Both the position numbers and the translations under genes were made by a program. Shown here piece after piece: positions 1 to 33,167 of a stretch of 33,167 nt of DNA (its first letter is position 1; each line of letters begins with the position of its first letter). A model generated the notes under the pieces. The model was not told the origin of the DNA and did not search any database. It saw nothing but the letters and a program-made list of their open reading frames with translations. This DNA is from Nitrospira lenta (lineage in GTDB: Bacteria; Nitrospirota; Nitrospiria; Nitrospirales; Nitrospiraceae): positions 1 through 33,167 of the forward strand of contig CAMBDY010000021.1 in the NCBI GenBank assembly GCA_945865525.1. Direction: 5' to 3'.

Positions 1-79
1 ATTCCTTCATGTTCGCATCAAGCACCATCGCACCATCCATTTTGTTCGCCCATCTTTTGTACTCATCTTGCGTCATCAT
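1..79 (-). CDS. Partial small gene of unknown function, cut by window edge
   Basis: Only the first 26 or so codons are visible. The reading frame starts with two consecutive ATG codons (79-77 and 76-74) and reads MMTQDEYKRWANKMDG and onward to the window edge without a stop. The first ATG overlaps the TAA stop of the preceding minus-strand gene by one base, a typical translational-coupling arrangement, so the two genes are probably one operon. I do not recognise the product. The N-terminus is hydrophilic, with no signal peptide and no visible domain. Confidence 0.45.
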   Translation of the reverse strand, partial: MMTQDEYKRWANKMDGAMVLDANMKE

Positions 80-348
80 TATGATTTCTTGCCACGAAAC
101 GAAGACCAAAAGGCATCTGTGGCGACAGGAACATCTTGAGTGTTGCTGAGATTTTGCTGCGCTTTCTCCATCAAACCATTGAGACCAAAACGGGTAAACG
201 CACCTTTGGACAAACCGTATTTTTTAGACAAAATGTTCAGGAGATTATTTTCACTAGGTGTCAAGAGCACCATAAATGAATGGCTTCTGGTTTCATGTTG
301 AGCATTCGGGACATTTGGGACTGCAGGCGCATCTACAATTAAATCCAT
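79..348 (-). CDS. Small ribbon-helix-helix-like putative DNA-binding protein
   Basis: This is an 89-residue protein. I chose the ATG at 348 because AAGGAAG lies just upstream of it on the minus strand; a longer reading from 417 has no such support and adds 23 residues of unlikely composition. The middle of the protein (about residues 27-60) reads LLTPSENNLLNILSKKYGLS followed by KGAFTRFGLNGLME. This resembles the strand-helix-helix pattern of Arc/MetJ or MobC-type proteins: a short beta stretch, a helix with a KYGLS turn, then a second helix. That fold usually binds DNA as a dimer in plasmid partition, mobilisation or antitoxin roles. The assignment is pattern-based and tentative. It is coupled to the truncated gene downstream and lies next to a long non-coding region full of palindromes, which could be its target. 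Base composition is AT-rich compared with the core genes. Confidence 0.5.
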   Translation of the reverse strand: MDLIVDAPAVPNVPNAQHETRSHSFMVLLTPSENNLLNILSKKYGLSKGAFTRFGLNGLMEKAQQNLSNTQDVPVATDAFWSSFRGKKS

Positions 349-465
349 TATTCTTCCTTTATATAAAGATAAATGTTCACCAAACGGATCCTGCTGACGA
401 ACAGCGTGAGTCAGCATGTGCGAAGCACATTGCTATAAGCACTCCAGATTAATTTTTGTACATTT

Positions 466-600
466 CTACATATATGTAGTCAGAGAACGAAAATAGGCAT
501 AACGGGGCATTATAGGGGGAATAGAAGCAGTAGCGTTCTCTGGTGAAGATCATTGTTCGGAATTCTAGAGTGATGCGCTTCGCGCGTGCGCCTTCGGCGC
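466..600. repeat. Cluster of palindromes upstream of the RHH-like gene
   Basis: Three features are visible in this gene-free stretch: a 14-bp perfect palindrome CTACATATATGTAG (466-479), an 8-bp inverted repeat AGAGAACG (482-489) with CGTTCTCT (534-541), and a tight hairpin GCGCC-TTC-GGCGC (588-600). An open frame on the minus strand here (449-661) has no domain and no convincing ribosome binding site, so I read the stretch as non-coding. The AT-rich 14-mer could be an operator for the neighbouring small DNA-binding protein; that is inference. Confidence 0.5.
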
Positions 601-654
601 TGCTTCTGTTGTTTATAAATTGCAGGATGCTTGAGATATAACTGATTTGTTTTA

Positions 655-1090
655 GACGCAACTTTGCTATCTGAAGAAAGTTGCGTCATTAGACGCTGTG
701 ATGACTGCTCAACCTCTCATGAGAGGACCTGTTTCTCAGGTTGCGAGGAGCGATCGGCATTGCTCCTTTTACGAGGACTTCTCTCTACGCAGTAGAGACG
801 ATGCGAACGATCTACGACTCATCACGGCAGTAGAACATTCTGTGGGGCGCAAGTTGTTCAGCGTTGCCCACGCATGACCAATTGGTCTTTCGCACTTGTC
901 GAGGTTTCGCAACGGATCTACCATCCGTCACAGGTTCTTCGTCAGCCTCCTCGTGCTTAATGAACCTTTCCTCTTATGTGAAACAGCACACGCACAGTTA
1001 GGTTTGTGATAGAGACCCTCCCATTGTTCAATGCCACGCTGTTCACGCGCACATTGACACTTCAGACACTGCATTGAGCACTCGTTGCTC
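655..1090. other. Hairpin-dense non-coding region, possible structured RNA or recombination/transfer site
   Basis: No convincing gene lies here, yet perfect inverted repeats follow one another. They are: GACGCAACTTT (655-665) with AAAGTTGCGTC (677-687); GCGTC (683-687) with GACGC (692-696); palindrome CCTCTCATGAGAGG (713-726); ACCTG (727-731) with CAGGT (737-741); AGGAGC (746-751) with GCTCCT (762-767), followed by a short T run; TCTCTAC (782-788) with GTAGAGA (792-798); GTGGG (842-846) with CCCAC (867-871); palindrome GACCAATTGGTC (876-887); ACGGAT (912-917) with ATCCGT (923-928); TCAATG (1028-1033) with CATTGA (1052-1057); and GAGCA (1076-1080) with TGCTC (1086-1090). This density in about 435 bases is far from what ordinary spacer DNA shows. 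Candidate roles are a large structured RNA, a recombinase target, or a transfer/replication origin. The strand of any transcript is unknown, and I could not match it to a known RNA family. Confidence 0.55.
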
Positions 1091-1128
1091 TATATCTATT
1101 TAGTCATCGCGAATTACCAAAAGTGGGT

Positions 1129-1182
1129 GTTTTGATCGTTTTTGAAACTTTATTTTCACCGTTCTGATTACCCTCTCAAAAC
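1129..1182. repeat. Imperfect inverted repeat upstream of the recombinase
   Basis: GTTTTGA (1129-1135) is the exact reverse complement of TCAAAAC (1176-1182). The pairing extends outward, GGTG on the left against CACC on the right, with a three-base bulge. The spacer is 40 bases and AT-rich. The size and the position just upstream of a serine recombinase would fit a subsite of a resolution or inversion region, but no second copy was found in the window, so the role is inference only. Confidence 0.35.
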
Positions 1183-1228
1183 GACACCTAAAAACTCGTG
1201 CTTTATCAATAGGTTATGGATAGCAATA

Positions 1229-1257
1229 TTGTTGTATCAAAAACATATGTTTATGAT
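1229..1257 (+). promoter_or_regulatory. Candidate promoter of the serine recombinase with palindromic operator
   Basis: TTGTTG (1229-1234) and TATGAT (1252-1257) are separated by 17 bases, a reasonable sigma-70-type promoter ending about 50 bases before the chosen start codon. The spacer contains a perfect 12-bp palindrome AAACATATGTTT (1241-1252), and CAATATTG (1224-1231) overlaps the -35. Such dyads across a promoter are typical of autoregulation, possibly by the recombinase itself; this is inferred. Confidence 0.4.
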
Positions 1258-1307
1258 AAACTGTTCTCATGAGCAAAAGTGATGATTTGAGTGAAAAGGA
1301 GGACACG

Positions 1308-1943
1308 ATGAAAAAGCGAGTTTGTATCTACGCTAGGGTCAGCACTCATGATGGACGGCAGAATTGCGACAATCAGTTGCGTGAATTGCGTATCGTCGCT
1401 GAACGAAATGACTGGGAAGTCGTGGAAGAATACATTGAAACGGTTAGTGGCGCGAAAGGGAGAGCGCAGCGCCCAATACTAGATCAAATGATGAACGCAG
1501 CAGTACGCAAAGAGTTTGAGTTGATTATGAGTTGGTCTGTAGATCGTTTGGGCAGAAGCATGAAGGACTTACTGGACTTATTGGACACACTCAAAACAAA
1601 AAAAGTGGATCTCTATCTTCATCTTCAAAATCTGGACACGCAGACTGCTGCTGGGAAAATGCTGTTTTCAATGTGTGGCGTGTTTGCGGAGTTTGAACGC
1701 AGTTTGATTCAGGAGCGTGTCAAAGCAGGGTTAGCACGAGCAAGAGCGGCAGGGAAGCAGTTTGGACGACCGCGAATCGCAGCAGAGAAAGAGAAAGCGA
1801 TTCAAACAGCACTGACGCAAGGCGCAACAGCGAGATCCATTGCTTTCAATCAAAAAGTTGGCGTCGCAACTGTCTATCGCGTGTTCAAGGAAATGAAGAA
1901 AACGCTGAAAGCGCAGAAAAAAAAGAAAAATAGAAAGGTATGA
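1308..1943 (+). CDS. Small serine recombinase (resolvase/invertase family)
   Basis: This 211-residue protein matches the small serine recombinase family, which performs site-specific inversion or resolution through a 5'-phosphoserine link. The N-terminal catalytic domain (about 1-140) starts with CIYARVST, giving Ser12 as the nucleophile. It continues with SWSVDRLGRSMKDLL and then AEFERSLIQERVKAGL, the start of the long E-helix. RARAAGKQFGRPR links to a C-terminal helix-turn-helix (about 170-205, ATARSIAFNQKVGVATVYRV). The ATG at 1308 is chosen because AAGGAGG lies 5-6 bases upstream; an ATG at 1269 would add 13 residues that families of this type do not need. The tail is very lysine-rich, encoded by a poly-A stretch. 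Length fits Tn3-resolvase or Hin/Pin-type enzymes; I cannot tell resolvase from invertase. AT-rich composition and the adjacent palindrome-rich DNA indicate a mobile or plasmid-derived segment. Confidence 0.9.
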   Translation: MKKRVCIYARVSTHDGRQNCDNQLRELRIVAERNDWEVVEEYIETVSGAKGRAQRPILDQMMNAAVRKEFELIMSWSVDRLGRSMKDLLDLLDTLKTKKVDLYLHLQNLDTQTAAGKMLFSMCGVFAEFERSLIQERVKAGLARARAAGKQFGRPRIAAEKEKAIQTALTQGATARSIAFNQKVGVATVYRVFKEMKKTLKAQKKKKNRKV

Positions 1944-2053
1944 GCAGGCAGACTTCTCGGGTCCTCTATTCTTTTGACAGTCTGTGGTATTTGGCAGATA
2001 CTTTTCGCGTGGGAGTGGCGAAAAAGGAAGTAACAATGACTGGAGGTGTGACG

Positions 2054-2263
2054 ATGAAACTACTTCTCCTTCTTGTGGTTCTTCTGTTCGTAACCCCCGT
2101 CCAGGCGCAGGGTCCCGCAGGGTCCTCTGGGTCCGTCAAGAAATCAACAACGGGTATCTGCCACGCACCCGGAACAACCTACTACAATAAAACCAAAAAC
2201 TTTACTCCCTTCAAAACACTGGATGACTGTCTCAAGTCTGGCGGGAGACTACCGAAGCGATAG
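2054..2263 (+). CDS. Small secreted protein with two-cysteine C-terminal motif
   Basis: This 69-residue product has an obvious signal peptide: MKLLLLLVVLLFVTPVQA, then likely cleavage before QG. The mature part is short: a Gly/Ser-rich linker, then GICHAPGTTYY, a Lys/Thr/Phe-containing stretch, and DDCLKSGGRLPKR at the end. The two cysteines probably form a disulfide in the periplasm. The pattern CH-x-PGT-x-YY ... CL-x-x-GGRLP is one I associate loosely with tails on secreted nuclease-like proteins in mobile regions; that memory is not firm and no function is claimed. GGAGGTGTGACG precedes the ATG at 2054, so I prefer it to the upstream ATG codons at 1940 (overlapping the recombinase stop) and 2036. 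It may be co-transcribed with the recombinase. Confidence 0.6.
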   Translation: MKLLLLLVVLLFVTPVQAQGPAGSSGSVKKSTTGICHAPGTTYYNKTKNFTPFKTLDDCLKSGGRLPKR

Positions 2264-2355
2264 TTCGTCACGCATGAGAAAGAAGTCCACAAGAAGATTG
2301 CTGTGGCGTATCTCCGTTACGCCGTAAAAAGAAATTTTAAATAAGGATGTCACCG

Positions 2356-2757
2356 ATGCGATTCTTGCTGACAACACTGCTGCTACTCATAGGCACACTT
2401 GGAGTCGTGGCGTGTAACCCTGCGGAGATGACTGAGGAGCAACTGCGTGTGGCGACACCTGAGGAACTGAATAAGCAGTGTCAGAAGGGCAATGCGCCGG
2501 CGTGTGTTTTTCTTGGGATAATGTACGACAACGGCGAAGGCGTCACGCAGGATGACTTCAAAGCAGCAGAACTTTATCGGCAAGCGTGTGATGGGAAGAA
2601 TGCGTTGGGATGTATCAATCTTGGGTACCTGTATTCCGTGGGAAAAGGTGTCACACAAGATTACTTCAAGGCAGCGGAACTCTGGCGGCAAGCGTGTGAC
2701 GGGAAAGATGCGATGGGATGTAAGAACTACGCACGACTGAAGACTGGAAAGAAGTAA
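2356..2757 (+). CDS. Cysteine-rich Sel1-repeat lipoprotein
   Basis: This 133-residue protein starts with a lipoprotein signal (MRFLLTTLLLLIGTLGVVAC, lipobox VVAC, Cys20). Two 36-residue Sel1 repeats follow: the LGIMYDNGEGVTQDDFKAAE unit and the LGYLYSVGKGVTQDYFKAAE unit, each followed by a QACDGK turn. Each repeat carries a cysteine pair near its ends, the pattern of the Helicobacter cysteine-rich (Hcp) proteins, where disulfides lock each helix pair. Sel1 repeats normally mediate protein-protein contacts, so this is probably an envelope adaptor rather than an enzyme. An ATG at 2347 is possible, but the AAGG motif sits correctly only for 2356. It is a close paralogue of the next gene. Confidence 0.8.
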   Translation: MRFLLTTLLLLIGTLGVVACNPAEMTEEQLRVATPEELNKQCQKGNAPACVFLGIMYDNGEGVTQDDFKAAELYRQACDGKNALGCINLGYLYSVGKGVTQDYFKAAELWRQACDGKDAMGCKNYARLKTGKK

Positions 2758-2762
2758 TTACG

Positions 2763-3245
2763 ATGCGAAAAGTGTTGACAGCACTACTGTTACTCATAGG
2801 CACACTTGGAGTCGTGGACATCGCGTCTGCGGAGACACTTGAGGAACTGACTAAGCAGTGTCAGCAAGGTGATGCGGAGGCATGCTTCAATCTCGGAGGA
2901 AGGTATGACGAGGGAAAAGGTGTCACGCAGGATTACTTCAAAGCAGTAGAACTCTATCGGAAAGCCTGTGATAGGAAGGTTGCAAAGGGATGTTTCGATC
3001 TTGGAGTGATGTATCGCAACGGCAAAGGCGTCACACAGGATTACTTCAAGGCAGTGGAACTCTATCGGAAAGCGTGTGACGGGAAGAGTGCGTTGGGCTG
3101 TAACAATCTTGGAGTGATGTATGAGTTTGGCAAAGGGGTACGACAGTCGAGTGAAGACGCACTCACATTCTATGGCAAGGCGTGTTACCTGAAAGAAGAA
3201 CTTGGATGTACGAACTACGCAAAACTGAAGACTGGGAAGAGGTAA
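2763..3245 (+). CDS. Cysteine-rich Sel1-repeat periplasmic protein
   Basis: This 160-residue paralogue of the preceding gene begins only five bases after its stop. The signal peptide (MRKVLTALLLLIGTLGVVDI, then ASA before the mature Glu24) is of the non-lipidated type: where the neighbour has VVAC, this has VVDIASA. Three Sel1 repeats follow (about 38-150), with cysteine pairs at the repeat junctions (LGGRYDEGKGVTQDYFKAVE, LGVMYRNGKGVTQDYFKAVE, and a more divergent LGVMYEFGKGVRQSSEDALT). The two genes share a 27-bp identical run inside the signal-peptide coding region and similar C-terminal ends (YAKLKTGKR against YARLKTGKK), so they arose by a fairly recent tandem duplication. One copy appears lipid-anchored and the other soluble in the periplasm. 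Confidence 0.8.
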   Translation: MRKVLTALLLLIGTLGVVDIASAETLEELTKQCQQGDAEACFNLGGRYDEGKGVTQDYFKAVELYRKACDRKVAKGCFDLGVMYRNGKGVTQDYFKAVELYRKACDGKSALGCNNLGVMYEFGKGVRQSSEDALTFYGKACYLKEELGCTNYAKLKTGKR

Positions 3246-3330
3246 AACGCAAGGGGTGCACTGATGGCGCAATCACCAGCGCAGTGGAACATAAGCGTTG
3301 CTAGCCTAAAACGTGTGACCGGTCCGCACG

Positions 3331-3364
3331 GGCGTCGCCTCGCGGAGCGCGCGAGGGGGACGCC
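3331..3364. terminator. Long GC-rich hairpin between convergent genes
   Basis: GGCGTC (3331-3336) pairs with GACGCC (3359-3364), and CCTCGCG (3338-3344) pairs with CGCGAGG (3350-3356), giving a 13-bp stem with a small internal bulge and a five-base loop. It lies between the 3' ends of the second Sel1 gene and msrB. There is no T-tract on either strand, so it may act as a bidirectional transcription block or mRNA 3' stabiliser rather than a classical intrinsic terminator. It also sits where AT-rich accessory DNA gives way to GC-rich core. Confidence 0.5.
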
Positions 3365-3380
3365 GCCGTGCATCGACGGT

Positions 3381-3800
3381 CTAGGCGGGCACAAACTTCA
3401 AGGCTGCGCCATTAATACAGTAGCGGAGCCCCGTCGGCTTGGGACCGTCGTTAAAGAGATGGCCTTGGTGCCCGTCGCAGCGGGCACAGTGCACTTCGGT
3501 CCGCGGGAAGATCATGCGGTAATCGGTCGTGGTCTGGATGACACTCGGTGCAATGGGCTCCCAAAAGCTGGGCCAGCCTGTGCCGCTGTCGAACTTCGTC
3601 TCTGAGGTAAACAACGGGAGATCGCAGCCGGCACAGACGTAGACGCCGACGGCTTTGTGGTCGTGCAAGTTTTTACCGAAGGGCCGCTCGGTATCCTCGT
3701 GCCGCAGCACCCGATAGGACTCCGGGGTCAGACTCTTCTTCCACTCCTCGTCCGTCTTCACGAGTTTGACAATCGGACCGATTTCAATTTTTGGTGGCAT
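3381..3800 (-). CDS. msrB: Peptide-methionine (R)-S-oxide reductase MsrB
   Basis: MsrB reduces the R epimer of methionine sulfoxide in oxidised proteins. The 139-residue protein has the usual single-domain length. Zinc ligands Cys56/Cys59 (CAGC) and Cys105/Cys108 (CARC) are present, together with the signature GTGWPSF, the EVHCARCDGHQGHLF segment and the catalytic RYCINGAALKF (Cys128). The family more often has Ser where this has Gly after RYCIN. There is no signal peptide, so it is cytoplasmic. The ATG at 3800 has GAAAGGAG upstream on the minus strand. It is convergent with the Sel1 gene and follows the rRNA methyltransferase gene at 32 bp, so both may be on one transcript. It is the first core gene after the accessory segment. 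Confidence 0.95.
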   Translation of the reverse strand: MPPKIEIGPIVKLVKTDEEWKKSLTPESYRVLRHEDTERPFGKNLHDHKAVGVYVCAGCDLPLFTSETKFDSGTGWPSFWEPIAPSVIQTTTDYRMIFPRTEVHCARCDGHQGHLFNDGPKPTGLRYCINGAALKFVPA

Positions 3801-3832
3801 GGGGCAGCTCCTTTCAGTGAGACACGGACCCG

Positions 3833-5011
3833 CTAGTCTGGACGATCGGGGACCGCCGTCAGTTTACGCATCGAGCCGGGCACAATCAAAAACTCATACA
3901 GACGACATTCGAGCGGACCATTGAAGAGGGGAATCCGGCGTGAGGGCGCGAGGCCGATCAGTTTGGGGACCCGCAGATCGCCGGTGAAGATATAGGCGCG
4001 CCACCCGCTGAAGCGCTGTTTCAGCCAGTCGCCGAGCTTGGGATAGAAATCATCCAAGGCCTCCGGTGTGCTCAGCCGGACGCCGTAAGGTGGGTTGAGC
4101 ATGATTACCCCGTGTGCGGCGGGCGCCTCTACGTCGAGCACATCGCTCTGCCGGAGGCGCAGATCGATACCCACACCCGCTCCCTGAAAGATCCGTTGCG
4201 CGATCTTCACGGCGGCCGGATCGTAGTCCGAAGCGTAGATGGCGGTCGGGAGGGTTGTCAATTGCTTTACCCGGGAGGCTTCACGTAAATAGCCCCAGCG
4301 TTTGGGATCGTGGATGATCAACCGCTCAAACCCAAATCCGCGAGACTGGCCCGGAGCGATTTTTCGCCCCATCAGCGCAGCTTCGAGCGGGATGGTGCCG
4401 CTCCCACACATGGGATCGAGCAGGACTTCCTGCGGCGTCCAACCCGCCAATCGCAGGAGACCGGCCGCGAGGTTTTCACGCAAGGGCGCCTCGACGGACA
4501 GGACGCGATGGCCGCGCTTGAAGAGGGGATCGCCGGAGGTGTCGAGATAAAAGGTGACGGTGGACTCATCGAGAAAGGCGTCGATACGGATGTGCGGGTG
4601 ATGGGTGTCCACGTTCGGTCGCTTATGGCGCACCGCCATGAACTTGTCGCAGACGGCGTCCTTAATACGCAGGGTGAGAAAGTCCAGACTGGGGAGGGGG
4701 CACCGGCGCGCACTGACCTTCACTTTAATGGTCTGTGCGGAGGTGAACCAGTCGGGCCACGAAAGGCTATAGGCCGCCCGATAGATATCGTCTTCCGAAA
4801 GATAGGAGGCGTGGCCAACGTCCCAGAGGACGCGGCTCGCCAGGTGACTCTTGAGGTTGACCCAATACATCGTGGCCCACGGCGCGAGGAAGGCGATCCC
4901 ACCGTCCGTCTTCGTGGTCAGGGGCACACCGAGCTCGTGGAGCTCCTGTTCGAGCACGCCCTCCAGTCCCTGCGGACAGGGTGCAAAGAATCGTAGTTTC
5001 GTGCTATCCAT
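3833..5011 (-). CDS. THUMP-domain class I rRNA methyltransferase (RlmL-like)
   Basis: This 392-residue protein resembles the N-terminal methyltransferase half of RlmL (YcbY), the 23S rRNA m2G2445 enzyme, and B. subtilis YpsC. A ferredoxin-like/THUMP region occupies about residues 1-150 (LRFFAPCPQGLEGVLEQEL at the start, and the characteristic DAFLDESTVTFYLDTSGDPL with FKRGHR). The Rossmann methyltransferase follows: LLDPMCGSGTIPLEAAL binds S-adenosylmethionine, and LNPPYGVRL is the NPPY catalytic motif of N-methyltransferases. The second RlmK-type domain of the E. coli fusion is absent. I chose the ATG at 5011 (MDSTKLRFFAPCP) because family members start close to this point; an upstream ATG at 5056 adds 15 unlikely residues. 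It is divergent from the Nudix gene at 5077. The exact modified base cannot be read from sequence. Confidence 0.88.
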   Translation of the reverse strand: MDSTKLRFFAPCPQGLEGVLEQELHELGVPLTTKTDGGIAFLAPWATMYWVNLKSHLASRVLWDVGHASYLSEDDIYRAAYSLSWPDWFTSAQTIKVKVSARRCPLPSLDFLTLRIKDAVCDKFMAVRHKRPNVDTHHPHIRIDAFLDESTVTFYLDTSGDPLFKRGHRVLSVEAPLRENLAAGLLRLAGWTPQEVLLDPMCGSGTIPLEAALMGRKIAPGQSRGFGFERLIIHDPKRWGYLREASRVKQLTTLPTAIYASDYDPAAVKIAQRIFQGAGVGIDLRLRQSDVLDVEAPAAHGVIMLNPPYGVRLSTPEALDDFYPKLGDWLKQRFSGWRAYIFTGDLRVPKLIGLAPSRRIPLFNGPLECRLYEFLIVPGSMRKLTAVPDRPD

Positions 5012-5076
5012 ACATATCAATGGGTACGCGCGCCGTGCGACCCCGTCGCGCGGCATTCATCATCCGTCATAAGTAT

Positions 5077-5616
5077 ATGAACTATTGCAGCGTATGCGCT
5101 ATGCCTGTCACCCAGCGCATGCCCGCCGGCGATAATCGGCTGCGGTTTGTCTGCGGCGCCTGCCAAACGATTCATTACCAGAATCCGAAAATCGTGACCG
5201 GTTGCATTCCCGAATGGGACGGCCAAATCCTTCTGTGTCGACGCGCCATTGAGCCCCGATCCGGTTTCTGGACCTTTCCAGCGGGGTTTATGGAGATTGG
5301 CGAAAGCACCGAGCAGGCCGCCATGCGCGAGACGCTCGAGGAGGCGCAGACGCACGTGGAGCAGATTGCTCTGTTTGCCGTCTTCAGTTTGCCGTACATC
5401 GGGCAGACCCACCTCGTCTTCCGCGGGCCCATGCGCACGTCGGCGTTCGGGGTCGGCGAGGAAAGCCTCGAGGTGCAGCTCTTTGCCCTCTCCGCCATTC
5501 CCTGGGACACGATCGCGTTTCCCGTGGTGAAGGACGTGTTGCGTCGATATGTCGACGATGTGGCGCGCGGGGCGTTCCAGGTGCATGTCGCGACCCTGCT
5601 GGATCGATTGCCCTAA
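5077..5616 (+). CDS. Zinc-ribbon Nudix hydrolase
   Basis: This 179-residue protein begins with a four-cysteine zinc ribbon (Cys4, Cys7, Cys26, Cys29), followed by TIHYQNPKIVTGCIPEW. This is typical of the Nudix_N_2 group, whose members hydrolyse dinucleotide cofactors such as ADP-ribose or FAD. The Nudix box reads GFMEIGESTEQAAMRETLEE, with the metal-binding REtxEE intact; the Gly normally found after EE is replaced. The WTFPAGFME lead-in is also typical. The ATG at 5077 starts the ribbon directly; a longer reading from 4981 would run back into the divergent methyltransferase gene and has no family support. The substrate is not determinable from sequence. The gene is convergent with the HesB-like gene, 15 bp away. 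Confidence 0.88.
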   Translation: MNYCSVCAMPVTQRMPAGDNRLRFVCGACQTIHYQNPKIVTGCIPEWDGQILLCRRAIEPRSGFWTFPAGFMEIGESTEQAAMRETLEEAQTHVEQIALFAVFSLPYIGQTHLVFRGPMRTSAFGVGEESLEVQLFALSAIPWDTIAFPVVKDVLRRYVDDVARGAFQVHVATLLDRLP

Positions 5617-5631
5617 GGGTGGCATCGGCCA

Positions 5632-5946
5632 TTAATTCAGCGTGGGAATGGTCAGCGGTCGGTGGCTCCAGCCCTCGTCGGCATGCAGAAACGAAAACCC
5701 CCCCGCGGTCGTGTAGTCCACGGTCACCCCATCCATCCGTGGCGCGCTCTGTCGGTCCATCGCGATCGTCAGGCCATCGATCTGCTGCACATCGTCGTGC
5801 GGTTGACTGGCCTCTTCCAAGGTGATGCTGAAGCTCAAGCGCGACTCATCCACATCGCGCACGGTAATGCGGACGACCGCATCTTCAGGATGTTCGACCT
5901 GAATCGCTTTCAGCGCGGCAATGGCAGACACCGTAATGGCAATCAT
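5632..5946 (-). CDS. HesB/IscA-like domain protein lacking cysteines
   Basis: This 104-residue protein has the layout of the A-type carrier (HesB/IscA) fold: an N-terminal helix ITVSAIAALKAIQ, the strand VVRITVRDVDESRLSFSITL, then GLTIAMDRQSAPRMDGVTVDY leading to TAGGFSFLHADEG. Genuine Fe-S carriers have three conserved cysteines; this one has none, so it cannot bind a cluster in the usual way. It is the third gene of a run: its ATG overlaps the stop of the RelE-like toxin gene (ATGA, 5943-5946), which itself follows an antitoxin-like gene by six bases. The function is unknown. The fold call rests on sequence pattern only; an unrelated small alpha/beta protein is the main alternative. Confidence 0.6.
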   Translation of the reverse strand: MIAITVSAIAALKAIQVEHPEDAVVRITVRDVDESRLSFSITLEEASQPHDDVQQIDGLTIAMDRQSAPRMDGVTVDYTTAGGFSFLHADEGWSHRPLTIPTLN

Positions 5947-6206
5947 GAGTTGAGCGCGGTGCGGGTGCTGATGTGGTGAATATCGACGAGGTGCTCGTCG
6001 CGGTCGAGCGAGTAGAAAATTCGCCAATCGTCCACGGCATATTTGAAGAGACCGGCGAGGTCTGGCGCGAGGGGCTCGTGCCGCAAGTTGTCGACGTTCG
6101 AGGCGAGCCATTTGGTCTTGTCGAGCAGGCGCTGCGCTAGGGTGGGCTCGAGGCCCGCGAGGTCCTGGAGGATGATCGGACGATAGGCGAGGCGATACCA
6201 GGCCAT
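5943..6206 (-). CDS. RelE/ParE-family toxin
   Basis: This 87-residue protein matches the RelE/ParE superfamily: MAWYRLAYRPIILQDLAGLE is the first strand and helix, HEPLAPDLAGLFKYAVDDWR is the central segment with the aromatic/Arg strand, and IFYSLDRDEHLVDIHHIS ends the sheet. RelE-type members cleave mRNA at the ribosome and ParE-type members poison gyrase; the sequence does not decide which. It follows the antitoxin-like gene by six bases, and its stop overlaps the start of the HesB-like gene, so the three genes are translationally linked. Composition is like that of the core, so the module looks long resident rather than newly acquired. Confidence 0.8.
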   Translation of the reverse strand: MAWYRLAYRPIILQDLAGLEPTLAQRLLDKTKWLASNVDNLRHEPLAPDLAGLFKYAVDDWRIFYSLDRDEHLVDIHHISTRTALNS

Positions 6207-6212
6207 AAACCT

Positions 6213-6416
6213 TTACCAGCGGAGTCCGAGCTGGGCGGCGATGTCGTCGCCGGACAGCCGTTGTGTCGTGGATAACGAGGCTTTCAGTCGCGCGCGGAGT
6301 CCCTCACCCAATTGAAGGCCGAGGTCGGGGTCGCCCAGCAACTCGCGCAGGCGATCGTCGACGATCCCGCGGACAAGGTCGGTCAGTTGTTCCCGCGTCA
6401 GTGAGGAGAGCTCCAT
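6213..6416 (-). CDS. Putative antitoxin of the RelE/ParE-like pair
   Basis: This 67-residue acidic and helical protein reads MELSSLTREQLTDLVRGIVD at the N-terminus and ends SGDDIAAQLGLRW. Small size, the position immediately before a RelE/ParE-like toxin, and the six-base gap all fit an antitoxin. I do not recognise a specific DNA-binding family. The ATG at 6416 is chosen because the upstream extension in this frame (to 6572) is Pro/Arg-rich and non-domain-like. The ribosome binding site is weak. The 192-bp gap to the divergent FKBP gene would contain the promoter, which by analogy with other modules would be autoregulated. Confidence 0.6.
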   Translation of the reverse strand: MELSSLTREQLTDLVRGIVDDRLRELLGDPDLGLQLGEGLRARLKASLSTTQRLSGDDIAAQLGLRW

Positions 6417-6608
6417 AAGGGTAGAAGGATACGAAGACCCGTGCCTGAAATGCAACTCACGAACGGATGGGAGTGGGAGGCCCTCCCCGCGGATGTGGAA
6501 AGGGGCGTGGGACTGTGGTACATATCCCCGCGTGCGGCGGTCCGGTCGCCCCGGTCGTGGCGTGTCCCGCACGACTAGGGGTCGCGCAGCGTAGGGAGGA
6601 GTGGCGTC

Positions 6609-7160
6609 ATGACGGGAGAGTCACTGGTGCGCAGCGGGTGGGCCCATGGCCTGCTGGTCGGTCTGTTGCTCGCGTCACCAGTCCATGCGGCCGCGCCCGG
6701 TGCCGACGCGACGGTGCGTGTGGTAGCCGGCAGCGTCGTCTCGCTGGAATATACGTTGACCCTCGACGATCACACCGTGCTGGAATCCAACGTCGGCAAG
6801 GACCCCATGACGTATGTGCAGGGCGCGCACGAGATCGTCCCCGGCTTGGAAACGGCGCTCGACGGAATGGCGCTGGGGGAGCGTAAGCAGATTGTCGTGG
6901 ACCCGATCAACGGGTATGGCCTGAGCGATCCGCAGGCGATTCACGAGGTGCGGAAGGCGCTCATTCCGCTGGCGGCGCAGACGGTCGGCGCCCAGCTGCA
7001 GGGGCAATCGACCGATGGATTAACCATGTTTCCCATCGTGCAAGACGTGAAAGCAGACACAGTGGTGTTGAACTTCAATCACCCGCTCGCGGGTAAGACA
7101 CTCTATTTTGACGTGACGGTGGTGGCGGTGCAGCCGGGGCCGCCCCCCCCACAGCCGTAG
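6609..7160 (+). CDS. Periplasmic FKBP-type (SlyD-like) peptidyl-prolyl isomerase
   Basis: This 183-residue protein has a signal peptide (RSGWAHGLLVGLLLASPVHA, cleaved before AAPG), so it should act in the periplasm. The FKBP domain follows SlyD logic: VVSLEYTLTLDDHTVLESN, then YVQGAHEIVPGLETALDGM with GERKQIVVDPINGYG. An inserted flap (about 110-155, YGLSDPQAIHEVRKALIP) precedes the closing VVLNFNHPLAGKTLYFDVTV. The NFNHPLAGK motif is highly characteristic of SlyD-type isomerases. The metal-binding His-rich tail of E. coli SlyD is absent; the C-terminus is a short proline tail. GGAGGAG precedes the ATG. It begins an operon with mutY, mutT and the exonuclease, with a three-base gap to mutY. 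Confidence 0.9.
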   Translation: MTGESLVRSGWAHGLLVGLLLASPVHAAAPGADATVRVVAGSVVSLEYTLTLDDHTVLESNVGKDPMTYVQGAHEIVPGLETALDGMALGERKQIVVDPINGYGLSDPQAIHEVRKALIPLAAQTVGAQLQGQSTDGLTMFPIVQDVKADTVVLNFNHPLAGKTLYFDVTVVAVQPGPPPPQP

Positions 7161-7163
7161 GGC

Positions 7164-7862
7164 ATGAAGACCGTCGCCAAAACGCCCCGTCGACTCGTCC
7201 TCGCCGCGAAGCGCCGGTTCCAGACGCGGTTGCTCAAGTGGTATGCGGCGCATGGCCGCGATCTGCCATGGCGCAAGACCACCGATCCCTACCACATTCT
7301 GGTCTCGGAAGTGATGCTCCAGCAGACGCAGGTCGATCGGGTGCTGCCCAAGTACCACGAGTTTTTGGCGCGCTATCCGAGCTTTGAGGTGCTGGCGGCG
7401 GCGCGGGTGTCCGACGTGCAGAAGATCTGGTATCCGCTGGGCTACAACATCAGACCGAAACGGCTGCATGGCATTGCGCGTGAAACGGTGGCGCGGTATG
7501 GGGGCCAGCTACCACGGGATGCAGAGGCCTTGCTCGCGTTCAAAGGCATCGGCCGGTATACGGCTGGCGCGATTCGGTCCTTCGCCTTTAATGAAGATGC
7601 GCCAATTTTGGACACGAATGTGATTCGGGTCCTGCACCGCGTGTTTGTGGCGCGGGGCGATCCCAAGACGCAGAAGTCGAAACTCTGGCAATTATCGGAA
7701 GCCTTGATCCCGCGTGGACAGGGCTATGCCTTCAATCAGGCGATCATGGATTTCGGCGCACTCTGTTGCTCGGCGCGCACGCCCGCCTGCGCGCAATGTC
7801 CAATGAAGACGTTTTGCAAAACCTACCCCTTCGTGCGGAAGGCGCGGGAGTCGCGGGCATGA
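7164..7862 (+). CDS. mutY: A/G-specific adenine glycosylase, catalytic domain only (MutY)
   Basis: MutY removes adenine mispaired with 8-oxoguanine. This 232-residue protein is the Fe-S-containing helix-hairpin-helix glycosylase module: SEVMLQQTQVDRVLPKY carries catalytic Glu49, LLAFKGIGRYTAGAIRSFAF is the HhH, ILDTNVIRVLHRVF contains catalytic Asp150, and Cys202-x6-Cys209-x2-Cys212-x5-Cys218 are the [4Fe-4S] ligands. Usual MutY proteins are about 350 residues with a C-terminal MutT-like domain that recognises 8-oxoG. That domain is missing here, and the next gene, overlapping by four bases (ATGA), is a separate MutT-like Nudix protein. A related thymine glycosylase (MIG type) is the alternative, but GRYTAGAI and the downstream mutT favour MutY. 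Confidence 0.9.
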   Translation: MKTVAKTPRRLVLAAKRRFQTRLLKWYAAHGRDLPWRKTTDPYHILVSEVMLQQTQVDRVLPKYHEFLARYPSFEVLAAARVSDVQKIWYPLGYNIRPKRLHGIARETVARYGGQLPRDAEALLAFKGIGRYTAGAIRSFAFNEDAPILDTNVIRVLHRVFVARGDPKTQKSKLWQLSEALIPRGQGYAFNQAIMDFGALCCSARTPACAQCPMKTFCKTYPFVRKARESRA

Positions 7863-8254
7863 CGACGAGCGTTGAAGTCGCCGTCGGTCTGGTTTATCGT
7901 GACGGCCAGTACTTGATCGCACGACGGAAGGCCGACGTGCATCTGGCGGGCTTGTGGGAGTTTCCTGGCGGGAAGCGTGAGCCGGGGGAAACGTTCGAAG
8001 CCTGTCTGGCACGGGAGTTGTTTGAGGAGGTGCATATCCGCATTGGCGTGCCGGTCCCCTTTCAGGTCGTGCGGCATCGCTATCCTGAGCAGACCGTGGA
8101 ACTGCATTTTTTCCGGTGCGGGATCGAATCGGGCGAAGCGGTGGCGGTCGACTGCGCCGAAATTCGCTGGGTCTGGCCGCATGAGCTGGTGGCGTTGGCG
8201 TTTCTGCCAGCGGATCAGCCGATCATTGCAGCGTTACAGAGGCAGGGGGCATGA
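7859..8254 (+). CDS. MutT-like Nudix (d)NTP pyrophosphohydrolase
   Basis: This 131-residue protein has a complete Nudix box: GGKREPGETFEACLARELFEE, with the last conserved Gly replaced. The lead-in AVGLVYRDGQYLIARRKAD and the stretch LAGLWEFPGG are those of MutT/8-oxo-dGTPases. The presence of REtxEE suggests an active hydrolase rather than the degenerate recognition domain of MutY. It overlaps the stop of mutY by ATGA and is itself overlapped by the exonuclease start, so the three are co-translated. Two roles are possible: cleaning 8-oxo-dGTP from the nucleotide pool, or acting as the detached 8-oxoG recognition half of MutY. The longer reading from 7766 would run far into mutY and is not needed. 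Confidence 0.88.
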   Translation: MTTSVEVAVGLVYRDGQYLIARRKADVHLAGLWEFPGGKREPGETFEACLARELFEEVHIRIGVPVPFQVVRHRYPEQTVELHFFRCGIESGEAVAVDCAEIRWVWPHELVALAFLPADQPIIAALQRQGA

Positions 8255-8964
8255 AAGTCGTCTTAGACATTGAAACGGTGCAAGCGCCGCGGGAGGAGTG
8301 GGCGCGTCTCGCCGGGAAGCGTCCCGATCCGGACGAATCGGCGCCGGCCGAGGGCTATGATCTATTTGCAGCGGGGGCGGTCGATGAGCAGCGCCGTGCC
8401 GAGGAGGAACAGTATGCGAAGTCCTCGTTTGATGGCACGTTCAGCCGGATCGTCTGTATCGGCCTCTTAGAGTTCTCCGACCAGATGGAGCCGCGTGGGG
8501 CAGTGGCGTGGTATGGGAAAAACGAGCGCGAGTTGCTGCAGCAGTTCTGGAGCCGTCTGGGGCAGAGCCGCCCGTCGCTCTTTATTACGCATAACGGGTT
8601 GGGCTTCGACCTGCCCTTCATTAAGAAGCGATCGATCATCCAGCAAGTGAAGCCGAGCCTGGACATTAACCTTGCCAAATTCCGCACCGAACCCGTCTAC
8701 GATACGATGGCGGTCTGGGGCAATTGGGATACGCGTGGCTGGGTAAAGCTTGATGTGCTGGCGCGGGCCTTGAACGTCGAAACGAAATCAGGGAGTGGCG
8801 CCCAGGTTGCGGAGATGTGGGCCAAGGGGCACGGGGAAGAGTTGGCACGGTACTGTCTGCAAGATACCTACGTGACCTATGCCTGCTACGCGCGGATGAC
8901 CTTCCGCCCCCCGTTATCGAGTGAGGTGGTCTTGCTGCATCCCGAGTTGCTCGACGTCGGCTGA
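8251..8964 (+). CDS. Predicted PolB-type 3'-5' exonuclease (DEDDy)
   Basis: This 237-residue protein belongs to the stand-alone DnaQ-like exonucleases related to the proofreading domain of family-B polymerases. Exo I is VVLDIETV (Asp6, Glu8), exo II is FITHNGLGFDLPFI (Asp120), and exo III is ARYCLQDTYVTY (Tyr201, Asp205), so the DEDDy catalytic set is complete. The insert between exo I and exo II is the one usual for this family, which often has an acidic stretch around residues 25-60. The start overlaps the mutT stop by ATGA. Its place in a mutY-mutT operon suggests a role in DNA repair or editing, which is inferred. It is convergent with miaB, 17 bp away. Confidence 0.88.
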   Translation: MKVVLDIETVQAPREEWARLAGKRPDPDESAPAEGYDLFAAGAVDEQRRAEEEQYAKSSFDGTFSRIVCIGLLEFSDQMEPRGAVAWYGKNERELLQQFWSRLGQSRPSLFITHNGLGFDLPFIKKRSIIQQVKPSLDINLAKFRTEPVYDTMAVWGNWDTRGWVKLDVLARALNVETKSGSGAQVAEMWAKGHGEELARYCLQDTYVTYACYARMTFRPPLSSEVVLLHPELLDVG

Positions 8965-8981
8965 GCGCGCGCGTGACCGCG

Positions 8982-10367
8982 TTACGGCGCCGGCGGCAGT
9001 GTGGCGTAGAGGGTTGTCGACGAGGCGTCGTAAATAGCGAGGGACAGCAGCGCGCCCGGGTGGGAGGGGACCGCCTGTTTGTCCCAGATGACGGTGATGT
9101 TACCGTCACTTTTTCCCATGCCTTGGGCGGCCGATCGCTTCGCATCACCTTCGACCAAGACGGGGAGGGTGGCGTGGAGATATTCCCTGTTGCGCGCGTA
9201 GGCAATAGTCCGCTGCAGGTCGAAGAGCCGGGTGACCCGCGCGGTCTTCACCGCCTCAGAGACATCGTCGGGGAACTTACGTGCGGCGATGGTGTGCTTG
9301 CGCTCGGAGTATTTGAAGATAAAGGCTGAGTGAAAGCGGACCTCCTCGATGAGCCGGTAGGTGGCCTCAAAGTCCTCGTCACGCTCCCCCGCAAACCCGC
9401 AAATAATGTCCGTACTCAGCACGATGTCCGATCGGAGGGACCGGATCCGGTCGACCAACGCGCGGTACTCACTAATGGTATAGCCGCGATTCATGAGTCC
9501 GAGGATTCGGTCGCTGCCCGACTGCAGTGGTAAGTGGATCTGCTTACAGATATGGGGATGGGAGACGACAGCTTCCAGCAACGGGAGGGGGAAATCTTTG
9601 GGATGCGGGGAGGTAAACCGCACCCGTTCAATGCCGGGAACGTCGGCGACGGCGCGGATCAATCGGGCAAAATCCCAGTCGTCGAACCGGTAGGAATTCA
9701 CGTTTTGGCCGAGGAGCGTGATCTGTTTAAATCCCTGCGCGGCGATCTGGTGTGCTTCCAGAATAATCCCCTCCGCGTCGCGCGAGCGCTCTCGGCCGCG
9801 CGTATACGGGACGACGCAGAAGCTGCAGAAATTGTCACAGCCGCGCATGATGGCGATCCACGCATTCACCCCGTCGCGCCGGTCCGGGACCACATCGTGG
9901 TAGGTCTCATATTCCGAGAGATCGACGGCGAGCCCCTTGGCCTCCAGCCCGTCTTCCTGCGCGCGCAGCGCCGTACGGATTAACATCGGGAGTTGGCGAT
10001 AGGAGTCAGGGCCGGCCAGCACATCGACGAGGGGCTGGATCTCCGTTAGCTCGTCCTTCAGGTTTTGGGCCATGCAGCCTAAGACGCCGACGACCAAGGG
10101 ACGTTGCCGCTTAATCTTCTTCAGTTCCGACAGGTGCGTATAGACTTTATTATGGGCGTTCTCGCGAATCGCGCAGGTGTTCATGAGGATGACGTCGGCG
10201 CGTTCCTGCTCCGAGGTAAAGACAAATCCATTTTGTTGCATGAGCGCGCGTACGAGTTCCGAATCGTATTCGTTCATCTGGCAGCCGAAGGTCTCCAGAT
10301 GAACGTGCGTCGGAGTGGCGGTGCCCTGGGTGGCGTTGGCCTGTATGGCGTTGGGGTGCGTCGTCAT
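8982..10367 (-). CDS. miaB: tRNA-2-methylthio-N6-dimethylallyladenosine synthase MiaB
   Basis: MiaB adds the methylthio group to i6A37 of tRNAs reading U-starting codons. The 461-residue protein has all three expected domains. The N-terminal UPF0004 domain has cluster cysteines in TFGCQMNEYDSE, MNTCAIRENA and GVLGCMAQ. The radical-SAM core has MRGCDNFCSFCVVPYTRGRE (C-x3-C-x2-C). A C-terminal TRAM domain covers about the last 65 residues. LLGQNVNSY and HLPLQSGSDRIL are typical of MiaB rather than the ribosomal methylthiotransferase RimO. I chose the ATG at 10367; the 32-residue extension to 10463 is Ser/Pro-rich, and neither start has a strong Shine-Dalgarno sequence. The gene is divergent from the hypothetical exported protein with a gap of about 110 bp. 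Confidence 0.95.
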   Translation of the reverse strand: MTTHPNAIQANATQGTATPTHVHLETFGCQMNEYDSELVRALMQQNGFVFTSEQERADVILMNTCAIRENAHNKVYTHLSELKKIKRQRPLVVGVLGCMAQNLKDELTEIQPLVDVLAGPDSYRQLPMLIRTALRAQEDGLEAKGLAVDLSEYETYHDVVPDRRDGVNAWIAIMRGCDNFCSFCVVPYTRGRERSRDAEGIILEAHQIAAQGFKQITLLGQNVNSYRFDDWDFARLIRAVADVPGIERVRFTSPHPKDFPLPLLEAVVSHPHICKQIHLPLQSGSDRILGLMNRGYTISEYRALVDRIRSLRSDIVLSTDIICGFAGERDEDFEATYRLIEEVRFHSAFIFKYSERKHTIAARKFPDDVSEAVKTARVTRLFDLQRTIAYARNREYLHATLPVLVEGDAKRSAAQGMGKSDGNITVIWDKQAVPSHPGALLSLAIYDASSTTLYATLPPAP

Positions 10368-10478
10368 CGTAGGGCCATTATAGGAAGATCTGCCAGGTAG
10401 GAGCAAGGCGGACACGGGGGCAGTGCCGGGCGTGGGGGTTGATTGAAGGCCCGTAGAGCTCATGGTAGGATCGTGTGT

Positions 10479-10892
10479 GTGGTGACACTTTCACAGTCTT
10501 TCGCTGCTCTTCGTCTGTGCGTGCTGCTGCTCCTCCTGCCACTCTCAGGCGGGTGGGCGCAGGACCGCCTCCCGCGCGAACCAGATCTGGCAACTCGGAT
10601 TGAGGAACATTACGACCATGAGGCGCGCCTCTTCTTGATGTTGTATGCCCTGCAGGGTGATGGCCATGTCGATTACGTCACGGGCCGAGTGGTGCACGAA
10701 TACACCAGAAACAGCTATGGGAATCCCGTGTACCAGACGGAGGCCTCGCCGTTGCTCTATTGGTGGAACCACACGTTGTACAACGATCCGGAACAGGATG
10801 GCGTCAATGGCAATGAACGGGTCTATCAGGAGCATATCGAGTTTGATCTCTCGCGCTATAAGCCCTGCCTCGGAACCGGACAGCCGTGTTGA
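10479..10892 (+). CDS. Exported protein of unknown function
   Basis: I do not recognise this protein. It has a hydrophobic leader (LRLCVLLLLLPLSGGWAQD, cleavage probable after GWA) and a mature part of about 110 residues rich in aromatic and acidic residues (ARLFLMLYALQGDGHVDYVT, LLYWWNHTLYND), ending in a Cys pair near the C-terminus (KPCLGTGQPC). A calcium-loop-like DGDG-type stretch is suggestive but not a proper EF-hand. The start codon is uncertain: the frame opens with TTG at 10443, but GTG at 10473, 10479 or 10482 lies downstream of GGTAGG (10464-10469), and I prefer 10479 on spacing. It is followed 54 bp later by the AmpG-like transporter in the same direction. Confidence 0.6.
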   Translation: MVTLSQSFAALRLCVLLLLLPLSGGWAQDRLPREPDLATRIEEHYDHEARLFLMLYALQGDGHVDYVTGRVVHEYTRNSYGNPVYQTEASPLLYWWNHTLYNDPEQDGVNGNERVYQEHIEFDLSRYKPCLGTGQPC

Positions 10893-10946
10893 GCCGTACG
10901 CCCAACGCGTGATGCGGTATCTCGGTCGGCAGGGGGACATGACTCG

Positions 10947-12212
10947 ATGAAACTTCCTCCGCTCATCCAGACGCTGGCGAACCGACGTATCGGCATCATG
11001 CTGCCCTTGGGATTCGCCTCGGGGCTGCCGCTGGCACTCACGGCCGGCACGTTGCAGGCGTGGCTGACGGTTGTCGGACTCGACTTAAAAACTATTGGGA
11101 TCTTTACGCTGGTCGGGCTGCCCTACGCGTTGAAATTTCTCTGGGCGCCGCTAATGGATCGTGTGGTGCCGCCATGGCTGGGGCGTCGACGCGGCTGGAT
11201 GCTCGTGATGCAGCTGGGGACGGCCATCGGGTTGGCTGCGATGGCCGTGACCGGCCCCGGTGATCGCCCGGAGATCCTCGGCCTGCTGGCCCTAGTGGTG
11301 GCTTTTTTCTCCGCCTCACTGGATATCGTCTTCGATGCCTATCGGACGGATTTACTCGTGCGGCCCGAGCGGGGATTCGGGGCCGCCGTCTGGGTGAATG
11401 GCTACCGTGGGGCCTTACTGTTGGCCAGTGCCGGCGCCTTACTGCTCGCGAGTCATATCGGATGGCCGAATACCTACTTGCTGCTGGCCGCGCTCATGGC
11501 GACCGGCGTCGTCACGATTCTATTGAGCCCAGAACCCTCGGAGCCCTGTGCCCCGCCGACCAGTCTAGCCGACGCGGTTCGCGGGCCGCTGCGTGAACTC
11601 TTTTCCCGCCCCAGGGTGCTCGGCCTTCTCGCCCTCATCGTCTTTTACAAACTCGGCGACGCGGTCGCCGCGGCCCTGCAAACCGCGTTTCTCATCGGGG
11701 GGCTGGGCTTCTCCGTGAGTGAGGTCGGGTATGTGAAGGGCCTGGGGCTCGCCGCCACCCTCATCGGCGCATTGGCCGGGGGCGTGGCCATGGCAAAGAT
11801 CGGAATGGTGCGGTCCTTATTGATTTTTGGTCTACTACAAGCAGTTTCCAATTTGGGCTTTATGTGGCTCGCCTGGATGGGGAAGAGCTACGCGGCCATG
11901 ACCACGTCGATTCTCATCGAGAATGTCACTGGCGGGATGGGGACGGCGGCCTTTGTCGCCTTGATTATGTCGCTGTGCGACCATCGCTATACGGCAACCC
12001 AGTTTGCCGTGCTCTCGTCGCTGGAGGCGCTCGGTCGTGTGTTCGCTGGTCGCCCGTCGGCCGATTTAGTTGAGCTAGTGGGGTGGACCCAGTTTTTCTT
12101 TTGGTCGTTTCTGATCGCGCTGCCAGGCCTCGGGCTGGTCTGGGCGCTTCGCACGCAGCTGCAGCAGGACGTCGGCCGCGATGTCACGGCGAGCCCGGGC
12201 TCAGCCGCGTGA
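10947..12212 (+). CDS. AmpG-like MFS transporter (muropeptide permease family)
   Basis: This 421-residue integral membrane protein has about 12 hydrophobic segments. The N-terminus is typical of AmpG: LGFASGLPLALTAGTLQAWL, then LVGLPYALKFLWAPLMDRV and LGRRRGWMLVMQ, the MFS loop 2-3 motif. FSASLDIVFDAYRTDLL and WVNGYRGALLLASAGALLLA continue the family pattern. AmpG imports anhydro-muropeptides from the periplasm for cell-wall recycling; members of this wider group can have other substrates, so the substrate is inferred. The gene has a GGGGG-type ribosome binding site upstream of the ATG. Its 3' end overlaps the convergent small membrane protein gene by 12 bases. Confidence 0.88.
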   Translation: MKLPPLIQTLANRRIGIMLPLGFASGLPLALTAGTLQAWLTVVGLDLKTIGIFTLVGLPYALKFLWAPLMDRVVPPWLGRRRGWMLVMQLGTAIGLAAMAVTGPGDRPEILGLLALVVAFFSASLDIVFDAYRTDLLVRPERGFGAAVWVNGYRGALLLASAGALLLASHIGWPNTYLLLAALMATGVVTILLSPEPSEPCAPPTSLADAVRGPLRELFSRPRVLGLLALIVFYKLGDAVAAALQTAFLIGGLGFSVSEVGYVKGLGLAATLIGALAGGVAMAKIGMVRSLLIFGLLQAVSNLGFMWLAWMGKSYAAMTTSILIENVTGGMGTAAFVALIMSLCDHRYTATQFAVLSSLEALGRVFAGRPSADLVELVGWTQFFFWSFLIALPGLGLVWALRTQLQQDVGRDVTASPGSAA

Positions 12213-12506
12213 GGGTGGCTGGATACGCCGCTGGAGAAACACAATAAACAGCATGGTGGTGGGAAGGGGCGCGAGGACGAAGGGGACGAACCAGAGCCAG
12301 ACATTTTTCCCACGCATCCTGGCTTGATCAATCATCCAGACGAAGACCCAGATGCTTAAGCCGACACCATTGAGGGCCATCCAGTGGGTGGTAGAAATCG
12401 TGAGTCCGTTCGCACTGTCGGGCACGGCAGTGAGGAGAAGGCCTCCCAGCGTGAGCAGAAAGAGCCCCAGTAAGGTTACGACAAGGCGTTTACTCCAGAC
12501 GAACAT
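12201..12506 (-). CDS. Small integral membrane protein of unknown function
   Basis: This 101-residue protein has three predicted membrane segments: VVTLLGLFLLTLGGLLLTAV, ALNGVGLSIWVFVWMI, and NVWLWFVPFVLAPLPTTMLF followed by IVFLQ. Short charged loops (DQARMRGK) and a basic tail (RRRIQPPSRG) suggest the C-terminus is cytoplasmic. I do not recognise a family. The ATG at 12506 has GGAGGAG at good spacing on the minus strand; an in-frame ATG at 12530 does not. The gene is convergent and overlapping with the AmpG-like transporter, which is unusual enough to suggest antisense interplay but is also common in compact genomes. Confidence 0.65.
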   Translation of the reverse strand: MFVWSKRLVVTLLGLFLLTLGGLLLTAVPDSANGLTISTTHWMALNGVGLSIWVFVWMIDQARMRGKNVWLWFVPFVLAPLPTTMLFIVFLQRRIQPPSRG

Positions 12507-12672
12507 CGTGCATCTCCTCCCACGGGGCATCGGTATGGCGCCATTGCCGCGATCAACCCATCGCGTGTAGGCTAATCATGCCGCGCGTGTTTGTCAAAGC
12601 ATGGCGTGTCGTGTTCGATGGGAATCTGGTGCGTGTGCGGCGCTACGGCCATCGTGTGACACAAGGAGTCGG

Positions 12673-13044
12673 ATGAGCCTGTTGCGGTTGAGTCTGCTCG
12701 TGGCGGTATTGGCCACGGGTGTCGTATTGGCGGTGACGAACCCCTCGACGGATCAGTATGTCCACTTCATTCAGGCCGAACTTACTACGGCCATCGATCG
12801 CATGGATCAGGGGGCCCCGGACCGTGGGGAGTCGGTGGTACGGTCTATCCTGCGTAGGCACAGCCAGGAGTTGCTCACTAGCATGATCCGTCCCCACACC
12901 GTTCGGCACAATTTTGGGTTGTTCAGTCGGTTTGAAACCGTGGTGCTAGAGACGCGAGTCGTCATCATCGGCGTCTATGGGCGTTTCATCCCGCTCGAGG
13001 GGGTGGACGAGGTTCGTGCCGCCATCGGGCAGCGGGTCCCATAG
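12673..13044 (+). CDS. Exported or membrane-anchored protein, DUF4359-like
   Basis: This 123-residue protein has an N-terminal hydrophobic segment (LLRLSLLVAVLATGVVLAVT) immediately followed by NPSTDQYVHFIQAEL, and later HNFGLFSRFETV and IGVYGRFIPLEG. This combination resembles DUF4359, small single-pass proteins of unknown function; the assignment is from pattern memory. AAGGAG precedes the ATG at 12673, which I prefer to the frame opening at 12601. A run of eight T residues (13045-13052) follows the stop codon directly, preceded by a weak CCGC/GCGG stem inside the end of the gene, which may serve as a terminator. Confidence 0.6.
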   Translation: MSLLRLSLLVAVLATGVVLAVTNPSTDQYVHFIQAELTTAIDRMDQGAPDRGESVVRSILRRHSQELLTSMIRPHTVRHNFGLFSRFETVVLETRVVIIGVYGRFIPLEGVDEVRAAIGQRVP

Positions 13045-13104
13045 TTTTTTTTAGTCGGAGGCCCCATGAGGCCCGTTTGCGGGGTCTGTGCCCGTTCAAA
13101 AAGC

Positions 13105-13113
13105 TGTGGATAA
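13105..13113 (-). promoter_or_regulatory. Exact DnaA box upstream of nrdJ
   Basis: On the minus strand this is TTATCCACA, identical to the strongest E. coli DnaA box. Two further partial matches follow on the plus strand at 13160-13168 (GTATTCACA, 8 of 9) and 13180-13188 (ATTTTCACA, 7 of 9), with their TTCACAG cores exactly 20 bases apart. In E. coli the nrdAB promoter is bound by DnaA; a similar replication-linked control of nrdJ is inferred here. Confidence 0.5.
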
Positions 13114-13193
13114 GTTAGTTCCCCATGGCCGAAACATGGCCTCCAGCACGCCGTTTTCGGTATTCACAGCATGTCCTCTATTTTCACAGTAAA

Positions 13194-13241
13194 CCACTAC
13201 ATTTAGTGTTGACAATTTTTCGTGATAGCTATATGTAGGTA
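13194..13241 (+). promoter_or_regulatory. Two NrdR-box-like operators overlapping the nrdJ promoter
   Basis: Box 1 (13194-13209, CCACTACATTTAGTGT) fits the NrdR consensus ACACTATATATAGTGT at 13 of 16 positions and has the dyad CACTA-N4-TAGTG. Box 2 (13226-13241, TAGCTATATGTAGGTA) is weaker (9 of 16) but keeps CTA-N4-TAG. Their centres are 32 bp apart with a 16-bp gap, the usual NrdR arrangement of three helical turns. A promoter lies across them: TTGACA at 13209-13214 and TATGTA at 13232-13237, spacer 17. NrdR is the ATP/dATP-sensing repressor of ribonucleotide reductase genes; the nrdR gene itself is not in this window. A 5' leader of about 140 bases separates this from the start codon. Confidence 0.65.
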
Positions 13242-13386
13242 CTCGGTAGAAGCGACGGCCAATTGAACTGACAAATCAGGACACCGTGAATTAAGCCTAT
13301 TGTGTGCAGAAACGTGCTGCTAGGGTATTCCTGTTGGGGATAGCGACTCGTTTGATACCAACCGCGCAGACTGGGGAGGGGAAATC

Positions 13387-16300
13387 GTGAAAATAGAGCG
13401 TCGATTTACACGTCGCGGACAAAGTCCTTATGGGGACCTTTCGTTCGTGAAACGTTCGTCGGAGATTCGTAACCCCGATGGGTCGACCGTCTTCAAGTTG
13501 GAGAACATCGATATTCCCGAGCCCTGGTCCCAGTTAGCGATCGACATTCTCGCGCAAAAATACTTCCGAAAAGCCGGCGTGCCCCAGCGCGATGAGCTGG
13601 GTAATGTACTCATCGGCGAGGACGGGAAGCCGCAGCTGGGCGGCGAGCGTGACTCCCGGCAGGTGTTTGAGCGCCTTGCGGGGTGTTGGACCTCATGGGG
13701 GAAAAACTTCGGGTATTTCAAGAGCCCCGAAGATAGCAATGCCTTCCACGATGAGCTCTGCTACATGCTCGCGCGTCAGATGGTCGCACCGAACTCTCCG
13801 CAGTGGTTTAACACGGGCCTCCATTATGCCTATGGGCTGTCCGGTCCTGCGCAGGGGCATTACTATGTCGATCCCAAGACCTGCAAAGTGGTGAAAGCCA
13901 CGAACGCGTTTGAGCATCCACAACCGCATGCTTGTTTCATTCAATCCGTTGACGACGACTTAGTAGGCGACGGCGGTATTATGGATCTCTGGGTGCGGGA
14001 GGCGCGCCTGTTTAAATACGGCTCAGGGACCGGCTCCAACTTCTCCAAGCTCCGCGGCGATGCCGAACCCCTGTCCGGCGGCGGCCGCTCGTCCGGGTTA
14101 ATGTCGTTCCTGCGCATCGGCGATCGCGCCGCCGGCGCTATTAAATCAGGGGGGACCACCAGACGCGCCGCCAAAATGGTCTGCTTGGATTTGGATCATC
14201 CCGACATCGAGGAATTTATCAATTGGAAAGTGATCGAAGAGCAAAAGGTTGCCGCGATGGTGACGGGCTCGAAGATCTGTGCGCAGCGTCTCAATGGGGT
14301 GTTGAAGGCCTGCCACGTCGTCGATGACGCCGGCCAGATGAAAGTTGAGACCGATGCCAAGCAGAATCCCATTCTTAAGGAAGCCTTGCTCGCGGCGCGC
14401 CGGGATCTGGTGCCGGAAGCCTATGTGCATCGGATGTTTTCCTATGCCCAGCAGGGGTTCACGCATTTTACCTTTCATGAGTACGATACCAACTGGGATG
14501 GTAAGGCCTACCAGACGGTGTCCGGTCAGAACTCCAACAACAGTGTGCGCATTCCGAACGACTTCTTTGCCGCCTTGGAGGCGGACGGGGATTGGCACCT
14601 CACGCGCCGGGTCGACGGCAAGGTTTCCAAGACCCTCAAGGCGCGGGATCTCTGGGATCAGATTGCCTGGGCCGCCTGGATCTGCGCGGATCCCGGCACG
14701 CAATACGACACCACCATCAATGAGTGGCATACCTGTCCGGAGGATGGTCGGATCAATGCCTCTAATCCGTGCTCGGAATATATGTTTCTGGACGATACGG
14801 CGTGCAATTTAGCCTCGCTCAACCTCGGCCAATTCTTCACGACGGCGGCCGAGCTGGATCTGGAGAATTTTCGCCATGCCGTGCGCCTCTGGACGGTTGT
14901 TCTAGAGATCAGCGTGTTGATGGCGTCGTTCCCCAGCCGGGCCATTGCCGAAAAGAGTTACCAGTTCCGTACGTTGGGGCTGGGCTATGCCAACATGGGG
15001 ACGGTGTTGATGCGGCAGGGGATTCCCTACGATTCGCCGAAGGCCTTGGCGATTTGCGGGGCGATGACCGCGATTATGACGGGTGAGTCCTACGCCATGT
15101 CGGCGGAAATGGCTGCAGAACTATCGCCCTTTCCGGGCTATGCCAAAAACCGCGAGGCCATGTTGCGCGTCATCCGGAATCACCGGCGCGCGGCGTACAA
15201 TGCCGCTCCGGACGAATATGAGCACTTGACGATTCCGCCGATTGGTATCCAGCCGGAGCATTGCCCGCCTGAGCTGCTCATGGCGGCGCGCCGGGCCTGG
15301 GATCGGGCGCTTGAATTGGGCACCGCCTACGGCTATCGCAATGCGCAGGTCACGGTGATCGCCCCCACCGGGACGATTGGCCTCGTGATGGATTGTGATA
15401 CGACCGGTATTGAGCCGGACTTCGCGCTGGTGAAGTTCAAGAAGCTGGCGGGCGGCGGGTATTTTAAGATCATCAATCAAAGCATCCCTGCGGCGCTCCG
15501 AACGTTGGAGTATACCGAGTCGCAGATCCAGGACATCGTGGACTATTGCGTCGGCCGGCAAACCTTGCAGACCGCCCCCTTCATCAACCATGTGGCGCTG
15601 CGGCAAAAGGGGTTCGACGACGCCGCGCTCGCGCGCATGGAGGGGGGATTAGCCCAGGCCTTTGAAATTCAATTTGTCTTTAATAAATATGCGTTGGGCG
15701 AGGACTTCTGTCGTACGAAGTTGGGGCTGACAGAGACGCAACTGACCGAATCCAACTTCAATATGCTGAAGGCGCTGGGCTTTACTCAGGAAGAAGTTGC
15801 GGCCGCCAACGATTATTGCTGTGGCACCATGACGGTGGAGGGGGCACCGCACCTCGCGTCGGTGCACCTCCCGATTTTTGATTGCGCCAATCGGTGCGGC
15901 CGGATCGGCCAGCGTTATATCGCCGTGGATGCGCACATCCGTATGATGGCGGCGGCGCAACCCTTCATCAGCGGGGCCATCAGCAAAACGATCAACATGC
16001 CGGCCGATGCCACGCTGGGAGAGGTCAAGTCGTCGTATCTTCTTGCTTGGAAGAGCATGGTCAAGGCCGTGGCCCTTTATCGCGATGGCTCGAAGTTGAG
16101 CCAGCCCTTGTCGGCCTCGACGGACAGCGGCAAGACGAATGACGCCACGTCCGACGTCGTGGCGATGGCGGAAAAGGTGACCGAGCGGGTGCTGGTGCGG
16201 TATCTGGCGAAGCGTCGGCCGCTCCCTGGCCGCCGCAATGGGTATACGCAGAAGGCCGTCGTCGGTGGGCATAAGCTCTATCTCCGCACGGGTGAATATG

Positions 16301-16914
16301 AAGACGGTACCTGCGGTGAAATCTTCCTCGACATGCATAAGGAAGGGGCCGCCTTCCGCAGCCTGATGAATTGCTTCGCCATCGCGATCTCACTCGGGCT
16401 TCAACATGGTGTCCCGCTTGAGGAGTTCGTCGAAGCCTTTGTGTTTACGCGCTTTGAGCCGAATGGACCAGTTAAGTTGAACGACCGGATCAAAATGTCC
16501 ACATCGATTATCGATTACATCTTCCGGGAACTGGCCGTGACCTATCTCGACCGTTATGATTTGGCGCAGGTGAAGGACGAGGATCTGCGCATGGACTCGG
16601 TCAAGACGGACGAGCAAGACCCTGAATGTGTCACGGAGGAGGCCACCCCCGAAATGCTCGCGGCGACCTCGATCAGTCCTGACTTATTCCCTGCACGACG
16701 CGGCGCCGCGCCGCGCCATAAGGGCAATGGCCATGCGAGCATCACCCACACGGTTGAGCTGAAGCGCGAAACCGTAACGCTGACCGCCGTGCAAGTGGCG
16801 CGTCAAAAGGGCTACGAGGGCGATCCCTGTGGGCAGTGCAAGCAGTTCACCATGGTGCGGAACGGAACCTGTCTCAAGTGTGAGACCTGTGGGGAAACGA
16901 GTGGCTGTTCGTAA
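13387..16914 (+). CDS. nrdJ: Vitamin B12-dependent (class II) ribonucleotide reductase NrdJ
   Basis: This 1,175-residue enzyme makes deoxyribonucleotides using adenosylcobalamin to generate the cysteinyl radical, with or without oxygen. The GTG start at 13387 follows GGGGAGGGG. The body carries [13 protein letters not shown], the [12 protein letters not shown] loop, the catalytic NPCSE (Asn460, Cys462, Glu464) and [20 protein letters not shown]. The C-terminal region includes a long extension and a cysteine-rich tail (Cys1148, 1151, 1162, 1165, 1168, 1174) that delivers reducing equivalents, as in other long NrdJ proteins. No class I or III genes are visible here. The upstream region carries promoter, NrdR-like and DnaA sites but no B12 riboswitch box that I could see. 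The ACT-domain gene follows 84 bp downstream. Confidence 0.96.
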
Positions 16915-16998
16915 TGGTGTAGGGGTTAGGAGGACGACGAGTCGGGGACAGGGGATGGGGCTCGTAACCATCCGTTGCCTGGCTACGGAGTAACGGTC

Positions 16999-17409
16999 AT
17001 GCCGACGACGACACAATTAGTTCTCAGCGGACTGAGTAAGCCTGGCGTCATCGGGCAAGTGGCCCAGATTCTTGGCGAGGCGAAGGTCAACATCAAGGCT
17101 TTTTCCGCTCCGGAAGTGACGGGAACGGGCAAGCTGCGGCTCTTGGTTGCGGACTTGGACGGCGCGCGGGCGGCGCTGAAGGCGGCGAAGATCAAGTTCA
17201 CCGAGGAAACGGCGCTGGTGTTGAGCCTGGAGAACAAGCCGGGCGCGTTCAAGACAGTGGCCGATCTCTTGACGAAGGCCAGTATCAATATTAAATGTGG
17301 CTACTGCACCCCTTCCCGTGAGGGCAAGCGGGCGATCGTGGTTCTCACCGTCTCGAATACCGCCAAAGCGCTCACCATCCTGCAGGATCAATCGCTCGAC
17401 GAGTTCTAG
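16999..17409 (+). CDS. Double ACT-domain protein
   Basis: This 136-residue protein consists of two ACT domains and nothing else. The first (about 4-65) opens TTQLVLSGLSKPGVIGQVAQ and runs to the VADLDGARAALKAAKI helix. The second (about 70-134) opens ALVLSLENKPGAFKTVADLL and closes with VLTVSNTAKALTIL. ACT domains bind small molecules, usually amino acids, and signal to an enzyme or transcription factor. No catalytic domain is attached, so this is probably a free-standing sensor; its ligand is unknown. GGAG precedes the ATG at 16999. It is separated from the rlpA-like gene by two bases, so the pair is co-transcribed. Confidence 0.88.
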   Translation: MPTTTQLVLSGLSKPGVIGQVAQILGEAKVNIKAFSAPEVTGTGKLRLLVADLDGARAALKAAKIKFTEETALVLSLENKPGAFKTVADLLTKASINIKCGYCTPSREGKRAIVVLTVSNTAKALTILQDQSLDEF

Positions 17410-17411
17410 CC

Positions 17412-18089
17412 ATGCCTGCTCAGAGGCGTCGCGCCGGTCAATTCCTCCAACTACTTTTTGTGCTCGCCCTCGGGCTCGTGGCCCTGAGTGCGTGTAGTGG
17501 CCCGTCCCGGCTGCCCCATTCCCCTGGCTATCCTATTGGTGTCGTTGAGCGGGGTGTTGCCTCCTGGTATGGGCCTGGATTCCACGGGAACAAAACCGCC
17601 AATGGCGAACGGTACGACATGCATCAATTGACGGCTGCGCATCGGACCCTACCACTTGGCTCCATTGCAGTCGTTCGATCAATGCGTACCGGACGTGAGG
17701 TGACGGTGCGGATCAACGACCGTGGTCCCTTCGCCAAAGGGCGGGTGCTGGATCTCTCACTCGCCGGGGCAGAGGCGCTTGGGATGACGGGGGCGGGCAC
17801 CGACCAAATCGAGTTGCGGGTCGTGGGGTATCAAGGCAGGACCGCCGCTATGGGCGTCTTACGAGTCCAAGTCGGGTCCTTTGCCGATCAGCAACATGCG
17901 TTGGATCTGCTCGAGCGGGTCACCCAGTTCTATTCGGGGGGTAGAGTGCAGGCGATCGATCTGCCGGAGGGCATGCGCTACCGGGTTCAGGTCGGCCAGT
18001 TTGCAACGGAGGCGCAGGCCGAAGCAGCCGTGTCCCGCCTTGAATCATTGCTTCCGCTGCAGCCATTCGTCGTTCGAGACGACCGCTAG
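17412..18089 (+). CDS. rlpA: RlpA-like septal lipoprotein, lytic transglycosylase family
   Basis: This 225-residue lipoprotein has signal peptide and lipobox LSAC (Cys28). The double-psi beta-barrel (about 45-135) contains GVASWYGPGFHGNKTANGER and VTVRINDRGPFAKGRVLDLS, the conserved RlpA core with catalytic Asp in the NDRGPF segment. A C-terminal SPOR domain (about 150-222) begins VLRVQVGSFADQQHALDLLE and binds denuded glycan at the division septum. RlpA cleaves naked glycan strands during daughter-cell separation in Pseudomonas; activity here is inferred from motif conservation. The gene lies two bases after the ACT-domain gene. Confidence 0.92.
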   Translation: MPAQRRRAGQFLQLLFVLALGLVALSACSGPSRLPHSPGYPIGVVERGVASWYGPGFHGNKTANGERYDMHQLTAAHRTLPLGSIAVVRSMRTGREVTVRINDRGPFAKGRVLDLSLAGAEALGMTGAGTDQIELRVVGYQGRTAAMGVLRVQVGSFADQQHALDLLERVTQFYSGGRVQAIDLPEGMRYRVQVGQFATEAQAEAAVSRLESLLPLQPFVVRDDR

Positions 18090-18377
18090 CGCTCAGAGCA
18101 GTGATTGGCCTACGCTCCTCCCTTCAATTCACAGTTCCCTTGGAGGTATGCGACGTAACTGTATGATAGTATAACGATTTTTAAGTATCTCCTTGCTCCT
18201 AAGCGCATTCTGTGATACACCTGTACCCGATGGATACAGGTCCGCTAGGTTTCTCGCACACCACGGTGTTCTGCCCAAGCTGTCAGTGCCGCTCGAAGGG
18301 ACGAGGGGAGAGCCTCTGGGCCCGCGGCCAGGCTCGCCTGACCGACAAAGTCGGCCCCCTCAAATAAAGTGCAATTT
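18090..18377 (+). promoter_or_regulatory. Structured leader upstream of the CNNM/CorC gene
   Basis: This is a 288-base gap without a gene. Three stems are visible: ACCTGTA (18219-18225) with TACAGGT (18235-18241); GAGCC near 18311 with GGCTC near 18333, enclosing GGCC/GGCC; and CCGAC-AAA-GTCGG just before the start codon. The last is followed by an AT-rich stretch with no clear Shine-Dalgarno sequence. A leader of this kind ahead of a divalent-cation transporter could be regulatory, but I could not match it to the known Mg2+, Mn2+, fluoride or glycine riboswitch consensus. A tentative promoter or terminator for rlpA may also lie here. Confidence 0.4.
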
Positions 18378-19658
18378 ATGGACGTGCTAATCCTCTTCGC
18401 CCTTATTGCTATTTCAGCCGTGATATCCGCGGTCGAGATCGGCTTCTTTGCGGTCAACGACACCAAGCTCCACGCCCTGGCTCAAACCGGCAGTGCCAGA
18501 GCCAAGTTGGCCCTCCATCTCCGTAGTGATCCGCAAAAACTCCTGTCGACCATTCTGGTTGGCGATCGCCTGGTTGGTGTGGCGACGCCGATGTATGCGA
18601 CTTTTTTGACGCTGAACACCTACGGGGGCCACAATGCCTTTGATGAGGCGATAGCCGTCATGGTCGGTCTGCTGACCTTTGTCCTTTTGGTCGCCGTTGA
18701 TGTGATCCCCAAAACGCTCGCGGCCAAGTTTGCGGTGCCGGTCACCTTGAACATGGCGTACCCGGTGTACGGCGTACAACTCTTCCTCAAGCCATTCTTG
18801 TTTGTGATGGTGCCGTTGATCTACAAACTGACGGGGGGCAAGGGGCTGGCGCTGCCTCTCGTGACTGAAGAAGAGCTAAAGATCATGCTGGATGAGGGGG
18901 GGAAGATCGGGACGATCGAGGTTGAGAAGGTCAAGATGATCAAGAATGTTTTTCAGCTGAAAGAGATTACGGCTGAAGATGCGATGACCCCTCGGCTCTA
19001 TGTCTTTTCATTGGATGGCAATCTGCGTCTGAAAGAGGCGCAAGACCTCCTCTATAACTCGAAATACTCGAGGATTCCAGTCTATGACGGCGCGCTCGAT
19101 AATATTACGGGGATTCTCTATAAGATGCGGGCGTTGACCGAACTCGCCAAAGGACAGAATGAGGCGAAGCTGAAGGATATTGCGTATTCGCCTTTGTTCG
19201 TGCCCGCAGGGAAGATGGCGGACGACCTCATGAAGCAATTCCAGCAGGAAAAACGGCATATGGCTGTTGTGGTCAATGAGTTTGGTGGCGTAATGGGGAT
19301 CGTGACGCTCGAGGATCTGCTCGAAGAAGTGGTCGGGGAGATCATGGACGAAACCGATATCACGGAAGAACTTATTAAGCGGCTAGGCAAGAACCAGATC
19401 CTCGTGCACGGCAGAACCGAAGTACGCAAGATCAACGATTTCTTGAAGGTCGATCTCGGTGACGAGGCGGTGACGATCGGCGGACTCATTCAGCAGGAGA
19501 TCGGCCGGATCCCTAAGGTGGGCGAAGAAGTGCGGATCGCCAACTGCCGGATTCTCATCCATGAAGCCGAACCGCGTTCCATCCGGAGCGTCCAAATCTA
19601 TCGTGACGAAAAATCGCCGGTCCACGTTGAATCGCCGAACCTCGACCTCGTTAGCTAA
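18378..19658 (+). CDS. CNNM/CorC-type transporter-like protein with CBS domains
   Basis: This 426-residue protein starts at the ATG at 18378 (a GTG at 18369 is in frame; neither has a strong ribosome binding site). An N-terminal DUF21/CNNM domain has about four membrane segments (FALIAISAVISAVEIGFFAV, the VMVGLLTFVLLVAVDVIPKT segment with the conserved PKTLAA turn, and further hydrophobic stretches to about 155). Two CBS domains follow (about 200-320, ITAEDAMTPRLYVFSLDGNL and MAVVVNEFGGVMGIVTLEDL, ending in EEVVGEI). A C-terminal CorC/HlyC domain (about 340-415) closes with a tandem IGGLIQQEIGRIPKVGEEV. Family members export Mg2+ or bind adenosine nucleotides through CBS; older annotations as hemolysin are misleading. 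Its end overlaps convergent ligA by eight bases. Confidence 0.92.
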   Translation: MDVLILFALIAISAVISAVEIGFFAVNDTKLHALAQTGSARAKLALHLRSDPQKLLSTILVGDRLVGVATPMYATFLTLNTYGGHNAFDEAIAVMVGLLTFVLLVAVDVIPKTLAAKFAVPVTLNMAYPVYGVQLFLKPFLFVMVPLIYKLTGGKGLALPLVTEEELKIMLDEGGKIGTIEVEKVKMIKNVFQLKEITAEDAMTPRLYVFSLDGNLRLKEAQDLLYNSKYSRIPVYDGALDNITGILYKMRALTELAKGQNEAKLKDIAYSPLFVPAGKMADDLMKQFQQEKRHMAVVVNEFGGVMGIVTLEDLLEEVVGEIMDETDITEELIKRLGKNQILVHGRTEVRKINDFLKVDLGDEAVTIGGLIQQEIGRIPKVGEEVRIANCRILIHEAEPRSIRSVQIYRDEKSPVHVESPNLDLVS

Positions 19659-21795
19659 CATCTTTTCCCGCTTGCCCGATCAGGGCGGCAAACTGCTCCT
19701 CCGTCAGAATCGTCACGCCGAGGGTTGTGGCCTGCTCCAGCTTGGAGCCGGGGTCCTGCCCCACCACCACGTAGGATGTTTTCTTGCTCACACTCGCAGA
19801 GACGCGGGCTCCACCCGCTTCGACCGCATGCTGCGCCTCGCTGCGCGTGAAGCGGGTCAGCCCACCGGTGAAGACAAAGGTCTTACCGGCGAGGGGCGAT
19901 ATCGGTCGGTCTCCCATGGCCATACCTGGCGCAACCTGGACGCCTGATTCTTGGAGTTGTGTGATGACCTCCCGATTGCGTGGTTCCGAGCAATAGGCGG
20001 CGAGACTGTCTGAAATTTCCGGACCCACCTCCCGGATCTGCTGCAGCCGCTCCCGATCAGCGCACATAATTGCATCGAGTGACTCGAATTCACGGGCGAG
20101 GACCTTGGCGATGTGTTGTCCGACTTGCCGTATGCCCAGGCCCATCAGAAACCGATTAAGCGATACGGTCCTACTGCCAGCAATCGATTCCAGGAGGAGG
20201 GTGGCGGACCGGTCAGCAAACCCATCCAGGGCGACCAGGTCGTCTTTAGTGAGGCGATAGAGGTCGGCGAGTGATCGCACTAGCCCTTCGTCGACCAGAT
20301 GCGCGACGGTTTTCTTCCCTAAGCCTTCGATATTGAGGGCGTGCTTGGAGGCAAAATGTTCGATCGCTCCTTTCAATTGCGCGCCGCAGACCGACTGACC
20401 GGTGCAGTAGGAATAGGCGCCTTCGCGCGCGACGTTCGAGCCGCAGACAGGGCAGCGGTCCGGCATGAGAAAGGGCGCCGTGCGCTGCTCCCCAGGGGTG
20501 GGGACCCGTTCGGCGATTGCGGGAATGACATCACCGGCCCGTTCTACCTTGACCGTGTCGCCGATTCGAATGTCTTTCCGCGCCACTTCATCAGCATTGT
20601 GTAGGGTGGCGCGGCTGATGGTGACGCCGCCGACCTCCACCGGCTTCAAGAGCGCGACCGGGGTGAGGGTTCCGGTTCTCCCAACGGAGACGGTGATATC
20701 TTGGACGACGGTGATTTCCTTGCGTGGCGTAAATTTATAGGCGATGGCCCAGCGGGGGCTGCGGGACTTCATGCCCAGGCGGTCTTGCCAGTCGCGGCGA
20801 TTGACCTTCACCACCACCCCGTCGATCTCATAGGGCAGCTGATCCCTGAGTGATTCCGTTTCCTGATGGAAATCCATAACCGCCTCGATTGACGGGCAGA
20901 GCTGCCGATGCGTCGGGACCGCGAGGCCCCATTGGGCCATGCGGGTCAGTTCGTCCCAATGCGTCGGCTGGACCGGTGAGGACTGCGCGATGATTTCGTA
21001 ACAGGTCACGACCAAGGGGCGGGTCGCTGTAATGCTGGAGTCCAGCTGTCGGAGTGACCCGGAGGCGGCATTGCGAGGATTGGCAAACGCGTCGCCGCCC
21101 TGCTCCGTGATTCGTCGATTCAAGGCTTGGAAATCAGCGAGAGGCATATAGACTTCGCCTCGCACGACTAGATGGTCGGGGAGTCCGGAGTGTGCGTGCA
21201 GCTGGAGCGGTAGGGAACGGATCGTCCGGAGGTTGACCGTGACATCCTCTCCGGTGATTCCGTCGCCTCTGGTCGCGCCACGGGTAAAGATTCCCCGGTC
21301 GTACACGAGTTCAACCGATAACCCATCAAACTTAGGTTCCGCGCTGTACTCGATGGAGTGGGTTTCGAGCTCACGCTTCATGCGCTGATCAAAGGCGCGC
21401 ACCTCGCCCTGCTCGAGGAGGGAATCGAGGCTAAGCATTGGCTGTTCGTGGGGAACCTTGGTGAGCGATTCGAGGGGCGGCGCGCCGACTCGTTGAGTCG
21501 GAGAGTCGGGCGTGACGAGTTGCGGATGGAGTTGCTCCAGATCAATCAGCTCGCGGAAGAGACGATCGTACTCCGCGTCGGAAATCTCTGGCCGCGCCTT
21601 GGCATAGTACAGAGTGTCATGGCGACGAATTTCGCCCTTAAGGGCAGTTAGTTTGGCAAGGATATCGGCGTGGGTCATATGGGCTGGATGGCGACGGATA
21701 CAAGATGTGACGGCCCGACCGTACCATAGGGGCAGGGAGTGGGTCAAACAGCACAGGTGATCCATATTCGCTTTGACTTTCGCTGCGTTAGGCAT
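19651..21795 (-). CDS. ligA: NAD-dependent DNA ligase LigA
   Basis: LigA seals nicks during replication using NAD. Domain Ia starts at MTHADILAKLTALKGEIRRH. The adenylation domain has EPKFDGLSVEL, with the AMP-accepting lysine 155 of this reading (116 if started at 21678). An OB fold, a four-cysteine zinc finger (CPVCGSNVAREGAYSYC and the next Cys), helix-hairpin-helix repeats and a C-terminal BRCT domain (PLAGKTFVFTGGLTRFTRSE) follow. Two starts are possible. The ATG at 21795 has AGGAGGGTAGAATA upstream and gives 714 residues; the ATG at 21678 gives the family-typical 675 residues but has no Shine-Dalgarno sequence. I report the longer one because ribosome binding evidence supports it, noting that the 39 extra residues match no known domain. 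Confidence 0.95.
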   Translation of the reverse strand: MPNAAKVKANMDHLCCLTHSLPLWYGRAVTSCIRRHPAHMTHADILAKLTALKGEIRRHDTLYYAKARPEISDAEYDRLFRELIDLEQLHPQLVTPDSPTQRVGAPPLESLTKVPHEQPMLSLDSLLEQGEVRAFDQRMKRELETHSIEYSAEPKFDGLSVELVYDRGIFTRGATRGDGITGEDVTVNLRTIRSLPLQLHAHSGLPDHLVVRGEVYMPLADFQALNRRITEQGGDAFANPRNAASGSLRQLDSSITATRPLVVTCYEIIAQSSPVQPTHWDELTRMAQWGLAVPTHRQLCPSIEAVMDFHQETESLRDQLPYEIDGVVVKVNRRDWQDRLGMKSRSPRWAIAYKFTPRKEITVVQDITVSVGRTGTLTPVALLKPVEVGGVTISRATLHNADEVARKDIRIGDTVKVERAGDVIPAIAERVPTPGEQRTAPFLMPDRCPVCGSNVAREGAYSYCTGQSVCGAQLKGAIEHFASKHALNIEGLGKKTVAHLVDEGLVRSLADLYRLTKDDLVALDGFADRSATLLLESIAGSRTVSLNRFLMGLGIRQVGQHIAKVLAREFESLDAIMCADRERLQQIREVGPEISDSLAAYCSEPRNREVITQLQESGVQVAPGMAMGDRPISPLAGKTFVFTGGLTRFTRSEAQHAVEAGGARVSASVSKKTSYVVVGQDPGSKLEQATTLGVTILTEEQFAALIGQAGKDVS

Positions 21796-21803
21796 TATTC
21801 TAC

Positions 21804-21892
21804 CCTCCTATTTAGGGCAGTTTTCCGCTGCGTGCAGCGGGTCATCTCCCCCTACGACGAGAGGGAGATTCGCTCTTGTCCGTCATAGGAGG
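21804..21892. promoter_or_regulatory. Divergent control region with mirror-image Shine-Dalgarno sites and hairpins
   Basis: CCTCCTAT (21804-21811) is the exact reverse complement of ATAGGAGG (21885-21892), so the ribosome binding sites of ligA and the LysM gene are mirror images at the two ends of the gap. Between them are two further inverted repeats: CCGCTG-CGTG-CAGCGG (21825-21840), and ATCTCCC (21844-21850) with GGGAGAT (21863-21869). A transcript starting outside 21804 could fold so that its Shine-Dalgarno sequence is masked; this is inference. Confidence 0.4.
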
Positions 21893-21897
21893 TGTCC

Positions 21898-22548
21898 ATG
21901 AACAAGGAGACGCACATGAACAGGTTGATGTCACGATTCAGCTCTCGAATCATCTCCGTCATCTGCGTGGGGGTGTCGTTGAGCGGGTGTGTGATGGAAG
22001 AGAAATACGAAACAGAAAAAGCGCGCGGCCTGAATTTCCAACGCCTCCTGATTCAGGAAGAAAAGCGATCCAGCGAGCTCGAGAGTGAAGCCAAGCGGGG
22101 CAGGAGCGAACTGATCGAGTTTGAGGCGAGGAACCGTGAGCTCACGGCGCAGCTCCAGGCGGTGCGGGAGCAAGCGGTTCGTGCGCAGGAGGAAGCTGAG
22201 GCGATCAAGGAATCGGCCCTGCTCGAGCGGAAGGCCACGGCCGATATGAAGCGCCCAGTTGCACCGCGACGCAAGGCAAAAGCAGCGAAACCTCTGGCCG
22301 ATATTCCTGGTGCGGTGGATCGCAGTGTATTGGATCTCGGCCTTGCTCCCGCGTCTTCTGCCGTCGCAGGCGCGGCCGAGTCATCGGAGGGCGTACCAGG
22401 GGCTTCCACGACCCATATCGTCAAGGCCGGCGAGACGCTCTATCGGATTAGTCGCCAATATGGCGTCTCTGCCGAGAAGATTAAAAAGTGGAATAAGCTG
22501 CAGACGAATACCCTCGAGGTTGGACAGAAACTTATCGTGGGCCAATAA
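21898..22548 (+). CDS. LysM-domain lipoprotein with coiled coil
   Basis: This 216-residue protein has a lipoprotein signal ending LSGC (Cys31). A Glu/Arg-rich coiled coil (about 38-115, with repeats such as ELESEAKRGRSELIEFEARN) is followed by an Ala/Pro/Lys linker and a C-terminal LysM domain (last 45 residues, THIVKAGETLYRISRQYGVS to LEVGQKLIVGQ) that binds peptidoglycan. It probably tethers the outer membrane or a membrane partner to the wall. The ATG at 21898 has AGGAGG upstream; ATG at 21916 also has AAGGAG and gives a more compact signal peptide, so the start is ambiguous by six codons. It ends 12 bases before trpE and is likely on the same transcript as the tryptophan genes. Confidence 0.85.
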   Translation: MNKETHMNRLMSRFSSRIISVICVGVSLSGCVMEEKYETEKARGLNFQRLLIQEEKRSSELESEAKRGRSELIEFEARNRELTAQLQAVREQAVRAQEEAEAIKESALLERKATADMKRPVAPRRKAKAAKPLADIPGAVDRSVLDLGLAPASSAVAGAAESSEGVPGASTTHIVKAGETLYRISRQYGVSAEKIKKWNKLQTNTLEVGQKLIVGQ

Positions 22549-22560
22549 CAGGACGTTACA

Positions 22561-24057
22561 GTGGCGCCACCACAATACTCACTCAGTCTTGACCAGTTTC
22601 GGCAGTATGCAGGGCAGGGAAATCTCATTCCGCTCTATCGGGAAATCCTTGCAGACTACGAGACCCCGGTCTCTGCCTTTGCCAAAATTGATCATGGCCC
22701 CTCAGCCTATCTCTTAGAATCCATTGAGGGAGGCGAGAAATGGGCCCGCTATTCTTTCTTGGGTAGTGGTACGCCCGTGGTTGTCTATGAAGACAAAGGC
22801 GACCTCCTGCTCGTGCAAGGTTCCAAGAAAAAGCGCATCCCGAGCCGTGGGAATCCACTCGAACGTCTACGGGAGATGATGGAGGGCTATCGCCCTGTAA
22901 CCGTGCCTGGCCTGCCCCCCTTTGTGGGAGGTGCAGTCGGCTATCTAAGCTACGACATGGTGCGTACGTTTGAGGACCTGGCGGCCAGACCGAAAGACCA
23001 CCACAACTTGCCAGATTTTGCCTTCCTCCTCACCGACACGATGTTGATCTTCGACAATGTCGCGCAGAAGATCAAAGTCGTGGCCACCGCTCATATTACG
23101 GCCAAAGGAGAGCGTGGGATCAAGGCCGCCTATCGATCCGCCACCGAGCGCATCCAGCGCATGATTACGAGGCTCAAGCGTCCGCTTCGCCGCACACGGC
23201 CTCAACGCCGCCGTAAGCCTGTGACCTTCACCTCAAATATGACAAAAGCAGACTTCACGAAGATGGTCGTGCGGACGAAGGAATACATCAAGGCCGGCGA
23301 TATCGTGCAAACGGTGTTGTCCCAGCGGTGGGAGACGAGCGTGCAGGCGCCGCCGCTGCAGCTCTATCGCGCCTTGCGGGTGGTGAATCCCTCGCCCTAT
23401 ATGTACTACCTGCGGATCGCGGGGGTGGAGCTGGTCGGCTCGTCGCCTGAAACGCTCGTGCGCTGTGAAAACGGTGTGATTTCCGTCCGGCCCATTGCCG
23501 GTACGCGCCGTCGTGGTGCCACGCCCGAAGAAGACCAGCAGATGGAGCGGCGGCTCTTGGCGGACGAGAAGGAACGGGCTGAGCATGTGATGCTGGTGGA
23601 TCTCGGTCGGAACGATGTTGGCCGTGTGGCGAAGCCCGGATCGGTGACGGCGGATTCGCTCATGCATGTCGAGCGCTATTCGCATGTCATGCATATTGTG
23701 TCGAACGTGACGGGACAACTGGATGAGTCCAAGACAGCCTATGACGTGTTGCGGGCCTGTTTCCCGGCGGGTACGGTGTCGGGCGCGCCGAAGATTCGTG
23801 CGATGGAGATCATCGACGAATTGGAACCGACCAGGCGCGGGCCCTATGCCGGAGCGGTGGGCTATTTTAGTTTTTCCGGTAACATGGATATGTGCATCAA
23901 TATCCGCACGGTAGTGGTGAAAAAGCACCGAGCCTTTATTCAGGCAGGGGCCGGTATCGTGGCCGAGTCCAATCCAGAACATGAATATGAAGAAACCTGC
24001 AACAAGGCTCAAGCCATGATGAAGGCCGTCGAATTGGCTGAGGAAGGGCTGGAATGA
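22561..24057 (+). CDS. trpE: Anthranilate synthase component I (TrpE)
   Basis: TrpE converts chorismate to anthranilate with ammonia delivered from TrpG. The 498-residue protein starts at GTG (22561) after AGGA. The N-terminal region contains YLLESIEGGEKWARYSFLG, the LLES region that binds tryptophan for feedback inhibition. The catalytic C-terminal part contains SPETLVRCENGVISVRPIAG, the GTVSGAPKIRAMEIIDELEP segment and GAGIVAESNPEHEYEETCNK, all typical. It is the first gene of the tryptophan cluster, with trpG 24 bp downstream. No leader peptide or attenuator lies directly in front because the LysM gene is only 12 bases away; control would have to come from further upstream. Confidence 0.96.
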   Translation: MAPPQYSLSLDQFRQYAGQGNLIPLYREILADYETPVSAFAKIDHGPSAYLLESIEGGEKWARYSFLGSGTPVVVYEDKGDLLLVQGSKKKRIPSRGNPLERLREMMEGYRPVTVPGLPPFVGGAVGYLSYDMVRTFEDLAARPKDHHNLPDFAFLLTDTMLIFDNVAQKIKVVATAHITAKGERGIKAAYRSATERIQRMITRLKRPLRRTRPQRRRKPVTFTSNMTKADFTKMVVRTKEYIKAGDIVQTVLSQRWETSVQAPPLQLYRALRVVNPSPYMYYLRIAGVELVGSSPETLVRCENGVISVRPIAGTRRRGATPEEDQQMERRLLADEKERAEHVMLVDLGRNDVGRVAKPGSVTADSLMHVERYSHVMHIVSNVTGQLDESKTAYDVLRACFPAGTVSGAPKIRAMEIIDELEPTRRGPYAGAVGYFSFSGNMDMCINIRTVVVKKHRAFIQAGAGIVAESNPEHEYEETCNKAQAMMKAVELAEEGLE

Positions 24058-24081
24058 CTAGCGCAACGCACGAGTAATGCC

Positions 24082-24645
24082 ATGCTATTGATGATCGACA
24101 ACTACGACTCCTTTACCTATAACCTCGTGCAATATTTTGGGGAGCTGGGCGAGGAGGTGCGAGTCTTCCGCAACGATAAGATTACGCTTGCGCAGATCGA
24201 AGCGTTGGAGCCGAGCCGTATCGTTATTTCTCCGGGGCCCTGCACCCCGATGGAAGCAGGCGTGTCCGTCAAGGCGATCAAACATTTTAGTGGAAAGCTT
24301 CCACTCTTGGGCGTCTGCCTTGGCCATCAGTCGTTGGCCGTGGCCTTTGGTGGCGACGTCGTACGCGCCGAACGGTTGATGCATGGCAAGACCTCGAAGA
24401 TCCGACATGACGGGAAAACGCTTTTTCAGGGTCTGCCCAATCCCTTCGATGCGACCCGCTACCATTCACTGATCGTAAAGCGCGACACGCTGCCTAGCTG
24501 TTTTGAAATCTCTGCCGAAACGGCTGAGGGAGAAATCATGGGGCTGCGTCATCGGACGCTGGGCACCGAAGGGGTGCAGTTCCATCCGGAATCAATCCTT
24601 ACGACGGCGGGGAAAGATCTCCTCCGAAACTTCCTGAAACTCTAG
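24082..24645 (+). CDS. trpG: Anthranilate synthase glutamine amidotransferase (TrpG)
   Basis: This 187-residue class I glutamine amidotransferase gives ammonia to TrpE. It has the catalytic triad: Cys79 in [13 protein letters not shown], and His168 and Glu170 in VQFHPESIL. The N-terminal [19 protein letters not shown] and the [10 protein letters not shown] oxyanion region are typical. The protein is the separate, unfused form. In some bacteria one TrpG/PabA serves both tryptophan and folate synthesis; no separate pabA is visible here, so dual use is possible. The gene is followed 23 bp later by trpD. Confidence 0.95.
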
Positions 24646-24668
24646 CCTAACCAATCTGGTCCGTACCC

Positions 24669-25682
24669 ATGATTAAAGACGCGATTGCCAAACTTGCCGA
24701 CCGCTCCTCCCTCACCGCGCAGGAGGCCGAATCGGTGATGCTGGAGATTATGGAGGGCGCAGCGACACCGGCTCAAATTGCCGCCTACTTAATGGGGCTC
24801 AGGCTTAAAGGGGAGACCGTCGAGGAAGTGATAGGCTCCGTGCGCGCTATGCGTGCCAAGGCCGTTCGTATCGCCGTCGGAGATTCCCTGGTCGTGGATA
24901 CCTGTGGCACAGGAGGCGACGGAGCCCATACGTTTAATATTTCCACCACGACGGCATTCGTCGTGGCCGGAGCAGGCTTGACCGTGGCGAAGCATGGCAA
25001 CCGTTCCGTCTCATCCAAGTCAGGGAGTGCAGACGTTCTTGCAGCACTCGGAGCCAAGATCGACTTGCCAACGGAACGGGTGGCGGATTGTATCAATCAG
25101 GTTGGGATCGGTTTTCTGTTCGCGCCGCTCTACCACGGGGCTATGAAACATTGCGCCACGCCGAGGCAGGAACTGGGCATCAGGACGATCTTGAATCTTT
25201 TGGGGCCCCTGACCAATCCAGCCGGAGCGACTATTCAAGTGCTTGGTGTGTATGAAAGTCGACTAACCTCTCTTTTGGGAAATGTGCTCATGCAGCTGGG
25301 TTCGCAGCATTGCTTTGTCGTCCATGGGATGGACGGGCTGGATGAGATTACCCTCACGACCAAAACGCAGATCGCAGAAGCCAAAGGGGGCGTATTGTCG
25401 AACTATTTTCTGGACCCAGCGGATTGCGGGCTGGCGCTCGTCTCGGCCAAACAGCTGGCAGGGGGAACGCCGCAAGAGAATGCCCTGATTACCCGAGACA
25501 TTCTTCAGGGGCGGAAAGGAGCCAAAAGAGATATCGTCTGCTTAAATGCTGCACCGGTTCTTGTCGCTGGTCGTAAGGCTTCGAATCTTCAAGAGGGATT
25601 TCGGTTGGCGGGCCAGGCCATCGACTCAGGCGCGGCAGCAGAAAAGCTGGCCGGCTTCATCGCCTTCACAAATAAGGGATAA
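24669..25682 (+). CDS. trpD: Anthranilate phosphoribosyltransferase (TrpD)
   Basis: TrpD transfers the phosphoribosyl group from PRPP to anthranilate. The 337-residue protein has the expected length. DTCGTGGDGAHTFNISTTTA is the glycine-rich PRPP loop, KHGNRSVSSKSGSADVLAAL is the second signature, and NLLGPLTNPA and HGMDGLDE are conserved anthranilate/metal-site regions. The N-terminal helical domain (residues 1-70) is intact. The order E-G-D-C-F-B-A follows the pathway closely. The stop codon is seven bases before the trpC GTG start. Confidence 0.95.
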   Translation: MIKDAIAKLADRSSLTAQEAESVMLEIMEGAATPAQIAAYLMGLRLKGETVEEVIGSVRAMRAKAVRIAVGDSLVVDTCGTGGDGAHTFNISTTTAFVVAGAGLTVAKHGNRSVSSKSGSADVLAALGAKIDLPTERVADCINQVGIGFLFAPLYHGAMKHCATPRQELGIRTILNLLGPLTNPAGATIQVLGVYESRLTSLLGNVLMQLGSQHCFVVHGMDGLDEITLTTKTQIAEAKGGVLSNYFLDPADCGLALVSAKQLAGGTPQENALITRDILQGRKGAKRDIVCLNAAPVLVAGRKASNLQEGFRLAGQAIDSGAAAEKLAGFIAFTNKG

Positions 25683-25689
25683 GTGTATT

Positions 25690-26511
25690 GTGATCCTTGA
25701 TCGCATTTTAGAGCATAAAAAGGCGGAACTCCGGCACAAGCAGAGCCGCGGGTACCTCGCCGAGCTTAAGAACAGAATTCTGGATGCGCCAAGTCCACTG
25801 GGCTTTGCGGTGACCCTTGAAGCGACGAAAACGACCGGCAGCCCTTCGCTGATCGCCGAAGTAAAAAAAGCCTCACCCAGCCTCGGTCTGCTCCGTCCAG
25901 AATTTTCAGAGCAGTTTGACTATCTGGAGATTGCCAAGACCTATCATGCCCATGGCGCTTCAGCGCTGTCCGTCTTGACTGACAAGGATTTCTTTCAGGG
26001 TAACCTCGACTACCTACGCGCCATCAAACAAGCGGTACCGATGCCCGCCTTGAACAAAGAATTCATGATCGAGGAAATTCAGTTTTACGAAGCGCGCGCC
26101 TACGGCGCCGATGCAGTCCTCTTGATCGTTGCGGCCCTCGAGCGGCAACAACTGATCGATTTCTATGCCATGGCGCGAGGGTTAGGATTGGATGTGCTTA
26201 TCGAAACCCATCAGGAGCGCGAGCTCGACCGGGTTCTGGAGCGAGTCCCAGAGGCGAGGATGATCGGTATCAATAACCGGGACCTCAAGACCTTTACCAC
26301 TGACCTTAGAACCACGTTGCGTTTGGCAAAACGAATTCCGGTAGACAAATTGATTGTCAGCGAAAGCGGTATTCATACACGGGAAGACGTAGTGCGGCTA
26401 GTTGAAGCCGGTATCCATGCCATGCTCGTGGGCGAATCGCTCATTTGTGCAGACGACACGCCAGCCAAGATGCGAGAGTTGATGGGGATTCCGTCACCGT
26501 CACATGCGTAA
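25690..26511 (+). CDS. trpC: Indole-3-glycerol-phosphate synthase (TrpC)
   Basis: This 273-residue TIM-barrel enzyme closes the indole ring. The family start MILDRILEHKKAEL is matched at GTG 25690; an in-frame opening at 25546 would lie inside trpD and is rejected. Catalytic features: LIAEVKKASPSLG (conserved Lys), SALSVLTDKDFFQG, LNKEFMIEEIQFYEARAYGA, IGINNRDLKTF and VSESGIHTREDV. The stop overlaps the start of trpF by eight bases, giving strong coupling. It is unfused, unlike the E. coli TrpC-TrpF fusion. Confidence 0.95.
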   Translation: MILDRILEHKKAELRHKQSRGYLAELKNRILDAPSPLGFAVTLEATKTTGSPSLIAEVKKASPSLGLLRPEFSEQFDYLEIAKTYHAHGASALSVLTDKDFFQGNLDYLRAIKQAVPMPALNKEFMIEEIQFYEARAYGADAVLLIVAALERQQLIDFYAMARGLGLDVLIETHQERELDRVLERVPEARMIGINNRDLKTFTTDLRTTLRLAKRIPVDKLIVSESGIHTREDVVRLVEAGIHAMLVGESLICADDTPAKMRELMGIPSPSHA

Positions 26512-27154
26512 AATAGCCGAGACAACCAAAGTTAAAATTTGCGGCATTACCAACCTTGAGGATGCAGCCGCGGCGGTTGAGGCAGGAGCCGATGCCTTAG
26601 GCTTTGTCTTTCATCCAAAGAGCCCCCGTTATATCCTGCCCGCGCTCGCCAAACAGATCATCATGGGCCTCCCCCCTTTAGTGATAGCGGTTGGTGTGTT
26701 CGTGGACGAAGAGCAGCAGATTGTCCGCAGTCTGATGGATGACTGCGGGCTGGAGCTTGCCCAGTTGCACGGACATGAATCAGCAGCCTATTGTCACGAG
26801 TTGGGCCGCCCGGTGCTGAAGGCCTTACGGGTGAAAGACCGGAGCTCGTTTCTTGCGCTCGCAGAGTTTCAGGGCAGGGCAGGGGTGCGAGGGTTTGTGC
26901 TGGATGCCTTTTCCGATCAGGCCTATGGAGGCACGGGTCTGGTGATCGATTGGCAGCTCGCCGCAGAGGTTGCGCGGGCTGCCAATGTTCTTCTGGCGGG
27001 AGGGCTTACGCCGGATAATGTGGCAAAGGCCATCCAATCGGTGCAGCCTTACGGAGTCGACGTGAGCAGTGGAGTCGAGCGTGAGCCTGGCAAGAAGGAT
27101 CACGAAAAAGTGCGCGCCTTTATTCGCGCCGTCAGGGTTGTCTCTTCACAGTAA
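26504..27154 (+). CDS. trpF: Phosphoribosylanthranilate isomerase (TrpF)
   Basis: This 216-residue TIM-barrel isomerase starts at the ATG at 26504, inside the end of trpC. KVKICGITNLEDAAAAVEAG holds the catalytic Cys, GFVFHPKSPRYI is the substrate loop, and FVLDAFSDQAYGGTGLVIDW carries the catalytic Asp and the phosphate grip. LLAGGLTPDNV and GVDVSSGVEREPGKKDHEKV complete the family signature. After this gene the cluster is interrupted by a 240-base gap holding a palindromic element before trpB. Confidence 0.95.
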   Translation: MRKIAETTKVKICGITNLEDAAAAVEAGADALGFVFHPKSPRYILPALAKQIIMGLPPLVIAVGVFVDEEQQIVRSLMDDCGLELAQLHGHESAAYCHELGRPVLKALRVKDRSSFLALAEFQGRAGVRGFVLDAFSDQAYGGTGLVIDWQLAAEVARAANVLLAGGLTPDNVAKAIQSVQPYGVDVSSGVEREPGKKDHEKVRAFIRAVRVVSSQ

Positions 27155-27186
27155 CCTTGTTTATACTGCCTCTACGGGGCAGGGTA

Positions 27187-27294
27187 CTGAAAAGTCCACC
27201 AGCGTCGTCCCCCCATCGTTCAGGCCCTCAATGCACCTCACGGGCACGGCGCGAGGCGGTTGCTCGCTGTGGCCTCGCTGAACGAACTTTTGAG
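27187..27294. repeat. Palindromic interspersed element between trpF and trpB
   Basis: The left end CTGAAAAGTCCACCAGCG (27187-27204) is an imperfect inverted copy of the right end (27276-27294), whose reverse complement reads CTCAAAAGTTCGTTCAGCG. The whole is about 108 bp. A small hairpin CTGCC-N7-GGCAG (27166-27182) lies just before it. The element resembles, from memory, short palindromic repeats that recur in Nitrospira genomes; only one copy was noticed in this window. No gene lies in the 240-base gap, so the element probably inserted into, or regulates, the operon between trpF and trpB. Confidence 0.5.
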
Positions 27295-27394
27295 GTATTC
27301 TGTGCAGCTAGTCTCTTGGCCGAGGTGTCTGCAGTCGAATTTCTGTGGTGCTGCGAGAGTTTTTGTAGCTGGCTAAACGAGTAAGAGGGCAGTT

Positions 27395-28588
27395 ATGGGG
27401 TCTGTTCCCAACAAGTATGGCCGATTCGGCGAGTACGGCGGACGCTATGTCCCTGAAACACTCATGCCTGCCTTGCTGGAGTTGGAGCAGGAATATGCGC
27501 GTGCAAAAAAAGACCGGCGCTTCCAATCAGAACTGGCCTCGTACTTAAAGGAGTATGTCGGTCGCCCCACCGCGCTGTACTTTGCAGCGCGACTCACGAA
27601 ACGGTTGGGTGGAGCGAAAATCTATTTGAAGCGCGAAGACCTCTGCCATACTGGCGCTCACAAAATTAATAATGCGATCGGGCAGGGGCTTTTGGCTAAG
27701 CGGATGAAGAAGCCTCGCATCATTGCCGAGACCGGGGCGGGGCAACATGGGGTTGCGACGGCGACCGTGGCGGCCATGTTCGGGTTGCAATGTGAAATCT
27801 ACATGGGGACGGAAGACATGGAGCGTCAGGCGCTGAACGTCTTTCGGATGCGATTGCTCGGCTCAACCGTGACAGGGGTTAAGTCCGGAAGCCGCACGTT
27901 GAAGGATGCGATCAGCGAAGCCATGCGCGACTGGACCACAAATGTCCGCACGACGCACTATATTCTCGGCTCCGTGCTCGGCGCCCATCCCTATCCGATG
28001 ATGATTCGTGATTTTCAATCCATCATCGGGCGAGAAACTAGGCGTCAGATCCTGGCGGCGGAAGGTCGGTTGCCTGATTGTCTTATTGCCTGTGTCGGAG
28101 GCGGTAGCAATGCCATGGGACTCTTCTATGCCTTTATCAAGGATTCGAAGGTGAAGATGATTGGCGTCGAAGCGGGAGGCCGGGGGGTTGCGAGCGGCAA
28201 GCATGCCGCCCGTTTTGAAGGAGGAAAGCCCGGCGTCTTACAGGGCACCATGACCTATCTCCTTCAGGACGATGACGGACAAATCAAGTTGACGGATTCT
28301 GTGTCAGCCGGACTGGACTACGCCGCGGTCGGTCCCGAGCACAGCTATTTGCGTGATCAAGGTAGGACGTCCTACACGTCTGTGACCGATGACGAAGCCA
28401 TGGCGGCGTTTGATTTACTGTCGAGAGAAGAGGGCATCATGCCGGCCCTTGAAACCGCCCATGCCATTGCCTATACGATCAAGGTGGCACCCACGATGAA
28501 GAAAAGCCAGATTCTGGTCGTGAATCTCTCAGGCCGAGGCGACAAGGATGTTCAGCAGGTCGCCAAGCTCCGGCGGATCACACTATGA
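27395..28588 (+). CDS. trpB: Tryptophan synthase beta chain (TrpB)
   Basis: TrpB condenses indole with serine using pyridoxal phosphate. The 397-residue protein is of TrpB1 type. Features: [20 protein letters not shown] at the N-terminus, [14 protein letters not shown] with the PLP lysine (Lys90), [20 protein letters not shown], the [12 protein letters not shown] phosphate-binding loop, and [10 protein letters not shown] near the end. A GAGGGCAG motif precedes the ATG at 27395. Its stop overlaps the trpA start (ATGA), as is usual for genes encoding the two subunits of one complex. Confidence 0.96.
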
Positions 28589-29403
28589 CAAGCAGACTAG
28601 ATCGGACTTTTACAGCGCTCAAACAGCAAGGCGAAAAGGCACTCATTGCTTATGTGATGGCAGGCGACCCTTCACTGCAGGTGACCGAAGAGCTGGTTGT
28701 GGCCCTAGAAGAAGCCGGAGCCGATGTCATCGAGCTGGGTGTCCCGTTTTCCGATCCCATTGCCGATGGTCCTGTGATCCAACAGGCGGCCGAGCGAGCG
28801 TTACGCAGCAAGACCTCGTTGCGAACTATTCTCCCCATGGTTGCGCGTCTGAGGGCTAGGACCGAAATTCCGCTAGTCTTGATGGCGTACTACAATAATA
28901 TTCACGCCTTTGGCCCAGAACGGTTCTGCCATGAAGCGGTTCAGGCCGGTGTCGATGGCCTGATCGTGCCGGATATGCCGCCGGATGAAGCTGGTCCGCT
29001 TAAGGGGCCAGCTGCTGCCGCAGGGCTGCAACTGGTATGCATGATTGCGCCTACAAGTACGGCGGACAGACGAGCCTTTGTGGCCAGCGAGTCGCAGGGA
29101 TTTATCTATTACGTGTCGCTCACGGGGATTACCGGTGCAAAATTGCTGAACGTCGCAGATGTAGAGAAGAACGTGGCGAAGATTAGGAAGGTGACGAAGG
29201 TTCCTGTCGCAGTTGGCTTTGGGGTTGCGACACCGGAGGATGCAGCTAATGTCGCCGCTATTGCGGATGGGGTAATCGTCGGGAGCGCAATTGTGAAAAA
29301 GATGGTCGCCTACCAGCAGCAACCAGATATGGTGAAGCAAGTGGCAGGATTCGTTCGCTCATTGAAAACTGCCATGAAGTCCGCTCCCACAAAAACACGC
29401 TAA
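28585..29403 (+). CDS. trpA: Tryptophan synthase alpha chain (TrpA)
   Basis: TrpA cleaves indole-3-glycerol phosphate and passes indole to TrpB through an internal tunnel. The 272-residue TIM barrel has catalytic Glu50 and Asp61 in [58 protein letters not shown], the phosphate-binding [12 protein letters not shown] and [13 protein letters not shown] are typical. It ends the tryptophan cluster and is convergent with lolD at 13 bp. No strong terminator is visible between the two. Confidence 0.96.
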
Positions 29404-29416
29404 ATATCAGGTCTCA

Positions 29417-30088
29417 TCACCCTGCAGAGACGATCTGGCCATCCTGCATGCGGATGATCCGATCCGCATGGGCCGACAGTTTGTCGTTGTGGGTGACGAT
29501 TACGAAAGTGGTCCCACGGGTTTTGTTCAATCGCTGCATCATGGCGAAGAGCGCATCGCCCGTGTGGCTATCCAGATTGCCGGTCGGCTCATCAGCCAAG
29601 ACCAGATCTGGCTTCTGCAAGAGGGCTCGCGCGACCGCGACTCGTTGTTGTTCCCCTCCAGACAATTCTCCTGGCTTGTGATGCAGCCGTGATCCCAGTC
29701 CGACTTCTTCCAGCAGCGTGACGGCTTCCGGTTCAATATCTGCCCTCTGCCTCCGCTGGATCAGGGCCGGCATACAGGTATTCTCGAGGGCGGTAAACTC
29801 GGGCAGGAGGTGGTGAAATTGAAAGACAAACCCAATCCGCCGATTCCTGAACTCCGCTTGCGCACCCTCAGATAGCTGGAACATATCCTGGCCGTCGAAA
29901 TTGACCGTTCCCTTAGTCGGCCGATCGAGCGCCCCAATAATATGAAGCAGAGTGCTCTTGCCAGCTCCCGAGGCTCCGACCACGGCAATCAGCTCACCAC
30001 GCTGGATCTGGAGAGTAACACCCTTCAGCACCGTGAGGGTCTGTCCGCCCATTGGGAAGGATTTGTACAGATTCCTGATAGTAATCAC
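29417..30088 (-). CDS. lolD: Lipoprotein-releasing ABC transporter ATPase (LolD)
   Basis: This 223-residue ABC ATPase has Walker A GASGAGKST (38-46), the Q-loop FVFQFHHLLPEFTALEN typical of LolD/MacB-type ATPases, signature LSGGEQQRVAVARAL, Walker B LVLADEPTGNLD and the switch His in VIVTHN. LolD powers extraction of lipoproteins from the inner membrane for delivery to the outer membrane. It lies 43 bp after the permease gene in the same direction, which separates it from MacB or other exporter ATPases in context. Several lipoprotein genes in this window are potential cargo. Confidence 0.92.
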   Translation of the reverse strand: MITIRNLYKSFPMGGQTLTVLKGVTLQIQRGELIAVVGASGAGKSTLLHIIGALDRPTKGTVNFDGQDMFQLSEGAQAEFRNRRIGFVFQFHHLLPEFTALENTCMPALIQRRQRADIEPEAVTLLEEVGLGSRLHHKPGELSGGEQQRVAVARALLQKPDLVLADEPTGNLDSHTGDALFAMMQRLNKTRGTTFVIVTHNDKLSAHADRIIRMQDGQIVSAG

Positions 30089-30131
30089 GCTAGGGCTCCA
30101 GGATAGATTCGAACTGTTAGATGGGTTGGCA

Positions 30132-31412
30132 TCATTCGTAGCGCAGCGCTGCTACTGGCTCGAGTTTGGCTGCCTGCAGTGATGGATAGACCGTGGCGGC
30201 AAAGCTGATCGCAATGGCGGAACCGGCGACTAGGAGGACATCCATCGCTTGGATATGGACGGGAATTCTGGAGATGTAATAGACCGTGGGATCGAAGGTC
30301 CAAAAGGTCTGGATGAGCCAGAGAAAAGCGTAGCCAAGCGGAATCCCGATAGCGGTTCCTGACAGGCCAATGATCAATCCATTCAGCATGAAGATGCGGC
30401 GAATACTTTTTCGCGTTGCCCCCATGGCCTTGAGAATCGCGATTTCTTTTTGCTTTTCCGTGACGATCATGGTGAGGGTGCTCACAATATTGAAGGACGC
30501 CACGATCGTGATTAGCACCAGCAGCAGGAACATCATCGTCTTCTCCAGCTTGAGCGCCGAGAAGAGATTGCGGTTCATCTGCATCCAGTCGCGCGCCCCA
30601 TAAGTAAAGCCCAGCGACTGTTCGACGGCGCGGCCTGTTTCTGCGGCGCGGAAGACGTCTATTACTTTGATTTCAATACCAGTGACGGTTTGTCCCAGGT
30701 TGAAAAATTTTTGTGCCTCAGCCAGATCAATATAGGCCAAGGATGAATCATACTCGTACATACCTGATTGGAAGAGGGCAACCACGGCAAAGGTTCTGAT
30801 CTTCGGCACCATTCCGATGGCACTGGCCGGGCCGGCTGGTGGGGAGACGACATTGACGGTGTCTCCGACAAAGGCGCCGAGTCGGAGCGCTAATTCCTTA
30901 CCTAGGATAATACCGGGTTTTTCGATTTCAATCGGGTGGCCGGTCGGGTCATCGACCGGAACCTGCTTGATCTTGACGGGTCGTCCAAGGTCCGCTAATT
31001 GTCCTGTCGCGAGGTTCTTAGCCAGTTCGGTCACCAGGCCCTCTCGCTGCGGGTCGATGCCGCGGAGCACAATGCCCTGCACGCTTGTTTGGGTCGTGAG
31101 CATGACCTGCGTGAGTACGAAGGGGGTGGCCGCCACGACACCCGGTACGGTCTCGATCTGTTTGGTGACCCGCTCGTAGTCGCTCATTTTCCCCGCCATC
31201 CGGTCCTGCACGATGATGTGGGCCGTTGTACCGAGGATCTTGGCCTGGATGTCTTCTTTGAAGCCCGTCATGATGCCGACCGTCCCGATCAGGGCCGCTA
31301 CGCCGAGTGTGATCCCGGCAATGGAGACCACCGTGTTCAAGGAAATCGTCCGATTCCTGCGCTTTGCGCGCAGGTACCGCAATCCAATAAATATCTCGTA
31401 GGGGAGTGCCAC
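30132..31412 (-). CDS. lolC: Lipoprotein-releasing ABC permease (LolC/LolE)
   Basis: This 426-residue permease begins at GTG (31412), reading MALPYEIFIGLRYLRAKRRN, the standard LolC/E opening with a first membrane segment (TVVSIAGITLGVAALIGTVG). A large periplasmic domain (about 50-275) is followed by three C-terminal membrane segments (MMFLLLVLITIVASFNIVST, NGLIIGLSGTAIGIPLGYAF, and one near 390). The MIVTEKQKEIAILKAMGATR segment is the FtsX-type coupling region. One gene is present instead of the separate LolC and LolE, as in bacteria with the LolF-type homodimer. It starts two bases after lysS, so the genes are probably one transcript. Confidence 0.92.
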   Translation of the reverse strand: MALPYEIFIGLRYLRAKRRNRTISLNTVVSIAGITLGVAALIGTVGIMTGFKEDIQAKILGTTAHIIVQDRMAGKMSDYERVTKQIETVPGVVAATPFVLTQVMLTTQTSVQGIVLRGIDPQREGLVTELAKNLATGQLADLGRPVKIKQVPVDDPTGHPIEIEKPGIILGKELALRLGAFVGDTVNVVSPPAGPASAIGMVPKIRTFAVVALFQSGMYEYDSSLAYIDLAEAQKFFNLGQTVTGIEIKVIDVFRAAETGRAVEQSLGFTYGARDWMQMNRNLFSALKLEKTMMFLLLVLITIVASFNIVSTLTMIVTEKQKEIAILKAMGATRKSIRRIFMLNGLIIGLSGTAIGIPLGYAFLWLIQTFWTFDPTVYYISRIPVHIQAMDVLLVAGSAIAISFAATVYPSLQAAKLEPVAALRYE

Positions 31413-31414
31413 TG

Positions 31415-32896
31415 CTATTTCTCTCGCCGAAGTTGGGGGAAAAGGACGACATCGCGGATCGATGCCTGGTTAGTAAGGAGCATGACCAGCCGGTCGATGC
31501 CGATACCTTCTCCTGCCGTCGGTGGCATGCCGCACTCCAACGCACGTAGGAAGTCCTCATCGACCAGGTGGGCCTCTTCATCGCCTGCCGCCCGCTGCGC
31601 CGCTTGCCGTTCGAATCGTTCGCGCTGATCGAGGGGATCGTTCAACTCAGAAAAGGCATTGGCAATTTCTCTCCCGGCGATATAGAGCTCAAAGCGATCC
31701 GTTAACGCAGGGTTCGAATCTTTGCGCCTGGCCAGCGGGGAAATTTCGATCGGGTAGTCGATGATGAAAGTCGGTTGAATCAGACTCGGCTCGACGGTTT
31801 TTTCAAAAATCGCATTGACGATATTGACCAGTGGCCACTTGGGATCGACGGCGACGCCTAGTTGTGTAGCCGCCGCAATCGCTTGATCTCTATCCTGCAA
31901 GACGGCGGGTGCGAGATGGTTCACTTCGAGAATCGATTGGTGGTAGGACCACCGGCGCCAGGGGGCAGTGAGGGTGATCTCCTTGCCTTGATAATCAATC
32001 ACTGTCTTGCCGAGGATTTGCTGCGCCAGCCAGGAGACGAGTTCTTCTGTGAGGATGATCAGGTCCTGATAGTCAGCATAGGCGACGTAGAACTCCAGCA
32101 TCGTGAATTCAGGATTGTGAATCGTCGAGATGCCTTCGTTCCGAAAGTTGCGATTGATTTCAAATACGCGGGGGAAGCCGCCCACGATCAAGCGTTTTAA
32201 ATAGAGTTCCGGTGCGATCCGGAGATAGAGGTCGACGCCGAGAGCATTGTGGTGGGTGACAAAGGGTTTAGCTGCCGCACCCCCTGGAATCGGATGCATC
32301 ATTGGCGTTTCGACTTCCAGGAAGCCCCGTTCGATCAAGAAGGAACGAATACCGGCGATGATTCGGCTACGCGTGACAAAGATGGTATGGACTTCCGGAT
32401 TGGCGATCAAGTCGACATACCGCTGGCGATAGCGGGTTTCCACATCCGTCAACCCATGCCACTTTTCAGGAAGGGGCCTGAGGGCTTTACTCAGGAAGGT
32501 CAGCGCTGAAACCTCGACGGTGAATTCATTGGTCTTGGTACGAAAGAGGATACCGGTCACGCCGATCCAATCGCCGAGGTCGAGCTGCTCGGCCACGAGA
32601 TAAGCCTGTTCCGAGATGAGATCTTTCTTGAGATAGACTTGCAGCCGGTCCGATCCGTCTTGTAGTACGGCGAAACCGGCCTTACCAAATCGGCGTAATG
32701 CGATGATGCGCCCCGCCAAAGTGCAGGAAATCTTCTGCTCCTCCAGGACCTCTTTGGTTTTTTCAGAATGAAGTTTGATCAATTGGCCTGCGCGGTCCTT
32801 CACGTCAAAGCGTGTGCCATAGGGGGCCACGCCTGCCTCACGCAGGAGGTCAAGCTTTTTAATCCGTTGTTGTTGCTGTTCGGTTAGTTCGTCCAT
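31415..32896 (-). CDS. lysS: Lysyl-tRNA synthetase, class II (LysS)
   Basis: This 493-residue class II enzyme charges tRNA-Lys. The N-terminal OB fold (about 55-150, TLAGRIIALRRFGKAGFAVL) binds the anticodon. Motif 1 is around GFLEVETPMMHPIPGGAAAK, motif 2 is FRNEGISTIHNPEFTMLEFY, and motif 3 is EGIGIDRLVMLL. GREIANAFSELNDP is specific to LysRS. The ATG at 32896 follows AAAGGG. The order prfB-lysS is shared with many bacteria including E. coli. The 138-base gap to the prfB stop shows no other gene. Confidence 0.96.
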   Translation of the reverse strand: MDELTEQQQQRIKKLDLLREAGVAPYGTRFDVKDRAGQLIKLHSEKTKEVLEEQKISCTLAGRIIALRRFGKAGFAVLQDGSDRLQVYLKKDLISEQAYLVAEQLDLGDWIGVTGILFRTKTNEFTVEVSALTFLSKALRPLPEKWHGLTDVETRYRQRYVDLIANPEVHTIFVTRSRIIAGIRSFLIERGFLEVETPMMHPIPGGAAAKPFVTHHNALGVDLYLRIAPELYLKRLIVGGFPRVFEINRNFRNEGISTIHNPEFTMLEFYVAYADYQDLIILTEELVSWLAQQILGKTVIDYQGKEITLTAPWRRWSYHQSILEVNHLAPAVLQDRDQAIAAATQLGVAVDPKWPLVNIVNAIFEKTVEPSLIQPTFIIDYPIEISPLARRKDSNPALTDRFELYIAGREIANAFSELNDPLDQRERFERQAAQRAAGDEEAHLVDEDFLRALECGMPPTAGEGIGIDRLVMLLTNQASIRDVVLFPQLRREK

Positions 32897-33034
32897 GTGT
32901 GCCCTTTATTAATTCTCTTTCCCTGTTTGGCGGAGTGCCACAAAAAGTCAGCCCGCACTGTTATTGGCGTAGTGGAATCTCCACCGTGCCCCTGCGGGAT
33001 GTTCGCGCGTTGCGTGATACTATCGTTTCCCAGC

Positions 33035-33167
33035 CTATTCGGAATCGAACTCGTCCGTACTGGACTGCTGATAGCTGAGCGCTGTTTTCCCGAGCTGTTT
33101 CATCTTCAGATAGGCTTCGATGAATCCGTCCAGATTCCCATCCATGATGGCAGCCACTTGTCCCGCT
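33035..33167 (-). CDS. prfB: Peptide chain release factor 2 (RF2), C-terminal end
   Basis: Only the last 43 residues lie in the window; the gene continues beyond the right edge. The frame reads GQVAAIMDGNLDGFIEAYLK and then a short tail MKQLGKTALSYQQ to the TAG stop. The V-x-x-IMDG-L-FIEAYL pattern is the end of RF2, where E. coli has VLDGDLDPFIEA. RF2 ends translation at UGA and UAA. The tail beyond the family core is about 20 residues longer than in E. coli. The location directly upstream of lysS supports the call. Whether the gene has the usual programmed frameshift cannot be seen. Confidence 0.8.
   Translation of the reverse strand, partial: AGQVAAIMDGNLDGFIEAYLKMKQLGKTALSYQQSSTDEFDSE

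Follow-up and report, generated by a model that had tools for sequence, protein, structure and literature searches.

The contig analysed here carries, close to its left end, a hairpin-rich non-coding block that lies beside a serine recombinase gene in an island of low GC content. The window, meaning the whole stretch of DNA under analysis, is the complete contig C21 (33,167 bases) of a 1.8 Mb genome assembled in 39 contigs, the nearest relatives of which suggest a Nitrospira-type bacterium. The block is a real and unusual feature, and its reading as a structured RNA is plausible. To the more specific proposal, that positions 640-1111 are an orphan structured RNA gene of a mobile low-GC island, probably on the + strand, we would give slightly less than an even chance. 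That the block stands for an undescribed class of large structured RNA, located beside the resolvase module of a mobile island, is a good deal more doubtful. The coordinates of the features are collected in Table 1.

Table 1. Features at the left end of the window.
Feature	Position	Strand	Remarks
Low-GC island	1-3300		Continues past the contig start; right-hand boundary within 3245-3380
Small divergent gene, 112 aa	79-417	-	Also given as 82-417; family unrecognised
Hairpin-rich non-coding block	640-1111	+ favoured	Candidate structured RNA of ~450-470 nt
5' hairpin	655-687		11-bp perfect stem 655-665/677-687; 11-nt loop with 2 more pairs; pair probability 0.98 on +
Left arm of closing helix of main domain	697-706	+	10-bp long-range helix, partner 1102-1111; pair probability 0.95
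14-bp perfect palindrome, CCTCTCATGAGAGG	713-726		The + fold instead pairs 718-726 with 970-978
Stem-loop	745-768	+	10 pairs, CGGC loop; predicted fold
Multibranched subdomain	770-955	+	Closed by 770-777/948-955; closing-helix pair probability 0.87
12-bp perfect palindrome, GACCAATTGGTC	876-887		
10-bp helix	1025-1080	+	1025-1034/1071-1080; predicted fold
Right arm of closing helix of main domain	1102-1111	+	Partner 697-706; predicted fold
Putative accessory element, GTTCTGATTACCCT	1161-1174	+	73 bp before the core; 9/14 consensus letters; moderate support
Palindromic core (crossover-type) site, GTATCAAAAACATATGTTTATGATAA	1234-1259		1 mismatch to Hin-like pattern
Serine recombinase (resolvase/invertase family)	1308-1943	+	Alternative ORF start 1269

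Hairpin Content of the Block

The original prediction described positions 655-1090 as a stretch packed with at least ten perfect inverted repeats, and this description holds. If perfect inverted repeats are counted with a minimum arm of 5 bp and a maximum loop of 15, the stretch contains 15 of them, or 10 when overlaps are removed, which together provide 63 arm bp. The corresponding values in 300 dinucleotide shuffles are 6.0 ± 2.5, 4.7 ± 1.7 and 25.6 ± 9.1. A comparison with shuffled sequence of the same dinucleotide content had been proposed as a check on the prediction; now that it has been run, the hairpin count stands above the shuffled sequence, with the counts matched by 2 of the 300 shuffles and the arm bp by none. 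Among 3,819 segments of 436 bp each from the same genome (~425 kb sampled), the stretch takes second place for arm bp. The segment in first place lies within a long open frame; of the other high-ranking segments that were checked, most fall wholly or mostly in open frames.

The 11-bp stem and both perfect palindromes (14 bp and 12 bp) are present as originally reported, while the remark that the hairpins leave almost no unpaired DNA was an overstatement. The extent needed a similar adjustment: the hairpins are indeed found at 655-1090, but the structured part covers approximately 640-1111 and does not end at 1090. No motif is common to the hairpins, which share no more sequence with each other than shuffled hairpins do, and the direct repeats in the block are only short and weak. 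A short way to the left of the block, at 565-612, there are two short G+C-rich hairpins in tandem (GCGCTTCGCGC and GCGCCTTCGGCGC), the second of which is followed by a T-rich tail on the + strand.

Predicted Fold and Choice of Strand

On the + strand, the region 640-1112 is predicted to form a 5' hairpin (655-687) followed by a single large nested domain, in which the helices of Table 1 are accompanied by further nested helices at 718-726/970-978 and 802-807/889-894. The fold energy of 655-1090 corresponds to a z-score of -2.68 on the + strand, where 0 of 100 shuffles are as stable, and of -2.03 on the - strand, where 2 of 100 are. Random windows from the same genome (n = 70) have a mean z-score of -0.11 ± 1.25, and ~6% of them reach -2.5. 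Thus, the density of hairpins is exceptional, as judged by its rank among shuffles and within the genome, whereas the z-scores make the overall stability moderately unusual.

The two strands differ little apart from the long-range helices. The main domain, 697-1111, folds better on the + strand (z -2.81 versus -1.39 on the - strand), while the shorter region 650-970 folds better on the - strand (z -3.07 versus -2.43). It is from this balance that we infer the + strand as the favoured one.

Coding Content, Known RNA Families and Relatives

The claim that the stretch is gene-free is borne out, since there are no ORFs of at least 60 aa within 662-1268 and six-frame scans of the block produced no Pfam matches. 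A decayed gene can be set aside, given that nothing in the block matches any Pfam family or the products of genes that neighbour relatives of the recombinase. ARAGORN returned no match to a tRNA or tmRNA gene, which removes that candidate as well. A scan of 4227 Rfam families gave no match at the gathering score, nor when relaxed to E up to 5, and the sole score reported was that of snoZ256, at 17.1 bits versus a gathering score of 50.

At the DNA level, the block has no match among plasmids (PLSDB) and phages (INPHARED), and no homologue among the 100 nearest genomes, 175 from the family, where weak matches of 19-44 bases are chance-like, or 396 from the phylum. No relative of the block was found beside the relatives of the recombinase either. 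In a partial search of IMG/VR, five exact 16-mer scans led to isolated word matches without flanking similarity. A covariance model of the stretch 768-957 (R1), which is of little power as it is made from a single sequence, was run against the recombinase loci, the IMG/VR matches and the family and phylum genomes, and gave a convincing score for the window alone. The genome-wide contig collection was scanned with the recombinase protein only.

The Serine Recombinase and Its Putative Site

The gene noted beside the block in the original prediction does encode a serine recombinase of the resolvase/invertase group (PF00239, 1.1e-42), and the protein also matches PHROG 125 (DNA invertase). Its start is likely the ATG at 1308, behind the ribosome-binding sequence AAGGAGG at 1296-1302. 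The relatives of this protein come from Proteobacteria and from the same bacterial phylum, most of them at 44-60% identity.

A putative recombination site lies between the block and the gene. Its core, at 1234-1259, is clear and fits a Hin-like pattern with one mismatch, for which the chance expectation is none. The accessory element at 1161-1174 is weaker; it has the usual spacing from the core, though the automatic search favoured a different placement. Upstream of the relatives' recombinase genes there is a shared palindromic core together with an element like GTACCGAAAACCCC. In 28 of 47 relative loci the spacing that scores best between core and accessory element falls at 72-74 bp, and in 18 of these it is exactly 73. 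This compact layout, consisting of a ~26-bp palindromic core and an accessory element, is seen, for example, in loci L005, L006, L014, L017, L030, L033 and L053. By inspection, an open frame on the divergent side resembles a Tn3-type transposase in L003, L005 and L006, and in L003 and L005 the divergent transposase-like gene begins directly across the recombination site. A structured block upstream of the relatives of the recombinase gave no consistent signal, one scan having covered 35 loci.

The putative recombination site is thus situated between the block and the gene, and the recombinase can be accounted for without the block. Like res sites of the Tn3-family type, the block is located upstream of a resolvase-family gene, and a res-like site is indeed present at 1161-1259. 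However, the hairpins lie outside this site, and the relatives that have the same layout lack a related block. The hairpins were therefore rejected as the recombinase's own site, and 655-1090 was rejected as a res site in general, the palindromic core and the fixed-spacing accessory element being found at 1161-1259 instead. The original suggestion of a DNA-processing site is, to this extent, weakened as far as the recombinase is concerned, and the hairpins, unlike iterons or operator arrays, have no common motif.

A Candidate Structured RNA

In the preferred reading, the block would give rise to a transcript of ~450 nt on the + strand, read toward the recombinase gene. The transcript would form the 5' hairpin followed by one large domain, closed by 697-706/1102-1111 and containing the nested multibranched stems, and would end just ahead of the resolvase's putative recombination site. 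The folded RNA may then serve the island as a scaffold or regulator, rather than acting via a protein.

Several observations argue for this. Firstly, the excess of hairpins over shuffles and the rank of 2 in 3,819 are combined with the lack of a coding signal. Secondly, the + strand z-score of -2.7 is accompanied by long-range helices with pair probabilities of 0.95 and 0.87. Thirdly, the hairpins do not share sequence, as is the case in a folded RNA, and the recombinase has its site elsewhere. Other observations weaken the RNA reading: there is no homologue in the collections searched and no Rfam match, and no sigma-70-type promoter is present directly upstream of 640 on the + strand. In fold energy the stretch belongs to roughly the top 6% of random windows of the same genome, which is not extreme, and the strands are similar outside the long-range helices, with 650-970 folding better on the - strand. 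The structured RNA that was put forward in the original prediction gains, in sum, mild support from the nested fold on the + strand, while the Rfam check proposed for it gave no match.

GOLLD and ROOL often occur in phage or mobile DNA. The block resembles the large ornate bacterial ncRNAs (GOLLD, ROOL, OLE; PMC12286853) in being gene-free, in extending over hundreds of bases and in having a multibranched predicted fold, but it is shorter (~450 nt), has no Rfam match and is known here from a single sequence. Bacteria have few large structured RNAs, mostly of unknown role, so that an addition to them with a link to a mobile recombination module would be of use as a lead. As a single-sequence case, the block is at present something to look out for in new metagenomes, and not a result.

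Alternative Readings

The structure could instead belong to the - strand. In that case, a structured 5' leader would start near the resolvase site, run for ~700 nt through the hairpins and control the small gene at 417-79. The sole sigma-70-like match in 400-1400 is on the - strand, at 1179-1152, although one such match is fewer than the 1.8 expected in shuffles. Similarly, the - strand is more stable than the majority of shuffles (z about -2, and -3.07 for 650-970), but over 697-1111 it barely beats them (z -1.39). The divergent transposase-like gene opposite the recombination site in L003 and L005 is consistent with a leader, whereas for the small gene itself neither a family nor a good orthologue was recognised. 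It was originally taken to be RHH-like, a label that we do not retain, as it has no Pfam or NCBIfam match and its model is of low confidence. Overall, a leader for this gene appears rather unlikely.

The block might also be non-functional, either foreign DNA in decay or hairpins that arose by chance where the island is under little constraint. It occurs once, is not conserved in the 175 family or 396 phylum genomes, and has moderate fold z-scores. Because the stretch was picked from 33 kb for its hairpins, the comparison is a selected one, and a sizeable share must be left for chance or decay. Against this, the arm length is reached by 0 of 300 shuffles and by 2 of 3,819 genome windows, one of which is the block itself, and there is no match to decayed proteins of recombinase neighbourhoods or to any Pfam family. 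We consider a non-functional origin to be a minority possibility, on the unlikely side.

The Island and Its Genome

The GC content is ~37-53% in the first 3.3 kb of the window and ~57-64% in the rest. The nearest relative with the region (G016; 79% DNA identity over 2.8 kb) has kept the chromosomal genes from 3368 onward; nothing of window positions 1-3367 was found there, and another chromosomal gene is the left neighbour. The GC content and the absence from this relative place the hairpin block in a lineage-specific, foreign-looking island that the contig end interrupts. In the 3.3 kb of the island that can be seen, no Rep or relaxase gene was recognised.

A setting of this kind raises the question of a DNA-level site of the island, such as a replication origin, a transfer origin or a single-strand initiation site, whose hairpins would be extruded or bound as DNA. 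The two strands are symmetrical in their perfect palindromes and short stems, and the island appears to be mobile, with its low GC content, its serine recombinase and its absence from the nearest relative. Such a site is nevertheless improbable, since the recombinase's own site is elsewhere, no motif is repeated among the hairpins, no integron attC pair or plasmid or phage DNA match is present, and the part of the island before the contig end offers no recognised Rep or relaxase gene. Integron attC arrays likewise have hairpins in series within mobile DNA that is poor in genes, but the block has one RYYYAAC (707) and one GTTRRRY (997), 290 bp apart, and no pair at usable spacing; an iteron or operator array was rejected for want of a repeated motif.

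Downstream of the recombinase gene, positions 1940-2263 encode a small protein that probably has a signal peptide and whose last 43 residues match PHROG 37565 (E 1.3e-17, unknown function). These are followed at 2347-3245 by Sel1-repeat genes, for which stretches of 81-92% identical DNA exist elsewhere in the genome (contigs C1, C2, C4, C19 and C20); at least one copy, that on C4, sits in a low-GC patch. The low-GC end of another contig, C8 (1-11300, L132), carries genes that, judged by their translations, resemble those for ribonucleotide reductase, ThyX and primase, and is perhaps a phage or prophage within the assembly.
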